Part shown: positions 1 to 64,000 of the stretch, in pieces | Layout of the letters: each line of letters begins with the position of its first letter | How positions within the stretch are numbered: position 1 is the first letter of the stretch | Assembly (NCBI RefSeq): GCF_014251235.1 | Contig: NZ_CP059181.1 | Location: forward strand, 1-64,000 | Origin: Blattabacterium cuenoti | GTDB taxonomy: Bacteria; Bacteroidota; Bacteroidia; Flavobacteriales; Blattabacteriaceae | Length of the DNA stretch: 64,000 nt | Direction of reading: 5' to 3' | Notes under the pieces: model-generated | The model's database searches: none | Told to the model about the DNA's origin: nothing | Seen by the model: only the letters and a program-made list of their open reading frames with translations | Position numbers and translations under genes: made by a program

Positions 1-1248
1 ATGGATAATGAAGCTTTAATAGATTCTTTTTCAGATTTTAAAAGTGAAAAAAACATAGATAGAGTTAGTCTTATGGCTATTTTAGAAGAATCTATACGAT
101 GTGTATTAAGGAAAAAATATGATTCATCCAAAAATTATGATATTATTGTTAATCCCGATCAAGGAGATTTGGAAATTTGGAGAAATCGCATTGTAGTTAA
201 AGATGGGATGGTAAAAGATCTTAATAAAGAAATAGAATTATCTACAGCACGAAAAATAGAAGTAGATTTTGAAATTGGAGAAGAAGTAACAGAAAAAGTA
301 GAACTAAAATCTCTTGGAAGAAGAGCTATTTTAACCTTAAGGCAAAATTTACTTTCAAAAATAAATGAATTTGATTATACTAATACTTATAAAAAATTTA
401 AAAATAAAATTGGTGAAATTATTCATGTAGAAGTATATCATATTTTACCAAATCAAATTATTATGAGAGATGAAGAACAAAATGAAATGGTTTTACCTAA
501 AAAAGAACAAATTCCAAATGATTTTTTTCGTAAAGGAGATCCAGTTAGAGCATTGGTAAAAAGAATAGATTGGAAAGATAATAAACCTTTAGGTATTTTA
601 ACTAGAAAAGATGATTCCTTTTTGGAAGAACTTTTTAAATTAGAAATACCAGAGGTTTCTGAAGGATTAATAACTGTTAAAAAAGTAGCTCGTATTCCAG
701 GTGAAAAAGCTAAAGTAGCAGTAGAGTCTTATGATGATAGAATCGATCCTGTTGGAGCTTGTGTAGGAATAAAAGGATCTAGAATACATCCTATTGTTAG
801 AGAATTAAAAAATGAAAATATAGATGTTATAAATTATACAACTAATATACAATTGTATATAACAAGATCTTTAAGTCCTGCAAAAGTTTCTATGATGGAA
901 ATCCATGAGAAGAATAAATTCGTCAATGTCTATCTAAAATTAGATGAAATATCTAAAGCTATTGGAAAAGGAGGACAGAACATACGTTTAGCTAGTTTAT
1001 TAACAGGTTATAAAATACATGTATTTCAAGATTTTCCTTATGAAGATGACGTAGAACTGACTGAATTTTCTGATGAAATCGAAAAAGAGGTTATTGAAAA
1101 ATTTCATAAAATCGGTTTAAATACCGCAAAATCTATTTTAAATTCTATAAATAAAGATTTAAGTAAACGTACTAATCTTGAAGAAGAGATTATAAATAAA
1201 GTAGTTTCAATCTTAAAAAAAGAATTTGAAGAAGAATTAAATATATAA
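1..1248 (+). CDS. nusA: Transcription termination/antitermination factor NusA
   Basis: NusA binds RNA polymerase and nascent RNA in the cytoplasm and modulates pausing, termination and antitermination. The 415-residue product has the family layout: an N-terminal polymerase-binding domain (about 1-125), an S1 RNA-binding domain (about 134-200), then two KH domains with the GIKGSRIHPIVREL segment near 258 and the GKGGQNIRLAS segment near 322. It lacks the long C-terminal repeats of E. coli NusA, as is usual in Bacteroidota. The frame begins with ATG at the first base of the window, so an earlier start cannot be excluded. infB follows after 41 bases, matching the conserved rimP-nusA-infB order; rimP would lie outside the window. 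Identification is secure. Confidence 0.95.
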   Translation: MDNEALIDSFSDFKSEKNIDRVSLMAILEESIRCVLRKKYDSSKNYDIIVNPDQGDLEIWRNRIVVKDGMVKDLNKEIELSTARKIEVDFEIGEEVTEKVELKSLGRRAILTLRQNLLSKINEFDYTNTYKKFKNKIGEIIHVEVYHILPNQIIMRDEEQNEMVLPKKEQIPNDFFRKGDPVRALVKRIDWKDNKPLGILTRKDDSFLEELFKLEIPEVSEGLITVKKVARIPGEKAKVAVESYDDRIDPVGACVGIKGSRIHPIVRELKNENIDVINYTTNIQLYITRSLSPAKVSMMEIHEKNKFVNVYLKLDEISKAIGKGGQNIRLASLLTGYKIHVFQDFPYEDDVELTEFSDEIEKEVIEKFHKIGLNTAKSILNSINKDLSKRTNLEEEIINKVVSILKKEFEEELNI

Positions 1249-1289
1249 TAAAATCATGATTTTTTACCTAAATTTTTATTTTTTTTCTT

Positions 1290-3974
1290 ATGACTGATAA
1301 GATCAGATTAAAAACCGTATTAACTAAATTAAATATTTCTTTACAGAGAGTCATTAATTTTTTACAAAAAAAAGGGATTAAAATAGAAAATAATCCAAAT
1401 ACGAAAATAGAAGAACAAGTATACAAATTTTTGGTTAAAGAATTTCAGACTTATAAAGACATACGAGATGCTTCGGAAAAAGCTCTTATAAAAAATAGAA
1501 TAGAAACGGAAAAAATAAAAGAAGAATTATTAAAATCTAAAAACAATACTCAAATTATTCGCGCAAAATCAGAAAATTTAATTGAATTGAAAAAAATAGG
1601 AAAAATAGATATTGATATATTAGATAGATCTCGTGATGAAAAAATTAAAGAACAAAAAAAATTTGGAAAAAAATCATCTGTAAAATATGAAAAAAATATC
1701 AAATCTTTTGTAGAAAAAAAAATAGATAAACTCATTACACATGATAATAATAAACATAAAAAAGATAAACCAGAACATATAGATACTATCTATAAGAAAT
1801 TAGATGGAGTAATATTAACTGGAGATAGAATTGATTTATCTCAATTCGAGAAAAAAAAGAAACAAGAAAAAAATATTAAAAGAAGACGTAAAAGAATTAA
1901 AAAAGAAATTATTGTAGAGGATATAAAAAATCCTTTTACAAGAAGAAAAGAAGAAAAAAACAGAAAAAATTTCTTTAGAAATTCATTTTCTTTTGATAAA
2001 AAAGAGAGAATCAAAAAAAAGAAAACTTCATACAAGTTAGAAATAACAGACGAACAAATAGAAAAACAAATTAAAGAAACTTTAGAAAAAATTTCTTCAA
2101 AAGGAATAAAATCAAAAGCTTACAAAATTAGAAAAGAAAAACGTCAACATAAAAAGGAAAAAAGAATTTTACAAGACGAAATAGAAAACAAAAAACAAGA
2201 AAAAGTACTTAAAGTAGCTGAATTTACAACGGTTAATGAATTAGCATCTATGATGAATGTTAATGCTACAGATGTTATTGTTTCCTGTATGTCTTTAGGA
2301 ATTATGGTAACCATGAATCAAAGATTAGATGCAGAAATATTGACATTAGTTTCAGACGAATTTGGATATAATGTAGAATTTGTAGGTCTAGATTTAGAGG
2401 AAGCAATACAAGATGATAAGGATTTAGAAGAAAATTTAGAAAAAAGACCTCCTATTATCACCGTAATGGGTCATGTTGATCATGGAAAAACGTCTTTATT
2501 AGATTACATCAGGAATACAAATGTTATTGCTGGAGAAGCGGGAGGAATTACTCAACATATAGCGGCTTATAGTGTTGAATGTTCTAATAAGAATAGTATT
2601 ACTTTCTTAGATACTCCAGGACATGAAGCTTTTACAGCTATGCGTGCAAGAGGGGCACAAATAACTGATATAGCAGTCATAGTTATTGCTTCTGATGATC
2701 AGGTTATGCCTCAAACAAAAGAAGCTATTAGTCATGCTCAAGCAGCAAATGTTCCTATTATTTTTGTACTTAACAAAATAGATAAGATAAATTCACGTCC
2801 TGATAAAATTAGAGAGCAATTAGCAAATTTAAATTTTTTAGTTGAAGAATGGGGAGGAAAATACCATTCTCAAGAAATATCTGCAAGATTAGGGACCGGG
2901 ATAAATAAACTCTTAGAGAAAGTCCTCCTAGTTTCCGAACTTCTTAATTTAAAAGCAAATCCAAATAAACCAGCAACAGGAACAGTTATAGAAGCTTCTT
3001 TAGATAAGGGTAGAGGTTATATAACAAGCATGCTTATACAATCTGGAACTTTAAATATAGGAGATTATGTATTAGCTGGAAGTCATCATGGGAAAGTAAA
3101 AAGCATGTTGGATGAACGAGGAAAAAATATTTTCTTAGCTGGTCCTTCTAAACCTATTACCATACTAGGACTAAATGGAGCTCCTGCCGCAGGAGATAAA
3201 TTTAAAGTTTTTAAAGATGAAAAAGAAGCAAAACAGCTTGCATCAAGAAGAGAACAATTGAAGAGAGAACAAAACATAAGAGCTCAAAAACATTTAACTT
3301 TAGATGAAATAGGAAGACGTATAGCTCTTGGAGATTTTAAAGAACTTAAAATTATTCTTAAAGGAGATGTAGATGGATCCGTTGAAGCTCTATCAGATTC
3401 ACTTCAAAAACTATCTATAAATACCATTATGGTAAGTCTTATATACAAAGGAGTTGGTCAAATAACAGAATCTGATGTTTTACTAGCTAGTGCTTCTGAC
3501 GCTGTTATCATAGGATTTAATGTACGTCCTAATCATGGATCTAAGAATATGGCAAAAAAAGAAAATATAGAAATTAGAACTTATTCAGTCATCTATGATG
3601 TCATAAATGATATAAAAGAAGCGATGGATGGAATGTTGTCTCCTACAATAAGAGAAAAAATATTGGGAAATGCGGAAATAAGGGAAATATTTAAAATTCC
3701 AAAAATTGGAACTATAGCTGGATGTATGGTGATAGAAGGAAAATTATTACGTTATTCAAAAGTTAGATTAATTAGGGAAGGAATAGTAATTCATAATGGT
3801 CTTTTTACTTCTCTAAAACGTTTTAAAAAAGATATAAAAGAAGTATCTAAAGGATATGAATGTGGTATAGGAATAAAAGATCATCATGATCTTAAACCTG
3901 GAGATATAATAGAATCTTATGAAGAATTAAAAACTACTACTGTAAAAAAAATCCAAAAAAAATTAGTGAACTAA
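1290..3974 (+). CDS. infB: Translation initiation factor IF-2
   Basis: IF-2 is the GTPase that places initiator tRNA on the 30S subunit and promotes subunit joining. The 894-residue protein carries a short IF2_N motif at the start, a long lysine-rich low-complexity stretch (about 60-300), a second IF2_N region (about 310-370), then the GTPase domain with G1 GHVDHGKT at 394-401, G3 DTPGH at 441-445 and G4 NKID at 495-498. The C-terminal beta-barrel and IF2-C domains are complete and end at the usual place. It lies 41 bases downstream of nusA and one base before aspS, so the three genes are probably co-transcribed. The lysine-rich linker is full of A-runs that are prone to slippage but is intact here. 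Confidence 0.97.
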
Positions 3975-3975
3975 C

Positions 3976-5727
3976 ATGTTTTATAGAACACATAATTGTG
4001 GTGAACTGACAAAAAAAGATCTTGGTAAAAAAGTAGTTTTATCTGGATGGATAAAAAACATAAGAAACTTAGGTTCCTTATGTTTTTTAGATCTTAGAGA
4101 TTTTTTTGGAATTATCCAACTTTTTTTTTCAAAAAAATTTATTATTAAAAATAAACAAGATCATATAGAATTAGGAAAAGAATTTTTAATTCAAGTGGAA
4201 GGTGAAGTAGTAAAAAGAAAATCTAAAAATAAAAAGATACCTACAGGAGAAATAGAAATACTAGTTTCAAAATTAGAAATTTTGAATTTTTCCTTATCTC
4301 CTCCTTTTCTTATAGAAGAAAAAACAGATGGAGATGAAGAAACTAGAATGAAATATAGATATCTTGATATTAGGAGAAATTCTATAAAAAATAATTTAAT
4401 ACTTAGACATAATATTTCTTTAGAAATACGAAATTATCTTTCTAATAACGGTTTTCTAGAAATAGAAACACCTATTTTAATAAATGAAACACCTGAAGGA
4501 GCTAGAAGCTTTGTTGTTCCTTACAGAAATCATAAGGGTCTGTTTTATTCATTACATCAATCTCCTCAATTATTCAAACAATTATTGATGATAGGAGGGA
4601 TAGATAAATATTTTCAAATAGTAAAATGTTTTCGAGATGAAGATGCTCGTTCCGATCGTCAAATAGAATTTACACAAATAGATTGTGAAATGTCTTTTGT
4701 AGATATGAATGACGTTTTAAATTTTTTTGAAAAATTTATTAAGCATTTATTCAAGAAAATAAAAAATATTCAATTAGAACCTTTTAGATGTATTCCTTAT
4801 ACTAAATCTATTCAATGTTATGGAACAAATAGTCCTGATTTACGTTTTGAAATGGAATTTATCGAATTAAATGATTTTTTCTTAAAAAAAGGAATTTTTT
4901 CTTTCCAAAAAGAAAAATTAACAATAGGAATAAAAGTTCCTAATTTTGCTCATTACACATGTGATAAAATTAATTCTATTTTAAAAGGAATAAAAGAACT
5001 AAAAATTAACGAAAAAGAGATTTTTTGGATCAAATTTTTACCGAATAAAAAATTTTTTTCTTCTCAAAAAGAATTATTTAACAATGAAAACTGCAAAATC
5101 ATTTTGCAATATTTTAAAGCAGTACCTGGAGATTTATTATTCATTATTCATGGAAAAAGAAAAGAAACAAGAGAAAAAATGAGTAAAATTCGTCTAGAAA
5201 TGACAAAAATTTTAAATGTAAAAAATACTAAAATATATAAACCTATATGGATTATAGATCTTCCTCTTTTAGAATGGAACGAAAAATCTAAAAAATTTAA
5301 ATCTTTTCATCATCCTTTTACAAGTCCAGTAAAAGAAGATTTACATTTTTTAGATGAAGAAAAAAAAGAAAATATAGAAAATATTCGTGCTAACTCCTAT
5401 GAGTTGATCATAAACGGAGTAGAAATAGGAGGAGGTTCTATACGAATTCATAATAAAAAAATACAAAAATCTATTTTTAAACATTTAGGATATTCTGAAA
5501 AAGAAATAGAATATGAATTTGGTTTTTTCAATAAAGCTTTAGAATACGGAGCTCCTCCTCATGGTGGTATTGCTTTTGGATTAGATAGATTATTAGCTAT
5601 ATTAGAAGGAAATGAAAATATAAAAAATTTTATCGCTTTTCCAAAAAATAATTCTGGAAGAGATTTAATGATCAATACTCCATCCACTTTAAAAAATGAA
5701 AAATTAAAAGAATTAAATCTAAAATAA
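3976..5727 (+). CDS. aspS: Aspartyl-tRNA synthetase
   Basis: Class II aminoacyl-tRNA synthetase charging tRNA-Asp. The 583-residue product has an N-terminal OB-fold anticodon-binding domain (about 1-110), class II motif 2 with FRDEDARSDRQIEFTQID near 219-236, the bacterial insertion (GAD-type) domain in the middle, and motif 3 GIAFGLDRLLAIL near 532. Length is normal for bacterial AspRS. The ATG is one base after the infB stop, indicating translational coupling. Whether the enzyme is discriminating or also charges tRNA-Asn cannot be settled here, because neither asnS nor gatCAB is in the window. The gene converges with ppa, with only 5 bases between the stops and no obvious terminator. Confidence 0.96.
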   Translation: MFYRTHNCGELTKKDLGKKVVLSGWIKNIRNLGSLCFLDLRDFFGIIQLFFSKKFIIKNKQDHIELGKEFLIQVEGEVVKRKSKNKKIPTGEIEILVSKLEILNFSLSPPFLIEEKTDGDEETRMKYRYLDIRRNSIKNNLILRHNISLEIRNYLSNNGFLEIETPILINETPEGARSFVVPYRNHKGLFYSLHQSPQLFKQLLMIGGIDKYFQIVKCFRDEDARSDRQIEFTQIDCEMSFVDMNDVLNFFEKFIKHLFKKIKNIQLEPFRCIPYTKSIQCYGTNSPDLRFEMEFIELNDFFLKKGIFSFQKEKLTIGIKVPNFAHYTCDKINSILKGIKELKINEKEIFWIKFLPNKKFFSSQKELFNNENCKIILQYFKAVPGDLLFIIHGKRKETREKMSKIRLEMTKILNVKNTKIYKPIWIIDLPLLEWNEKSKKFKSFHHPFTSPVKEDLHFLDEEKKENIENIRANSYELIINGVEIGGGSIRIHNKKIQKSIFKHLGYSEKEIEYEFGFFNKALEYGAPPHGGIAFGLDRLLAILEGNENIKNFIAFPKNNSGRDLMINTPSTLKNEKLKELNLK

Positions 5728-5732
5728 TTTTT

Positions 5733-6227
5733 TCATATACAACTATTTTTATATCTTAAAGAAGATTCTTTGTAAATAAGAATAGCTTCTTCTTGATTTT
5801 TCCAATCTCCTATTTTTACTTTTTTCTTTTCTAAATCTTTGTATACTAAAAAGAAATGTTCAATTTCTTTTTTAGAATGAAATGAAATTTCATCAATATT
5901 GTTGATAGTATTATAATTTGGATCTGATAGAGGAACACAAATAATTTTTTCATCTTCTCCCTTTTCGTCTTTCATAAAGAAAACCCCTATTGGCTTTACT
6001 TTTATTAAACATCCAGGGATGGTTGGTTCTGTTAAAAAAACTAAAACATCCAATGGATCACCATCTTTTGAAAGAGTTTTTGGAATAAAACCATAATCTG
6101 TAGGATAACTCATAGGAGAATATAAAACTCTATCTAACCGAATAAAATGATTTTTTTTATCAAATTCATATTTATTTCTACTTCCTTTTGGAATTTCTAT
6201 TAAAACATCGAAAGTAATTATTTTCAT
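5733..6227 (-). CDS. ppa: Inorganic pyrophosphatase
   Basis: Family I soluble pyrophosphatase hydrolysing PPi to phosphate, which pulls biosynthetic reactions forward. The 164-residue protein shows the family signature DGDPLD at residues 55-60 with the metal-binding aspartates, the EIPKGSRNKYE substrate segment near 11-21, and YPTDYGFIP near 41-49. I chose the ATG at 6227 rather than an in-frame upstream ATG at 6245, because it overlaps the stop of the preceding E2 gene as ATGA (translational coupling) and gives MKIITFDVLIEIPKG, the usual family N-terminus. It is the second gene of a two-gene minus-strand unit. Confidence 0.95.
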   Translation of the reverse strand: MKIITFDVLIEIPKGSRNKYEFDKKNHFIRLDRVLYSPMSYPTDYGFIPKTLSKDGDPLDVLVFLTEPTIPGCLIKVKPIGVFFMKDEKGEDEKIICVPLSDPNYNTINNIDEISFHSKKEIEHFFLVYKDLEKKKVKIGDWKNQEEAILIYKESSLRYKNSCI

Positions 6228-7417
6228 ATTATTTTTGTATAACAATTGAATTTTTCTAAATATAACGCTACTTTTTTTGCAAATCCTCCACCTAAAACTC
6301 CATCAATTACTCTATGATCATAAGAATGAGACAGATAAACTTTATGCCTTATTCCAATAAAATCACCTTCTGGAGATTCTATTATGGATAATTTTTTCTG
6401 TATTAAACCTATAGCCATAATAGCAACCTGTGGCTGATGTATTATTGGTGTTCCAAAAAGATTACCAAAGCTACCTATATTACTAATAGTATAAGTTCCA
6501 CCTTTAGTTTCATCAGGTTTTAATTGATTAGATCTAGCTCTTTTTATTAAATCATTAATAATTTTTATTAAACTTCCTAAACTATAGGAATCTGCATTTT
6601 TAATAACAGGAACTATCAAATTTCCATTAGGTAATGCAGTTGCTAATCCTATATGAATATTTCTTTTCTTGATAATATTAGTTCCATGAACAGAAATATT
6701 AATCAAGGGATGATCCTTTATTGCTTTAACTACACATTCTACAAAAACAGACATTAATGTTAATTTTTTTCCTGTTTTTTTTTGGAAAATATCTTTTATT
6801 TTATCTCTCCATTTTACAATATTTGTCACATCTGCTTCTACAAAAGAAGTCACATGTGCAGATATATTTTTGCTTTTGATCATGTTAGAAGCTGTTATCT
6901 TACGAATTCTATCCATCTCAACTATTTCTTCTTCTTCTGCTTTATGATAAAGAATAGAATCTTTTTTATTTTTTTTAGAAAAAGTGACATAATTAGGATA
7001 AATAATTTTATTACATTTTTTTAAATGAATATATTCTATAATATCCTTTTTACTTACTCTATTCTTATATCCAGTCCCTACTATAGATTCTAATTCAGAT
7101 AAACTTAATCCTTCCTTATGAGCTATAGTTCTAACTAAAGGAGAATAAAAACGTTTATAGCCTTTACTTAATTGATTTTCTGTTTCTATAATGGCAATAG
7201 AACTTCCTACCTTAGCTACTTCATTTGAAGAAAACAATTTTTTTTTCAATATTCCGTTTACAGGAGAAGAAATCTCAGTATCTATTTTATCTGTAGCAAT
7301 TTCTACTAAAATGTCTTCTTTTTTTACATAATCTCCTTCGTTTTTTAACCAACGAATGATGGTAGCCTCAGCTATACTTTCCCCCATGGATGGAAGGGTC
7401 AAATTATACTTGGCCAT
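6224..7417 (-). CDS. 2-oxo acid dehydrogenase E2 (dihydrolipoyl acyltransferase), branched-chain/pyruvate type
   Basis: E2 core of a 2-oxo-acid dehydrogenase complex, transferring acyl groups from the lipoyl arm to CoA. Domains are visible in order: one lipoyl domain (1-77) with the lipoylated Lys44 in ATDKIDTE, a peripheral subunit-binding domain (about 90-132) and the acyltransferase domain, with the catalytic SYDHRVIDG (His368, Asp372) near the C-terminus. Length is 397 residues. It differs clearly from the second E2 at 57533, which sits next to sucA and is SucB. The opening MGESIAEATI resembles flavobacterial branched-chain-type E2s, so it may serve pyruvate or branched-chain oxo acids; the partner E1 and E3 are outside the window. 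It is coupled to ppa by ATGA. Confidence 0.88.
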   Translation of the reverse strand: MAKYNLTLPSMGESIAEATIIRWLKNEGDYVKKEDILVEIATDKIDTEISSPVNGILKKKLFSSNEVAKVGSSIAIIETENQLSKGYKRFYSPLVRTIAHKEGLSLSELESIVGTGYKNRVSKKDIIEYIHLKKCNKIIYPNYVTFSKKNKKDSILYHKAEEEEIVEMDRIRKITASNMIKSKNISAHVTSFVEADVTNIVKWRDKIKDIFQKKTGKKLTLMSVFVECVVKAIKDHPLINISVHGTNIIKKRNIHIGLATALPNGNLIVPVIKNADSYSLGSLIKIINDLIKRARSNQLKPDETKGGTYTISNIGSFGNLFGTPIIHQPQVAIMAIGLIQKKLSIIESPEGDFIGIRHKVYLSHSYDHRVIDGVLGGGFAKKVALYLEKFNCYTKII

Positions 7418-7440
7418 CTAAACTTATCCTTTTATATTAT

Positions 7441-7448
7441 TATTTTTG
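7441..7448 (+). promoter_or_regulatory. Candidate Bacteroidota -7 element upstream of the NAD(P)HX repair gene
   Basis: The octamer TATTTTTG fits the Bacteroidota sigma-A -7 consensus TAnnTTTG and lies 24 bases before the start codon, in the short divergent gap between the E2 gene and the NAD(P)HX repair gene. No clear -33 TTTG is visible at standard spacing, so this is a weak call from a short motif in AT-rich DNA. Confidence 0.22.
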
Positions 7449-7472
7449 TTTAAAAAAAAATCAAATTAAAAT

Positions 7473-9002
7473 ATGAAAATTCTTTCGTTAAACCAAATAA
7501 AAGATGCAGATCAATATTGTATTGATAACGAAGATATTTCGTCCATAGAGTTAATGGAAAGAGCAGCAAGAAAATGTTATGACTGGATAATTAATTTTTT
7601 TGATAAAAAACTTAAAAAAGTTATTTTATTAGCAGGAAGAGGAAAAAATGGTGGAGATGGCCTTTCTTTAGCTAAAATGTTATCCGAACATGGAATTATA
7701 GTTACTATATATGAACTAAACATATCCAATAATATTTCCAAAGAATTTATTTTTACCAAAAAAAAAATCATAAAATACGGAATAGAGTTAAAATATATTA
7801 ATGATGGAGATCCATATCCTTCTTTTAAAAATGAAGGAGATTGTATAATTGATGCTATTTTTGGAATAGGATTAAATCGTCCTATTAACAACCCTTATTG
7901 GATTTCTTTTTTTCATTTTATAAATGAAAAAAAATTTAAATATGTTATATCTATAGATGTTCCTTCTGGACTTTTTATAGAAGAAAAAAAAGATATTCTT
8001 TACAAAAGAATAATAAAATCTACTCATACCTTAACTTTTCAAGTCCCAAAACTTCCCTTTTTTTTTCCTGATTATGAAGATTATATTGGAAAATGGTTTC
8101 TATTAGATATTGGATGGAAAGAAGAGTATACACATCATATGTCCGTAAAAAATTTCTTTATAGATAAAAAAAGTATTCATTCTATATACAAAAAAAGAAA
8201 AAAGTTTACTCATAAAGGAAATTACGGTCATGGACTTCTTATAGGAGGTAAATATGGGATGATGGGTTCTATGGTCCTTTCAGCTAAAGCATGTCTTCGA
8301 ATCGGTATTGGAAAATTGAGCGTATATGTCCCAAGTTGTGGATATCAAATAATCCAAACTCTTATTCCAGAAGTTATTGTAGTAACAGATCCAAAAAAAT
8401 ATTTTATAAGTAAAATACCTACTCAAAATCTTTCTTCTGTCAATACTATTGGAATAGGAATGGGGATAGGAAAAAATCCTGAAACTTCTTTTGCTCTAGA
8501 AACTTTTTTAAAGAAAAATAAAAAAAAATCCTTGGTAATAGACGCAGACGGAATAAATATACTATCAGATAGAGTAGAATTACTTTCTTATCTTCCTGAA
8601 GAGACTATTCTTACTCCACATTATAGAGAATTTTCTAGATTATATGGAACTTGGATTAACGATTATCAAAAACTGGATAAAATAAAAGAAATATCAATTC
8701 GATATACCATTTATATAGTATTGAAAGGTGCTCATACAGTAATTTCAACTCCTGATGGTGAACTTTATTTTAATAGCACAGGAAATCCAGGAATGTCAAC
8801 AGCAGGAAGTGGAGATGTTCTTACAGGAATTATTACTGGTTTATTATCTCAAGGTTATTCACCTAAAGAATCATGTTTATTAGGAGTTTATATACATGGA
8901 TTATCTGGAGATTTAGCTTCCATGGAAAAAACAGAAGAATCCATAATAGCTGGAGATATTATAGATTACATAGGTAAATCTTATCAAAAAATAAGAAAAT
9001 AA
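7473..9002 (+). CDS. nnr: Bifunctional NAD(P)H-hydrate epimerase / ADP-dependent NAD(P)H-hydrate dehydratase
   Basis: Metabolite-repair enzyme that epimerises and then dehydrates damaged NAD(P)HX back to NAD(P)H. The N-terminal YjeF_N half (about 1-215) contains AGRGKNGGDGLSLA near 54 and the DAIFGIGLNR segment. The C-terminal ribokinase-like half (about 230-505) contains HKGNYGHGLLIGGKYGMMGS and the catalytic STAGSGDVLTGI near 445. The 509-residue length matches the fused bacterial form. It stands alone on the plus strand between two minus-strand units. Both halves look intact, so full two-step repair is expected. Fusion and motifs make the call secure. Confidence 0.94.
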   Translation: MKILSLNQIKDADQYCIDNEDISSIELMERAARKCYDWIINFFDKKLKKVILLAGRGKNGGDGLSLAKMLSEHGIIVTIYELNISNNISKEFIFTKKKIIKYGIELKYINDGDPYPSFKNEGDCIIDAIFGIGLNRPINNPYWISFFHFINEKKFKYVISIDVPSGLFIEEKKDILYKRIIKSTHTLTFQVPKLPFFFPDYEDYIGKWFLLDIGWKEEYTHHMSVKNFFIDKKSIHSIYKKRKKFTHKGNYGHGLLIGGKYGMMGSMVLSAKACLRIGIGKLSVYVPSCGYQIIQTLIPEVIVVTDPKKYFISKIPTQNLSSVNTIGIGMGIGKNPETSFALETFLKKNKKKSLVIDADGINILSDRVELLSYLPEETILTPHYREFSRLYGTWINDYQKLDKIKEISIRYTIYIVLKGAHTVISTPDGELYFNSTGNPGMSTAGSGDVLTGIITGLLSQGYSPKESCLLGVYIHGLSGDLASMEKTEESIIAGDIIDYIGKSYQKIRK

Positions 9003-9028
9003 AAAAAAGGAAATATTTTTTATTTATT

Positions 9029-10651
9029 TTATCGTAGGATAAGACGATATCCTATTGTATACACAAGAATTAGAATACAAGTGAAAAAACTTGCTTTAAA
9101 AAATAAATCTCCATTTTTTATATAAAATGTCTTTTTTCTATTAAGAAAAATTTTATGAGATAAAACACCTTCTTTTCCATATGGAAGAGAAGAAATAATT
9201 TCTCCTTTTTCATTGATAACGCAAGAAACTCCTGTATTAGCTGATCTCGCTATATATTTCCTATTTTCAATAGCTCTAAGACGAGCATAATATAAGTGCT
9301 GTTTATGCCCTTGTGAAAAACCCCACCATCCATCATTAGTGATGATAACTATAAAATCTGCATTTTTTCTAAAAAATTTGGAAACATATTCTCCAAAAAC
9401 AGATTCGTAGCATATAATAGGTGCTATTTTAATATCTAAATCAGGATGTACAAATACATTTTGTATATTCTGTTTTCCATGTTCCATTACTATTCCTCCA
9501 AAATTCAGTAAAATGTTTCCTAATATAGGATAAAGAAATTTTTTATAAGGAAAAGTTTCCACTCCTGGAACTAATTTATATTTATGATGAATACTAATAT
9601 CATTAGAATTTCCAATTTGAATAATTGAATTAAAAATATCTAACCATTGTATACGATTTTTAAAAAAAATTGGAATAGAAGTTTTGCTTTTCTTCTCTTT
9701 ATTAGAATAAAGACTATATGATTCTATCCCTGTAATAAACACAGAATTTGGATATTTTTTAATAGACTTTTTAAATATAGAAATTAATTTATTTTTAGAT
9801 ATCTTATTTATAGATATTTTACCATACCTAAATCCAGGTAATGTTGTTTCAGGAGCTATTATAAAAGTTTTTTTTACAAAATATTTTTTCTTATCTATTA
9901 AATTTTTAATTTTTATAATTAGTTTTCCCGTAGATATTTTATATTTTTCATGATATGGATCAATATTTGGTTGTAAAATAAAAACATCTGCTGTTTTTTT
10001 GTTTTCATTTGTATATGTTATATATATGTAGTTAGAAATGAAAATTAGAAAAAATATTATTCCTATATTTATTAATATATTTTTATAAAAAATTAATTTA
10101 TTCTGATTTTTATGATAGATTCTTATAGAATTCATAAATCCTATATTCACACACCATACCCATAATGTTCCACCTAAAGATCCTGTATATTCATACCATT
10201 GAATCCATTCCGTCTGGTTAGAAAAACCATTTCCTAAATTTAACCAAGGCCAAGATAATTCCCATTCTAAATGCATTTTCTCAAATGATATCCAAAAACA
10301 AACTAAAAAAAGATAGCCTATTCTTTTGCTTTCTACTTTTTTTCTTATAAATGAATAAGAAATAAAAATCATAGACATCAAAAAAGAATTAATAAGAATA
10401 GGGATTAAATAAGCTTCTACAGAAAAAAATCCATTAGGTTTTCTTGCATAAGAAAGCCACCATGTAGAACGCCCATTCCATATTAAAAAGGATAGAAAAG
10501 ACCAAATAAAAATACCTTTACAAGAAGGATGATCTTCTATATATAAAAGAGGAATAAAAGCTATAAATAGAAATAAAGGATGACCATCAGTAGGCCAACC
10601 TAATCCTAATAAAATTCCTGAAAAAATACTATATAAAAAAAATTTTATCTT
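9029..10651 (-). CDS. lnt: Apolipoprotein N-acyltransferase with non-canonical or frameshifted start
   Basis: Lnt N-acylates the lipid-modified cysteine of lipoproteins in the inner membrane. The C-terminal nitrilase-like domain shows the catalytic triad context: APETTLPG (Glu), KYKLVPGVETFPY (Lys) and APIICYESVFGEY (Cys). Several membrane segments precede it, with a final one at the C-terminus. Conserved family sequence (SGILLGLGWPTDGHP, then FIAFIPLLYIEDH) is encoded upstream of the first ATG/TTG codons near 10381, and the frame stays open to a TAG at 10652-10654. That stretch has no ATG, GTG or TTG before the conserved region; ATA (10648) and ATT (10627) are the available candidates. Alternatively, translation starts at ATG 10685 in another frame and joins this frame through slippage at T8 (10635-10642). 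The full frame gives a normal length of about 540 residues. It directly follows the tmRNA gene. Confidence 0.85.
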   Translation of the reverse strand, partial: KIKFFLYSIFSGILLGLGWPTDGHPLFLFIAFIPLLYIEDHPSCKGIFIWSFLSFLIWNGRSTWWLSYARKPNGFFSVEAYLIPILINSFLMSMIFISYSFIRKKVESKRIGYLFLVCFWISFEKMHLEWELSWPWLNLGNGFSNQTEWIQWYEYTGSLGGTLWVWCVNIGFMNSIRIYHKNQNKLIFYKNILINIGIIFFLIFISNYIYITYTNENKKTADVFILQPNIDPYHEKYKISTGKLIIKIKNLIDKKKYFVKKTFIIAPETTLPGFRYGKISINKISKNKLISIFKKSIKKYPNSVFITGIESYSLYSNKEKKSKTSIPIFFKNRIQWLDIFNSIIQIGNSNDISIHHKYKLVPGVETFPYKKFLYPILGNILLNFGGIVMEHGKQNIQNVFVHPDLDIKIAPIICYESVFGEYVSKFFRKNADFIVIITNDGWWGFSQGHKQHLYYARLRAIENRKYIARSANTGVSCVINEKGEIISSLPYGKEGVLSHKIFLNRKKTFYIKNGDLFFKASFFTCILILVYTIGYRLILR

Positions 10652-10687
10652 CTATAGATGATTTGTTAATCGAATATTTTTCCATAG

Positions 10688-11104
10688 TGGAGCTGGCGGG
10701 ATTTGAACCCGCGTCCAAACAAGTATGAAAAAGGATTTCTACATATTTATCCAAATATTATTTTTTCAGATTAATATCGGTATTTGGATACCTAATTTTA
10801 ATCTTAGATTCTGAAAAAATTAATAGGAAAACATAAGAATCATCCGTTTTCTTATTCTTGTATTTTGAGTACCTCTATGTCAGAAATCACAAGAAAAAAT
10901 TTCCGAGAGATATTTTGCTTCTGTATTTTGATTCACAGATAAAACTTAAATGAAATATATTATTATTTCATTAAGCAGCAAAAGCGTATTGTTTTTCGCC
11001 ATTTATATATTTGTAACGAGGTATTTACGTGTATCACCTTACGTAACACGATATGCTTTCCTTCCATCATAACAATCTTGCTGTCTATTCCTGATATCAG
11101 CCCC
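10688..11104 (-). ncRNA. ssrA: Transfer-messenger RNA (tmRNA, SsrA)
   Basis: tmRNA rescues stalled ribosomes and tags the incomplete protein for proteolysis. On the minus strand the 5' end reads GGGGCTGATATCAGGA, and the 3' end carries the tRNA-like T-arm with GGGTTCAAATCCC, closing with CAGCTCC plus a discriminator A. The seven-base acceptor stem pairs GGGGCTG with CAGCTCC, including one G-U pair; the CCA tail is not encoded. The tag frame runs from GGC at 11000 to the TAA at 10971-10973 and encodes GEKQYAFAA, resembling Bacteroidota tags (GE...A-AA). Total length is about 417 bases. It lies between rodA and lnt on the same strand, and its 3' end is two bases from an ATG that may serve lnt. 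Confidence 0.95.
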
Positions 11105-11120
11105 TATTCGTTTTTTTTTT

Positions 11121-11127
11121 CAAGATA
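11121..11127 (-). promoter_or_regulatory. Possible -7-like element for tmRNA
   Basis: On the minus strand TATCTTG lies about 16 bases before the mature tmRNA 5' end, resembling a shortened TAnnTTTG box. The true transcript start would precede the mature 5' end, which RNase P generates. Evidence is limited to this short motif. Confidence 0.18.
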
Positions 11128-11180
11128 AGATAAGTTGAAGGAAGATAAGAAAAATATTTTAAAACAAAAAATTTATTAGT

Positions 11181-12431
11181 TTATAGTAAACTAGTTTGAT
11201 TAGATAAATCTAATCTGATAAAAATAAATAATAAAATAGTAAAAGACCAAAGAGATGACCCTCCGTAACTGAAAAATGGTAAAACAATTCCTATTGTAGG
11301 AAATAACCCCATAACCATACCTAAATTTATGATAAAATGTATGAAAAAAATATTTCCAACTGAATATCCAAAAATTCTTCCAAAAATATTTTTTTGCCTT
11401 TCTGATAAAAAATATATCCGACTAATAAATAATAAATAAAAAACAATTAAGGTTACACTTCCTATGAATCCCCATTCTTCTCCTACCGTACAGAAAATGT
11501 AATCTGTATGTTGTTCAGGAACAAATTTACCTTTTGTAATTGTTCCTTTTTTATATCCTTTTCCAAAAAATTTACCAGAACCAATTGCTGTTTTAGAATA
11601 AAGAAGATTATATCCTACATTTTCTCTATATTTTTTATCAAATTCATTTTTAAATAGAATATTAATTCTATCCTTATGATGTTTTTTCAAAAAATTTTGA
11701 TAAAAAAATGGAGAAATAAAAACGAAAATGGAAAAAAAGATAAAAAAAATGAAGTAAAAAAATATGTCATTTATAGATCTTTTTTTTTTTAGAAATAAAA
11801 AAAGCAAAAAAATTGTAAATAAAAAAAATATAATAATCCAAGATGATATGTTTAATGATAAAAAAAATAAAAAAATTGAAACAAAAGCATAGAATAAAAA
11901 AAATATAGATAAACCTTCTCTATACAGAGTAAGAATAAAGGAAAAAAAGACTATAGATGATCCTGGATCTGGTTGAAGAAATATTAGAATCATTGGCAAT
12001 AATAACGTTATAATTATATATAATAGAGTTTTTTTATTTTTTTTAATATCGCTATTTTCTTGGCTCATAATATGAGAAATCATTAAAGATGTTGATATTT
12101 TAGATAATTCGGAAGGTTGAAAACTTATAGGACCAAAAACATACCAGGATTTCGATCCATTTATATTTTTACCGAAAAAAAAAACCCCAATTAAAAGAAG
12201 TAATGTAAACAAGAAAAAAAATGGAGAAAAATATTTATAATGTATAGGTTTAAATAAAAAAACGATAAAAATACAGCAAAAGCTCAATACTATCCATATT
12301 ATCTGTTTTTCCGCTTTTTCATAAGAAACAGAATATAGATTCATATACCCGAAGAAAATCATAAAAATATAAATGACAATAATACAAAAATCTATATTTC
12401 TTAATAATATTTTATTTCTCCTTATTTTCAA
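11181..12431 (-). CDS. rodA: Rod shape-determining protein RodA (SEDS peptidoglycan polymerase)
   Basis: RodA is the SEDS-family glycosyltransferase that polymerises glycan strands with PBP2 in the elongasome. The 416-residue protein is almost entirely hydrophobic, with about ten membrane segments. It carries the SEDS features QPSELSK (near 110), QPDPGSS (near 155), and FVPEQHTDYIFCTVGEEWG ahead of the last helices, plus the closing LPFFSYGGSS. It is the last protein gene of the mreB-mreC-mreD-mrdA-rodA run, 23 bases after mrdA. A T11 run (11780-11790 on the plus strand) falls inside the coding sequence, yet the frame is uninterrupted. Confidence 0.95.
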   Translation of the reverse strand: MKIRRNKILLRNIDFCIIVIYIFMIFFGYMNLYSVSYEKAEKQIIWIVLSFCCIFIVFLFKPIHYKYFSPFFFLFTLLLLIGVFFFGKNINGSKSWYVFGPISFQPSELSKISTSLMISHIMSQENSDIKKNKKTLLYIIITLLLPMILIFLQPDPGSSIVFFSFILTLYREGLSIFFLFYAFVSIFLFFLSLNISSWIIIFFLFTIFLLFLFLKKKRSINDIFFYFIFFIFFSIFVFISPFFYQNFLKKHHKDRINILFKNEFDKKYRENVGYNLLYSKTAIGSGKFFGKGYKKGTITKGKFVPEQHTDYIFCTVGEEWGFIGSVTLIVFYLLFISRIYFLSERQKNIFGRIFGYSVGNIFFIHFIINLGMVMGLFPTIGIVLPFFSYGGSSLWSFTILLFIFIRLDLSNQTSLL

Positions 12432-12454
12432 GATAATTTTAAAATTTAAAAAAT

Positions 12455-14320
12455 TTATCTTTTTTTCATTTTTGCTATATAATTATAAACTTCTTCTAAA
12501 CCTGATGTCATTATTTTTTTTTCCAGATTTTTTCTATGTACACAATTTCTAATATATTTTTCAGCAATAAGACTAGCTATAGGACCAGCCCAACGAGATC
12601 CAAAGCCTCCATTTTCTATAATTACAGAAATAGCTATTTTAGGATTTTCTACTGGAGCAAACAAAATAAATATAGAATGGTCTGGAAGATGAATTATTTT
12701 ATGATTTAACTTAATAAAATTTTGAGAAGTTCCTGTTTTTCCTGCCATTCTAATATCAGAAGATTTAAAATTTCTACCAGTTCCAATTACAAAAACCTTT
12801 TCCATTCCATGGATAATTAAATCAAAATACTTTTTTTTTACTTTTGTATATTTTGCTGAATTATAATTAGAATTTTCGATAGGTTTATGATTAATATATT
12901 TTACAATATGTGGAGTATAAAAAAAACCTTTATTAGCTATAGCGCAAGTCATATTAGCTAATTGAATAGGTGTTACATTAATCTCTCCTTGTCCGATGCT
13001 ATTTGAAATTATTGTTAGAGCATTCCATTTTGTATATCCATATTTTTTATTATAATATTCTCCAGAAGGAATAATTCCTTTCTCTCCTGTTGCTAAATCA
13101 TTATAAAAATAATTTCCAAAACCAAAACTTTTAATAATATCACACCATTCATTTACTCCTTTTGTTAAATTTTTTGGATATTTTTCAATCACTCGTTTAT
13201 ATACTTTTGCAAAGTAAGTATTACATGAAACAGCAACAGCCGTTTCTAATCCTATTGGATAACCATGAAAACCAGAATGACAGTGAATCTTTTTTTTCCC
13301 GTATTTGAATCCTTTATAACATATAAAAGTCGTATTTTTATTTACTACTCCCATTTGAAGACCAACTAATTCCGTTAATAATTTAAAAGAAGAAGCAGGT
13401 GGATAACGTGCTTGTGTCGTTCTATCTAATAAAGGATAATCTATTCTATTTTCAATTAATTTTTTGAATTCCTTAGAACGATTAATTCCTACAAATAAAT
13501 TAGGATTGTTTATTGGACTAGAAACAAGAGAGAGAATCTCTCCAGTTTTAGGATTAATAGCTACTATTCCTCCTTTTTTATGATACATTAATTTTTCTGC
13601 ATAATTTTGCAATTCCCAATCAATAGTTAATGAAATATCATTTCCACTAACAGCTTTTATATTATTCTTTTTATTATTATAACTTCCTATAATACTTCCG
13701 TTTTTATCTTTTATCCAATATTTAACACCTTTTTTACCTCTCAATATTTTTTCATAAGATTTTTCTACTCCAGCCCAACCTATAAAATCTCCCATTTGAT
13801 AATAATTGGATTCTTTTTTAATAACTTCTTGAGTTACTTCACCTATATATCCAAATATATTAGCTGCACTTTCTACTTTGTAATCTCTAAAAGATCGTTT
13901 TGTCCAGTCAAAACCTTTAAACTTATAAAGTTTTTCCTGTATAGTAGCAAATTTTTCTTTTGAAATAAAAGAAAGAAAAACAGAAGGTAAATACTTTGAA
14001 TAATCTTTTGCTTTTTTTAAATTTTTATAAAATGTTTCTTTTTCTATCCCCAATAAATTACAAAATTCTACGATATTAAAATGTTCATCAACATGCATAG
14101 GAACAACTATTAGTTCATAAATAGATTTATTAAAAACTAATAAATTATTTTTTCTATCAAAAATATAACCCCTCTCAGGGATGATAATTTCTTGTTTTAT
14201 AGAAGTATTAAATGCGTTTAATATATATTTTTCAGTATATATTTGTATATAAAACAATCTTATTATAAAAATTAAACCTATAGAACTTAGTAGAATGTAA
14301 AATACGTATAACTTTTTCAA
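12455..14320 (-). CDS. mrdA: Penicillin-binding protein 2 (elongasome transpeptidase)
   Basis: Class B PBP that crosslinks peptidoglycan for sidewall growth together with RodA. The 621-residue product begins with one membrane anchor (about 5-25), followed by the PBP dimerisation domain and the transpeptidase domain. The three active-site motifs are present: SSFK (nucleophile Ser near 310), SCN within AVSCNTYFAK, and KTGTSQ. Length is typical. Its start overlaps the mreD stop by four bases, so it is translationally coupled. Intact catalytic motifs, together with RodA and MreBCD, indicate that the cell still builds a peptidoglycan sidewall. Confidence 0.95.
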   Translation of the reverse strand: MKKLYVFYILLSSIGLIFIIRLFYIQIYTEKYILNAFNTSIKQEIIIPERGYIFDRKNNLLVFNKSIYELIVVPMHVDEHFNIVEFCNLLGIEKETFYKNLKKAKDYSKYLPSVFLSFISKEKFATIQEKLYKFKGFDWTKRSFRDYKVESAANIFGYIGEVTQEVIKKESNYYQMGDFIGWAGVEKSYEKILRGKKGVKYWIKDKNGSIIGSYNNKKNNIKAVSGNDISLTIDWELQNYAEKLMYHKKGGIVAINPKTGEILSLVSSPINNPNLFVGINRSKEFKKLIENRIDYPLLDRTTQARYPPASSFKLLTELVGLQMGVVNKNTTFICYKGFKYGKKKIHCHSGFHGYPIGLETAVAVSCNTYFAKVYKRVIEKYPKNLTKGVNEWCDIIKSFGFGNYFYNDLATGEKGIIPSGEYYNKKYGYTKWNALTIISNSIGQGEINVTPIQLANMTCAIANKGFFYTPHIVKYINHKPIENSNYNSAKYTKVKKKYFDLIIHGMEKVFVIGTGRNFKSSDIRMAGKTGTSQNFIKLNHKIIHLPDHSIFILFAPVENPKIAISVIIENGGFGSRWAGPIASLIAEKYIRNCVHRKNLEKKIMTSGLEEVYNYIAKMKKR

Positions 14321-14829
14321 TGTTTAATTTTTCTAAAAAAAAAATATATAATACATAAAATTGTTGTAAAAATACTGCTAAATACAGTTTTCAGTAAAAT
14401 TATATTATTAAAATGAGAAGTTTTTATTATTTCTAATATCAATAAAGAAAAATGGTGAGTGCTAATTAACGAAAATAAATAAAGAATTTTTCTTAGAAAA
14501 GGTAAATCATAAGTAGAAAAATTTTTTTGATTAATGAAATTTTTTCCATCAAAAAATTGTATAAATTTTAATCTAAAAAAAGAAGAAAAGGTTAAAGAAA
14601 AAGCATGTATTCCTCCTGAATTCATGCAAAAATCTATAATACATCCAGTTATAAAAGAAAAAAACAAAAAAATAAATTTATTTCCAGAATAAGGATAAAT
14701 GAATATAAAAAGCACATATATATATATGTACCACCATCCATAAAGAATTGGATTTAATATAGATATCTGAACCAAACATAGAATAAAAATAGAAAAGATC
14801 TGTATGAAAAAATTCTTAATAGAATTCAT
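14317..14829 (-). CDS. mreD: Rod shape-determining protein MreD
   Basis: Small integral membrane protein of the elongasome. The 170-residue product is very hydrophobic with about five or six membrane segments, and contains the SGGIHAFSLTFSSFFR stretch typical of bacteroidal MreD (usually written as sGG.ha...). Sequence conservation in this family is low, so the call relies on size, topology and exact position: its start overlaps the mreC stop by one base and its end overlaps the mrdA start by four bases. Confidence 0.88.
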   Translation of the reverse strand: MNSIKNFFIQIFSIFILCLVQISILNPILYGWWYIYIYVLFIFIYPYSGNKFIFLFFSFITGCIIDFCMNSGGIHAFSLTFSSFFRLKFIQFFDGKNFINQKNFSTYDLPFLRKILYLFSLISTHHFSLLILEIIKTSHFNNIILLKTVFSSIFTTILCIIYFFFRKIKH

Positions 14830-15665
14830 TATTTTTTTTCTTCTTTAGGATGAATATTATTCCATTCCTTTCTGAATAAATTTTTCACAACATAAGCATT
14901 TTCTATAGTAGAAAAATTAGAAAAAAGTTTCACCTTTATTATGTAATTAGCACGATCTTCATCAAGTTTATAAGAATCAACTTTACCAATTGGAATACCC
15001 TCAGGAAAAGTAGCAGATTTTCCATCTGTTTCTACTATATCTCCATTAGAAAAAAAAGAATATCTAGATATATCATACAATACAACATATTCATGGTTTA
15101 ATCCATCCCAGCTAATTGTCCCAAAATATTTATTTTTTCTTAGTCTAGCATTAACTTTAATTTTTGCATTCAAAAGAGAAATAGCTATACTAAAATGTGG
15201 AGATGTTTTGGTTATAATTCCTGCTATTCCATCAGATAAAATGATCCCCATATCTATCCTAATTCCATCTAAACTACCTTTATTAATAGTTATATAATTT
15301 TCTTGTTGATGAATGCTATTATTAATAATTTTAACAGGTGTATAAACATATTGTTGTAAATAAACTACATTATCTTCATTAAAATCTTTAATGACTTTTT
15401 TGATTTTAGAAGAAAAAGATGAATGACGTAAACTTATATTTTCATTTATCAATCTTTGATTTTCAACTTCCAATAAAAAATATTGACGTAATTTATAAAT
15501 AGATTCATAGATATTTCCTATAATAAAATTAGAAGATCCAGTATATATATACTGATAAAGTTTATTTTTTGAATTTGAGAAAGAAAGAAAAATAGCTGAT
15601 AATTCTAACAAAAGAAAAAAAAGAAAAAAACGCCATTTTAGTAAAAAATTGAAAAATTCACGCAT
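14829..15665 (-). CDS. mreC: Rod shape-determining protein MreC
   Basis: Bitopic periplasmic scaffold of the elongasome, activating PBP2. The 278-residue protein has one N-terminal membrane helix (about 10-30), a coiled-coil stretch (about 55-90, with LRQYFLLEVENQRLINENISLR) and the MreC beta-domains. These include TINKGSLDGIRIDMGIILSDGIAGII, the characteristic substrate-free beta-barrel segment, and IPIGKVDS. It sits 10 bases after mreB and overlaps mreD by one base. Length and order match flavobacterial operons. Confidence 0.94.
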   Translation of the reverse strand: MREFFNFLLKWRFFLFFLLLELSAIFLSFSNSKNKLYQYIYTGSSNFIIGNIYESIYKLRQYFLLEVENQRLINENISLRHSSFSSKIKKVIKDFNEDNVVYLQQYVYTPVKIINNSIHQQENYITINKGSLDGIRIDMGIILSDGIAGIITKTSPHFSIAISLLNAKIKVNARLRKNKYFGTISWDGLNHEYVVLYDISRYSFFSNGDIVETDGKSATFPEGIPIGKVDSYKLDEDRANYIIKVKLFSNFSTIENAYVVKNLFRKEWNNIHPKEEKK

Positions 15666-15675
15666 AATAAAACAC

Positions 15676-16713
15676 CTATTTCATTAAAAATGTAAATTTA
15701 TCAATATTTTTTAAAGCTACTCCTGTCCCTTTAACCACAGCTCTCAAAGGATCCTCTACTAAATAAACAGGAAGACCCGTTTTTTTAGAAATTCTTTTAT
15801 CTAATCCTCTCAGAAGAGATCCACCTCCAGCCATATATATCCCTGTTTTGTAAATATCAGCAGCAAGTTCTGGAGGAGTTCTAGATAAAGTTTCCATAAC
15901 TGCATCTTCTATACGTAAAATAGATTTATCAAGAGCAGGAATTGTTTCTATATAAGAAATATTCATTTCTTTAGGTTTACCTGTAGCTAAATCTCTTCCT
16001 TGTATATGAATATCATCAGGTGGATTTTCTATATTTTCTAAAACTGAACCTATATCTATTTTAATCTTTTCGGCTGTCCTTTCTCCTATATACAAATTAT
16101 ATTTAGTACGTAAAAAATACGATATATCATTAGTAAAAACATCTCCAGCTATTTTTATGGATTTTTGACAAACAATACCTCCTAAAGCTATGACTCCACA
16201 TTCTGTTGTCCCTCCTCCTATATCTATAATCATATTACCTTCAGGTTTAGTAACAGAAATACCAGAACCAATAGCTGCAGCCATAGGTTCTTCAATTAAA
16301 TAAACTTCTTTTGCATTAAGGTGTTGAGCAGAATCTTTAACAGCCCTTTTTTCAACTTCTGTAATTCCAGATGGAATACAAATTACCATAGTTAGTGAAG
16401 GTGTAAATAATTTTTTATTTATTCCTGGAATTTTTTTTATAAATTCTCTAATCATAAGTTCGGCTACTTGGTAATCTGCTATAACTCCATCTTTTAATGG
16501 TTTGTATATTTTTATATTTTCATGAGTTTTTCCTTGCATTTGTTTAGCTTCTTCTCCTACTGCCAATACTTTTTTTGTTCTTATATCTATAGCTATGATA
16601 GAAGGTAGATCTACTATTACTTTATTCTTATGCATGATAAGAGTATTGGCTGTCCCTAGATCTATAGCTATTTCTTGAGAAAATAAATTATTCATAAAAT
16701 CAACTATGCCCAT
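15676..16713 (-). CDS. mreB: Rod shape-determining protein MreB (bacterial actin)
   Basis: Actin-like ATPase that orients sidewall synthesis at the inner membrane. The product shows the phosphate-1 motif IAIDLGTANT near the start, the phosphate-2 motif IIDIGGGTTECGVIA in the middle and the adenosine motif MAGGGSLLRGLD near the end. I chose ATG 16713 (MGIVDFMNN, 345 residues) because flavobacterial MreBs start with a short MGxxDF sequence. A TTG at 16740 would add nine residues. It is the first gene of the elongasome operon and is divergent from folK, with about 94 bases between them. No damage is visible. Confidence 0.96.
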   Translation of the reverse strand: MGIVDFMNNLFSQEIAIDLGTANTLIMHKNKVIVDLPSIIAIDIRTKKVLAVGEEAKQMQGKTHENIKIYKPLKDGVIADYQVAELMIREFIKKIPGINKKLFTPSLTMVICIPSGITEVEKRAVKDSAQHLNAKEVYLIEEPMAAAIGSGISVTKPEGNMIIDIGGGTTECGVIALGGIVCQKSIKIAGDVFTNDISYFLRTKYNLYIGERTAEKIKIDIGSVLENIENPPDDIHIQGRDLATGKPKEMNISYIETIPALDKSILRIEDAVMETLSRTPPELAADIYKTGIYMAGGGSLLRGLDKRISKKTGLPVYLVEDPLRAVVKGTGVALKNIDKFTFLMK

Positions 16714-16807
16714 GTTTTTATCATGAAAAAATTTATTCAATTTAAATAAAAAATAATTACATTAAGTATCCACTTTTTTAAGTTTTTTATTAAAATGAAA
16801 GATTTAC

Positions 16808-17317
16808 TTGAAAGAACATAGTGTTTTTTTATTGCAAGGGAGTAATAAAGGAAATAAAAGAAAATATCTAGATAGTTCTTTAACTCTTATTTATAAAAAA
16901 ATAGGAAGGATCATTTCTAAATCTTCTCTTTTCGCATGCGAAGGGTGGAATATGGATGAAAATACACCTATTTTTTATAATAGAGTTTTACATATAAAAA
17001 CTTTACATTCTCCTATTGATATATTAAAAAATATAACTGAGATAGAAAACCTTTTAGGAAGAAATCCTAAAAAAAAGAATTTATTAAAAAAATATGAAGA
17101 CAGAGAAATAGATATAGATATTTTATTTTATGATCGTATCATAATTAAAAGTTTTATTTTAACTATACCACACCCTTTATTACATTTTCGTAGATTTATT
17201 TTAGAACCTATGTGCGAAATAGCCCCTAATAAATTTCATCCAATATTTCATTTAACTATATTAGAAATATTAGGTTTATGTATAGATCATTGCAAAATTA
17301 AAAAGTTAAAAAAATAA
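16808..17317 (+). CDS. folK: 2-amino-4-hydroxy-6-hydroxymethyldihydropteridine pyrophosphokinase
   Basis: HPPK transfers pyrophosphate from ATP to the pterin in folate synthesis. The 169-residue protein has the N-terminal LLQGSNKGNK (normally a GSN-GD type motif), the NRVLHIKT strand, the metal-binding REIDIDILFYD segment and IPHPLLHFRRFILEPMCEIAP, which match the HPPK signature. Translation appears to start at TTG 16808, because the nearby ATG at 16795 reads into a TAG within nine codons. It is divergent from mreB and followed closely by lptD. Length is normal, and both metal-binding aspartates are retained. Confidence 0.92.
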   Translation: MKEHSVFLLQGSNKGNKRKYLDSSLTLIYKKIGRIISKSSLFACEGWNMDENTPIFYNRVLHIKTLHSPIDILKNITEIENLLGRNPKKKNLLKKYEDREIDIDILFYDRIIIKSFILTIPHPLLHFRRFILEPMCEIAPNKFHPIFHLTILEILGLCIDHCKIKKLKK

Positions 17318-17341
17318 ATTTTAAATAAAACCTAAATAAAG

Positions 17342-19627
17342 GTGTTTAGAACAATAATAATATTTCTATCATTTATCTTTTCTTATGAAAAAAATGAAGA
17401 TTTAAAATCAAAAGAAAAATCTATAAATACAATAAATTCAAAGATAAAGATTAAATATAGTTCTGATAGACAAGAACATAATATAGAAAAAGGAATTTCT
17501 TATTTAAATGGTAATTCTTTGATAGAATATCTTGATACAAAAATAAAGTCTGAAAATATAGAATTTAACTGGAAAAAGAAATATATAAAAACTATGGGAA
17601 ATAAAGAAAAACCAGTTATTATACAAAAAGGGGATTTTTATTTTTCCATATCTAATTTTTTTTACATGAATTTAGATAATAAAAAATGGATCGCTAAAGA
17701 TGTACATATTCAAAAAAAAAAAGATTATGCTATTATAGCTGAATCTTTTAAAAAAGAAAAAAATTATAGTTTTTTAAAAAAAGTTGTATATATTTCAGAT
17801 CCATATTTTTTACACAAAAAAGAAAAAAATCCTGATTTTTATTTAAAAACTGATTATATAAAATATTTTCACAAAAAAGAAACAGTACTTACTGGACCTA
17901 TTTTTTTCTACTTTCATCAAGTTCCCTTACCTATATTCATTCCATTTTTATATATTCCTATAAAAAAAAATGGAATTTCTTCTTTTTATGGAATAAATTA
18001 TCCAAAAATAGGAGTAAAAAAGAATAAATTATATATAGATAACATTGGTATATTTTTCCCAATTTCTATTTTCAATTTTAAATTAATAGGATCTACATAT
18101 GGAATTTCGGAATGGAAATTCCGTACTGAAATTGAATATAAATTGAAAAAATTAGGATATAATGGACATCTTCTTTTTAATTATCAATTTTTTTCAAAAA
18201 AAAGAACAAATAATTATCAACTAAATTGGAAAAAACATGAAAATACAAAATTTAACTCTAAAGTAGAACTTCATGCAGATATCAATTATGATAAATCAAA
18301 TTTTTTAGGAAAAGAAACAAATATTCCAAATATAGGATTAAAAAAAAAGATGAAAAATGTTTATTTATTAAATATGGATGTTTATATGATCAAAAATAAA
18401 AAAGAAACCCTATTCCATCTTCCTGATATTAATCTTTTTTTTAGAGAAAAAAGATCTTTTTCAAAAGAAAAATTTTTTTTACGTTCATTTTATATAGATT
18501 ATAAGATAAATACACATAATTCAATTTATTATAAGTACCCTTTCAAAAAAAAAGAAGAATCATTTTTTCATACTACTGAAATAGATAATACTATAAATTT
18601 ATCTACAAATTTTCCTATTATTTTTTCTTATCCATATATAAAAATATCACCAAATATTTATTATAAAGGTCATTCTTCATGGTTTTTTTTACATTGTAAA
18701 TCTTTATATCAAATTATTGATTTTTCTATGGATTTTTTATTTCCTTCTATGGAGAAGATTTTTATTTTGGATAAAAAATCTTCTTTTTTAATGGAACCTA
18801 AAATATCACCTATGTTTTCATTTAAAATAGATTCTTTTTTTCCTATTTTCCTTCAAAAAAAAGAAGATAAAAATTTTTTTACTGACACTTTTCTTGGTAT
18901 TAAGAGTAGTAATAGCAGAATAATAATAGATCTATTATTAGATAATAACTTAGAATTAAAAATAAAAACTGAAAAAAGTTCAGAATACAAAAAAATTAAA
19001 ATACTTGAATTTTTTAAAATTCATTCTTCTTATATCTTTTATGAAAATTTTTTGATGTGGGATAAATTTCATATAACTGGATACACGAATTTTACAAAAA
19101 AATTTGGAGTAAAATATGAAGGAAAAATTAGTTTTTTTCATAATAATAAAAAAAATAAAATGAATTTTAATTTTTATGAAAAAAAAGATGGAAAATACGA
19201 ATTCAATTTGTCTTTTCGATATTATTTGATGAATAATAATATTCTTCTTAATAAAAATGAAAATAATAAAGATTATGTTAATGATAACCATTGTTTTAAA
19301 TATTCAATTCCAATTGAATTAAAAATTGAATATTTCGAAAAAAATGAAAAAAATAAAAACATTTATTATTTTCTTCATAATTTTTTAATGATAAAAGGAT
19401 TGATTGAATTAACTAAATACTTTAAAATAGAAATGCATACCAATTATGATTTATTAAAAAATAAAATTACTTTAGCTAAAGTAATTTTTTATAGAGATTT
19501 AAGAAGTTTTAAAATAAATTTTAATTGGACACCTATAGGAGAAAAAGATCCATTTTGGTCTTTTTTTATTGGAATAAAAGATCCAAATTTAAGTGATATT
19601 ATACAATACAAAGTAACAAATAATTAA
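17342..19627 (+). CDS. lptD: LPS-assembly protein LptD-like outer membrane protein
   Basis: Probable outer-membrane LptD, the beta-barrel that inserts lipopolysaccharide into the outer leaflet. The 761-residue frame starts at GTG 17342 with a short hydrophobic signal (MFRTIIIFLSFIFS). An OstA-like beta-jellyroll region (about 30-180) follows, then the landmark sequence DPYFLHKKEKNPDFYLKTD, TGPIFFYFHQVPLPIFIPF and the start of a barrel of alternating polar and aromatic strands. It is shorter than typical free-living flavobacterial LptD, presumably through trimmed loops. The stop overlaps the next ATG by one base. The barrel strands are poorly conserved, but the N-terminal half supports the call. 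Confidence 0.82.
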   Translation: MFRTIIIFLSFIFSYEKNEDLKSKEKSINTINSKIKIKYSSDRQEHNIEKGISYLNGNSLIEYLDTKIKSENIEFNWKKKYIKTMGNKEKPVIIQKGDFYFSISNFFYMNLDNKKWIAKDVHIQKKKDYAIIAESFKKEKNYSFLKKVVYISDPYFLHKKEKNPDFYLKTDYIKYFHKKETVLTGPIFFYFHQVPLPIFIPFLYIPIKKNGISSFYGINYPKIGVKKNKLYIDNIGIFFPISIFNFKLIGSTYGISEWKFRTEIEYKLKKLGYNGHLLFNYQFFSKKRTNNYQLNWKKHENTKFNSKVELHADINYDKSNFLGKETNIPNIGLKKKMKNVYLLNMDVYMIKNKKETLFHLPDINLFFREKRSFSKEKFFLRSFYIDYKINTHNSIYYKYPFKKKEESFFHTTEIDNTINLSTNFPIIFSYPYIKISPNIYYKGHSSWFFLHCKSLYQIIDFSMDFLFPSMEKIFILDKKSSFLMEPKISPMFSFKIDSFFPIFLQKKEDKNFFTDTFLGIKSSNSRIIIDLLLDNNLELKIKTEKSSEYKKIKILEFFKIHSSYIFYENFLMWDKFHITGYTNFTKKFGVKYEGKISFFHNNKKNKMNFNFYEKKDGKYEFNLSFRYYLMNNNILLNKNENNKDYVNDNHCFKYSIPIELKIEYFEKNEKNKNIYYFLHNFLMIKGLIELTKYFKIEMHTNYDLLKNKITLAKVIFYRDLRSFKINFNWTPIGEKDPFWSFFIGIKDPNLSDIIQYKVTNN

Positions 19628-20016
19628 TGAAACATTTTCATGAAAAAAAAATTTTAAGTAAAATACCTACTTTAGGTCCATATAGTTCATGTTTACTGAT
19701 AGAAAACTTTTTATTTGTTTCTGGTCAAATAGGAATAGATCCAAAAACTAAAAAATTGATTAATATTACCATAGAACAGGAAACAGATAGAGTTATGAAA
19801 AATTTGGAAATTATTCTTTTAGAAAGTGGAATAAATTTTAAAGATGTTATAAAAACGTCTATTTTTATAAAAAATATAGAAGACTTATCTAAAATAAATT
19901 TTTCCTATTCTAAATTTTTTCATAATTGTTATCCTGTTAGAGAAACAATACAAGTTTCTGGACTTCCAAAAAACGCAAATATAGAAATATCTTTAATAGC
20001 ATATAAAAAAAATTAA
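19627..20016 (+). CDS. ridA: RidA family reactive enamine/imine deaminase
   Basis: RidA (YjgF/YER057c/UK114) proteins hydrolyse reactive 2-aminoacrylate-type enamines released by PLP enzymes. At 129 residues the length is standard. Family features are GPYSSCLLIENFLFVSGQIGIDP near the start, the PVRETIQVSGLPKNANIEISLIAY tail with the catalytic Arg, and the closing E-I-S strand. The ATG overlaps the lptD stop (TAATG), so translation is coupled. Its placement among envelope genes probably reflects compaction rather than function. A protective role fits a cell rich in PLP enzymes (GcvP and a class III aminotransferase are nearby). Confidence 0.93.
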   Translation: MKHFHEKKILSKIPTLGPYSSCLLIENFLFVSGQIGIDPKTKKLINITIEQETDRVMKNLEIILLESGINFKDVIKTSIFIKNIEDLSKINFSYSKFFHNCYPVRETIQVSGLPKNANIEISLIAYKKN

Positions 20017-20017
20017 G

Positions 20018-21703
20018 ATGAAAAATTTTTTTTTCTTGTGTCTATTAAATCTAGTATATTTTTATCAAGTTTTTTCTCAAGAAAAAAAAGAAATAAAACT
20101 AATTCATGCGGATTTTATACATAAAAACGAAAAAAAATCCAAATTTTTTATAATAGGAAATGTTCATTTCAAATATAAAAAATATCATCTTTTTTGTGAT
20201 AAAGCTGTTTATTACAAAAAAAACGATATTTTCCATGGATATGGAAATATCCAATTTAAATCAAATGAAAATAGAATTTTTTCTCAAGAAATAGAATGTT
20301 CTAGAAAAAAAAAAAATATAAAAATTACAGGAAAAGTTGTTTTTTTTCATCATAATATAAAAATAACATCGAATTCAATAATTTATAATTATGAAAAAAA
20401 AATATTTCAAGCTATAAAAAATGTTGTTCTTCATTTTAAAAATGAAATGAAATTGTCTACCAATATTCTAGAATATAATATTCCAAAAAAATTTTTTATC
20501 TATAAAAATGGAGGATCTATTTTTCATGGAAACTGTACTATTTTTAGTGAAAGAGGAATGTTTTTTCCTACAGAAAAAAAAGCAGAAGTTAAATATAATG
20601 TTAAATTATTATTACATAATTATACAATATTATCTAATTCAATAGAATATCTCTTAAAAAAAGATGAAATACATTTCATTAGTCCTACTGTTATTGAGAT
20701 AAATAAAACGAATAATTTTTTTTATATAAGAGATGGTTTTTTTTTTCCAAAAAAAGAAGTTTTCTTATCTAAAAAATATTGTATAATTCATTATAATGGT
20801 AAAATAGTGACAGGAAAATATTTTTTCTTAAACAGAAGAAAAAAAATTGGATACATTAAAAATGTAATTGTCGAAGAAAAAAATAAAAAAACTTACTTTT
20901 TTGGAGATGAAGGCTATTTTGATTTTGTTATAGGATTGTTTTCTTTTAGAAAAAATTCTTTTTTTATAAAAATATTTAAAAACAACTTTTTCTATATTCA
21001 TTCCGATATTATTAATGTATATATAAAAAACAATAATGTTTATTTAATTAAAGTATTACCTGTAAAAAGTTTTTTTCTTAATGAAAATATTCAAGGAATA
21101 TCTGATTATATGGAATATAAAGAGATAGATAAATCTATCAAATTCATTGGAAAACCTTTTTTTTGGATAAAAAATCAGCAATTTAACGGAGATACTGTTT
21201 TTTTTCATCTAAAAAAAGATTTTTTTTTAGATTCATTAAAAATTTTAAAAAATTCTCTTTATATAAAAAAAATAAATTCAATAGATTTTAATCAAATACA
21301 AGGAGAAACTATGATTGGTTTTTTTCAAGAAGAAAATAAATTAAAAAAATTTTTTGTTAAAAAAAATGTAAAGAGTATAATTTATATCTATTCTTCTGAT
21401 AAAGAAAATAAAATAATCAATAAATCTTCTTGTGAATTTCTATCTGTAAATATAGAAAAAGGAAAAGAAATAAATAAAATATCATGTTTAGATAATACGA
21501 CTTCTGAAGTTTTTTTTCTAAAAAAGGAATCGTCTACAAAAAAAGATGAACTAAAGTTTTTTCTTCCAAACTTTTCATGGAAAGAAAAAGAAAAACCAAA
21601 AAACAAAAAAAATTTTCTATTAAAAAAAATAAAAAAGTATAAAAAAGAAAATATTATAGAAAGAAAAAAAATAAATAAAATAAAAAAAATCAGATTTTTA
21701 TGA
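20018..21703 (+). CDS. OstA-like protein (LptA/LptC-fold LPS transport factor)
   Basis: Likely periplasmic component of LPS export, as Bacteroidota OstA-like proteins are. The 561-residue product has an N-terminal signal (about 1-21, ending near VFS). Repeated beta-jellyroll strands with G-V-F-type motifs follow (IIGNVHFKYKKYHLFCDKAVYY, GYGNIQFKSNENRIFSQEIE, ITGKVVFFHHNIKITSNSIIY), a pattern shared by LptA and the LptD N-domain. The C-terminal 60 residues are very lysine-rich and low in complexity. Position between lptD/ridA and the aminotransferase gene, two bases after ridA, supports an LPS-transport role. An A12 run (20305-20316) lies in the coding region. Whether it works as LptA, LptC or both cannot be decided. 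Confidence 0.78.
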   Translation: MKNFFFLCLLNLVYFYQVFSQEKKEIKLIHADFIHKNEKKSKFFIIGNVHFKYKKYHLFCDKAVYYKKNDIFHGYGNIQFKSNENRIFSQEIECSRKKKNIKITGKVVFFHHNIKITSNSIIYNYEKKIFQAIKNVVLHFKNEMKLSTNILEYNIPKKFFIYKNGGSIFHGNCTIFSERGMFFPTEKKAEVKYNVKLLLHNYTILSNSIEYLLKKDEIHFISPTVIEINKTNNFFYIRDGFFFPKKEVFLSKKYCIIHYNGKIVTGKYFFLNRRKKIGYIKNVIVEEKNKKTYFFGDEGYFDFVIGLFSFRKNSFFIKIFKNNFFYIHSDIINVYIKNNNVYLIKVLPVKSFFLNENIQGISDYMEYKEIDKSIKFIGKPFFWIKNQQFNGDTVFFHLKKDFFLDSLKILKNSLYIKKINSIDFNQIQGETMIGFFQEENKLKKFFVKKNVKSIIYIYSSDKENKIINKSSCEFLSVNIEKGKEINKISCLDNTTSEVFFLKKESSTKKDELKFFLPNFSWKEKEKPKNKKNFLLKKIKKYKKENIIERKKINKIKKIRFL

Positions 21704-22887
21704 AAAAATTAGAGACTGATTTTATAAAATACCAAACTCAAGTCAGATCTAATCCTATGAAATTAATAATAGATTATGCTGATGGTAATTATATCTATGG
21801 AAAAGATGGAAAAAAATATTTAGATTTTGTAGCAGGAATATCCGTTAATACTCTTGGCCATGGGAATAAAGAAATAAAGAAATCTATAAAGGATCAAGTA
21901 AATCAATATTTACATACTATGGTCTATGGTGAATTTATACAGGAACCTTGTGTTCAACTTTGCAAAAAGTTATCAGAAAATACACCATATCCATTAAACA
22001 CGACTTATTTATTAAATACAGGAACTGAGGCTGTTGAATGTGCATTAAAATTAGCTAAATATTATACAGGAAAAGAAGAAATTATATCTTGTAAAAATTC
22101 TTATCATGGGAGTACCCATGGCTCTATGAGTCTTATGAATGATGAAAATAAAAAAAGAGTATTTAGACCTCTCCTTCCACTTATTAAATTTACAAAATTT
22201 AATAAAATAAAAGAATTAAAATCTTTAATAACCAATAAAACAGCTTGTGTTATTTTAGAAACGATCCATAGTGGTTTAGGAATAACATTACCTACTATCT
22301 CTTTTTTAAAAGAAGTAAAAAAAGAATGTAAAAAACATAAAGCTTTGATGATTTTAGATGAAATCCAAACCGGTTTTGGAAGAACAGGAAAATTATTTGC
22401 TTTTGAACATTATGATATTGTTCCTGATATACTTATAATGGGAAAAGGAATGGGAGGAGGAATGCCTATTAGTGGACTGATGTCATCCGAAATAATTATG
22501 AAAAATTTTTCTCTATTACCTATGAATCATTTAACTACATTCGGAGGAAATGTATTATCTGCAGTAGCATCTTTAAGCACATTAAATCAACTTATTAATT
22601 ATAAAATAATGGATGATATTTTTATAAAAGAAAAATTAATAAGGAAATATTTAGTCCATAACCAAATTAAAAACATTCATGGAAAAGGTCTTTTTTTATC
22701 TTTTGAATTAAAAGAAAAGAATAAAATAAATAAAGTATTAAATTCTTGTTTAAAGAAAGGATTAATTTTATTTCATTTTTTATTCAATAATAACTTCTTG
22801 AGAATAACTCCACCATTAACCATTACAGAAGAAGAAATAAAAAAAGGTTGTTCTATTATTATAGAAAGTTTAAATGAACTTGATTAA
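21700..22887 (+). CDS. argD: Class III PLP-dependent aminotransferase (acetylornithine aminotransferase-like)
   Basis: Fold-type I, class III aminotransferase. The 395-residue protein has GTEAVECALKLAKYYTG near 109, the ILDEIQTGFGRTGKLFAFE aspartate region near 225, and the PLP lysine Lys249 in LIMGKGMGGGMPISG. TFGGNVLSAVASLST follows, where ArgD-like proteins bind the partner phosphate. N-acetylornithine transaminase is the closest general match, but ornithine or other omega-aminotransferases share these motifs, and no arginine genes are nearby to decide. Its ATG overlaps the preceding stop as ATGA, so it is translationally coupled to the OstA-like gene. Substrate assignment is moderate; class is certain. 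Confidence 0.78.
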   Translation: MKKLETDFIKYQTQVRSNPMKLIIDYADGNYIYGKDGKKYLDFVAGISVNTLGHGNKEIKKSIKDQVNQYLHTMVYGEFIQEPCVQLCKKLSENTPYPLNTTYLLNTGTEAVECALKLAKYYTGKEEIISCKNSYHGSTHGSMSLMNDENKKRVFRPLLPLIKFTKFNKIKELKSLITNKTACVILETIHSGLGITLPTISFLKEVKKECKKHKALMILDEIQTGFGRTGKLFAFEHYDIVPDILIMGKGMGGGMPISGLMSSEIIMKNFSLLPMNHLTTFGGNVLSAVASLSTLNQLINYKIMDDIFIKEKLIRKYLVHNQIKNIHGKGLFLSFELKEKNKINKVLNSCLKKGLILFHFLFNNNFLRITPPLTITEEEIKKGCSIIIESLNELD

Positions 22888-22923
22888 TTAGTATTAGATA
22901 TTAGAATAGTAAAATGATATCCA

Positions 22924-23685
22924 TTGAGATTTTTTATTGAATTATCTTATAATGGTAAATATTACCATGGATGGCAAATACAGAAAAAGGTAAAATCTGT
23001 AGAAGAAAAATTAGAATATTGTTTATCTAAATTATTAAGTACATCTATTAACATAATAGGAGCTGGAAGAACGGACAAAGGTGTTCATGCTCGACAAATG
23101 TTTGCTCATTTTGACTTTGAAGAAAAATTAGATAGTAATTTAACTAAAAGGTTAAATATTTTTTTACCTAAATCAATCCATGTTATCAATATTTTTCCAG
23201 TTAAAAAATATGCTCATGCTAGATTTCACGCTTTAAGTAGAACTTATAAATACTATTTAATAAGTGAAAAAAATCCATTTATACAAGATTTTTCTTGGTA
23301 TTATATCTATCCATTAGATTTTATACGAATGAATAAAGCCTCTAAAATTTTAATGAGATATAAAAATTTTAGTTCTTTTTGTAAAAAAAGAAAAGATAGA
23401 AAAAGTGATAATATATGTGAAATATATTATGCTCATTGGTCAAAATATAAAACTCATTTCTGTTTTACCATTCAAGCTAATAGATTTTTAAGAAATATGG
23501 TTAGATCAATTATTGGGACTTTGGTAGATATAGGACGATCTAAAATAAGTATCAATGAATTTATAAAAATTTTAGAATTAGAAAATCCTATTTATCGTAA
23601 TAGTCAGATAGCTCCTCCATACGGTTTATTTCTTACGAAAATTATTTATCCAGAAGATATATTTTATGATAGTGAAAAAAAATAA
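22924..23685 (+). CDS. truA: tRNA pseudouridine(38-40) synthase TruA
   Basis: TruA isomerises uridines 38-40 in the anticodon stem of tRNAs. The 253-residue protein starts at TTG 22924 (MRFFIELSYNGKYYHGWQIQ). It holds the catalytic Asp51 in GAGRTDKGVHARQM, the RTYKYYLI strand and the conserved RFLRNMVRSIIGTLVDIG in the C-terminal half. Length is normal. It overlaps the next gene by 20 bases. All catalytic elements are intact, in line with retention of a minimal tRNA-modification set (TsaD is also present in this window). Confidence 0.95.
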   Translation: MRFFIELSYNGKYYHGWQIQKKVKSVEEKLEYCLSKLLSTSINIIGAGRTDKGVHARQMFAHFDFEEKLDSNLTKRLNIFLPKSIHVINIFPVKKYAHARFHALSRTYKYYLISEKNPFIQDFSWYYIYPLDFIRMNKASKILMRYKNFSSFCKKRKDRKSDNICEIYYAHWSKYKTHFCFTIQANRFLRNMVRSIIGTLVDIGRSKISINEFIKILELENPIYRNSQIAPPYGLFLTKIIYPEDIFYDSEKK

Positions 23686-25402
23686 GGAAAGATCTTCTTT
23701 AAAGAAGTTATTAAAAATTAGTTTAAAATATAAATTCATCCTTATATCTACAATTTTTTTTTCTATATTAATTTCTTTTATATCTGCTTACCGTCCTAAA
23801 TTAATACAAAAAGCTATAGATTTACATATAGTTTATAAGGATTTTTTTGGACTAAAAAATATTTTAATATGGATTGTATTACTTCTTTTCTTAGAAAGTG
23901 TATTCCATTTCATTTTACTATATTTATCTAATATTTTAGCACAAAATGTAATCAAAGAAGTTAGAATTAAACTATTTCAAAAATTATTACATTTTAACAA
24001 TTCTTTTTTTAATCAAACACCTATAGGAAAACTTGTTTCTTATTCCGTTTCTGATATAGAAACTATTACCGTAATTTTTAATGATGGGATACTACTTGTA
24101 TCTGGTGATTGTTTAAGAATTATGATGATTATCATTATGATGTATACTGTACATAAAAAATTATCTCTTATTGTTTTTTTAACTATACCTCTTATGTATG
24201 TTATTACTCGTTTTTTTCAAAAAACACTAAAAAAAACTTTTCATGAAGAACGTACATATACTTCTCTACTAAATAGTTTTTTACAAGAAAATATTATAGG
24301 AATGTCTATTATACAACTTTTTCATAAAGAAAAAGAAGAACTTTTAAAGTTTAAAACTATTAATTATAAATTAATGAATGCTCATTTTAAGACAATATTT
24401 TATTTTTCTATTTTCTTTCCTATAGTTGAATTCATTTCCGCAATAACAATCAGTCTTGTTATATTTTACGGAGGTTTTTATTCTAATGTATACTTAATAA
24501 ATAAGGTAAAACCTGGACAAATTATTGCTTTTATTTTTTTTATTTATCTTCTTTTCCGTCCTATGCGACAAATGGCAGATAGATTTAATATTATCCAAAG
24601 GGGGATAGCAGGAATAGAACGTATTTTTTCTATATTGAATTCTGATAAAAATATTGTTAATAAAGGAAAAATAAAAATAAGAAAATTAAAAGGACATATA
24701 GTATTTAAAAATGTATTTTTTTCCTACAAGAAAAGAGAAAATGTGTTAAACGGAATTTCATTTGAAATTAAACCAATGGAAAAAATAGCTATAGTAGGGT
24801 CAACTGGTTCTGGAAAATCTAGCATAACACATCTAATTTCTAGATTATATGATATAAAAAAAGGAAAAATATTTATTGACGGACATCTTATTCAAAGGAT
24901 AGAATTAAAAAGTTTAAGATCTCATATAAGAGTAGTCACGCAGGATCCTTTTTTATTTAATGATTCTATTATAAACAATATTACTTTAGGTGATTTTTCT
25001 ATCAAAAAAGAAAAGATAGAAGAAATGGCAAGAAAAATAGGAATACATAGATTTATTAAATCACTACCTAGTGGTTATGAACATATAGTTCAAGAAAGAG
25101 GTGGTGTTTTATCACTTGGAGAAAAACAGCTTATCTCTTTTTTAAGAGCACAAATGCATCCTTATTCTGTATTAATTTTAGATGAAGCTACGGCTTCTTT
25201 AAATCAAGAATTGGAAGAATTAATTTATCATGCTACAAATTATTTAACTAAAAACAAAACTTCTATCATCATTACACATCGTCTTTCTACATTGAAAAAT
25301 GCAGATAAAATTATGGTTATCAATAATGGATTTCTTGTAGAAGAAGGAACTCATAAACATTTAATTAAAATAAAAGGATATTATGCCGATTTATATAAAT
25401 AA
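23666..25402 (+). CDS. ABC exporter, MsbA/lipid-flippase type half transporter
   Basis: Fused membrane-ATPase half transporter working as a homodimer in the inner membrane. Residues 1-320 form the six-helix exporter domain (first helix near 22-42) and residues 335-578 the ATPase. The ATPase shows Walker A GSTGSGKSS near 378, the Q-loop VTQDPFLF, a C-loop reading LSLGE instead of LSGGQ, Walker B VLILDEATAS and the switch histidine in ITHRLST. Exporters of this type in Bacteroidota are usually annotated as MsbA-like lipid A or multidrug exporters. With LptB, LptD and an OstA-like protein in the same window, lipid export is the most economical role. The substrate is inferred. Confidence 0.85.
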   Translation: MIVKKNKERSSLKKLLKISLKYKFILISTIFFSILISFISAYRPKLIQKAIDLHIVYKDFFGLKNILIWIVLLLFLESVFHFILLYLSNILAQNVIKEVRIKLFQKLLHFNNSFFNQTPIGKLVSYSVSDIETITVIFNDGILLVSGDCLRIMMIIIMMYTVHKKLSLIVFLTIPLMYVITRFFQKTLKKTFHEERTYTSLLNSFLQENIIGMSIIQLFHKEKEELLKFKTINYKLMNAHFKTIFYFSIFFPIVEFISAITISLVIFYGGFYSNVYLINKVKPGQIIAFIFFIYLLFRPMRQMADRFNIIQRGIAGIERIFSILNSDKNIVNKGKIKIRKLKGHIVFKNVFFSYKKRENVLNGISFEIKPMEKIAIVGSTGSGKSSITHLISRLYDIKKGKIFIDGHLIQRIELKSLRSHIRVVTQDPFLFNDSIINNITLGDFSIKKEKIEEMARKIGIHRFIKSLPSGYEHIVQERGGVLSLGEKQLISFLRAQMHPYSVLILDEATASLNQELEELIYHATNYLTKNKTSIIITHRLSTLKNADKIMVINNGFLVEEGTHKHLIKIKGYYADLYK

Positions 25403-25417
25403 AAATAAACTTAGTGT

Positions 25418-26653
25418 TTAAGTACATAAACTTTTATCTACCTTTATATAAGTATTTTTTAATTTTTTTTGGATCCAATTTTTTATTTTCTTATCCATTT
25501 TTTTTTTGTTTAAAAAATTTTTTAATTCTATATAGTCTTCTTTCAATGAAATTGTATGAGAATATTTTTTTTCTAATAATTTAAAAATAAAAAATTTTTC
25601 TTTTCCATTATAAATTTCTTTATAAGGTTCTGATACTTCTCCTATTTTTAATTTCTTTAATTCTTTTTTCATATTTTCAGAAATATTATTTTCTTCTAAC
25701 CATATTTTTTCAAAAACAAAAAATTTTTTTCTTTCTTGACTAGTATAATTATTCAATATATCTTTAAAAGATAATTTTTGGTTTTTATATAAAATATTTT
25801 TCATCTTATATATAATTGATTTAGTATGTATTAAATCATCATTCGTATATTTAGGTTGAATTAAAATATGTCTTATATCTACTTTTTTTTCTCTATCTTT
25901 TTCTAACATTATTAAATGAAAACCTAAGTCTGTTTCAAAAGGTTCAGATATCTGTTTTTCTTTTAATGAAGAGATTACATATTCGAACTCTTTTGATATA
26001 TTTTCTTTATTTAGTCCAGTAATTAAACCTCCATTTAATGAAGATGAATAATCTTCAGAGAATAAAATAGCTTTCATAGAAAAATCATTATCAGAATGAA
26101 TTTCTTTCTTAATTCTTTTTAAGAAATCTATAATTTTATTTCTATTTTTATCACTATAAATTGGAGATATCATCATGTAAGAAATACATACTTTATTAGG
26201 TATGACAGGAAGTTTTTCTTTCTGTAAAAAAGATTTTATCTCTCCAGGAGAAATTTCTGTCTCATTTTCCATATTTTGATAGAAAAGTTCTATATATTGA
26301 TCATTTCTAATATTTTCTGTTAGTTTTTCTATATCATCATTTCCTAATCCATTTCCAATTTTAGGAATATTATTCTCTATTTTTGATTGTATTTCCTGAT
26401 CTGTTATTTTTTGTATCATTGGATTTTTTTTCATATAATAAAGTATCAATTTTTGATTGATTAAATATTCTAAAACTTTACAATATGTTTTAGATTTATT
26501 ATTAGATAAATAACGTTTCACTTCTGAATCCAATATTATTTCATCTCCTACAATAGCAGATATCCCATCTACTTTATCCAAAGTATCTAAAGCAAAGGAA
26601 AAACGAAATAAATAAGAAATAATTATTAAAATAAACAAAAACTTCTTTTCCAT
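25418..26653 (-). CDS. surA: SurA-like periplasmic peptidyl-prolyl isomerase/chaperone
   Basis: Periplasmic chaperone with parvulin domains, probably escorting outer-membrane proteins. The 411-residue product has a signal peptide (about 1-21, ending SFA) and an N-terminal SurA chaperone domain (LDKVDGISAIVGDEIILDSEV). Two parvulin-like regions follow: SEDYSSSLNGGLITGLNKENISKEFE... with SEPFETDLGFHLIMLEKDREKKVDIRHIL, then a second, more divergent one. A C-terminal basic helix ends the protein. The first parvulin keeps the GGL and F-H-L landmarks. It is divergent from lptB across 77 bases and converges with the ABC exporter gene. Confidence 0.86.
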   Translation of the reverse strand: MEKKFLFILIIISYLFRFSFALDTLDKVDGISAIVGDEIILDSEVKRYLSNNKSKTYCKVLEYLINQKLILYYMKKNPMIQKITDQEIQSKIENNIPKIGNGLGNDDIEKLTENIRNDQYIELFYQNMENETEISPGEIKSFLQKEKLPVIPNKVCISYMMISPIYSDKNRNKIIDFLKRIKKEIHSDNDFSMKAILFSEDYSSSLNGGLITGLNKENISKEFEYVISSLKEKQISEPFETDLGFHLIMLEKDREKKVDIRHILIQPKYTNDDLIHTKSIIYKMKNILYKNQKLSFKDILNNYTSQERKKFFVFEKIWLEENNISENMKKELKKLKIGEVSEPYKEIYNGKEKFFIFKLLEKKYSHTISLKEDYIELKNFLNKKKMDKKIKNWIQKKLKNTYIKVDKSLCT

Positions 26654-26730
26654 TTTATAGTAAAATTTTATTTTTAGATAATAATTGCAATTTAAGTGAA
26701 AAAAAAATTTATTAACAAACGAAATTATTT

Positions 26731-27459
26731 ATGGTTTTAATAGCTAAAAAATTATCTAAAAAATATAAAGAAAAAATTATAGTAAAAGAAGTTTCTTTTT
26801 ATTTAAATCGTGGAGAAATAGTTGGATTATTAGGACCAAATGGAGCTGGAAAAACAACTTCTTTTGATATGATAGTTGGTATTACTAGACCAGATAAAGG
26901 TAAAATATTTCTTTATGAGAAAGACATAACAAAATATCCTATGTATAAACGTTCTAGGATAGGAATTGGGTATTTATCACAAGAATCCTCTATTTTTAGA
27001 AAACTATCTGTAGAAGATAATATTTTATGCATATTAGAAATGAAAAAAAATTGTTCTAAAGAACAAATAAGAATAAAAACAAAAAAACTTCTTGAAGAAT
27101 TTAGATTAAAAAATATACGAAAAAGACGTGGAAATTTACTATCTGGAGGTGAAAGAAAACGTACTGAAATCGCTAGATGTTTAGCTTTAGATCCTTCATT
27201 TATTCTTTTGGATGAACCTTTTTCCGGTATCGATCCTATATCTATAGAGGAGCTAAAAAAGATTCTTTTTTCTTTAAAAAAAAAGAATATAGGAATATTA
27301 ATTACAGATCATAATGTTCAAGAAACTTTTACGATAACAGACCGTATTTACTTAATATTTGAAGGTGAAATTTTAAAATTTGGATCATCTAAAGAATTAA
27401 AAAATGATCCTATAGTCAGAGAAGTTTATTTGGGAAATTATTTTAAAAATCATAGTTAA
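26731..27459 (+). CDS. lptB: LPS export ABC transporter ATP-binding protein LptB
   Basis: Cytoplasmic ATPase that powers extraction of LPS through LptFG. The 242-residue protein has Walker A GPNGAGKTT near 36, the Q-loop region IGYLSQESSIFRKLSVEDN characteristic of LptB, the signature LSGGERKRTEIARCL near 138, Walker B FILLDEPFSGIDP, and ITDHNVQET with the switch His. Length is typical of LptB. Membrane partners LptF and LptG are not in this window. It starts an apparent two-gene unit with thiamine pyrophosphokinase. Confidence 0.94.
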   Translation: MVLIAKKLSKKYKEKIIVKEVSFYLNRGEIVGLLGPNGAGKTTSFDMIVGITRPDKGKIFLYEKDITKYPMYKRSRIGIGYLSQESSIFRKLSVEDNILCILEMKKNCSKEQIRIKTKKLLEEFRLKNIRKRRGNLLSGGERKRTEIARCLALDPSFILLDEPFSGIDPISIEELKKILFSLKKKNIGILITDHNVQETFTITDRIYLIFEGEILKFGSSKELKNDPIVREVYLGNYFKNHS

Positions 27460-27470
27460 GTTAGAAAAAC

Positions 27471-28103
27471 ATGAATCATCGTTTTTTAGAAAAAGAGGTA
27501 GTCGCATTGTTCCTAAATGGAACCCCACCTAAAATTTATTGCAAGAAAAAACACTATTATAAAAAAATATTTTCTGTGGATGGAGCATTTCATTATATAA
27601 AAAAAATTGGGGTAAAGGTTGATTTTTTTATTGGAGATTTTGATTCTTTTCCGAAGAAAAATCTTCCTTCTTTTGGAAATAATGTTTTAGAAAAAAAAAA
27701 TCAAAATCAGACAGATTTTGAAAAAGCTTTAAATATAATATACAAAAAAGGTTTTTTTAATATCAATGTTTGGGGTGGTAGTGGAAAAGAACAGGATCAT
27801 TTTTTAGGAAATTTGTCTACTGCATTAAAATATAAAAAGAAATTATCCATAATTTTTCATGATGACTATCATTCTTATTTTTTTTCTGATAAAAAAAATT
27901 TTTTTTATCAGAAAAAAAATAAGAAAATATCTCTTTTTCCTTTTCCCGAAGTAGAGGGAATATTTACTCGTGGTTTAAAGTATCCTATTTCTAATGGTTT
28001 ATTAAAAATAGGAGAACATATAGGAATAAGAAATGAAGCCTGTAAAAATAAAATAGAAATAAGTTATCAAAGAGGAGAATTATTAATATTTATAGAAAAA
28101 TAA
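27471..28103 (+). CDS. Thiamine pyrophosphokinase
   Basis: TPK transfers pyrophosphate from ATP to thiamine, giving the cofactor required by SucA and other oxo-acid dehydrogenases. The 210-residue protein has the family landmarks SVDGAFHYIKKIG near 36, FFIGDFDSFPK near 51, QNQTDFEKALNII near 82 and WGGSGKEQDHFLGNLS near 102, followed by the C-terminal beta-domain with ISLFPFPEVEGIFTRGLKYPI. Residues about 134-152, a variable surface strand region between domains, are encoded entirely by a perfect 54-bp palindrome (reported separately). Catalytic motifs are intact, so activity is expected. It lies 11 bases after lptB. Confidence 0.88.
   Translation: MNHRFLEKEVVALFLNGTPPKIYCKKKHYYKKIFSVDGAFHYIKKIGVKVDFFIGDFDSFPKKNLPSFGNNVLEKKNQNQTDFEKALNIIYKKGFFNINVWGGSGKEQDHFLGNLSTALKYKKKLSIIFHDDYHSYFFSDKKNFFYQKKNKKISLFPFPEVEGIFTRGLKYPISNGLLKIGEHIGIRNEACKNKIEISYQRGELLIFIEK
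27872..27925. repeat. Perfect 54-bp palindrome inside the thiamine pyrophosphokinase gene
   Basis: Two 27-base arms are exact reverse complements with no spacer, centred between 27898 and 27899. From the centre outward each arm reads A8 or T8, a five-base core (CTGAT paired with ATCAG), an outer T8/A8 block, then CTTA/TAAG and two further T-A pairs. Pairing stops at 27871/27926. The palindrome is in frame and encodes a K/N/F-rich stretch of the protein. Cruciform or hairpin formation is expected from the sequence alone. Confidence 0.97.
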
Positions 28104-28106
28104 ATT

Positions 28107-28646
28107 CTATTTTTTCAAAAAAAAGTTTATTCTGGAAAGAATTTCATCTGTATGTCTTTCTAAGACACAAAAATTATTCATTTCTTTTAACATATTCATT
28201 GAAAAATGAACATATCCATGATAAATCATATTACATACAAATGCAGTTTGTTGAATTGGTCTTAGAAATTCATCTATAGTGAAATTATTTTTTTCTCCAG
28301 CATGAAAAGATTTTTTATCTGCACCGGTTGTAATAGATACCAACAAATGTTTTCCAGATAAAGTTTTCTTTTCATATAAGTTTGTAAAAACTTTATCTTT
28401 CCATTCTTTTAGAAGTGATGGATAACTATACCAATAAAATGGAAACTGAAAAACAATAAATTTTACATTAAAAATAATTTTTACTTCCTCTTCTATATTC
28501 ACTTTAAAATCTGGATAAAGATTATATAGATTTCGTATGAAAATATTTTCATGACATTTTTTGGAAAGATTCTGCACGATTATTCTATTTAAAGTAGATT
28601 CTTCTATATTTGGATGAGCTACTAAAAACAAAACTTTATTTTCCAT
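28107..28646 (-). CDS. Flavodoxin-fold NAD(P)H oxidoreductase (KefF/MdaB/YwrO-type)
   Basis: Predicted FMN-dependent NAD(P)H:quinone reductase-like protein of the cytoplasm. The 179-residue product shows the family start VLFLVAHPNIEESTLNRIIV, the FQFPFYWYSYPSLLKEWKDKVF segment that forms the flavin/dimer region, and the SITTGADKKSFHAGEKNNFT loop. Length is normal for the family. It converges with the thiamine pyrophosphokinase gene (3 bases between stops) and lies 15 bases after mdh on the same strand. The electron acceptor cannot be inferred; KefF-type regulatory roles need a potassium channel that is not seen here. Confidence 0.82.
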   Translation of the reverse strand: MENKVLFLVAHPNIEESTLNRIIVQNLSKKCHENIFIRNLYNLYPDFKVNIEEEVKIIFNVKFIVFQFPFYWYSYPSLLKEWKDKVFTNLYEKKTLSGKHLLVSITTGADKKSFHAGEKNNFTIDEFLRPIQQTAFVCNMIYHGYVHFSMNMLKEMNNFCVLERHTDEILSRINFFLKK

Positions 28647-28661
28647 AAATCAAAAAAAAAG

Positions 28662-29591
28662 TTAGAAATTCAAATCTAATTTTTGAATCATATTTTTTAC
28701 ATGAAGAAAAGACTTATTTAATAAAATTTTTTCTTTTTTATTTAATTTAATTTCTATGATTTTCTCTATACCATATTTACCTAATACAACTGGGACTCCC
28801 AAATAAATATTTTTTAATTTATACTCTCCTTGTAAAAATACAGAACATGGAAAAATTCTTTTCGAATTTTTTATTATAGCTTCTACCATTTGAATAACAG
28901 ATGCACTAGGAGAAATCCATGCTGATGTCCCTAGCAAATTTACTATTTCTTCTCCACCTTTTTTTGTTTTTTCAATAAGTACATTATTTTCTTCTTCTGA
29001 GAGAAATTCCATAAGTGGAATACCTGAGATAGACGTATATCTATATAAAGGGACCATAGTATCTCCATGTCCACCTAATAGTAAAGTATGTATATCAAGA
29101 GGAGAACAATCTAGTTTTTTTGATAAAAAAAAACGATATCTAGCAGTATCTAATATTCCTCCCATACCCATAACACGAGAAGAATCAATCTTCGCTGTAA
29201 GATAACTTATATATGTCATAACATCTAATGGATTAGATACAATAATAAGTTTTGCATTTGGAGAAAAAAAAATAGATTTTTTAGTTACAGAACTAATAAT
29301 TTTTGCGTTTATATTAGCTAAATCATCACGGCTCATTCCTTTTTTCCTAGGAATTCCAGAAGTAATAATAATGATTTCAGAATTTTTTGATTTAGAATAA
29401 TCATTAGTAACACCAAAAATTCTTGTATTTGATCTAATAATGGAAGACATTTGAGATATATCTAAACTTTTTCCTTCCGATAACTTTTCCTTTGTATCTA
29501 TTAAAATAATTTCATTAACTATATCTTTTTGTGCTAAAAGACTAGCACATGACGTTCCTACATTTCCTGCTCCAATAATAGTAATCTTCAT
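28662..29591 (-). CDS. mdh: Malate dehydrogenase
   Basis: NAD-dependent malate dehydrogenase of the TCA cycle (LDH-like MDH type). The 309-residue enzyme has the Rossmann motif GAGNVGTSCASLLA at the start, the substrate-binding loop ITSGIPRKKGMSRDDL near 76 (arginines distinguish MDH from lactate dehydrogenase), VSNPLDVMTYI near 119, MGGILDTARYRFFL near 143 and the catalytic His in LLLGGHGDTMVPL near 174. Length is typical. It is divergent from gcvP across 100 bases. Together with sucA, sucB and sucC in the window it supports a retained TCA segment. Confidence 0.96.
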   Translation of the reverse strand: MKITIIGAGNVGTSCASLLAQKDIVNEIILIDTKEKLSEGKSLDISQMSSIIRSNTRIFGVTNDYSKSKNSEIIIITSGIPRKKGMSRDDLANINAKIISSVTKKSIFFSPNAKLIIVSNPLDVMTYISYLTAKIDSSRVMGMGGILDTARYRFFLSKKLDCSPLDIHTLLLGGHGDTMVPLYRYTSISGIPLMEFLSEEENNVLIEKTKKGGEEIVNLLGTSAWISPSASVIQMVEAIIKNSKRIFPCSVFLQGEYKLKNIYLGVPVVLGKYGIEKIIEIKLNKKEKILLNKSFLHVKNMIQKLDLNF

Positions 29592-29646
29592 TGTTTTTTT
29601 TCTTTTTTATAAATGTATGAATTTTTCAAAGGATTAAATAATTCTA

Positions 29647-29654
29647 TAACTTTG
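29647..29654 (+). promoter_or_regulatory. Candidate Bacteroidota -7 promoter element of gcvP
   Basis: TAACTTTG exactly fits the Bacteroidota -7 consensus TAnnTTTG and lies 37 bases upstream of the gcvP ATG, in the divergent region with mdh. A convincing -33 box is not visible, as is common in AT-rich symbiont DNA. The call rests on an exact match to a short consensus in an appropriate place. Confidence 0.32.
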
Positions 29655-29691
29655 TTTTTCTAATTTAAATGAAAATACAATTTCTATTTTT

Positions 29692-32595
29692 ATGAACGAA
29701 GATTTTATTAGAAAAAACTTCTGTCTCAGGCATATAGGTCCATCTGAAAATGATATCAATCAAATGCTAATGGTTTTAAAATGTAATTCAATGAATGATT
29801 TGATAAAAAAAATCATTCCAGAAGGAATACTTTTTAAAAAAAAATTGAATATCCCAAATTCTATCGAAGAACATAAATATATCAATCATATTTTTAAAAC
29901 TGGAAAAAAAAATAAAATTTTTCGTTCCTATATAGGATTAGGTTATAAAAACAGTATCACCCCAGCAGTCATTCAAAGAAATATTTTGGAAAATCCAAAT
30001 TGGTATACTTCTTATACTCCTTATCAATCAGAAATATCTCAAGGACGTTTGGAAGCTCTAATGAATTTTCAAACTATGATATCTGATCTTACTGGAATGA
30101 AAATTAGCAATGCCTCCATGTTAGATGAAGCATCAGCTGCAGCTGATGCTATGCTAATGGCTTATAAAAAAAATATAAAAATTAATAATAAGAAGAAACA
30201 AAAAAAACCTTGTTTTTTTGTTTCTGATGAAATATTTCCACAAACATTTTCTGTTTTGCAAACGAGATGTTATGGTATGGGAATTAATATAATAAAAGAT
30301 AGTCATAATAATTTTAAATATTATTATAAAGAAAATATATTTGGAATTTTTCTTTCATATCCTACTTCTTTAGGTGAAATTTATGATTATAGAGAATTAG
30401 TTCAAAAAGTAAAGAAAAAAAATATATCCGTTATTGTAACAACTGATATACTCTCTTTAACCTTATTAACTCCTCCTGGAGAATGGGATGCAGATATTGT
30501 TGTAGGGTCCACTCAATCTTTTGGTATACCTATGGGATATGGAGGACCTTATGCTGCTTTTTTATCTACTAACGAAAAATTTAAACGTCTACTTCCAGGA
30601 AGAATTATTGGAGAATCAATAGATAAAAAAAATAAGAAATGTTTTCGTATGGCATTGCAAACAAGAGAACAACATATAAAAAGAGAAAGAGCTACTTCTA
30701 ATATTTGCACATCTCAAGTTTTACCAGCTATAATGGCTTCCATGTACGCTTTATATCATGGTCCAATGGGTTTAAAATTTATAGCCGAAAATATTCACTA
30801 TCATACAAAAAAATTAGAACATGTATTATTGAATAACATTGGTGGTATTGATCAAATTAATATTTCTTATTTTGATACTATAAGAATAAAAAAAAAGGAA
30901 GATAATTTTTCTTTAGAAAAACTAAAAAAAATATCAAAACGTAAAAAAACTAATTTTAGATATATAGATAATAACCATTTAACAATTACTTTAGATGAAA
31001 CTTCTACTGAAAAAGATATACATCACATAGTATCTATTTTTCATGATGTAAATGGTTTAAATAGAAAAAAATTTGATAAATTTTTTCTTTTGACTAAGAT
31101 CAACGAAAAACACAGAATTCCTAATTTTATAATCAGAAAATCTAATTACTTAGAACATCCTGTTTTTCATAAGTTTCATTCAGAAAATGAATTGATGCGT
31201 TATATAAAAAGATTAGAAAAAAAGGACCTTTCTTTAACTCATTCCATGATTCCATTAGGTTCATGTACTATGAAATTAAATGCTTCTTCTGAATTGCTTT
31301 CTCTTAGCCAGCCTGAATGGAGAAATATTCATCCTTTTTCTCCAAAAGATCAAGCTAAAGGATATGATTTAGTTATTAAAAAATTAGAAGAATATTTAAA
31401 GGAAATAACTGGATTCTCAGGAATATCTTTTCAACCTAATTCAGGAGCACAAGGAGAATATGCTGGACTTATGGTAATAAAAACTTATCATCAATTTTTA
31501 AAAGAAAAAAAAAGAAATATAGCACTAATTCCTTCTTCTTCTCATGGGACAAATCCTGCATCAGCGATTATGGCAGGAATGAAAGTTGTTATAATTAAAA
31601 CTAAAGAAAATGGTTCAATTGATGAAAATGATTTGTTAAAAAAAGTGAAAGAATACAAAAGTTTTATATCTGTACTAATGATGACTTTCCCTTCTACTAA
31701 TGGTATTTACGAAGATCATAATATAAAAGATGTCATAAATATTATTCATAATAACGGAGGACAAGTCTATATGGATGGAGCAAATATGAATGCACAAGTG
31801 GGCTTAATAAAACCGGCTCATTTAGGGTTCGATATATGTCATTTAAATTTGCATAAAACCTTTGCTATTCCTCATGGAGGAGGAGGTCCAGGAATGGGGC
31901 CTATATGTGTGGCTCCTCATTTAAAACCCTTTCTTCCAATTCATCCATTATCCTATCATCAAAAAAAAGTTAAAAATAAACTAACAATATCCTCTTCCCC
32001 ATATGGATCATCTCTTATTCTAACAATCTCTTATGCTTATATTCGTATGTTAGGTCCAGATGGTTTGAAAAAATGTACAGAAGTTTCTCTATTAAATGCT
32101 AATTATATGAAAGAAAAATTAAAAAATGATTATGAAATATTATATGTAGGAAAAAACAATAAAGTAGCTCATGAACTTATTATAGACTGTAGAATGTTCA
32201 AATCTATTGGAATAGAAGTAATAGATATTGCAAAAAGAATGATGGATTATGGATATCATGCTCCTACTATATCTTTTCCAGTAGAAGGATGTATGATGAT
32301 AGAACCAACGGAAAGTGAATCAAAAGAAGAAATAGATCGTTTGATTGATGTTTTCATTAACATTCGTAATGAGATTTATGAAATAGAAAGAGGAATCTAT
32401 TCTAAAAAAGAAAACGTTTTAAAAAATGCCCCACATAGTTTAGATTTATTAACAGGTAATAATTGGGATTACCCATATACTAGAGAAAAAGCCGCATATC
32501 CATTAAAATGGGTAAAAGAAAGAAAATTTTGGCCTTCTATTAATAGAATAGAAGAAGCTTACGGAGATAGAAATTTAATTTGTGTATGTACTTAA
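29692..32595 (+). CDS. gcvP: Glycine dehydrogenase (decarboxylating), P-protein
   Basis: PLP enzyme of the glycine cleavage system that decarboxylates glycine and loads the aminomethyl group on lipoyl GcvH. The 967-residue protein is the fused alpha-beta form. The N-terminal half has LGYKNSITPAVIQRNILENPNWYT and YTPYQSEISQGRLEAL. The C-terminal half has the PLP lysine Lys722 in HLNLHKTFAIPHGGGGPGMGP. Length matches full-length P-proteins. GcvT and GcvH are not in this window but would be needed. It converges with tsaD directly (stops abut). The system would feed one-carbon units to folate, consistent with folK retention. Confidence 0.97.
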   Translation: MNEDFIRKNFCLRHIGPSENDINQMLMVLKCNSMNDLIKKIIPEGILFKKKLNIPNSIEEHKYINHIFKTGKKNKIFRSYIGLGYKNSITPAVIQRNILENPNWYTSYTPYQSEISQGRLEALMNFQTMISDLTGMKISNASMLDEASAAADAMLMAYKKNIKINNKKKQKKPCFFVSDEIFPQTFSVLQTRCYGMGINIIKDSHNNFKYYYKENIFGIFLSYPTSLGEIYDYRELVQKVKKKNISVIVTTDILSLTLLTPPGEWDADIVVGSTQSFGIPMGYGGPYAAFLSTNEKFKRLLPGRIIGESIDKKNKKCFRMALQTREQHIKRERATSNICTSQVLPAIMASMYALYHGPMGLKFIAENIHYHTKKLEHVLLNNIGGIDQINISYFDTIRIKKKEDNFSLEKLKKISKRKKTNFRYIDNNHLTITLDETSTEKDIHHIVSIFHDVNGLNRKKFDKFFLLTKINEKHRIPNFIIRKSNYLEHPVFHKFHSENELMRYIKRLEKKDLSLTHSMIPLGSCTMKLNASSELLSLSQPEWRNIHPFSPKDQAKGYDLVIKKLEEYLKEITGFSGISFQPNSGAQGEYAGLMVIKTYHQFLKEKKRNIALIPSSSHGTNPASAIMAGMKVVIIKTKENGSIDENDLLKKVKEYKSFISVLMMTFPSTNGIYEDHNIKDVINIIHNNGGQVYMDGANMNAQVGLIKPAHLGFDICHLNLHKTFAIPHGGGGPGMGPICVAPHLKPFLPIHPLSYHQKKVKNKLTISSSPYGSSLILTISYAYIRMLGPDGLKKCTEVSLLNANYMKEKLKNDYEILYVGKNNKVAHELIIDCRMFKSIGIEVIDIAKRMMDYGYHAPTISFPVEGCMMIEPTESESKEEIDRLIDVFINIRNEIYEIERGIYSKKENVLKNAPHSLDLLTGNNWDYPYTREKAAYPLKWVKERKFWPSINRIEEAYGDRNLICVCT

Positions 32596-33627
32596 TTAAA
32601 ATTTAGAAAATTTAGAATATGGAGTAACATGAATAGAATCAAATATATTTTTTTTATATTTTAATAAACCAGTAATGGCTATCATTGCTCCATTATCTGT
32701 CGTATACTCTTTATTTGGAATAAATATTTCCCATTCTTTATTTTTTTTTGCAAAAAGGAGGAAGCTTTTTCTAATTTCATTATTAGCAGATACTCCTCCT
32801 GCTAAAGTAATTCTAAAAATACCTGTTTGAATAGCTGCTTTTTTAATTTTATCTATAAGTATTTCCGCTATAATTTTTTGTATAGAAGCACATAAATCAG
32901 ATAAATTTTTTTTTATAAACAAGGGATCTTTTTTCATTTTTTCTTCTATAAAATATATAATTTGACTTTTTAATCCACTGAAACTAAATGACAAACCTTT
33001 TACAGTTGGTTTAGAAAATTGAAACTTTTCAGAGGATCCATTTATCGAAAAATATTCTAATAGAGGTCCTCCAGGATAAGAAAGGCCGAGAACTCTCGCT
33101 ACTTTATCAATAGTCTCTCCTACAGAATCATCTAAAGTTGATCCTAATATTTTCATTTTAAAAAAATCACTAATTTTTACTATTAGAGTATGTCCTCCAC
33201 TTATAATTAAAGATAAGAAAGGAAATTTTGGAAAATAATTATTCATATTAGAATTTTGTATAAAATGAGAGAGAATATGCCCTTGTATATGATTGACCGT
33301 TAACAAAGGAATGTTTAAACCCATAGAAAAAGATTTTGAAAAAGAAGAACCTACTAATAAAGGACCTATTAACCCTGGACCTAAAGTAAAAGAAACTGCA
33401 TCTATTTCTTCTTTATTTATCTTTGCATTTGATATAGCTTTATTAACAGCTAATATTAAGTGTTTTTCATGTAATCTAGAAGCTAATTCTGGGACTACCC
33501 CTCCATATTTTTTATGAATATTTTGATGAATGATGACATTGGATAAAACTTTTCTATTCCTAATGAGAGAAACAGCAGTATCATCACATGATGTTTCTAT
33601 TCCAATAATAATAAGTTTTTTTTCCAT
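32596..33627 (-). CDS. tsaD: tRNA N6-adenosine threonylcarbamoyltransferase TsaD
   Basis: TsaD catalyses the last step of t6A37 formation on ANN-decoding tRNAs, with TsaB/TsaE. The 343-residue protein begins GIETSCDDTAVSLI, has the metal-binding histidines in VNHIQGHILSH near 113, the SLIISGGHTLIVK strand near 138, GETIDKVARVLGLSYPGGP near 168 and the C-terminal GGVSANNEIR. All signatures are complete. It is divergent from tamB by 29 bases, an arrangement common in flavobacteria, and converges with gcvP without any spacer. Confidence 0.96.
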   Translation of the reverse strand: MEKKLIIIGIETSCDDTAVSLIRNRKVLSNVIIHQNIHKKYGGVVPELASRLHEKHLILAVNKAISNAKINKEEIDAVSFTLGPGLIGPLLVGSSFSKSFSMGLNIPLLTVNHIQGHILSHFIQNSNMNNYFPKFPFLSLIISGGHTLIVKISDFFKMKILGSTLDDSVGETIDKVARVLGLSYPGGPLLEYFSINGSSEKFQFSKPTVKGLSFSFSGLKSQIIYFIEEKMKKDPLFIKKNLSDLCASIQKIIAEILIDKIKKAAIQTGIFRITLAGGVSANNEIRKSFLLFAKKNKEWEIFIPNKEYTTDNGAMIAITGLLKYKKNIFDSIHVTPYSKFSKF

Positions 33628-33656
33628 AAAAAAAATAACAATATCTTTAAAAAAAA

Positions 33657-36600
33657 ATGAAGAATGATTTTTTACATAAATTTTTTCTTCATAATAAGAA
33701 GAAGATATATATATTTTGTATTATTATTTCCTTTTTAGGACTAATTAGCACTGTTAGTTTCTTTTATAGAAAGAAAATACAAGAAAAAATAACCATTTTT
33801 TTTACGAAAAAAATGGTTAAATCTATCGATGATACAATCATTGTAAAAACTATTGATATCAACATCCTAAAAAAGGAGTTTATTTTTTATGATGTTAAAA
33901 TAATGGATCATCATAGTTCCTCCTTAATTTATATTCCTAAGTGTAAAATTTCTATTAAAAGTTTTCTGAAATTTTTTTTTCAAAGTTCTAAATCTATAGA
34001 TATAAACAATATTCTGATTAAGAATCCAATAATTTTTATAAGAAAATATTTAAATGAAAAAGAAAACAATTTATTTTTCTTTCTAAGGAATTTTTTTTTT
34101 CAAAAAAAGAAATTAAGAGAAAAATACGTAAAGACAATTAATTGTTCTAATATAGAAATAAAAAACGCCTTTTTTACATATAAAAATTTCTCTTCTAAAA
34201 AAATTTATTCATATTCCTTTTCAACTTTTGTAAAAAATATTAGAATTGACAGAAACAGAAAAAAAGAAATAGAAGCTTCTATTTCTTCTTTTAAACCAAA
34301 TAAAAGAATAAAAAAAAATTTTTTTCACATAAAAAATTTTTTTTGTCATTTTATATTTTCACCTTCAAAATTAAAATTTCATAATTTTTTTATAAAAACG
34401 TCTAACAGTTTTTTAAGTGGAAAAGTAATATTTTATAATTCCGAAAATGGTTCTTTTTTAGAAAAGAAAAATATGAATATATGTGGGGAAATTTTTAAAG
34501 GATCCAAACTAGGTGAAGATATGATTAGTTTTTTTTGGAAAAAAAAAACTAATCATAGTGATAGACCCAATTATTTTTTAGTTCATGGTTTCATCAATGG
34601 GAAATTGAATGAAAAAATTTCTCTTTCTAAAATTGGAATAAAAAATTCTTTTTTTAAAAAAGTATTAGCAGAAAAAATTGATATTTTTTATGATACCAAA
34701 AAAAAATGGAAAAAAATACAATTTTTTAGAGTAAAGTTTCAAACTTGTATTCAAGTTATACAAAAAATATTTCCGTCTTATTCTATACTAAAATTTTTTC
34801 CATTTAGAAAGTCTTTTTTTTCTTATAATGGAAATTTAACCGTCAAAAAAAAGTGGATAAAAATAAATGGAAATATAAAATATAAAACTTCAAAAGTTAA
34901 ATTAGAAGCATTTATTATTTCTAATAATAAAAATAAGTCTATAGAATATAGAGGAAAATTTTTTACAAAAAAGAATTTTATTTTTTCAGGAAAAAAAGAT
35001 ACTTTTTATTCTTTAATACAATCGAAAATACCTGATTTTTCATCAAAATTGTTTGTTTTTAATTTTAAAGGAATTTTTTATAAAACGAATTATATAAAAA
35101 AGATCAAAAAAAATGAAATAAATCGTTTTTTAATTTCTCTTTTTTTTCCTTATTCAGGGGTGAAAATTAATTTCAATGGAAAAATAAATAATATTACTGG
35201 ATTTAAAAATTTTTCTATAAATGTTTTAAATAAAAAAATATGTAATATGATTATTGGTAATATTTATGGAAATTTCAAATGGAATAATTTACTATATTTT
35301 TTCAAAAAAAATTTTTTATCCTTTATAGATGAGAAAAAATCAAAAATACATTTTCCTATTTCTATTTCAAAAAATGAATACGTTTTTTTTAATTTCTCTA
35401 TTAAAAAAGCTTTTTTTAAACTATTTCATCCAAATAAAAAAATAAAAATTTTATCAGATGTATTGATAATAGGATTATATAAAAATAGTTTTTTTAATAT
35501 GAATTTTTTTGTAAAAGAAAAAATACAATTAAATGAAACACTAATTGAGTCCATTCGTTTAAAAATAAACAATCATAAAGTAGAATTCTTTATTAGAAGA
35601 ATAAATTTTGAGAATGTTTTATTTCAAAATCTAAATTCTTTAGTTCTTAATAAAAAAAATTATTTGTGGATTAATCTAAACTTTTTTCATAAATTCAAAA
35701 AAGAAGAATTGAATTTCATTTTTAAAAAAAATGATCATTCAAAAAAGAAAAACAATTTTATTGTTTTATTTCCTCTTCATTCTAAATTGGAAATTAATGG
35801 AAATAATTGGAACATTATTAATCAAATAGATAAAAATATAGGTAAAATAAAATTAGATTTTATCAATCGTAAATATATATTTGAAAATATAATTTTTTCT
35901 TCGAATGAAAAGAAAGAAAAACTGATAATAAACGCTAATTTTTATAAAAAACATTATAGAAAATTTAATCTTTTTCTAAAAAATGTAGAATTAAAAAAAA
36001 TTACTCTTGCAAAAAATTTTATAATTGAAGGTTCAGTAAATGGTTCCTTTATTTTTGAAATAAATAAAAACAGAAACATCATTCCAAATTATGTGAATAT
36101 TTTAATCAAAAAAGTATCAATAAAAAAGACTATTATCGGAAATTTTTATATTCATTCTTTTCCAAACAGTTCCAAATTATATGGAATTTTAGAAAAAAAT
36201 TCATCGAAAATTATCTTTATATCTGGATATATAAATAGGAAATCTACTATTAACATTAATTTGAATATAAAAATAATAAAATTAAATATTAGTGATATTT
36301 CTTTTCTATGGGAAAAAACAAATTGTATACCTAGAGGTATTATTTCAGGTAAAATACAACTTTATGGAAAGTTAGATAACCCACATCTTTATGGAACTTT
36401 AAAAGTTGATAAGTTTGGAATAAAACTAAACTCAATCAATACAGATTATGAAATAATAAGTCCTATTTATCTTAAAATTATTCGTAAATACTGTTTATTA
36501 TCAAATTCTTTTTTTATAGATAAAAAATACCATACAAAAGGAAATATAAAAGGAATTTTTTGTCATAAAAATCTTTTAAAATGGAACTTTCATTTGTTAA

Positions 36601-37895
36601 TAAAAAGCAAAAAACTACTTGTTTTAAATACAAAAAAGAAACAAAACGTCTTTTTATTTGGAAAAATATTCTCTCAAGGAGAAATGAAAATTATTAAAAA
36701 TGAAAATCATATCAATATATGTATGGATAAAGGTAATATTCTAAATTCTTCTCATTTATATTTTAATACAGAAGGATTGAAAAAAGATAAAAAAATTGTT
36801 GAAAAAAATCAAAAAATCATAGATTCAGAGAAAAAAAATGAAAATGATAAAAATTTATTTTTTATAGACATAAAAACACATATAAATGAAAATACAAAAA
36901 TATCCATTTTATTAGATGAAAAAATAGGAAACTTTATAGAATTAAGAGGAAGAAAAAATGGTTTTATTTTTTTAAAAAAAGTACCTAATCAAAAACTTAA
37001 AACAAGTGGAAAATATTTTATAAAAGATGGATTATATTATTTTTCTAATCAAAAAAAAACTCCAATTTTTAAAATAGAAAAAAAATTTAAAATAAAACCA
37101 GGAGGTTTTATTACTTGGACCGATAATTTTAGTTATTCTAATATAAATTTAACAGCATTTGATATAAAGTATGTATCAAATGCTATGGAGTATTTATATG
37201 ATATAAATCATTTAATGAATAACAATAACTTAATGATTCTTACAGAATTAAGAATAAATATTCATGGAGATTTACAAAATCCAGATGTGAAAACAGACAT
37301 TTTTTTTCCAAAAAGTAATGAAGAATTGCAAGATAAATTATCTTATAAATTAAGATCATACAAAAACGAAAAAAATATTCAATTTTTTTCTATTTTAACC
37401 ATAGGAAAATTTTTTACAAAATTTTCTTCTAAAAAAGATTTTATAAATCTATATACTTATAATATATTATTGAAAATAATAGGAGATTATATCTCCTATT
37501 ATTTGTATCCGTCTTTTCATATAAATTTTGGAATTCTTAATAATCAAAAAGAAAAAAATTTACTTTCTTCAATATATTATGAAATTAATGATCATCTTTT
37601 TATAAAAAATAATATCAATTTATTTGGAAATAATAAAGGATGGAAAAAAAATTGGATTTCTAGTTTAATAGATTTTCAATTGAATTTGGATATTCATTCA
37701 ATAGAAAATAAAAATTTAAAACTTATTTTTTTTTCTCGTCCAAATAATTTTTTTTCATCTAAAAAAAAGACTTTTTTAAGTGATTCTTCTCAAATTTACG
37801 GAAGCCGTTTAACTTATTCTATTTCATTGGATGATTTATTAAAGTTTATAAAAAAATTTTTTTTTAAACAAAAAAAAAACATATTTTCTAAATAA
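33657..37895 (+). CDS. tamB: TamB-like translocation/assembly module protein (DUF490, AsmA-like)
   Basis: Very large inner-membrane-anchored, periplasm-spanning protein, probably acting in outer-membrane biogenesis or lipid transfer. The 1412-residue product has a single N-terminal membrane helix (about 17-38), an AsmA-like start (VKTIDINILKKEFIFYDVKI), long repetitive beta-strand sequence and a C-terminal DUF490 domain (GDLQNPDVKTDIFFPKSNEELQDKLSYKL, then DYISYYLYPSFHINFGI). The tsaD-divergent position matches flavobacterial genomes. The gene is packed with A/T homopolymers but remains one frame. Two perfect inverted repeats (34520-34557 and 37474-37504) lie inside it. Sequence between the ends is highly divergent, so the call rests on architecture, position and the C-terminus. 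Confidence 0.84.
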   Translation: MKNDFLHKFFLHNKKKIYIFCIIISFLGLISTVSFFYRKKIQEKITIFFTKKMVKSIDDTIIVKTIDINILKKEFIFYDVKIMDHHSSSLIYIPKCKISIKSFLKFFFQSSKSIDINNILIKNPIIFIRKYLNEKENNLFFFLRNFFFQKKKLREKYVKTINCSNIEIKNAFFTYKNFSSKKIYSYSFSTFVKNIRIDRNRKKEIEASISSFKPNKRIKKNFFHIKNFFCHFIFSPSKLKFHNFFIKTSNSFLSGKVIFYNSENGSFLEKKNMNICGEIFKGSKLGEDMISFFWKKKTNHSDRPNYFLVHGFINGKLNEKISLSKIGIKNSFFKKVLAEKIDIFYDTKKKWKKIQFFRVKFQTCIQVIQKIFPSYSILKFFPFRKSFFSYNGNLTVKKKWIKINGNIKYKTSKVKLEAFIISNNKNKSIEYRGKFFTKKNFIFSGKKDTFYSLIQSKIPDFSSKLFVFNFKGIFYKTNYIKKIKKNEINRFLISLFFPYSGVKINFNGKINNITGFKNFSINVLNKKICNMIIGNIYGNFKWNNLLYFFKKNFLSFIDEKKSKIHFPISISKNEYVFFNFSIKKAFFKLFHPNKKIKILSDVLIIGLYKNSFFNMNFFVKEKIQLNETLIESIRLKINNHKVEFFIRRINFENVLFQNLNSLVLNKKNYLWINLNFFHKFKKEELNFIFKKNDHSKKKNNFIVLFPLHSKLEINGNNWNIINQIDKNIGKIKLDFINRKYIFENIIFSSNEKKEKLIINANFYKKHYRKFNLFLKNVELKKITLAKNFIIEGSVNGSFIFEINKNRNIIPNYVNILIKKVSIKKTIIGNFYIHSFPNSSKLYGILEKNSSKIIFISGYINRKSTININLNIKIIKLNISDISFLWEKTNCIPRGIISGKIQLYGKLDNPHLYGTLKVDKFGIKLNSINTDYEIISPIYLKIIRKYCLLSNSFFIDKKYHTKGNIKGIFCHKNLLKWNFHLLIKSKKLLVLNTKKKQNVFLFGKIFSQGEMKIIKNENHINICMDKGNILNSSHLYFNTEGLKKDKKIVEKNQKIIDSEKKNENDKNLFFIDIKTHINENTKISILLDEKIGNFIELRGRKNGFIFLKKVPNQKLKTSGKYFIKDGLYYFSNQKKTPIFKIEKKFKIKPGGFITWTDNFSYSNINLTAFDIKYVSNAMEYLYDINHLMNNNNLMILTELRINIHGDLQNPDVKTDIFFPKSNEELQDKLSYKLRSYKNEKNIQFFSILTIGKFFTKFSSKKDFINLYTYNILLKIIGDYISYYLYPSFHINFGILNNQKEKNLLSSIYYEINDHLFIKNNINLFGNNKGWKKNWISSLIDFQLNLDIHSIENKNLKLIFFSRPNNFFSSKKKTFLSDSSQIYGSRLTYSISLDDLLKFIKKFFFKQKKNIFSK
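34520..34557. repeat. 17-bp perfect inverted repeat in tamB
   Basis: Arms 34520-34536 (TATGATTAG followed by T8) and 34541-34557 (A8 followed by CTAATCATA) are exact reverse complements separated by GGAA. The structure would form a hairpin with a four-base loop in mRNA or single-stranded DNA. It lies in the coding frame and encodes the DMISFFWKKKTNHS region. Confidence 0.95.
37474..37504. repeat. 14-bp perfect inverted repeat in tamB C-terminal region
   Basis: Arms AAATAATAGGAGAT (37474-37487) and ATCTCCTATTATTT (37491-37504) flank a three-base TAT spacer. The arms contain a relatively GC-containing core (AGGAGAT), which makes the hairpin more stable than most AT palindromes here. It falls within the DUF490 coding region (IIGDYISYYL). 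Confidence 0.93.
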
Positions 37896-37986
37896 AAAAC
37901 CATTGAAAAAGAAGCTTGTACATCTTAAAAAGAAAGTTTTGTATCTTAGTTTTTTTAAAAATTGAAACTAAAAAAAATATATAACA

Positions 37987-38517
37987 ATGATCCTAAGATA
38001 TAATACAGACGAAATAGATAATACTATTATAAAGAAACTTAGCATAAATGCTAGAACTCCATATACTGAAATTAGCAAACAAATAAGTAAAAAAATAAAA
38101 CCATTATCTGTTGGAACCGTTCATGTAAGAGTTAGAAAACTAGAAGAAGCTGGAATTATAAAAGGAAATACTCTAATTATAGGATACGAACCATTAGGTT
38201 TTCATTTAATAGCTTTTGTTGGAATTTTATCTAATTCTCGTGAATCAAAATTAGTAAAAGAAGAACTAAAAAAAATACCAAATATTGTACAATTATATAT
38301 TACTTCTGGTAAGTATAATCTTTTTTGTAGAATTATAGCAAAAGATCCTTCCGATGCTAGAGATGTAATCTCTAAAATAGGAAATATAAAAGGAGTTCTT
38401 AGAACAGAATCTACAATATGTCTAGAAGAAAGTATTAATAATGAAAATAGATTACTTTCAAACATTTTACAAAAACATAATGAAGTCTACAATAGAAATA
38501 GAAGAAAATTTAGTTAA
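37987..38517 (+). CDS. Lrp/AsnC-family transcriptional regulator
   Basis: DNA-binding regulator responding to small molecules, usually amino acids. The 176-residue protein has an N-terminal AsnC-type HTH (about 8-60: DEIDNTIIKKLSINARTPYTEIS, then GTVHVRVRKLEEAGIIKG) and a C-terminal RAM ligand-binding domain (about 68-150: GYEPLGFHLIAFVGI, then GKYNLFCRIIAKD and GVLRTESTICLEES). The order GTVHVRV-K-E-AGIIKG is that of flavobacterial members. It stands alone between tamB and the HD-hydrolase gene. It is the only recognisable DNA-binding regulator in the window, so it may have a broad role; its targets are unknown. Confidence 0.9.
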   Translation: MILRYNTDEIDNTIIKKLSINARTPYTEISKQISKKIKPLSVGTVHVRVRKLEEAGIIKGNTLIIGYEPLGFHLIAFVGILSNSRESKLVKEELKKIPNIVQLYITSGKYNLFCRIIAKDPSDARDVISKIGNIKGVLRTESTICLEESINNENRLLSNILQKHNEVYNRNRRKFS

Positions 38518-38653
38518 ATTTAAACCTACGTAATCCTTCTACTTTTACTTTATTTCGTTTTTAATTTAATATGGAATATCCTTTTTTCTATTCTTTTTTA
38601 TTTTTTATTATCCTTAACGGAAAATTGCATGGTCTCAATTTTTTTTAAAGATA

Positions 38654-40675
38654 ATGATTAAATTATCAAAATTTTACACAAAAAAAATCAAAAATAAGAT
38701 TATTATTATTATAGCAATCTTATTATTGACTTTTTCCTTTCCAAAAAAAAAAATCTTTAAATATGAGTTTTACAAGGGAGATTTTTGGTTATACGAAGAC
38801 CTTTTTTCTCCATTTAATTTTATCATTTCAAAAAATAGTCAAGACATTTACTTAGAAATTACAAAACTAAAAAATAATCAGGATTTCTATTTCGATAAAA
38901 ATAAAAATTTTGTTATAAATATAAAAAAAAAACTAAAAAAATTTCCTTTTATAAGGAAAAATAAACTTTTTTATAAAAAAGCCAATAAAATTATAAATAA
39001 AGTATATAAATATGGATACATAAATTATCATTTTTTTCTGAAAAAGAATACTTCTATTTTTTATAGAAAAGAAAAAAATAAGAAAGATTGGACATTTATT
39101 TCATCTAATAAAATTTATACTTTACATAAAGTAAACAATCTTATTAAAAAAGAAATTCCTATAAAATACGATCGTAAATTTTTACGAAAAACATTGAAAA
39201 AAATTATAGTTCCAAATCTTTATTATAACAAAAATTACACTGAAGAAATTTTATTTAAAAAAATAAAATCCACTATTAAAATAAAACGATTGATTAAAAA
39301 AGGAGAAAAAATTATACAAAAAAATGAGATTATAGATAGAGATAAATTTCATGTTTTATCCTTATTTAAAAAAAAATATGAATCTATAGTATGGAATAAA
39401 AAAAAAGAATATGGGACAACTATAGGTTATTTTTTAATAATATCCACTATTTTTTTTATATTATTTTTATATATTTTTTATTTCCAAAATAAAATATTTA
39501 AAAATATTAAAAAAATAAATTTTTTAATAATTAATATATTATTAATATCCTTTATAACTATTCTTACTTTAAAATTTCATTCTAAAATATTATATTCAAT
39601 ACCTTTTTGTATTTTACCTATAAGTGTTCGTGCTTTTTTTAATCTAAATTTGAGCTTAATTTTCCATTTAACAACAATTTTATTATTGTCTATAATCACA
39701 CCACATCGTTTTGAATTTATCTTTCTCCAAATAGTTACAGGTTTCTTAGTTCTTTTAACAAAAAAAAATCTTTATAAAAGAGAAAATTTGTTTCTATCTG
39801 TAATAAAAATATTTATTGTTTATATAATAACTTTCAGTTCACTCAGTTTAATACGTGAAGGAACTTTTAATATTACTAAGGATACTTTATCTTTATTTTT
39901 TTTTAGCGGAATATTGACTTTATTTGTTCATCCTTTAATATTTCTTTTTGAAAAATTATTTAATTTTACTTCTGATATTTCTTTATTAGAACTATCTAAT
40001 ATTAATACTCCTGTATTAAGATTATTATCCAAAAAAGCTCCTGGAACTTTACAACATGTTTTAACTGTAGCAAATATAGCAGAAGAAGCGGCTTTTTCTA
40101 TAGGAGCTAATTCCTTATTAGCAAGAATAGGGGCAATTTACCATGATCTCGGTAAAATTGAAAATTCTCATTTTTTTATTGAAAATCAACAGAATACAAT
40201 AATAAATCCTCATGAAAAATTAAGTCCAAAAGAAAGTGCTAATATTATTTTGAAACATGTTACAATAGGAATAAAATTTGCAAAAAAATATCATTTACCT
40301 GATACTATTACAGATTTTATCCGTACTCATCATGGAAATAGTATTCTTCATTTTTTTTATGAAAAACAAAAAAAAAAATACCCAAATATGAAAATTAACG
40401 AAAAACAATTCCAATATTCCGGACCAAAACCATTTTCAAAAGAAACTGCTATCGTAATGATTTGTGATTCCGTTGAAGCAGCTTCTAAAAGCATAAAAAA
40501 TCCATCTAATCATGATTTAAAAAATGTAGTAGAAGACATTATTAATAAACAAAAAAAAGAAAATCAATTCTCTAATGCGGATATCACTATGAAAGAAATA
40601 GAAAAAATAAAAAAAGTACTTCAAAAGAAATTAATCAATATTTATCATACTAGAATAGTATATCCTAATTCATAA
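38654..40675 (+). CDS. Membrane HD-domain phosphohydrolase (7TM-HD, PgpH-like)
   Basis: Polytopic membrane protein with a cytoplasmic HD phosphohydrolase domain. The 673-residue product has a first membrane helix (about 17-30), an extracytoplasmic 7TMR-HDED-like region (about 40-250), about seven closely spaced helices (about 255-440) and a C-terminal HD domain. The metal ligands are visible: His in GTLQHVLTVANIA, the HD pair in AIYHDLGKIENSHFFIENQ near 496, His in IRTHHGNSILHFFYE, and Asp in MICDSVEAASKS. In Listeria the relative PgpH degrades cyclic di-AMP; the same substrate is plausible here but unproven. Length and all metal ligands are intact. Confidence 0.86.
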   Translation: MIKLSKFYTKKIKNKIIIIIAILLLTFSFPKKKIFKYEFYKGDFWLYEDLFSPFNFIISKNSQDIYLEITKLKNNQDFYFDKNKNFVINIKKKLKKFPFIRKNKLFYKKANKIINKVYKYGYINYHFFLKKNTSIFYRKEKNKKDWTFISSNKIYTLHKVNNLIKKEIPIKYDRKFLRKTLKKIIVPNLYYNKNYTEEILFKKIKSTIKIKRLIKKGEKIIQKNEIIDRDKFHVLSLFKKKYESIVWNKKKEYGTTIGYFLIISTIFFILFLYIFYFQNKIFKNIKKINFLIINILLISFITILTLKFHSKILYSIPFCILPISVRAFFNLNLSLIFHLTTILLLSIITPHRFEFIFLQIVTGFLVLLTKKNLYKRENLFLSVIKIFIVYIITFSSLSLIREGTFNITKDTLSLFFFSGILTLFVHPLIFLFEKLFNFTSDISLLELSNINTPVLRLLSKKAPGTLQHVLTVANIAEEAAFSIGANSLLARIGAIYHDLGKIENSHFFIENQQNTIINPHEKLSPKESANIILKHVTIGIKFAKKYHLPDTITDFIRTHHGNSILHFFYEKQKKKYPNMKINEKQFQYSGPKPFSKETAIVMICDSVEAASKSIKNPSNHDLKNVVEDIINKQKKENQFSNADITMKEIEKIKKVLQKKLINIYHTRIVYPNS

Positions 40676-40742
40676 CAATTTATTTAATTTTGCTTATTAT
40701 GTCTATCTACTTTAGATTTGTAAATTTATAAAATAAATATTC

Positions 40743-40830
40743 GGAGAATTGCCGGAGTGGTTAACGGAACAGTTTGCTAAACTGTCGGTGTAATAAAAAC
40801 ACCGCGTGGGTTCGAATCCCACATTCTCCG
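40743..40830 (+). tRNA. tRNA-Ser (GCT anticodon)
   Basis: Class II tRNA of 88 bases. The acceptor stem GGAGAAT pairs with ATTCTCC, and the anticodon loop TTGCTAA presents GCT inside the CAGTT/AACTG stem. A long variable arm (CGGTGT...ACACCG) and the T-arm GTGGGTTCGAATCCCAC are complete. Discriminator G is at 40830, and CCA is not encoded. It reads AGC/AGT serine codons and is first of a three-tRNA cluster. Confidence 0.97.
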
Positions 40831-40874
40831 CTTAATAAATAGAATAAAACTAGATAAAAAATAGAATAATTACG

Positions 40875-40949
40875 CGGGGTATAGCGTAGTTCGGTTATCG
40901 CGCCTGGTTTGGGACCAGGAGGTCACAGGTTCAAATCCTGTTACCCCGA
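40875..40949 (+). tRNA. tRNA-Pro (TGG anticodon)
   Basis: Cloverleaf of 75 bases. Acceptor CGGGGTA pairs with TACCCCG, the anticodon stem-loop CCTGG TTTGGGA CCAGG gives TGG, and the T-arm is ACAGGTTCAAATCCTGT. Discriminator A is at 40949, and CCA is not encoded. A TGG anticodon can read all four proline codons if unmodified at the wobble base, fitting a minimal tRNA set. Confidence 0.97.
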
Positions 40950-40956
40950 TTATTTT

Positions 40957-41030
40957 GATCACGTAGCTCAAATGGATAGAGCTACTGCCTTCTAAGCAGT
41001 AGGTTACAGGTTCGAATCCTGTCGTGATCA
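40957..41030 (+). tRNA. tRNA-Arg (TCT anticodon)
   Basis: Cloverleaf of 74 bases. Acceptor GATCACG pairs with CGTGATC, the anticodon stem-loop ACTGC CTTCTAA GCAGT gives TCT, and the T-arm is ACAGGTTCGAATCCTGT. Discriminator A is at 41030, and CCA is not encoded. It reads AGA/AGG, the dominant arginine codons in this AT-rich genome. Confidence 0.97.
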
Positions 41031-41040
41031 TTTTTTTTAA

Positions 41041-41745
41041 TTAAGATGTTTTATTTAGTTTATTTTTATTAGTTAATTTTCCTTTTAATACTTCATCTAT
41101 CATTCCGTAATCTTTTGCTTCTTCAGAATTCATCCAATAATCTCTATCAGAATCTTTTTCTATTTTTTCTATAGAAGAACCTGAATGAATAGAAATAATT
41201 TCATAAAGTTCTTTTTTTAATTTTAAAATTTCACGAACTGTTATTTCAATATCAGATGCTTGTCCTTGAGTTCCACCCATAGGCTGATGAATCATAATTC
41301 TAGAATGTTTTAATCCAGCTCTTTTATTTTTAACTCCAGCACAAAGCAAAACAGCGGCCATAGAAGCAGCCATTCCTGTACATATAGTAGCTACATCTGG
41401 TTCAACTATCTGCATAGTATCATATATACCTAAACCAGCGTGAACATCTCCTCCTGGAGAATTAATATATATTTGTATATCTTTTGAAGAATCTACAGAT
41501 TGTAAAAACAACAATTGAGCTTGTACAATATTTGCTACTTGATCCTCAATGGGTGTTCCTAAAAAGATAACACGGTCCATCATCAATCTAGAAAAAACAT
41601 CCATTTGTGCTACATTTAATTTACGTTCTTCTACAATATAAGGAGTCATCAATCTAATATATTGATCAATAAGTAAACTATTGATTCTTTGATCTTTTGT
41701 TGCATATTTTATAAATTCTTCTGAATTTTTCCTAAAATAATTCAT
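41041..41745 (-). CDS. clpP: ATP-dependent Clp protease proteolytic subunit
   Basis: Serine protease tetradecamer working with Clp ATPases. The product shows the oxyanion region INSPGGDVHAGLGIYDTM, the nucleophile Ser in CTGMAASMAAVLLCAG, the catalytic His in RIMIHQPMGG and the C-terminal DRDYWMNSEEAKDYGMIDEVL. I preferred ATG 41745 (MNYFRKNSEEF, 234 residues), which matches flavobacterial N-termini; ATG 41781 would add 12 residues. The partner ClpC starts at 63335, and tmRNA, whose tag marks proteins for such proteases, is also in the window. It converges with the tRNA-Arg gene. Confidence 0.95.
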   Translation of the reverse strand: MNYFRKNSEEFIKYATKDQRINSLLIDQYIRLMTPYIVEERKLNVAQMDVFSRLMMDRVIFLGTPIEDQVANIVQAQLLFLQSVDSSKDIQIYINSPGGDVHAGLGIYDTMQIVEPDVATICTGMAASMAAVLLCAGVKNKRAGLKHSRIMIHQPMGGTQGQASDIEITVREILKLKKELYEIISIHSGSSIEKIEKDSDRDYWMNSEEAKDYGMIDEVLKGKLTNKNKLNKTS

Positions 41746-41833
41746 ATTGAAAAGAATAATCGAATTTTCAAATGTAATCATAATTCCATTATTCTATAGG
41801 ATTAAAAAGGATAATTTATAAAATTCTCTAATC

Positions 41834-43297
41834 TTGAAAAACAAATTAAATTTATATAAAAAGCTAGCTCTTCAAACTATATTGTATTCTATAGGAACTA
41901 TTTTACCAAAAATTATTAATTATGCGTTCCTAAAATTTTTTACTAAATCTCTAAGAAGGGAAGAATTTTCTCTTTATACAGACATGTATTCTCTATCTTT
42001 TATAGTAATAGGTTTCCTTTCATTTGGATTAGAAAATACATATTTCAGATTTTTATCTAAAAGAAAAGAAGATAAAGAGATTATTTTTTCAACAGGAGTT
42101 ATCATTCAATTCATCATTACTTCTCTTTTCCTAATTTTTTCCATTTATTCTGTGAACTATTTAGTTTCTGTTGCTGGATATAAAAAACATCCAGAGTATT
42201 TTTTTATGTTTTTTTTAATCATATTTTTTGATACAATTTGTATTCTTCCAATGGCATGGCTTCGTGCTCACGAAAAAGTTTTAAGATTTACGATGATAAA
42301 TGTTATTAATATATTATTACAATCTTTTTTTATTAGATATATGTTTTCCTTTCATCTACTAAAAAATAAAACTTCATTTTTATCTTTTATTTTTGAATTT
42401 GTGAATTCTTTAACAGATAAAACTGGTTTTATATTTTTTGCAAATATGATTTCTTCTTTTTCAAGTTTTATTTTAATTACTCCTATTCTTTTAAAAAAAG
42501 TAAACATAAAAAATTTTAATAAAGTTCTTGCGAAGAAAATGTTAAATTACGGTATTCCAATAATGCTTGGAACCCTCTCTTTTTCTTTTAATGAAAATTT
42601 AGACAAAATTTTCATTAAAAGATGGCTTTCTGATGAAATAAACGGAGCATATTCTGCTTGTTATAAAATAGCATCTTTTATGAATTTATACATACGTGCT
42701 TTTAGACTAGGAATAGAACCTTTTTTTTTTAAAAAATCCGAAGATTATGACGCTAAATACTATTATGAAGAAATAATTTATTTATTTATCATATTAGGAT
42801 TGATTTTTTATGTATTAATATGTGGAAATATTTCGATTCTTGTAGGTTTTTTGATAGATAAAAAATATCATACAGCTATTTCCATTATTCCAATAGTAAT
42901 GATGGGAAATTTGTTTTTAGGAATATATACAAATCTATCTATTTTTTATAAAATAATAGATAAACCTATAATTGGAACTTATATTTCCTTAATAGGAGTT
43001 TTCGTTACTATACTTTTCAATATTATATTCATTTTTATTCCTCATAGGAATTTTTTAATTCCTGCATGGGGAACATTAACATCTTATGGAAGTATGGTAA
43101 TAGTTTTATATTTTTGGTGGAAGAAAAATTTTTTAAAATTTTATAGAAAAATATGGAGTGTTATTCTACATCTAATACTGTCCGTAACTTTAGTTAGTTA
43201 CATATTTTTTTATGAAAGCAGAATAGAGGTTAGTTTATTTTTACAATTATTGTATATCATCCTTGTATTTTTATTTGAAATCAATAATTTTATTTAA
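41834..43297 (+). CDS. Polysaccharide/lipid-linked oligosaccharide flippase (MATE/MOP-type, Wzx-like)
   Basis: Multidrug/oligosaccharidyl-lipid/polysaccharide superfamily membrane protein, probably flipping an undecaprenyl-linked intermediate. The 487-residue product starts at TTG 41834 with YKKLALQTILYSIGTILPKIINYAF, the usual start of these flippases. It has about 12-14 membrane helices and the FGLENTYFRFLSKRKEDKE loop. The order flippase, dUTPase-like, sugar nucleotidyltransferase matches flavobacterial chromosomes. Substrate is uncertain: lipid II flipping and surface-polysaccharide flipping are both possible, because the elongasome is retained. Confidence 0.82.
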   Translation: MKNKLNLYKKLALQTILYSIGTILPKIINYAFLKFFTKSLRREEFSLYTDMYSLSFIVIGFLSFGLENTYFRFLSKRKEDKEIIFSTGVIIQFIITSLFLIFSIYSVNYLVSVAGYKKHPEYFFMFFLIIFFDTICILPMAWLRAHEKVLRFTMINVINILLQSFFIRYMFSFHLLKNKTSFLSFIFEFVNSLTDKTGFIFFANMISSFSSFILITPILLKKVNIKNFNKVLAKKMLNYGIPIMLGTLSFSFNENLDKIFIKRWLSDEINGAYSACYKIASFMNLYIRAFRLGIEPFFFKKSEDYDAKYYYEEIIYLFIILGLIFYVLICGNISILVGFLIDKKYHTAISIIPIVMMGNLFLGIYTNLSIFYKIIDKPIIGTYISLIGVFVTILFNIIFIFIPHRNFLIPAWGTLTSYGSMVIVLYFWWKKNFLKFYRKIWSVILHLILSVTLVSYIFFYESRIEVSLFLQLLYIILVFLFEINNFI

Positions 43298-43712
43298 AAA
43301 AAATATTTTGTATAAAATAGATAATAAAAAAAATGTAATAATATTAAAAGCTAATATAAAAAATTCCATGAATCTAATTTCTTTCGGAAGATCTTTAATA
43401 CCAACAGGGTACTATATAAAATTGAAACAACTTAGAGAAAACAATTTCTTTTTGATTGAAAAGTTAATTAACCCTATAAATTTTTGTATTCTTCATTTTT
43501 CAAAAGTGAATAATATCATGAAAAAAAATCAAAATATTTTTGAGATTAAAATAGTTTTATTAAATATTTCTTTAAAAGAAATAAAAATTAAACCTCATGA
43601 TAAAATTGCTGTAATGAGAATTGGAAAAAAATTTGAAATAGAATGGAAAAAATCTTCATATCTAAATAAAAGTGTAAGAGGAGATAATAGTTTCGGAAGT
43701 ACTGGTATATAA
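43275..43712 (+). CDS. dUTPase-like protein with eroded catalytic motifs
   Basis: A divergent relative of trimeric dUTPase, at the place where flavobacteria carry dut. Recognisable parts are SLIPTGYYIKL (motif before the substrate site), EIKIVLLNISLKEIKIKPHDKIAVMRIGKKFEIEW (strands around motif 4), and the C-terminal motif 5 RGDNSFGSTG, which is nearly perfect. Motif 1 (A-G-x-D-L) appears as NSMNL, motif 2 (P-R-S-G) is absent, and motif 3 with its catalytic Asp and Tyr (normally G-x-x-D-x-x-Y) is missing. dUTP hydrolysis is therefore doubtful. The start is uncertain: the frame opens at TTG 43263, overlapping the flippase, and TTG 43275 gives MKSIILFKKN. It could be an inactive relic or a repurposed protein. 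Confidence 0.62.
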   Translation: MKSIILFKKNILYKIDNKKNVIILKANIKNSMNLISFGRSLIPTGYYIKLKQLRENNFFLIEKLINPINFCILHFSKVNNIMKKNQNIFEIKIVLLNISLKEIKIKPHDKIAVMRIGKKFEIEWKKSSYLNKSVRGDNSFGSTGI

Positions 43713-43722
43713 AAAATTTTTT

Positions 43723-44757
43723 ATGAAAATTATAATTCCTATGGCTGGAGAGGGGACACGTCTTCGTCCACATACTTTAAATACTCCTAAACCGTTAATA
43801 TCCATTGTTGGAAAATCGATCTTGAAAAGATTAATAGATAATTTATCTTTTTTTCTTGAAAATTTCTTAATAGAAGAAATTATATATATAATATCCTATA
43901 AGGAAAAAGAAATAGAAGAAAAATTAAGAAATATTTCTAATGAAATAGGAATTCCTAGTATCGTATATTTTCAAAAAAAACCATTAGGGACTGCAGATGC
44001 TTTATTACAAGCTAAAAATTCATTAATAGGTCCTATTATAATTTCCTTTTCAGATACTTTATTTTACCATAAAAAATTTAACAGTGTAGACAAAAAATTC
44101 GATAATATCATATGGACTAAAAAAGTAAAAGATCCCAACTTATTTGGAATAGTTCAATGTTCCTTATCAGGTTATATTACTAATTTTATAGAAAAACCAA
44201 AAAACAATATATCTAATTTAGCAATTATTGGTCTTTACTACTTTAAAGATGCTTCTATCTTAAAAAATGAACTGCAATATTATTTTCTTAAAAAAGAAGA
44301 TAAAAATAAGAAAAATGGAAAAGAATATCAGTTAACTTCTGTTTTAGAAAATATGAGAAAAAAAGGAATTAAATTTTTTAGTCAAGAAATCCATGAATGG
44401 ATGGATTTTGGTAATAAAAAAAAAATTGTATCCTCTAATTCTAAAATATTAGCCTTAGAGTATAAAAAATTCAAGTTAATTCATAAAGAATCTGTTCTAA
44501 AGAACAGTTTAATAATTCATCCTTGTTATATAGGAAAAAATTCAACCATAGAAAATAGCATAATAGGACCTTATGTTTCTATAGGTAACTTTTCAAAAAT
44601 CGAAAATAGTAATATAAATAGATCTATTATTCAAAATAATTCTAGAATTAGACATGCTTCTTTTTCTAATTCTATAATCGGAAATTATACTTCTTATATC
44701 GGAATATCAAAAGAAGTAGATTTAGGAGACTATTCTATGATAAAAGAAATTTTGTAA
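43723..44757 (+). CDS. Sugar-phosphate nucleotidyltransferase (NTP_transferase with left-handed beta-helix)
   Basis: Activates a sugar phosphate with NTP to a nucleotide sugar. The 344-residue protein has the nucleotide-binding MAGEGTRLRPHTLNTPKPLISIVGK at residues 7-30, the GTADALLQAK region near 88, and ISFSDTLF where the metal-binding Asp sits. The E-K-P motif FIEKPKNN follows, and a C-terminal hexapeptide-repeat region (about 255-340) has I-G-N/S triplets. Flavobacterial neighbours are usually annotated as glucose-1-phosphate or mannose-1-phosphate nucleotidyltransferases; which sugar is used cannot be read from sequence. It follows the dUTPase-like gene by 10 bases. Confidence 0.86.
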   Translation: MKIIIPMAGEGTRLRPHTLNTPKPLISIVGKSILKRLIDNLSFFLENFLIEEIIYIISYKEKEIEEKLRNISNEIGIPSIVYFQKKPLGTADALLQAKNSLIGPIIISFSDTLFYHKKFNSVDKKFDNIIWTKKVKDPNLFGIVQCSLSGYITNFIEKPKNNISNLAIIGLYYFKDASILKNELQYYFLKKEDKNKKNGKEYQLTSVLENMRKKGIKFFSQEIHEWMDFGNKKKIVSSNSKILALEYKKFKLIHKESVLKNSLIIHPCYIGKNSTIENSIIGPYVSIGNFSKIENSNINRSIIQNNSRIRHASFSNSIIGNYTSYIGISKEVDLGDYSMIKEIL

Positions 44758-44792
44758 ATTTTCTTTTCAAATAAAGAATTCATAATTTTTTT

Positions 44793-44800
44793 TATATTTG
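44793..44800 (+). promoter_or_regulatory. Candidate -7 element upstream of tatA
   Basis: TATATTTG matches TAnnTTTG exactly and lies 17 bases before the tatA ATG, in the 60-base gap after the nucleotidyltransferase gene. This would give a very short leader. No clear -33 box is visible. Confidence 0.25.
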
Positions 44801-44817
44801 GATAAAATTTCCGTCCA

Positions 44818-44997
44818 ATGAAATTTATTTTATCTATACTACTTGGAACATTTGGAACTACAGAAATTGTGGTTATTGTCATTCTTGCACTTTTACTTTT
44901 TGGGGGTAAAAAAATACCAGAATTAATGAAAGGGTTGGGTACAGGATTGAAAGAGTTTAAAAAAGCTTCTGAAGGGGATAATACTGAAGAAGAATAA
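44818..44997 (+). CDS. tatA: Sec-independent (twin-arginine) translocase subunit TatA
   Basis: TatA forms the pore that moves folded proteins across the inner membrane. The 59-residue frame (ATG 44818 to TAA 44997) has the classic layout. A short N-terminus is followed by a membrane helix [21 protein letters not shown] with the conserved FGxxKIPEL hinge, an amphipathic helix ([15 protein letters not shown]) and a short acidic tail (EGDNTEEE). It lies between the nucleotidyltransferase and lytic transglycosylase genes on the same strand. It is compact even for TatA, having little C-terminal tail. TatC is expected elsewhere in the genome. Confidence 0.95.
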
Positions 44998-45050
44998 AAA
45001 TTTTTTCTCTTTCTTTTTTCTGTCAATGATTAGCATTTATTAACTAATTA

Positions 45051-46139
45051 ATGACAACAATAAAAAATATTATGTTTTGTTTGCTATTTTTTAAAAGTAT
45101 GATTATACAATCAGCATCAAAACCGTTTATTGTTGAACCAAAAAGTGTATATAAAAAAAATATTCCGATTAAAAAATTTGATTTAAATCATCTATCTAAT
45201 ATAGATAACTTATGGAAAAAGTTATTTAGGGTAAAAAGAAAATCTTTCAAAAAAAAGAAATCCGCAAAAAATATTATTATAACTAATATTAATTCAGATG
45301 AATTAAGATTAAGAATTTATCATCTTAATCAAAAATCTCAAATGAAAATATTAAAATATAATACGATTATACATGCTTCTGTAGAAAGTTATCTTCGTAT
45401 GGGTAGATACATAGGAAAACTCATTTCATTAGCTGAATACTATTTCCCTATTTTTGAAGAAAAATTTGATAGTTTTTATCTTCCTAAAGAATTAAAATAT
45501 ATAGCAATTATAGAATCAAATTTAAATCCAAAAATTACGTCTAAAGTAGGAGCTAAAGGTATTTGGCAATTTATGAATGAAACTGGAAAAACATATCATT
45601 TAAATGTGAACAGATTCTATGATGAAAGAAATGATCCAATTAAATCGACAGAAGCCGCTTGTAAATATTTTAAATATTTGTATAAAAAAATAGGAAATTG
45701 GGAATTAGTATTGGCCGCTTATAATGCTGGACCGGGAAAAATAGATCAAATTATCCAAAACAATAAAGGAAAAAAAGATTTTTGGGGTCTTTTGGATTCT
45801 CTTCCAAGAGAAACAAGAAATTACATTCCAAAATTTATTGCCATTAATTATGTAATGAATTATTATAAAGAACATAATATTATTCCATTTCATCAACATC
45901 ATCATCTTAAATATAGAGATACAATTCTAGTCCCCATAAAAGGAAAAGTTTCTTTAAAATATTTATCCTCTTTATTAAAAATACCTTATAAAGATCTAAT
46001 TTTTCTAAATCCACAATATCTTGTAGACGTTATTTCTCCTGGAGAAAATATTTTTATAAGATTACCAAAAATAAAAAGTCTCATTTTAAGAGAGAGAGGA
46101 AAAGAAGGATTTTTTTCAAGAAAAAAAATTAACTACTGA
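45051..46139 (+). CDS. mltD: Membrane-bound lytic murein transglycosylase D-like protein
   Basis: Cleaves peptidoglycan glycan strands to 1,6-anhydro ends in the periplasm. The 362-residue protein has an N-terminal hydrophobic signal (about 6-22) and an SLT domain with the catalytic Glu in LKYIAIIESNLNPKITSKVGAKGIWQFM near 150. AAYNAGPGKIDQII follows near 225, then a C-terminal LysM-like domain (about 290-345: KGKVSLKYLSSLLKIPYKDLIFLNPQ). It fits with PBP2, RodA and MreBCD in the same window. Length is shorter than the multi-LysM MltD of E. coli, with only one LysM. Confidence 0.9.
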   Translation: MTTIKNIMFCLLFFKSMIIQSASKPFIVEPKSVYKKNIPIKKFDLNHLSNIDNLWKKLFRVKRKSFKKKKSAKNIIITNINSDELRLRIYHLNQKSQMKILKYNTIIHASVESYLRMGRYIGKLISLAEYYFPIFEEKFDSFYLPKELKYIAIIESNLNPKITSKVGAKGIWQFMNETGKTYHLNVNRFYDERNDPIKSTEAACKYFKYLYKKIGNWELVLAAYNAGPGKIDQIIQNNKGKKDFWGLLDSLPRETRNYIPKFIAINYVMNYYKEHNIIPFHQHHHLKYRDTILVPIKGKVSLKYLSSLLKIPYKDLIFLNPQYLVDVISPGENIFIRLPKIKSLILRERGKEGFFSRKKINY

Positions 46140-46152
46140 AGAATGAAAAATT

Positions 46153-47154
46153 ATGAATGAAAAAAATAAAAAATTTGAACAAAAGAAAAAATCCTTAAAG
46201 CTTGTATTAGAAAAAATGGAGAAAACATATGGAAAGGGGACGGTTATGTGTATGGGAGATACCCATTTAGATAATTTAGAAATTATTTCTTCTGGATCTA
46301 TTAGTTTAGATATTGCTTTGGGGATAAAAGGGTTTCCTAAAGGTCGAATTGTAGAAATATTTGGACCAGAATCTTCTGGAAAAACAACTTTAGCCTTACA
46401 TGCGATTACTCAATCCCAAAAGGAAGGAGGTTTCGCTAGTTTTATTGATGCAGAGCATGCTTTTGATAGTATTTATGCAAAGAAAATAGGAGTAAATATA
46501 AAAGAATTGATTATATCTCAACCGGATAATGGAGAACAAGCTCTTGAAATTGTTGATAATTTAATACGATCTGGAGTTATTGATCTAATTGTGGTCGATT
46601 CAGTTGCTGCATTGACACCTAAAAGTGAAATTGAAGGAGAGATGGGTGATTCTAAGATAGGATTGCAAGCTAGACTGATGTCACAAGCTTTAAGAAAGCT
46701 AACATCTAGCATAGGAAAATCAAAAAGTATTCTTATTTTTATTAATCAATTACGAGAAAGAATTGGTGTTTACGGAAATCCAGAAGTTACGACTGGTGGT
46801 AATGCTTTAAAATTCTATTCTTCTATTAGATTAGACATAAGAAGAGGAAATCAAATAAAAAATGGAGAAAAAATATTGGGAAATAGAACTAAGGTTAAAG
46901 TAGTAAAAAATAAACTTTCTCCTCCTTTTAAAACTGCAGAATTTGATATTTTATATGGAGAAGGAATATCAAAAATAGGAGAAATTCTTGATCTTGGAGT
47001 TAACTTAGGTATTATAAAAAAAAATGGATCTTGGTTTAGTTATGGAGACCTAAATTTAGGTCAAGGAAGAGATTCCGTAAAAGAATTTTTAAAAGATAAA
47101 AAAAATATGATTTATGAAATACAAAAAAATATAATAAATCAGTATCTTCAATAA
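46153..47154 (+). CDS. recA: Recombinase RecA
   Basis: DNA strand-exchange ATPase for homologous recombination. The 333-residue protein has Walker [16 protein letters not shown] near 69, the [13 protein letters not shown] segment (usually EHALDP) near 100, Walker [11 protein letters not shown] near 144, the L2 loop [29 protein letters not shown] near 208 and the C-terminal strand [14 protein letters not shown]. The acidic C-terminal tail is short. It lies 13 bases after mltD. The absence of damage means recombination capacity is likely retained, which matters for the inverted repeats noted in this window. Confidence 0.97.
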
Positions 47155-47166
47155 AAGAATTAATAT

Positions 47167-47937
47167 ATGAAAATTACTTTTTTAGGGACTGGGACATCAC
47201 AGGGTGTTCCTGTTATTGGTTCTCAACATCCAGTCTGTTTATCTAACGATTCAAAAAATAAAAGACTTAGAAGTTCTATTCTTTTAGAAAAAAGTAGTAA
47301 AGTATTTTTAATAGATTGTAGTCCAGACTTTCGTTATCAAATGTTAAGGAATAATTCTAATAAATTAGATGCTATTCTGATTACACATGAACATCAAGAT
47401 CATATAGGTGGATTAGATGATATCAGGTCTATTAATAAAAAAGAACCTATTCCAATTTATGGACTACGTCGTGTTTTAAAAAGTTTAAAAAAACGATTTT
47501 ACTATATTTTTTCAGATAAAAAAAAACAAAATATTTCAAACATTTCACTACATGAGTTAGATGGATGTGCTGATTTTTTTTTATTAGAAGGAACCTTTAG
47601 AGTTTTTCCTTTATCTATCCGTCACGGAGATTTACCAATCTTAGGTTTTCGCATAAATAATTTCGCATACATTACAGATGCTAGTGATATACCTATTTTT
47701 ACTAGAAAAAAATTGAAAGGATTAGAAATTTTAGTTTTAAATATTTTAAGAAAAACTAAAAAAAAATCTTTCGATTCTAATTTGTTAGAATCATTAGAAA
47801 TAATTCATGAAATAAATCCAAAAAAAACTTATCTAACGCATATTAGTCACCTACTAGGATTCCATGAGAGTATACAAAATAAACTACCTAAAAATGTGTA
47901 TTTAGCCTATGATGGTTTAACCATGGAAAATTCATAA
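47167..47937 (+). CDS. Metallo-beta-lactamase fold hydrolase (PhnP-like)
   Basis: Binuclear metal hydrolase probably acting on phosphodiesters. The 256-residue protein starts with FLGTGTSQGVPVIG and has the metal motif ITHEHQDHIGGLDDIR near 74 (H-x-H-x-D-H). Further ligands are IRHGDLPILGFRI and YITDASDI, and the protein closes with KTYLTHISHLLGFH near 230. This matches the PhnP-type subgroup found throughout Bacteroidota, whose physiological substrate is often unknown. It lies 12 bases after recA. Confidence 0.88.
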   Translation: MKITFLGTGTSQGVPVIGSQHPVCLSNDSKNKRLRSSILLEKSSKVFLIDCSPDFRYQMLRNNSNKLDAILITHEHQDHIGGLDDIRSINKKEPIPIYGLRRVLKSLKKRFYYIFSDKKKQNISNISLHELDGCADFFLLEGTFRVFPLSIRHGDLPILGFRINNFAYITDASDIPIFTRKKLKGLEILVLNILRKTKKKSFDSNLLESLEIIHEINPKKTYLTHISHLLGFHESIQNKLPKNVYLAYDGLTMENS

Positions 47938-48031
47938 TTTTATTATGTATGAATAAAAAACATAATTGAATCAATGCTTTTTTTTCATTAAAAATTTGAT
48001 ATCCTTTTTTTTTCAAAAAAAATCAAAACAT

Positions 48032-51000
48032 ATGCGAACGTTAAAAAACATTTTCTTTTCTACAAAAATGACTTCTATTTTATTTATACTTTTGGCTTTG
48101 TCAATGTCTATTGCAACGTTCGTAGAAAAAAAATATTCTACAGATATAGTAAAAATATTTTTTTATGAATCCACTTGGTTTGAAATCCTTGTATTTTTAT
48201 TTATTATAAATTTAATAGGTAATATATGGAAATATAAATTATGGAAGAAAAAAAAAATTCCTTTGTTCATTTTTCATTTATCATTCGTGTTAATTTTCAT
48301 TGGAGGAATTTTTTCTAGATATTATAGTTTTGAAGGTATAATGTCTATTAGAGAAGGAAATACAAATAATAAAATTATTTCTAGAAAAAATTACATAAAA
48401 TTACAAGCAAATCAAAATGATTATGAGATGTCTTATCATGATCCTTATATTTTATCATCTTTTCATTATGGATATAATGGAAAATTTCTTTTCAAAGGAA
48501 ATATTATAAAAGTTAAAATTATTGACTATATTCCTTGCGCAAAAGAATTTATTTCTAATAAAAATCCTTCAGAAAAAATTATAAAAATCATTTCAACAAA
48601 TTTAATAGGAAGAGAGGAAAATTATTTAAAATATGGAGAAAAGAAAAAGATAAGAAATATATATTTTTCTCTTAATAAAAAAATTCCTTTAGGAATACAA
48701 ATTATGGAAATAAAAGATAAACTTTATGTTAAGTCTTCGTATTCCGGAGAGATTATGAACATGAAAAATCATAAAATTTTCTTTTTTCCAAAAAATGTTT
48801 CTATTCCTTTAAAAATAAAACACCTATATAAGATTAATGGAAGTTCTATGCAATGGGTATTTCCCGAAGGGATAATTAGAGGAAAATTAAAATACATCCA
48901 ATCATGTGATCAAAAAGAAGACTCAGAAAAAAAAGAAGCAGCTATTACTGCTATTATATCGTTTAAAAATAAGTCAAAATTAATAACATTTTTAGGAAAA
49001 AAAAATAAGATAGAAATGAGTGAGCCTTTTTCGTTTAATCACTTAAAAATTTCTATAGGATATGGCTCAATTTTATATAATCTTCCTTTTTCTTTAAGAT
49101 TAAACAAATTTCATGTTAAAAACTATCCAGGATCTGAACTCCCATCATTTTTTATCAGTCATGTAACATTATTAGATAAAGAAAAAAAGATAAATTATCC
49201 AATTTACATGAATCATGTTCTTAATTATAAAGGTTATAGATTATTTCAATCTGGATATGATCCAGACAAAAAAGGAACACATTTTTCTGTGAATAATGAT
49301 TCTTTAGGGACAAAAATTTCTTATATCGGTTATTTTTTTATGAGTATAGGAATGTTTTTAACTTTATTTTGGAAAGGAACAAGATTTTACCATCTTAAAA
49401 AAAAACTAAGAATTTTATCTAAAATTTCTTTTTTTATACTATTTTGGATAAGTGGATATCATTTTCTTTTTTCTAATCATCATGAAACATTTCAAAAAAT
49501 TTCTCTGGAAGAAATATCAGACAACATCCATATATCCAAAAAACATGGAAATAATTTTAGTCGTTTACTTGTACAAGATGATAAAGGAAGAATCAAACCC
49601 GTTCATACTCTAGCATTAGAACTCCTTAGAAAGATACATAAAAAGAACCATATAGGAAATTTAGATGCAAATCAATGGTTTATTTCTATTCATCAAGACA
49701 ATATTTTTTGGACTAAAATTCCTTTTATTAAAGTAGATAAAAGAGGAGGTTTTAAATTTTTAAATAAGGTCAAAGCAAATAAAGATCATTATACTTCTAT
49801 AATGAATCTTTATAAAATAAAGATATCAAAATTAAAATTTGTTTTGCAAGAAGATTATGAAAAAGCTTTTTCCAAAGAACCCTTTGAAAGAAACGATTAT
49901 GATAAAGCAGTCATTAATCTTAGTGAACGAGTAGGTATTATTCATGGTATTTTTCAAGGAAAATATATTCGAATTTTTCCTATTCAGAATGATCCTAATC
50001 ATACATGGTCTAGTTGGATTAGATCAGATTCTGATCAATTAAATCCTAAAGGATTATCAATGTTTCATCATTATCTTCAATCTTTGTTTTATGCACAAAA
50101 TGAAAAAGATTGGAATATAGCAAATAATGAAATAAGAAAAATACGATTATATCAGATTAAAAATGCTAAATCTATATTACCTTCAGAAAAAAAAATATCA
50201 ATGGAAATTCTTTACAATCAACTAAATATTTTTTATTTATTACCTTTTTTTTACGTTTTTATAGGTTTTTTTATTCTTTTTTTATCCTTTATAAAAATTT
50301 TTTATTCAAATAAATTGATTTTTATATCATCTAGGATTTTGATTTCTATTTTATTCCTTCTATTTTCTATTGAATTTTTAGCTTTAGTTTTAAGATGGTA
50401 TATTTCTGGACATGCACCATGGAGCAATGGATATGAGTCAGCAATATTCCTTAGTTGGTTGTTAGTAGGTATAGGATTTCTTTTCTATAAAAATCAATTT
50501 GTATCTGCTCTCTCTTCTTTAAGTTCCTCTATTTTATTATTTGTATCACATGGTAATTTTATGGATCCAGAAATAACTAATCTTGTTCCTGTATTGAAAT
50601 CTTATTGGTTAATTATACATGTTGCTATTATAACATCTAGTTATGGTTTTTTTTTTATAGGATCATTTTTAGGTTTTTTAGTATTGATTTTATATATTTT
50701 AAAGGGTTCAAATATTATGATCAATAAAAAAATTCAAATTCATATTGATAAATTAACTATTATTAATGAAATGAGTTTGACGATAGGACTTTTTTTATTA
50801 ACTATAGGTACTTTTCTTGGCTCTATTTGGGCTAATAGTAGTTGGGGTCGTTATTGGAGTTGGGATCCAAAAGAAACATGGGCTTTAATTAGCATAATGG
50901 TTTATGCCTTTGTAATACATCTTCGTATAATTCCAGGAATGAAAAGTCAGTTTTTGTTTAATTTATCGAGTATAGTAGCTATACTATCTATCATTATGAC

Positions 51001-51166
51001 TTATTTTGGAGTAAATTACTATTTATCTGGACTACATTCTTATGCTAATAATAGCGGTGAAAGCTCTTCTTTTCCATATTGGTTCTTTTACAGTATTCTA
51101 ATTTTTGTAACCATTATAATTTTATCGTATTCCAATTATAGAAAAAATAGTATAAGAAAAAAGTGA
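48032..51166 (+). CDS. ccsA: Fused ResB-CcsA cytochrome c biogenesis protein (system II)
   Basis: System II heme delivery and ligation for c-type cytochromes. The 1044-residue protein joins a ResB half and a CcsA half, as in Bacteroidota. The ResB half (about 1-480) has FSTKMTSILFILLALSMSIATFVE, HLSFVLIFIGGIFSRYY and then a large periplasmic domain. The CcsA half (about 720-1040) has the heme-handling WGRYWSWDPKETWALISIM and conserved His residues in flanking helices. I chose ATG 48032 rather than TTG 47966, because the homologous N-terminus begins M-x-x-L-K-x-I-x-F-S-T. It implies that the cell still makes cytochromes c for respiration. Confidence 0.92.
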   Translation: MRTLKNIFFSTKMTSILFILLALSMSIATFVEKKYSTDIVKIFFYESTWFEILVFLFIINLIGNIWKYKLWKKKKIPLFIFHLSFVLIFIGGIFSRYYSFEGIMSIREGNTNNKIISRKNYIKLQANQNDYEMSYHDPYILSSFHYGYNGKFLFKGNIIKVKIIDYIPCAKEFISNKNPSEKIIKIISTNLIGREENYLKYGEKKKIRNIYFSLNKKIPLGIQIMEIKDKLYVKSSYSGEIMNMKNHKIFFFPKNVSIPLKIKHLYKINGSSMQWVFPEGIIRGKLKYIQSCDQKEDSEKKEAAITAIISFKNKSKLITFLGKKNKIEMSEPFSFNHLKISIGYGSILYNLPFSLRLNKFHVKNYPGSELPSFFISHVTLLDKEKKINYPIYMNHVLNYKGYRLFQSGYDPDKKGTHFSVNNDSLGTKISYIGYFFMSIGMFLTLFWKGTRFYHLKKKLRILSKISFFILFWISGYHFLFSNHHETFQKISLEEISDNIHISKKHGNNFSRLLVQDDKGRIKPVHTLALELLRKIHKKNHIGNLDANQWFISIHQDNIFWTKIPFIKVDKRGGFKFLNKVKANKDHYTSIMNLYKIKISKLKFVLQEDYEKAFSKEPFERNDYDKAVINLSERVGIIHGIFQGKYIRIFPIQNDPNHTWSSWIRSDSDQLNPKGLSMFHHYLQSLFYAQNEKDWNIANNEIRKIRLYQIKNAKSILPSEKKISMEILYNQLNIFYLLPFFYVFIGFFILFLSFIKIFYSNKLIFISSRILISILFLLFSIEFLALVLRWYISGHAPWSNGYESAIFLSWLLVGIGFLFYKNQFVSALSSLSSSILLFVSHGNFMDPEITNLVPVLKSYWLIIHVAIITSSYGFFFIGSFLGFLVLILYILKGSNIMINKKIQIHIDKLTIINEMSLTIGLFLLTIGTFLGSIWANSSWGRYWSWDPKETWALISIMVYAFVIHLRIIPGMKSQFLFNLSSIVAILSIIMTYFGVNYYLSGLHSYANNSGESSSFPYWFFYSILIFVTIIILSYSNYRKNSIRKK

Positions 51167-51183
51167 ACGTTTATATAAACGTT
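51166..51183. repeat. 18-bp perfect palindrome between the ccsA fusion and the acyltransferase gene
   Basis: AACGTTTATATAAACGTT is its own reverse complement and begins on the last base of the ccsA stop codon. It is the strongest palindrome in an intergenic site of the window. No T-run follows, so it is a poor intrinsic terminator; it could be an operator-like site or an mRNA 3' end hairpin. Confidence 0.9.
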
Positions 51184-51214
51184 GATAACATAATTTTAAT
51201 AAACAAAAGAACAT

Positions 51215-51988
51215 TTGGAAAAAAAAAAGAGAAGTAATCTATTTAGAGACGTATTTGGAAATTTACATATCATAAAACGTTTTTTAATTTTTACTTTTGG
51301 TTGTATTTCTTATAATCGTTATAACGGTTTTAATAAACTACAATTAAAAGGAACCGAATATATCAAAGATCTTCCCGATAAAAAAGTACTTTTTGTCTCC
51401 AATCATCAAACTTATTTTGCTGATGTTTTCGCCATGTTTCATGTTTTTTGTAGTGTTAAAAATGGTTTTATAAATACAATAAAAAACCCTATTTATCTTT
51501 TAAATCCAAAGTTGAATTTATATTATGTAGCGGCAAAAGAAACTATGAATAAAAATATTCTTACTAGATTATTTACTTATTCAGGAGGTATTACTGTTAA
51601 AAGAACATGGAGAGAAGGAAATAGTAAAGTCAATAGATTAGTGGATATATCTGAAATATCACGTATGGGAAATGCGTTAAATGATGGATGGTTAATAACC
51701 TTTCCTCAAGGAACTACTAAATCTTTTGCGCCAGGTCGTAGAGGTGTTGTTCATGTTATAAGAAAATATAAACCGATAGTTGTCCCTATTGTGATAGATG
51801 GATTTAAATTAGCTTATGATAAAAATGGCATTAAAATAAAAAAAAGAGGAGTATTGCAGAAAATGATTTTTAAAAAACCCATAAAAATGGATTTAAAAAA
51901 TGATACAACTGATATGATTATGGAAAGAATTATGGATGCAATAGAACAGTCTCCTAAATTTTATAAGAAGAAAAATACTTCGTTATGA
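51215..51988 (+). CDS. 1-acyl-sn-glycerol-3-phosphate acyltransferase-like protein
   Basis: PlsC-family acyltransferase for phospholipid synthesis at the inner membrane. The 257-residue product starts at TTG 51215. It shows NHQTYFADVF (the HX4D box, here with five residues between His and Asp), ITVKRTWREGNSKVNR and the substrate box FPQGTTKSFAPGRRG near 170, followed by KPIVVPIVIDGF. The longer H-to-D spacing seems to belong to a Bacteroidota subgroup, which I recall but have not checked. The ATG of alaS overlaps its stop (ATGA), so the two are translationally coupled. Confidence 0.86.
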   Translation: MEKKKRSNLFRDVFGNLHIIKRFLIFTFGCISYNRYNGFNKLQLKGTEYIKDLPDKKVLFVSNHQTYFADVFAMFHVFCSVKNGFINTIKNPIYLLNPKLNLYYVAAKETMNKNILTRLFTYSGGITVKRTWREGNSKVNRLVDISEISRMGNALNDGWLITFPQGTTKSFAPGRRGVVHVIRKYKPIVVPIVIDGFKLAYDKNGIKIKKRGVLQKMIFKKPIKMDLKNDTTDMIMERIMDAIEQSPKFYKKKNTSL

Positions 51989-54684
51989 AATATAAATATG
52001 TACGAAAAATCTTTCTAGATTTTTTTCAAGAAAAAAAACATAAAATTTTTCCTTCTTTTCCTATTCATTTAAAAAATGATCCTACTCTTTTTTTTATTAA
52101 TGCAGGAATGAATCCATTTAAAGATTTTTTTCTAGGTAATAAAAAATCGGAATATCCCCGTATTGTTAATATTCAAAAATGTCTTAGAGCTTCTGGAAAA
52201 CACAATGATTTAGAAAATGTTGGATATGATAATTATCATCATACCATGTTTGAGATGTTGGGAAATTGGTCTTTTGGAGATTATTCAAGAAAAGAAATTA
52301 TCGAATGGTCATGGGTCCTTTTAACAAAAGTTTATAATATTCCAGAAAAAGATATTTATATATCTATATTCATTGGGAATGATGAAGATGGATTATCTAT
52401 GGATAAAGAAAGTTTACAATATTGGAAAGAATTAATAGATAAAAAAAATATTGTTTTTTTTGGAAAAAAAGATAATTTTTGGGAGATGGGGGAGACAGGT
52501 CCTTGTGGCCCTTGTAGTGAAATTCACATAGATTTACGTAATAAGGAAGAAAAGAAAAAAATAGAAGGGAGATATTTAATTAATCAAAATCATCCTGAGG
52601 TTATAGAAATTTGGAATCTTGTTTTTATTGAATTTTTGAGAAAAGAAAATGGAAATTTAGAAAAACTTTCTACGAAGCATATAGATACAGGAATGGGATT
52701 AGAAAGGTTGTGCATGGTTTTGCAACATAAAATATCTAGTTATGAAACAGATATTTTTTTTCCAATAATTAGAGATATTAAAGATTTTTTAGGAAAAAAA
52801 TATAAAAAAGATCTTAATCAAAATATATCTATACGTATTGTAGCTGATCATTTAAGATCTCTCGTTTTTTCCATTTCAGATGGACAATTGCCTTCTAATA
52901 ATGGAGCAGGATATGTAATAAGAAAAATTTTAAGAAGAGCAGTTGTTTATGTTACCCGTTTTTTATATAAAAAAGGACCTTTTATTTACAAATTTGTAGA
53001 TTCTCTAGTTAGAGAAATGAAAAATTATTTTCCTGAACTAGAGAAAAAAAAAGATTATATAAAAAACATAATAAAAGAAGAAGAATTCTTTTTTTTAAAA
53101 ATTATTGAACAAGGATATAAAAGGATGCATCACTTAATTATAAGGGCTAAAGAAAAAAATTTTAAATTATTAAACGCTCACAGTATTTTTAAGTTGTATG
53201 ATACCTATGGTTTTCCTATTAAATTATCTAAATCTTTAGCTAAAGAGAATAATTTATCTATTGATGAAAAATCATTGGAAAAAAAAATCTATAAACAAAG
53301 AGAGATGTCGTCTATATCTCATAAAAAAAATTTTTTTATGAAAACAAAAGATTGGGTTATTATACATGATACAAATATGGATCATTCTTTTTTGAAAAAT
53401 AATTTTATTGGATATGATTATTTAGAATACACTATACGTATTCTTCGATATAGAAAGGTAGAAAAAAGTATTCAAAATAGTACTACTAATCATAATAATA
53501 ATTATTATGAATTAGTTTTTTCAAAGACTCCTTTTTATCCTGAAGGAGGAGGTCAATTGGGAGATACAGGTTTTATAAAAAATGAAAAAGATGAAATTTT
53601 TATAGAAAATACAAGAAAAGAAAATTTAATAATCTTACATTTAGTCAAAAAACTTCCTTTTTCTATTTATTCTGATTTCCAAGCAAAAGTAGACAAAAAT
53701 AGAAGAAATAAAATAGAAATTAATCATACATCCACTCATTTACTTCACTTTTCTCTGAAGAAAATTTTAGGATCTCAGGTAACACAAAAAGGTTCTTATG
53801 TAGGTGATAAATATCTTCGTTTTGATTTTTCATATCATAAAAAAATATCAATGAATGAATTATCTAAAATCGAAGAATTCATTCAATCATTGATTAATTC
53901 TAATTTAGTTATAGAAGAAAAAAGATCTTTTCCTTTAAAAAAAGCAATTGAAAAAGGTTATAGTGGTTTATTTCATGAGAAATATGAAGAAAAAGTACGA
54001 ATAATAACTTTTGGTGATTTTTCTGAATTGTGTATTGGGACACATATAAAATGTACTGAATTAATTCAATCTTTCGTCATTTTATCAGAAAAATCTATAT
54101 CTCATGGTGTTAGGAGAATAAAAGCTATTACTTATAAAAAGGCTATTCAATACTTAAGATCTATTCATGTTGAATATAAGTCTTTAAAAGAGATAATGAA
54201 TAATACAAAATATCCAATAAAAAATGTTCTCAATTTACAAAATGTAAATAAAAAATTAAAACAAAAATTAGAAAATTTATATGTTCAAGAAAGAAAAAAT
54301 ATTAAAAAAGAATATTTGACAAAAGCTATTTCATTACCTTCTATCACATACGTATGTGACATTTCTAATGATCATAAGGAATTTGATATCAGTTTTTTTA
54401 AAAAAATTTTTTTAGATTTACGGAATGAAATATCCAATCTATTTTTAGTAGTAGGTTTCATAAATAAAAAAAGTAATCAACCAATAATTTTTATTTCTAT
54501 ATCAGACAAAATAATTAAAAGTAGAAATATTCATTCTTATCAAATTATAAAGAGTTTATCAGATGATATTCATGGAAAGTCTTGGGGAAAATCTTCTTTT
54601 GCTACCTCAATAGGAAATAGAAAGGAAGGGTTAAATTTAGTTTTAAAAAAAATTCAAAAATATATCAAAAAATATTTTGAGTAA
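51985..54684 (+). CDS. alaS: Alanyl-tRNA synthetase
   Basis: Class II synthetase that charges tRNA-Ala and edits mischarged Ser/Gly. The 899-residue protein has the aminoacylation core with FEMLGNWSFGDYSRKE, EMGETGPCGPCSEIHIDLR and DTGMGLERLCMVLQ. The editing domain keeps the metal ligands in INHTSTHLLHFSL and ELCIGTHIKCT, and a C-terminal C-Ala region follows. Length is standard for bacterial AlaRS. Its start overlaps the acyltransferase stop by four bases. All motifs look intact. Confidence 0.97.
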   Translation: MKYKYVRKIFLDFFQEKKHKIFPSFPIHLKNDPTLFFINAGMNPFKDFFLGNKKSEYPRIVNIQKCLRASGKHNDLENVGYDNYHHTMFEMLGNWSFGDYSRKEIIEWSWVLLTKVYNIPEKDIYISIFIGNDEDGLSMDKESLQYWKELIDKKNIVFFGKKDNFWEMGETGPCGPCSEIHIDLRNKEEKKKIEGRYLINQNHPEVIEIWNLVFIEFLRKENGNLEKLSTKHIDTGMGLERLCMVLQHKISSYETDIFFPIIRDIKDFLGKKYKKDLNQNISIRIVADHLRSLVFSISDGQLPSNNGAGYVIRKILRRAVVYVTRFLYKKGPFIYKFVDSLVREMKNYFPELEKKKDYIKNIIKEEEFFFLKIIEQGYKRMHHLIIRAKEKNFKLLNAHSIFKLYDTYGFPIKLSKSLAKENNLSIDEKSLEKKIYKQREMSSISHKKNFFMKTKDWVIIHDTNMDHSFLKNNFIGYDYLEYTIRILRYRKVEKSIQNSTTNHNNNYYELVFSKTPFYPEGGGQLGDTGFIKNEKDEIFIENTRKENLIILHLVKKLPFSIYSDFQAKVDKNRRNKIEINHTSTHLLHFSLKKILGSQVTQKGSYVGDKYLRFDFSYHKKISMNELSKIEEFIQSLINSNLVIEEKRSFPLKKAIEKGYSGLFHEKYEEKVRIITFGDFSELCIGTHIKCTELIQSFVILSEKSISHGVRRIKAITYKKAIQYLRSIHVEYKSLKEIMNNTKYPIKNVLNLQNVNKKLKQKLENLYVQERKNIKKEYLTKAISLPSITYVCDISNDHKEFDISFFKKIFLDLRNEISNLFLVVGFINKKSNQPIIFISISDKIIKSRNIHSYQIIKSLSDDIHGKSWGKSSFATSIGNRKEGLNLVLKKIQKYIKKYFE

Positions 54685-54736
54685 TTTTGATAGATAATTT
54701 CATTAATTAAAGTAGTATTAATTCTAAAATTATTAT

Positions 54737-57493
54737 ATGAGTGACAAATATTCATTTTTAAATGACATTCATCATATAGAATTTCTCTATAAAAAATATA
54801 AAATAAATCCTAATTCGGTAGATAAAAGTTGGTCTTCTTTTTTTTATGGTTTTGATTTTAAAGAAAAGATTTATCATTCTAATCAAGGAGAAAAAGAATC
54901 TCTTATGATTATAGATAGAGAGAAGAAAATAAAAAACTCTTTTTTTTATAAAGAATTCTTGGTTTATAATTTAATTTCTGCTTACAGAAATAGAGGACAT
55001 TTTTTTACAAAAACAAATCCGATAAGAGATAGAAGAAAACATTTTCCTTCTTTGGATTTAAGAAATTTTGGATTATCTGAAAAAGAACTAGATCTTCATT
55101 TTGAAGTAGGTAAAATCATAGGATTAGGAAAAAATTCATTAAGAAATATTATACATAACCTTGAAAAGATCTATTGTAATTCTATAGGAATTGAGTATAT
55201 GTACATTTCTGATTCTAAAAAAATTGAATGGATTGAAAAATGGTTTATCGATAAAAAAATGAAATTCTCTGTGAAGAAAAAAATATTTTTTTTGAAAAAA
55301 TTAAATGAAGCAGTAGCTTTTGAAAATTTTATTCATACTAAATTTGTAGGTCAGAAAAGATTTTCTATAGAAGGAAATGAATCTATCTTACCAGCATTAG
55401 AAGAAATGATAGAATATTCTTCTAATAAGTACCTAACAGAAGATTTTATTATAGGAATGTCTCATAGAGGACGTTTAAATCTTTTGTCTAATTTTTTCAA
55501 AAAAAATTATTCCAATATTTTTAGTGAATTTCAGGAAAAAGAATATGAAGATAAAACTTTTTCCGGTGACGTAAAATATCATTTAGGTTTCACTAAAATT
55601 AGAAAAACAGATAAAGGTAATTTATTAAAAATAAATTTAGTTCCAAATCCTTCTCATTTAGAATCTGTAGATGCAGTTGTAGAAGGTTTAACTCGTTCTA
55701 AAATAGATAATTATTATTCTAATGATAGCAATTCTAAAAAGATTATCCCAATTTTAATTCATGGAGACGCTGCTTTATCCTGTCAAGGAATTGTATATGA
55801 AGTTTTACAACTATCCAAATTAAAAGGTTATCAAACAGGAGGAACAATTCATATCGTTATTAACAACCAAATAGGTTTTACTACGAATTATACAGAAGGT
55901 CGTTCTAGCATTTATTGTACAGATATAGCAAAAGTAGTGCTATCTCCTGTATTACATGTTAATGCAGATGATATAGAATCAGTTATTCGTTCTATTCATT
56001 TTGCTATTGATTTTAGAATGCATTATCATGAAGATGTTTTTATTGATTTATTAGGATATAGAAAACATGGACATAATGAAGGAGACGAACCTCGTTTTAC
56101 TCAACCTTCTCTATACAAAATAATATCCAATCATAAAAATTCATATGAATTATATAAAAAAAAATTGGAAAAGGAGGGAATTATTGATTACAATGATATT
56201 AAAAATATGGAAAAAGAATATGAAATAATTCTTAATAAAGGATATGATGAAGCAAAAAATATTAAATTTCATGTTCTAAATCCTTTTTTAGAAGACGAGT
56301 GGATAAATTATCCTATTATATCATCACATAACAAAAATAAAATTTTTCAAGAAATAGATACTAAGTTTTCAACTGAAAAATTGATAAAAATAGCTAATAA
56401 TATTTTTACTCTTCCCAAAAAGAAAAATTTTTTTAGAAAAACTAAATCCCTCTTTTTGAAAAGATTAAAAATGATCAAAAATAATTTAGTAGACTGGGGG
56501 ACAGCAGAATTGATTGCTTATGCATCACTTTTATATGAAGGTTTTCATATTAGATTATCAGGAGAAGATGTTGCTAGGGGCACGTTTTCTCACCGTCATG
56601 TTGTTATAAAAACAGAAGACAAAGAAGAAGAAATTATTTTATTAAATAAAATAGGTAAAGGAAAAATACAAGTATATAATTCTCCACTTTCCGAATATGG
56701 TGTTTTAGGCTTTGATTATGGATACGCCATGAATTCTCCTAAAACTTTAACTATATGGGAGGCTCAATTCGGTGATTTTGGAAACGGAGGACAAATCATT
56801 ATAGATCAATATATTTCTTCTGGAGAAAAAAAATGGAAAATTAGAAATGGAATAGTTCTTTTTTTACCTCATGGATATGAAGGACAAGGACCTGAACATT
56901 CTTCTGCACGTGTAGAACGATATCTACAACTTTGTGCTCTAAATAATTTATTCTTAGTAAATTGTACAACCCCTGCAAATTTTTATCATCTTTTAAGAAG
57001 ACAAATGAAACTAGATTTCAGAAAACCTCTTATAATTTTTACTCCAAAAAGTTTGCTTCGTCATTCTAAATGTATTTCCAATCTAGAAAAATTATCTTTA
57101 GGAAAATTTCAAGAAATTTTGGATGATAATACAATTAGAAACATTGAAAATGTCACAAGATTAATTTTTTGTTCTGGAAAAATATATTATGATTTACTGG
57201 AGAAAAGAGAATTAATTCAAGATATAACAACGGCTATAATTCGTATAGAACAAATTTATCCTTTAAAAGAAGATACTATTCTAAAAATAGTAAAAAAATA
57301 TAAAAACAGTAAAAATATCTTATGGGTACAAGAAGAACCAGAAAATATGGGTTTGTGGAGCTTTATTTTTAGGAAACTCAAGACTATTCCATTTAAATTA
57401 ATTTCTCCAAGTGAAAGTCCTAGTCCATCTACAGGTTCTTATAAAAATTTTTTAAAAATTCAAAAAGACATATTAGAAAGATCTTTTTTATAA
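54737..57493 (+). CDS. sucA: 2-oxoglutarate dehydrogenase E1 component
   Basis: Thiamine-diphosphate-dependent E1 that decarboxylates 2-oxoglutarate in the TCA cycle. The 918-residue protein has the N-terminal SFLNDIHHIEFLYKKYKINPNSVDKSWSSFF E2-binding type segment and GMSHRGRLNLLSNFFKK near 238. The ThDP/metal region is HGDAALSCQGIVYEVLQ with IVINNQIGFTT, and the transketolase-like C-terminal half includes GEDVARGTFSHRHVV and QGPEHSSARVERYLQL. It is followed after 39 bases by its E2, sucB. The shared E3 (dihydrolipoamide dehydrogenase) is not in the window. Confidence 0.97.
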   Translation: MSDKYSFLNDIHHIEFLYKKYKINPNSVDKSWSSFFYGFDFKEKIYHSNQGEKESLMIIDREKKIKNSFFYKEFLVYNLISAYRNRGHFFTKTNPIRDRRKHFPSLDLRNFGLSEKELDLHFEVGKIIGLGKNSLRNIIHNLEKIYCNSIGIEYMYISDSKKIEWIEKWFIDKKMKFSVKKKIFFLKKLNEAVAFENFIHTKFVGQKRFSIEGNESILPALEEMIEYSSNKYLTEDFIIGMSHRGRLNLLSNFFKKNYSNIFSEFQEKEYEDKTFSGDVKYHLGFTKIRKTDKGNLLKINLVPNPSHLESVDAVVEGLTRSKIDNYYSNDSNSKKIIPILIHGDAALSCQGIVYEVLQLSKLKGYQTGGTIHIVINNQIGFTTNYTEGRSSIYCTDIAKVVLSPVLHVNADDIESVIRSIHFAIDFRMHYHEDVFIDLLGYRKHGHNEGDEPRFTQPSLYKIISNHKNSYELYKKKLEKEGIIDYNDIKNMEKEYEIILNKGYDEAKNIKFHVLNPFLEDEWINYPIISSHNKNKIFQEIDTKFSTEKLIKIANNIFTLPKKKNFFRKTKSLFLKRLKMIKNNLVDWGTAELIAYASLLYEGFHIRLSGEDVARGTFSHRHVVIKTEDKEEEIILLNKIGKGKIQVYNSPLSEYGVLGFDYGYAMNSPKTLTIWEAQFGDFGNGGQIIIDQYISSGEKKWKIRNGIVLFLPHGYEGQGPEHSSARVERYLQLCALNNLFLVNCTTPANFYHLLRRQMKLDFRKPLIIFTPKSLLRHSKCISNLEKLSLGKFQEILDDNTIRNIENVTRLIFCSGKIYYDLLEKRELIQDITTAIIRIEQIYPLKEDTILKIVKKYKNSKNILWVQEEPENMGLWSFIFRKLKTIPFKLISPSESPSPSTGSYKNFLKIQKDILERSFL

Positions 57494-57532
57494 GATTTTT
57501 GATTTATTTTATAACTAAAATTTGAATTATCT

Positions 57533-58744
57533 ATGATAATAAAAATCAAAGTTCCTTCTCCAGGAGAATCTATTACAGAAATAGAAGTTTCATCATGGAA
57601 TGTTAAAAATGGAGATTATGTAGAAAAAAATCAAGTGATAGCTGAAGTAGATTCTGATAAAGCTACTTTAGAAATTATTGCAGAAGAAAGTGGAGTTATT
57701 TCTTCTATGAAAGAAATAGGAAAAAAACTAAAAGTAGGCGATACTCTATGTATTATAAACACATCTACCAATAATAATCGTAACGATAAATTTTTTTTTA
57801 TAGAAAAAAATTCTTCTAAAAAAGAAGAAATAATAAAAAATTATCCTTCTCCTTCATCAAAAAAAATATTGTCTGAGAAAAATATTCCATTAGAATCTAT
57901 TAAAGGAAGTGGGAAAGATGGAAGAATAACAAAGAAAGATTGTTTAATTGTTGCTTCATCTCTTTGTAATAAAAAAAAAGGGAACAATAATAGTATTATT
58001 AAAAAACAATGTAGAAATAAAAAAATTACACCACTTTCTTCTCTTAGAAGAAAAATTTCTGAAAGATTAGTTTCTATTAAAAATAGAACAGCAATGCTCA
58101 CTACTTTTAATGAAGTAGATATGAAAAATGTTTTTATAATCAGGAAAAAATACAAAAATATTTTTAAGGATAAACATGGAGTTAATTTAGGTTTTATGTC
58201 CTTTTTTACTAAATCTTGTGTGAGAGCCTTAAGTTTATATCCAGATGTTAATGCTATGATTAGTGGTATAGAGAAAATTAATTTTAATTATTGTGATATT
58301 AGTATTGCTATATCTGGACCAAAAGGATTAATGGTTCCTGTTATTAGAAATGCTGAAAATTTATCTTTTCGAGAAATAGAGAAAAAAATTAAAATACTAT
58401 CTACACGTGTTCATGACGGAAAAATATCTATAGAGGAAATGACTGGAGGGACTTTTACCATAACTAATGGGGGAATTTTCGGATCTATGCTTTCTACTCC
58501 AATAATAAATCCTCCACAAAGTGCAATTTTAGGTATGCATAATATAATAGAAAGACCTGTAGTTATTAATGGATTGATAGAAATACGTCCTATCATGTAT
58601 TTAGCTCTCTCATATGATCATAGAATTATAGATGGAAGAGAATCTGTAGGGTTCCTTCTTTCTATCAAAGAATCTATAGAAAATCCAATAAAATTTATAA
58701 TGGGAGGAGATGAAAAAAATATTCATTCTATATTAGAATTATAG
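57533..58744 (+). CDS. sucB: 2-oxoglutarate dehydrogenase E2 (dihydrolipoyl succinyltransferase)
   Basis: E2 core transferring succinyl to CoA. The 403-residue protein has a lipoyl domain (1-76) with the lipoylated Lys in [11 protein letters not shown] near 43, and a peripheral subunit-binding domain (about 105-140: [27 protein letters not shown]). The catalytic domain ends with the [16 protein letters not shown] active site. Position directly after sucA assigns it. It differs from the E2 at 6224-7417 in the lipoyl start ([10 protein letters not shown] versus LPSMGESIAE). Length and motifs are intact. Confidence 0.96.
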
Positions 58745-59087
58745 ATTTTATACAATTTGTCTAAATTTTTTTCCCCCCCCCCTTTGATTTTCTTTTAATG
58801 ATCATGAATTTTTAATTCAAGAAAAAAAAGAAAATCATCTTTCTACTTTAATAAACAAAGAAGAAAATCTTTTTCAAGAGAGAATAAACTTATTATTCAT
58901 CTTTTCTTTTCTTCTTCTAAACTATGTGCTAGTCATTTTTTTTAACTAAAGAAAAGAAAATAAATATTCAAATTTTTGATACAAAAAAAAAGTATTTTTT
59001 CTTACTTGTAAAATTGGTTTAGTAAGTAAATACAATTATAAAAAAGATTCTAATTATTAATTAATCATTCTTAAAAATGATTATTTT
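58745..59087. other. Gene-poor gap of 343 bases with a C10 tract
   Basis: This is the largest non-coding stretch in the window. It begins just after sucB with a run of ten C (58773-58782), then AT-rich, purine/pyrimidine-biased sequence. One plus-strand frame without a start codon (58788-58949) is open for 53 codons and would encode an acidic, then hydrophobic peptide (EKKENHLSTLINKEEN, later LLFIFSFLLLNYVLVIFF). It could join ATG 58798 only if one T were added at 58809-58813. No tRNA, structured RNA or terminator is recognisable. It could be the decayed remains of a small gene. Confidence 0.6.
58773..58782. repeat. Homopolymeric C10 tract
   Basis: Ten consecutive C residues directly after a T-run, 29 bases beyond the sucB stop. 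It is the longest G/C homopolymer seen in the window, in sequence otherwise overwhelmingly A/T. Confidence 0.95.
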
Positions 59088-59639
59088 TTATCTTATAAGA
59101 GGATTCTGTTTATTTATATTTCCAACATGCATTTGTTTCATTTTTATTTTTATGATTTTTATTTGTTCATGTAGTAGACCATATTTGTCTGTTTTCTTAG
59201 CTTCTATTAATAATAACTCAGCTTTTTTTTTATCTCCCCTTGATAGGCAAGCTATAGCTAGATTTAATTTAGCTATAGCTTTATTTTGTTGAAAGTGTAA
59301 ACCAATATCTAAAGCTTTTTTCATATATTTCTCAGATTTCTGAATATCTGATTCTGAATATAGAATTCCATAAAGAAAGTAATAATAAGCCATTTGACTT
59401 TGAGTTAATTGTTTTTTTGGATTTTTTATATATTCTAAATATTTTTTTAAACCTTTCATATCTTTCTTCTTTATTTTAAGAAAAGCTAATAATAAAAATT
59501 CATTCCTAAAAATGAAAAATAAAGGAAAAAGACTAATTAATAGAAAAATTAATCCTAATGAATAATTTTTTTTGGATAAAAAAATAATAGATCCTATTAC
59601 AATTATAAAAAATAAAATTTTTTTTGTAATCTTTTTCAT
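59088..59639 (-). CDS. Small membrane-anchored TPR-like protein, function unknown
   Basis: The 183-residue product has two hydrophobic N-terminal segments (about 8-25 and 30-46), then a helical region resembling two TPR units: QMAYYYFLYGILYSESDIQKSEKYMKKALDIGL, then NKAIAKLNLAIACLSRGDKKKAELLLIEAKK. I chose ATG 59639, nine bases after the esterase stop, over TTG 59678, which would overlap it by 31 bases. Similar small two-helix plus TPR proteins occur in flavobacteria without assigned function. It probably acts as a membrane-tethered scaffold facing the cytoplasm, but this is inference. Confidence 0.75.
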   Translation of the reverse strand: MKKITKKILFFIIVIGSIIFLSKKNYSLGLIFLLISLFPLFFIFRNEFLLLAFLKIKKKDMKGLKKYLEYIKNPKKQLTQSQMAYYYFLYGILYSESDIQKSEKYMKKALDIGLHFQQNKAIAKLNLAIACLSRGDKKKAELLLIEAKKTDKYGLLHEQIKIIKIKMKQMHVGNINKQNPLIR

Positions 59640-59647
59640 TATGATAT

Positions 59648-60313
59648 TTAATATTTTTGTTTTTTGATTTTTATCCAATTAATAAGGTCATTATAATTAG
59701 AATTACATAAAGTATGTCCAGAATCATATTCTTTATATAAGACAGAAAGAACTTTTTTTTTTTTTAAAAATTCAAAACTTTTTTTAGACCAACTTATAGG
59801 AATAATAGGATCATATATTCCATGAGAAATAAAAAAGTCTAAATTTTTATAAGCCTCCTCTTCTATTGTTTTTGGTAAAATTCTTTTTTCTAAATATCCA
59901 CTAAGAGCTATTATTTTTTTTACTTTATGATATTTTCTTATAGCTATAGCATAACTCAAAATAGCTCCTTGACTGAATCCACATAACCATACTTGATTTA
60001 ATAAATTATATTCTTTAATAGCTTCATCTATAAAAAAAGAGATTTTTTCAATCGTTTTTTTTGCTTGTAAAATATTAATAAATTTTTCTTCATGATTAAA
60101 ATCTATATCATACCATGAATATTTATCTAAACCTATAGAATTCAGTCCTTGAATACTGATTATAAAAAAACTATCTGGAATATCTTGATGAAAAGAAAAA
60201 ATATCTTTTTCATTACTACCATATCCATGAATCATTAAAAAAAGAGGATGTTTTATTTTATTTTTTATTGGCTCTTTTATTTTATGTTTAATAGAAAGTT
60301 TATCTAAAAGCAT
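59648..60313 (-). CDS. Alpha/beta-hydrolase, phospholipase/carboxylesterase family
   Basis: Predicted serine esterase of the acyl-protein thioesterase/carboxylesterase type. The 221-residue protein has LFLMIHGYGSNEKDIFSFHQ (oxyanion region), the nucleophile elbow GFSQGAILSYA near 112, the Asp in ISHGIYDPIIPI and the His in DSGHTLCNSN, so the catalytic triad is complete. Length is normal. It contains an A13 run in the coding strand (59753-59765) encoding four lysines, a slippage risk. The physiological substrate is unknown. It pairs with the TPR-like gene, nine bases apart. Confidence 0.86.
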   Translation of the reverse strand: MLLDKLSIKHKIKEPIKNKIKHPLFLMIHGYGSNEKDIFSFHQDIPDSFFIISIQGLNSIGLDKYSWYDIDFNHEEKFINILQAKKTIEKISFFIDEAIKEYNLLNQVWLCGFSQGAILSYAIAIRKYHKVKKIIALSGYLEKRILPKTIEEEAYKNLDFFISHGIYDPIIPISWSKKSFEFLKKKKVLSVLYKEYDSGHTLCNSNYNDLINWIKIKKQKY

Positions 60314-60505
60314 TTTTATTTTATTTACAATTTTTTATCTACTATATATTCGATTTTAAAAAAAAGAAGAAATTCTTCAGTTAAACTTGAATCACAAAGT
60401 TTTATGTGAATTTAAAATTCTGCATATTAAAATATAAAGAAAGAGGATTCAAACATAAACGATTTTTAGTTTAAATTTACTATAAAAAATATTTAGAATA
60501 TATAA

Positions 60506-61726
60506 ATGAATCTACATGAATTTCAGGGAAGAGAAATATTAAAAAATTTTTTAATTGAAAAAAATATTCCTGATGGAATTGTGGCTTCTACTCCTGAAGA
60601 AGCGGTAAAAGCGGCTAAAATAATCTTTAAAAGAACTAAAAAAAAATCCTTAGTTATAAAAGCTCAAATACATGCAGGTGGTCGTGGAAAAGGTGGAGGA
60701 ATAAAAGTAGCTAACTCTTTAGATGAAGTATATAATAAATCAAAAAATATTTTAGGAAAGTATCTAGTTACTCCACAAACTTCAAAAAAAGGAAAATTGG
60801 TTCGAAAAATTCTTATTTCAGAAGATGTGTATTTCAATGAAAATAGATTTTCTAAACCTAAAGAATTTTACTTTTCTATATTATTCAATAGGGAAATTGA
60901 AAAAAATGTAATTCTTTATTCTAAAGAGGGAGGAATAGATATAGAAGATGTATTTGATAAATGTAAAAGTAAAATATATAAGGAAACTATAGATCCATTT
61001 ATTGGATTACAATTATTTCAGATCAGAAAAATTGGTTTTTTCCTAGGTTTAGGAGGAGGGGAAGTATTAAAAAATTTTATACATTTTGTTTTTTCTATTT
61101 ACAAGGTTTATTTATCGATTGATGCTTTATTATTAGAAATAAACCCTCTTATTTATACTACTTACGATCATAAAATTATAGCAGTAGATATAAAAATAAT
61201 ACTGGATGATAACGCTTTGTTTCGTCAGAAACAATACGCAGATATGCGTGACATAGAAGAAGAAGAACCTATTGAAATAGAAGCTATGAAAGCTAATTTA
61301 AATTTTTTAAAACTTGATGGAAATGTAGGATGTATGGTTAATGGTGCTGGTTTAGCTATGGCTACTATGGATATGATAAAATCTTGTGGTGGAAACCCAT
61401 CTAATTTCCTAGATATAGGTGGTTCTGCTGATAAGGAACGAGTAGAAGAAGCCTTTCGTATCCTTTTAAAGGATCCATCTATAAAAGCTATGTTTATAAA
61501 CATTTTTGGAGGAATTGTACGTTGTGATACAGTTGCAGAGGGAATAATTAACTCTTATAAAAAAAGTAATCAGAAAATAAAAATACCTATCATTGTTCGT
61601 TTACAAGGAACAAATGAATTTATAGCAAAAGATAAACTTGAAAACAGTAAACTTCCGATTTATTCCACTCATACTTTAAAAGAGGCTTCCGATAAGCTTA
61701 AGAGATTATTACTAATAAAAAAATAA
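60506..61726 (+). CDS. sucC: Succinyl-CoA synthetase, beta subunit
   Basis: Beta subunit of succinyl-CoA ligase, linking the TCA cycle to substrate-level ATP/GTP formation. The 406-residue protein opens MNLHEFQGREILKNFLI and has the ATP-grasp elements VIKAQIHAGGRGKGGGIKVA near 51. ALLLEINPLIYT carries the metal ligands, and the C-terminal CoA-ligase domain has GCMVNGAGLAMATMDMIK and FLDIGGSADKERVEEAF, plus INIFGGIVRCDTVAEGI. Length is typical. The alpha subunit SucD is not in the window. It sits one base before dnaX on the same strand. Confidence 0.97.
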   Translation: MNLHEFQGREILKNFLIEKNIPDGIVASTPEEAVKAAKIIFKRTKKKSLVIKAQIHAGGRGKGGGIKVANSLDEVYNKSKNILGKYLVTPQTSKKGKLVRKILISEDVYFNENRFSKPKEFYFSILFNREIEKNVILYSKEGGIDIEDVFDKCKSKIYKETIDPFIGLQLFQIRKIGFFLGLGGGEVLKNFIHFVFSIYKVYLSIDALLLEINPLIYTTYDHKIIAVDIKIILDDNALFRQKQYADMRDIEEEEPIEIEAMKANLNFLKLDGNVGCMVNGAGLAMATMDMIKSCGGNPSNFLDIGGSADKERVEEAFRILLKDPSIKAMFINIFGGIVRCDTVAEGIINSYKKSNQKIKIPIIVRLQGTNEFIAKDKLENSKLPIYSTHTLKEASDKLKRLLLIKK

Positions 61727-61727
61727 T

Positions 61728-63197
61728 ATGGATAAGATTTTTTCTTATATTGGATGGACGTTTAAGTATAGACCTGTAAACTGGAATGAAGTAATAGGAC
61801 AAAATAAGATTATTCATCTTATAATAAATACTATTAAAAAAAATTTTTTATCTCAAATTTTGCTTTTTTCAGGACCTAAAGGTGTTGGAAAAAATACATG
61901 TGCAAGAATATTAGCCAATGAATTGAATTTCTTTTCTAAGAAAGATTCTTCTCTAAATATTTTTAATATTAATGGAATCTTTAACCATTCAGAAGAATTT
62001 ATTTGTAAAATAATTAAAAAAATACGTTTATTCCCAAAGGAAGGGAAGTATAATATACTTATATTGAATAACATTCATCATATAAACAAAAATTATTTTT
62101 TATCTATAATAGATAATCCTCCTCCACATGTTCTGTTTGTTTTTTGTACGGAAAAACAAACAGAAATTATAAATTATATTCTTCATATTCATAGTTATCA
62201 AATTTATGAATTTGAACATATTTCATTAAAAAAAATTTTTTTTTACCTGAAAAAAATAGCAGAAAAAGAAGGTCTTAAAATAGATAATGAAGCCCTATTT
62301 ATCATTTCTAAATATGGAAATGGATCCATAGAAAAGGCTATTCTAACTTTAGAAAAGTTAAGTTTCTTTCAACAAGAAAATAGAATATCTAGTGAATTGG
62401 TTATGGAAAAATTAGGAATTCTTCAAAAAGAAGAATATTTTAAAATAACTGATTATATTTTAGATGGAAAAAAATCAAATATTTTAATTTTTTTGGATAA
62501 AATTTTTCAGAAAAAAATTAATCCTATCAGTTTTATAGATGGATTAATTAATCATTTTAGACATCTTTTTTTATCTAAAAACATAGAAACATTATTTCTT
62601 TTAAAGTGTGAAAAAAAAAATATAAAATTTTATATAGAACAATCAAAGAGATTGTATCCTTCTTTTTTAATCAAATCTTTGATAAGATTACACAAAATAA
62701 AAAAAGAATTTTATAATTACAGTGCTGATTATTTATTAATAGAAATTAATTTGCTTCAATTAACAAAAGATTTAGATCTTTATTTTAAAGATAAATATGA
62801 TTCTTATAAAAAAAATCCTAATCAGTTTAAAAAAAAAATTAAAGTTTTGGAAGAAAACTGGAAAAATTTTCTTCAGAAACTTTCTGAAAGGATTAAACCT
62901 AACTATTTAATTTTTTTAGAAAAAATTAAATTTTCTTTTTCTAAAGATAGAATATTGTTAGTCGTTCCTTATGAATTATATACTTGTGAATTTTATTTTT
63001 TTATAAAAACATATTTTCTTAAGTATATAAGAAAAAAATTGAATGAAAAAAATTTAGAATTCAAAATTGAAATAAAAGAAAAAAATGTAGATGATTTTTC
63101 AGTAAAAAAAGAAAATTCCTTATTTCATAATAATAAGTTAGTTGATCAATTAATTGAAAGATTAGAATTGAAAATTTCATCCTCTATTTTATTATAA
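61728..63197 (+). CDS. dnaX: DNA polymerase III gamma/tau-like subunit with degenerate ATPase site
   Basis: Clamp-loader subunit homologous to DnaX. The 489-residue protein opens like the family (FKYRPVNWNEVIGQNKIIHLI) and has an AAA+ core with SGPKGVGKNTCARILANELN, where Walker A Thr/Ser is Asn56. Walker B reads LILNNIHHI (Asn114-Asn115) instead of the usual D-E. The four-cysteine zinc module normally between them is missing, and ILHIHSYQIYEF stands where LSR-C normally supplies the arginine finger. The C-terminal collar and a tau-like tail with a positively charged end remain. It likely keeps a structural/tau role but not ATP hydrolysis. HolB is an alternative but less likely, because the N-terminus is DnaX-like. 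It starts one base after sucC. Confidence 0.84.
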   Translation: MDKIFSYIGWTFKYRPVNWNEVIGQNKIIHLIINTIKKNFLSQILLFSGPKGVGKNTCARILANELNFFSKKDSSLNIFNINGIFNHSEEFICKIIKKIRLFPKEGKYNILILNNIHHINKNYFLSIIDNPPPHVLFVFCTEKQTEIINYILHIHSYQIYEFEHISLKKIFFYLKKIAEKEGLKIDNEALFIISKYGNGSIEKAILTLEKLSFFQQENRISSELVMEKLGILQKEEYFKITDYILDGKKSNILIFLDKIFQKKINPISFIDGLINHFRHLFLSKNIETLFLLKCEKKNIKFYIEQSKRLYPSFLIKSLIRLHKIKKEFYNYSADYLLIEINLLQLTKDLDLYFKDKYDSYKKNPNQFKKKIKVLEENWKNFLQKLSERIKPNYLIFLEKIKFSFSKDRILLVVPYELYTCEFYFFIKTYFLKYIRKKLNEKNLEFKIEIKEKNVDDFSVKKENSLFHNNKLVDQLIERLELKISSSILL

Positions 63198-63205
63198 GAA
63201 ATAAT

Positions 63206-63322
63206 ATGAAACTGATTCGATATAATATAAAAAATATATTGAGAACAATATTGGATTTATTTGTACAAATGAAAGAGATATTTTATCTTCTTGAAATGAG
63301 TATTTTTATTTTATTTATTTAA
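63206..63322 (+). other. Small open frame upstream of clpC (possible relic)
   Basis: ATG 63206 to TAA 63322 encodes 38 residues (MKLIRYNIKNILRTILDLF, then MKEIFYLLEMSIFILF) with a hydrophobic end. It lies in the 137-base gap between dnaX and clpC, where the missing ClpC N-domain would have been. No convincing similarity to that domain is visible. Its status as a gene is unsupported beyond the open frame. Confidence 0.2.
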
Positions 63323-63334
63323 TGGTTTTAATTT

Positions 63335-64000
63335 ATGATTCATTATTGGTTTTCCTTTTTTTCTTCTACTTCTTCCGATGAAGAAATTCATGATGAAGCC
63401 TCCTTCAGTCATGAAGAATGTAGTAGTACAGGTTCTAGTTATTATGGAGGAACTCCTATAAGGAGCAAAACTCCTGTTCTAGATAATTTTGGAAGGGATT
63501 TAAATTCTATAGCTATTGAAGGAAAATTAGATCCAGTTGTAGGAAGAGATAAAGAAGTTGAACGTGTTTCTCAAATATTGAGCAGAAGAAAAAAAAATAA
63601 TCCTCTTCTTATTGGAGAGCCAGGTGTAGGTAAGTCTGCTATTGCTGAAGGTTTAGCTCTAAGAATTGTACAAAAAAAAGTATCTAGAGTTTTATATAAT
63701 AAAAGGGTAGTTGTATTAGATTTAACTAGTTTGGTTGCTGGAACTAAATATAGGGGACAATTTGAAGAAAGAATGAAATCTATTATAGATGAGTCAGAAA
63801 AAAATTCAGATTTAATTCTTTTTATTGATGAAATTCATACCATCATTGGTGCTGGTGGAACAACAGGTTCTTTAGACGCATCTAATATATTCAAACCTGC
63901 TTTAGCTAGGGGTGATATTCAATGTATTGGAGCAACTACAATAAATGAATATAGACAATATATAGAAAAAGATGGAGCATTAGAACGAAGATTTCAAAAA
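63335..64000 (+). CDS. clpC: ATP-dependent Clp protease ATP-binding subunit ClpC, N-domain absent (3' truncated by window)
   Basis: Hsp100/Clp AAA+ unfoldase that feeds ClpP. The visible 222 residues start at ATG 63335, preceded in frame by a TAA at 63329-63331. The protein opens with an acidic/serine-rich linker ([16 protein letters not shown], then [10 protein letters not shown]), continues with [33 protein letters not shown], Walker [11 protein letters not shown] and Walker [17 protein letters not shown], and goes on past the window end. The linker is the segment that in flavobacterial ClpC joins the N-domain to the first AAA+ domain, so the approximately 150-residue double Clp_N domain is missing. 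ClpP is at 41041. Confidence 0.9.

Follow-up and report, generated by a model that had tools for sequence, protein, structure and literature searches.

The thiamine pyrophosphokinase (TPK) gene of the cockroach symbiont genus Blattabacterium, as found in the 64,000-nucleotide stretch of B. cuenoti DNA analyzed here (the window), contains a perfect 54-bp palindrome without a spacer. The palindrome is best explained as an old mutational product and not as a module inserted for a purpose, and we regard this explanation in its entirety, including later copying between the two arms, as probable, with some room for doubt.

The preliminary description of the palindrome, made from the sequence alone, listed two outermost bases followed by CTTA, T8, CTGAT and A8 and then the mirror image of the same elements, and this layout proved exact, with all 27 pairs complementary (100%) between arms of 27 nt each. 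Its statement that the palindrome remains in frame and covers residues 134–152 likewise held, the open reading frame of 210 aa being intact (Table 1). Deduced from the ORF coordinates, codon positions pair 1-1, 2-3 and 3-2 across the palindrome, and the third base of codon 147 is partnered by position 27886, the second base of Ser139 (TCT). The identity of the host gene was established by matches to TIGR01378 (E 1.2e-36), PF04263 and PF04265, with 3l8m, 2omk and 3lm8 as homologs in the PDB. The TPK_catalytic match spans residues 32–127 and the B1-binding match residues 148–202, which places the palindrome near the border between them. The stretch had been called variable, which is only partly right: conservation in the core clade of the genus (defined below) is 0.85 compared to 0.81 for the rest of TPK, and is thus about equal. 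A role as origin or terminus of replication was rejected, as the minimum of the cumulative GC skew lies at the contig end, 28 kb off.

Two observations were made on the neighboring genes. Convergent with the TPK gene is a gene of 179 aa (28107–28646, minus strand) that resembles NAD(P)H oxidoreductases; the two stop codons are 3 bp apart, and the neighbor is found at this place in only 12 of the 49 genus genomes. Further downstream, codon 3 (GAG, 29698–29700) of a 967-aa ORF at 29692 ends in G in 88% of core genomes. The 20-kb region has just one other two-fold Q/K/E site of this kind, and a link to translation start is possible.

Table 1 Features of the TPK palindrome and its host gene (window coordinates).
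Feature	Position	Strand	Remark
TPK gene, 210 aa	27471..28103	+	ORF and profile matches
Palindrome	27872..27925	.	Centre between 27898/27899
Left arm TTCTTATTTTTTTTCTGATAAAAAAAA	27872..27898	+	H134-N143
Right arm TTTTTTTTATCAGAAAAAAAATAAGAA	27899..27925	+	N143-K152
Codon 147 CAG (Gln)	27909..27911	+	Ile/Val/Met codon in 10/10 outgroup Blattabacterium genomes
Codon 151 AAG	27921..27923	+	Third base tracks partner 27874

Within the genome of 613,216 bp, no perfect inverted repeat with a spacer of at most 8 nt is longer than the TPK palindrome; the runner-up has 19-bp arms and is thus 8 bp per arm shorter. A census of the genome that took in arms of 13 bp or more and spacers up to 8 returned 27 perfect inverted repeats, compared to 0–5 in order-5 Markov copies. 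Chance pairing over the whole length had been deemed extremely unlikely; as chance has to be weighed with the protein given, the residues of the palindrome were recoded synonymously with the codon usage of the genome in 1000 trials. The recoded stems scored 15.6 on average and 24 at most, whereas the observed score is 27, and the stems of six genomes (G000, which is this genome, G026, G030, G062, G065 and G066) were not reached in any trial. The perfect state therefore lies beyond codon bias, but the chance argument has to be tempered because the FF..KK..FF..KK motif encoded here pairs well by itself in AT-rich codons: the amino acid sequence and the AT bias give over half of the pairing, though not its perfection.

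The distribution of the palindrome was followed in TPK sequences collected from all 49 genomes of the genus (this one and 48 others), using a FastTree phylogeny of neighboring proteins and the parts of TPK outside the palindrome. In this tree 39 genomes form a core clade, outside of which branch 10 deeper-branching genomes, here used as outgroups. At least 22 of the 27 positions pair in 33 of the 36 alignable core genomes, and the arms run unbroken for 20 bp or more in 18 genomes (of the 39 in the core clade and of the 49 overall). The ten outgroup genomes pair at 13–21 of 27 positions and have the T8 and A8 tracts, while the palindrome itself is absent. Much of the pairing has been lost in the core lineages G008, G012 and G031, and several lineages lacking the palindrome pairing still have an intact TPK. 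In the core genomes G004, G014 and G069, the A/T tracts carry small indels or the frame changes across them. In G069, TPK runs in an apparently shifted frame over ~27 residues including the palindrome before returning in frame; the DNA palindrome is kept despite the different reading frame, which is either real or a homopolymer sequencing error. The palindrome is old: the core clade inherited it, it has eroded in several lineages, and a few, among them the genome analyzed here, have it complete. Palindromes and homopolymers are difficult to sequence, but the same structure, with lineage-specific differences, is present in dozens of separate genomes, and as these are independent a sequencing or assembly artefact, about which the preliminary description had urged caution, can be set aside with near certainty. 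The same description held that the palindrome would lose its special status if relatives encoded the same protein by non-palindromic DNA; in the core clade, most genomes instead keep the palindrome, some of them with paired changes.

Alignment of the region showed no indel at the palindrome relative to either free-living Flavobacteriales or the outgroups. Insertion of a mobile palindrome was rejected on this basis, and a local inversion-duplication, one of the origins proposed initially, is not supported by the same ungapped comparison with free-living Flavobacteriales. A symbiont gene with a palindrome in frame, in a stretch that tolerates it, does recall the palindromic elements of Rickettsia, but a mobile element of that type is exceedingly improbable here: in addition to the missing gap, the palindrome is single-copy, other stretches of the window match the arm only as AT-tract look-alikes, with 1–2 mismatches, and no comparable long palindrome exists elsewhere in the genome.

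The origin can instead be read from codon 147. This codon is ATA, ATT, GTA, GTG or ATG in the ten outgroups and CAG or a derivative of it in the core clade, where glutamine is encoded in 31 of the 36 scored genomes. On the reconstructed stem branch of the core clade, ATA or GTA changed to CAG; all three bases were thereby replaced, and the new triplet is the exact complement of CTG in the left arm. Of the 3275 sites compared across 20 kb, only 3 have a comparable hydrophobic-to-polar shift, and among these codon 147 alone ends in Gln. Two marks of a quasi-palindrome template switch are thus found, the pre-existing imperfect inverted repeat in the outgroups and the clustered reverse-complement change at codon 147. 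As all three bases match the other arm exactly, we read the change as the trace left by a template switch during replication of the pre-existing T8/A8 quasi-palindrome, an account in one step that the sequences strongly indicate. Among the origins first suggested, strand switching during replication is consequently well supported by a stem-branch change templated by the other arm.

In E. coli, the nuclease SbcCD cuts palindrome hairpins. A homologue search of this genome gave no match for SbcD, SbcC, the large subunit of ExoVII, RecJ or ExoI, the last being weak evidence since, of the controls, the ExoI model detects E. coli alone. Both RecA and MutS are present. The initial argument that a long perfect palindrome should be unstable in a cell that retains recA was right about recA, but is weakened by the failure to find SbcC or SbcD and by the length, as 54 bp is well short of the 460 bp found lethal in E. 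coli (PMC4245961). Plausibly, a lack of these nucleases would let hairpins and strayed 3′ ends survive and would also favor completion of a switch.

Template switching seems to be active elsewhere in the genus too, judging from the palindromes in 783 kb of homologous sequence, where 71 with arms of at least 13 bp were found compared to 8 in Markov copies. The TPK palindrome is the only one in the sampled regions that is common to many species. Nearly all of the others occur in a single species or in a few closely related ones, and a general correcting process therefore does not normally preserve palindromes for long. One of these, a 37-bp palindrome in a coding gene of this genome (G000:529421-529457, locus L065:5421-5457; 18-bp arms, 1-nt spacer), was made by clustered changes in both arms that are seen in none of 29 compared relatives, and is likely a young template-switch product. 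Another is a perfect 44-bp palindrome with 22-bp arms in a 1264-aa ORF, present in G004 only (L130:15687-15730).

Whether the arms have evolved together, a check proposed at the outset, was assessed from changes in paired columns. Individual lineages provide examples: G026 has CTGGT/ACCAG, a matched pair change, G065 has a paired change from A-T to G-C, and G066 has two paired changes within one terminal branch. In G024, the sister of G026, the right arm repeats the CTCAT of the left arm without inverting it; this is suggestive of a direct copy, but three point changes are enough to produce it and the case was not retained. Overall, 7 pairs have changed on both sides, compared to 2.1 in shuffles and 1–4 in slid registers. 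Changes at paired columns on the same branch number 10, of which 4 are from Watson-Crick to Watson-Crick, while the slid-register control gave about 2 and 0.45, respectively. With a null weighted by branch changes, the P values are 0.014 and 0.037. Codon 151 is AAG in 12 of the 19 genomes with C at 27874 and in 1 of the 17 others (Fisher P 0.0004, not tree-corrected). The arms thus covary above the controls, although modestly after tree correction (P about 0.01–0.04), and copying from arm to arm after the origin is likely, with moderate support from these sequence comparisons.

Such correction is not relentless, as evident from the several core lineages (G008, G012, G031) that lost much of their pairing. 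Strong purifying selection on synonymous sites was unsupported when sites were matched by amino acid, conservation of two-fold synonymous sites being 0.925 in the palindrome and 0.919 at amino-acid-matched sites elsewhere (P 0.42); as synonymous conservation is not raised overall, active maintenance is plausible but unproven. CAG at codon 147 is kept in 27 of 31 genomes. This seemed striking at first, none of 68 Gln sites ranking higher, but a tree model with rate variation gives a P of about 0.10, and retention was dropped as proof of maintenance. CAG and AAG are commoner ahead of long A runs in any case, and since this context raises G-ending codons, avoidance of poly-A contributes to the retention. 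We conclude that much of the persistence of the palindrome is ordinary inheritance under protein constraint. These results also bear on the possibility of coincidence, in which conserved F/K-rich residues in AT-rich codons were passively inherited without any template switch or interaction of the arms. The recoded stems, averaging about 15 and reaching 24, the unelevated synonymous conservation and the fit of CAG retention to a neutral model all agree with it, yet the six genomes that exceed all 1000 recodings, the exact match of the three-base CAG change to the other arm and the paired changes above slid controls do not, and we consider it quite improbable.

The alternative of a selected mRNA hairpin, in which a ~24-bp stem near the TPK domain border is kept paired by selection and acts by slowing translation, by protecting or processing the mRNA, or by terminating antisense transcripts, is unlikely in our assessment but has more in its favor. 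Folding of the palindrome RNA, as had been recommended, predicted a long AU stem (−26.9 kcal/mol, z −6.65), covariation exceeds both shuffles and slides, no other palindrome of the sampled regions is common to many species, and the stem is placed between the two domain matches. Against it, broken pairs have no sense-strand G-U bias (8 G-U compared to 24 A-C), and the hairpin has been lost in several lineages with TPK intact. Even the terminal pair 3/52 covaries, where weak selection in small symbiont populations would be expected to miss it. An intrinsic terminator was rejected, as the AT stem is followed by AATATCTC, 178 bp before the gene end, and not by the T-tract after a GC stem that such a terminator requires. 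A terminator for the convergent gene was rejected for its unsuitable sequence and because that gene is mostly absent in relatives (present in only 12 of 49 genomes), and a known RNA family because the only Rfam matches were sub-threshold microRNA look-alikes.

A mutational history appears sufficient to account for the data, and a hairpin function unnecessary. The starting point was the TPK segment ..YFFS.KK..FF..KKNKK.., which in AT-rich codons forms a T8/A8 quasi-palindrome, as seen in deep-branching Blattabacterium. A template switch in the ancestor of the core clade, strongly indicated by codon 147, would then have used the left arm as template and written its CTGAT into the right one, converting an Ile/Val codon (ATA/GTA) to CAG and leaving the palindrome nearly complete. 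Inheritance through the core clade followed, with the erosion in several lineages and the completion in a few that are seen today. Later arm-to-arm copying, for which support is moderate, may occasionally have transferred changes between the arms, hence the matched double changes in some lineages and the wobble base of codon 151 following its partner. More tentatively, and with considerable doubt, the palindrome could be self-perpetuating: completed by a switch, it would be partly held across a whole symbiont clade by recurrent arm copying in a genome apparently without nucleases that trim hairpins and 3′ ends, forcing the residues S.D..Y.Q on the enzyme without selection for them.

A literature search found no report of the TPK palindrome. 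An inverted-repeat survey has a Blattabacterium among its outliers in repeat frequency, and the TPK palindrome is not described in the accessible portion of that survey (PMC10434271). The precursor can be seen in ten outgroups, and completion, paired changes and decay can be followed for this one object over 39 bacterial genomes; few bacterial cases in which a mutation process shapes a protein are documented so well. The palindrome makes testable whether a stem can stay paired, and a protein be shaped, through a mutation process alone, in a genus with the relevant nucleases apparently missing, and it serves as a warning that covariation in a coding gene does not by itself prove a functional RNA structure.

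Among the closest known counterparts are the coding palindromes in mitochondrial genes of Nematomorpha, for which repeat conversion or template switching has been proposed, with no function required (Mikhailov et al. 2019, PMC6649704). Both systems have perfect inverted repeats within functional protein genes, those of nematomorphs apparently being kept perfect. The nematomorph palindromes are many, up to 284 bp, and gained or lost between species, whereas Blattabacterium has one of 54 bp, traced over 39 genomes of one clade with visible erosion. In E. coli thyA and lacZ reporters, a quasi-palindrome is perfected using the nascent strand as template (PMC7202029); those are new mutations in laboratory strains, while the Blattabacterium product is old and fixed, and is deduced from phylogeny only. 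Homogenization of inverted-repeat arms by template switching has been described in yeast coding genes (PMC8604942) and proposed for the upkeep of RNA stems (PMC8794818), and the TPK palindrome resembles these in an apparent arm homogenization and in clusters of several changed bases, which in those systems too affect coding DNA. The yeast events are recent and short, however, and RNA genes carry a selected structure. With Rickettsia palindromic elements it shares being an in-frame palindrome within a gene of an intracellular bacterium, but those elements arrive by insertion, exist in multiple copies and have arms that become less alike over time, in contrast to a single-copy palindrome with no insertion. 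The process is thus already known, and what the TPK palindrome adds is a bacterial, clade-wide example with a readable history.
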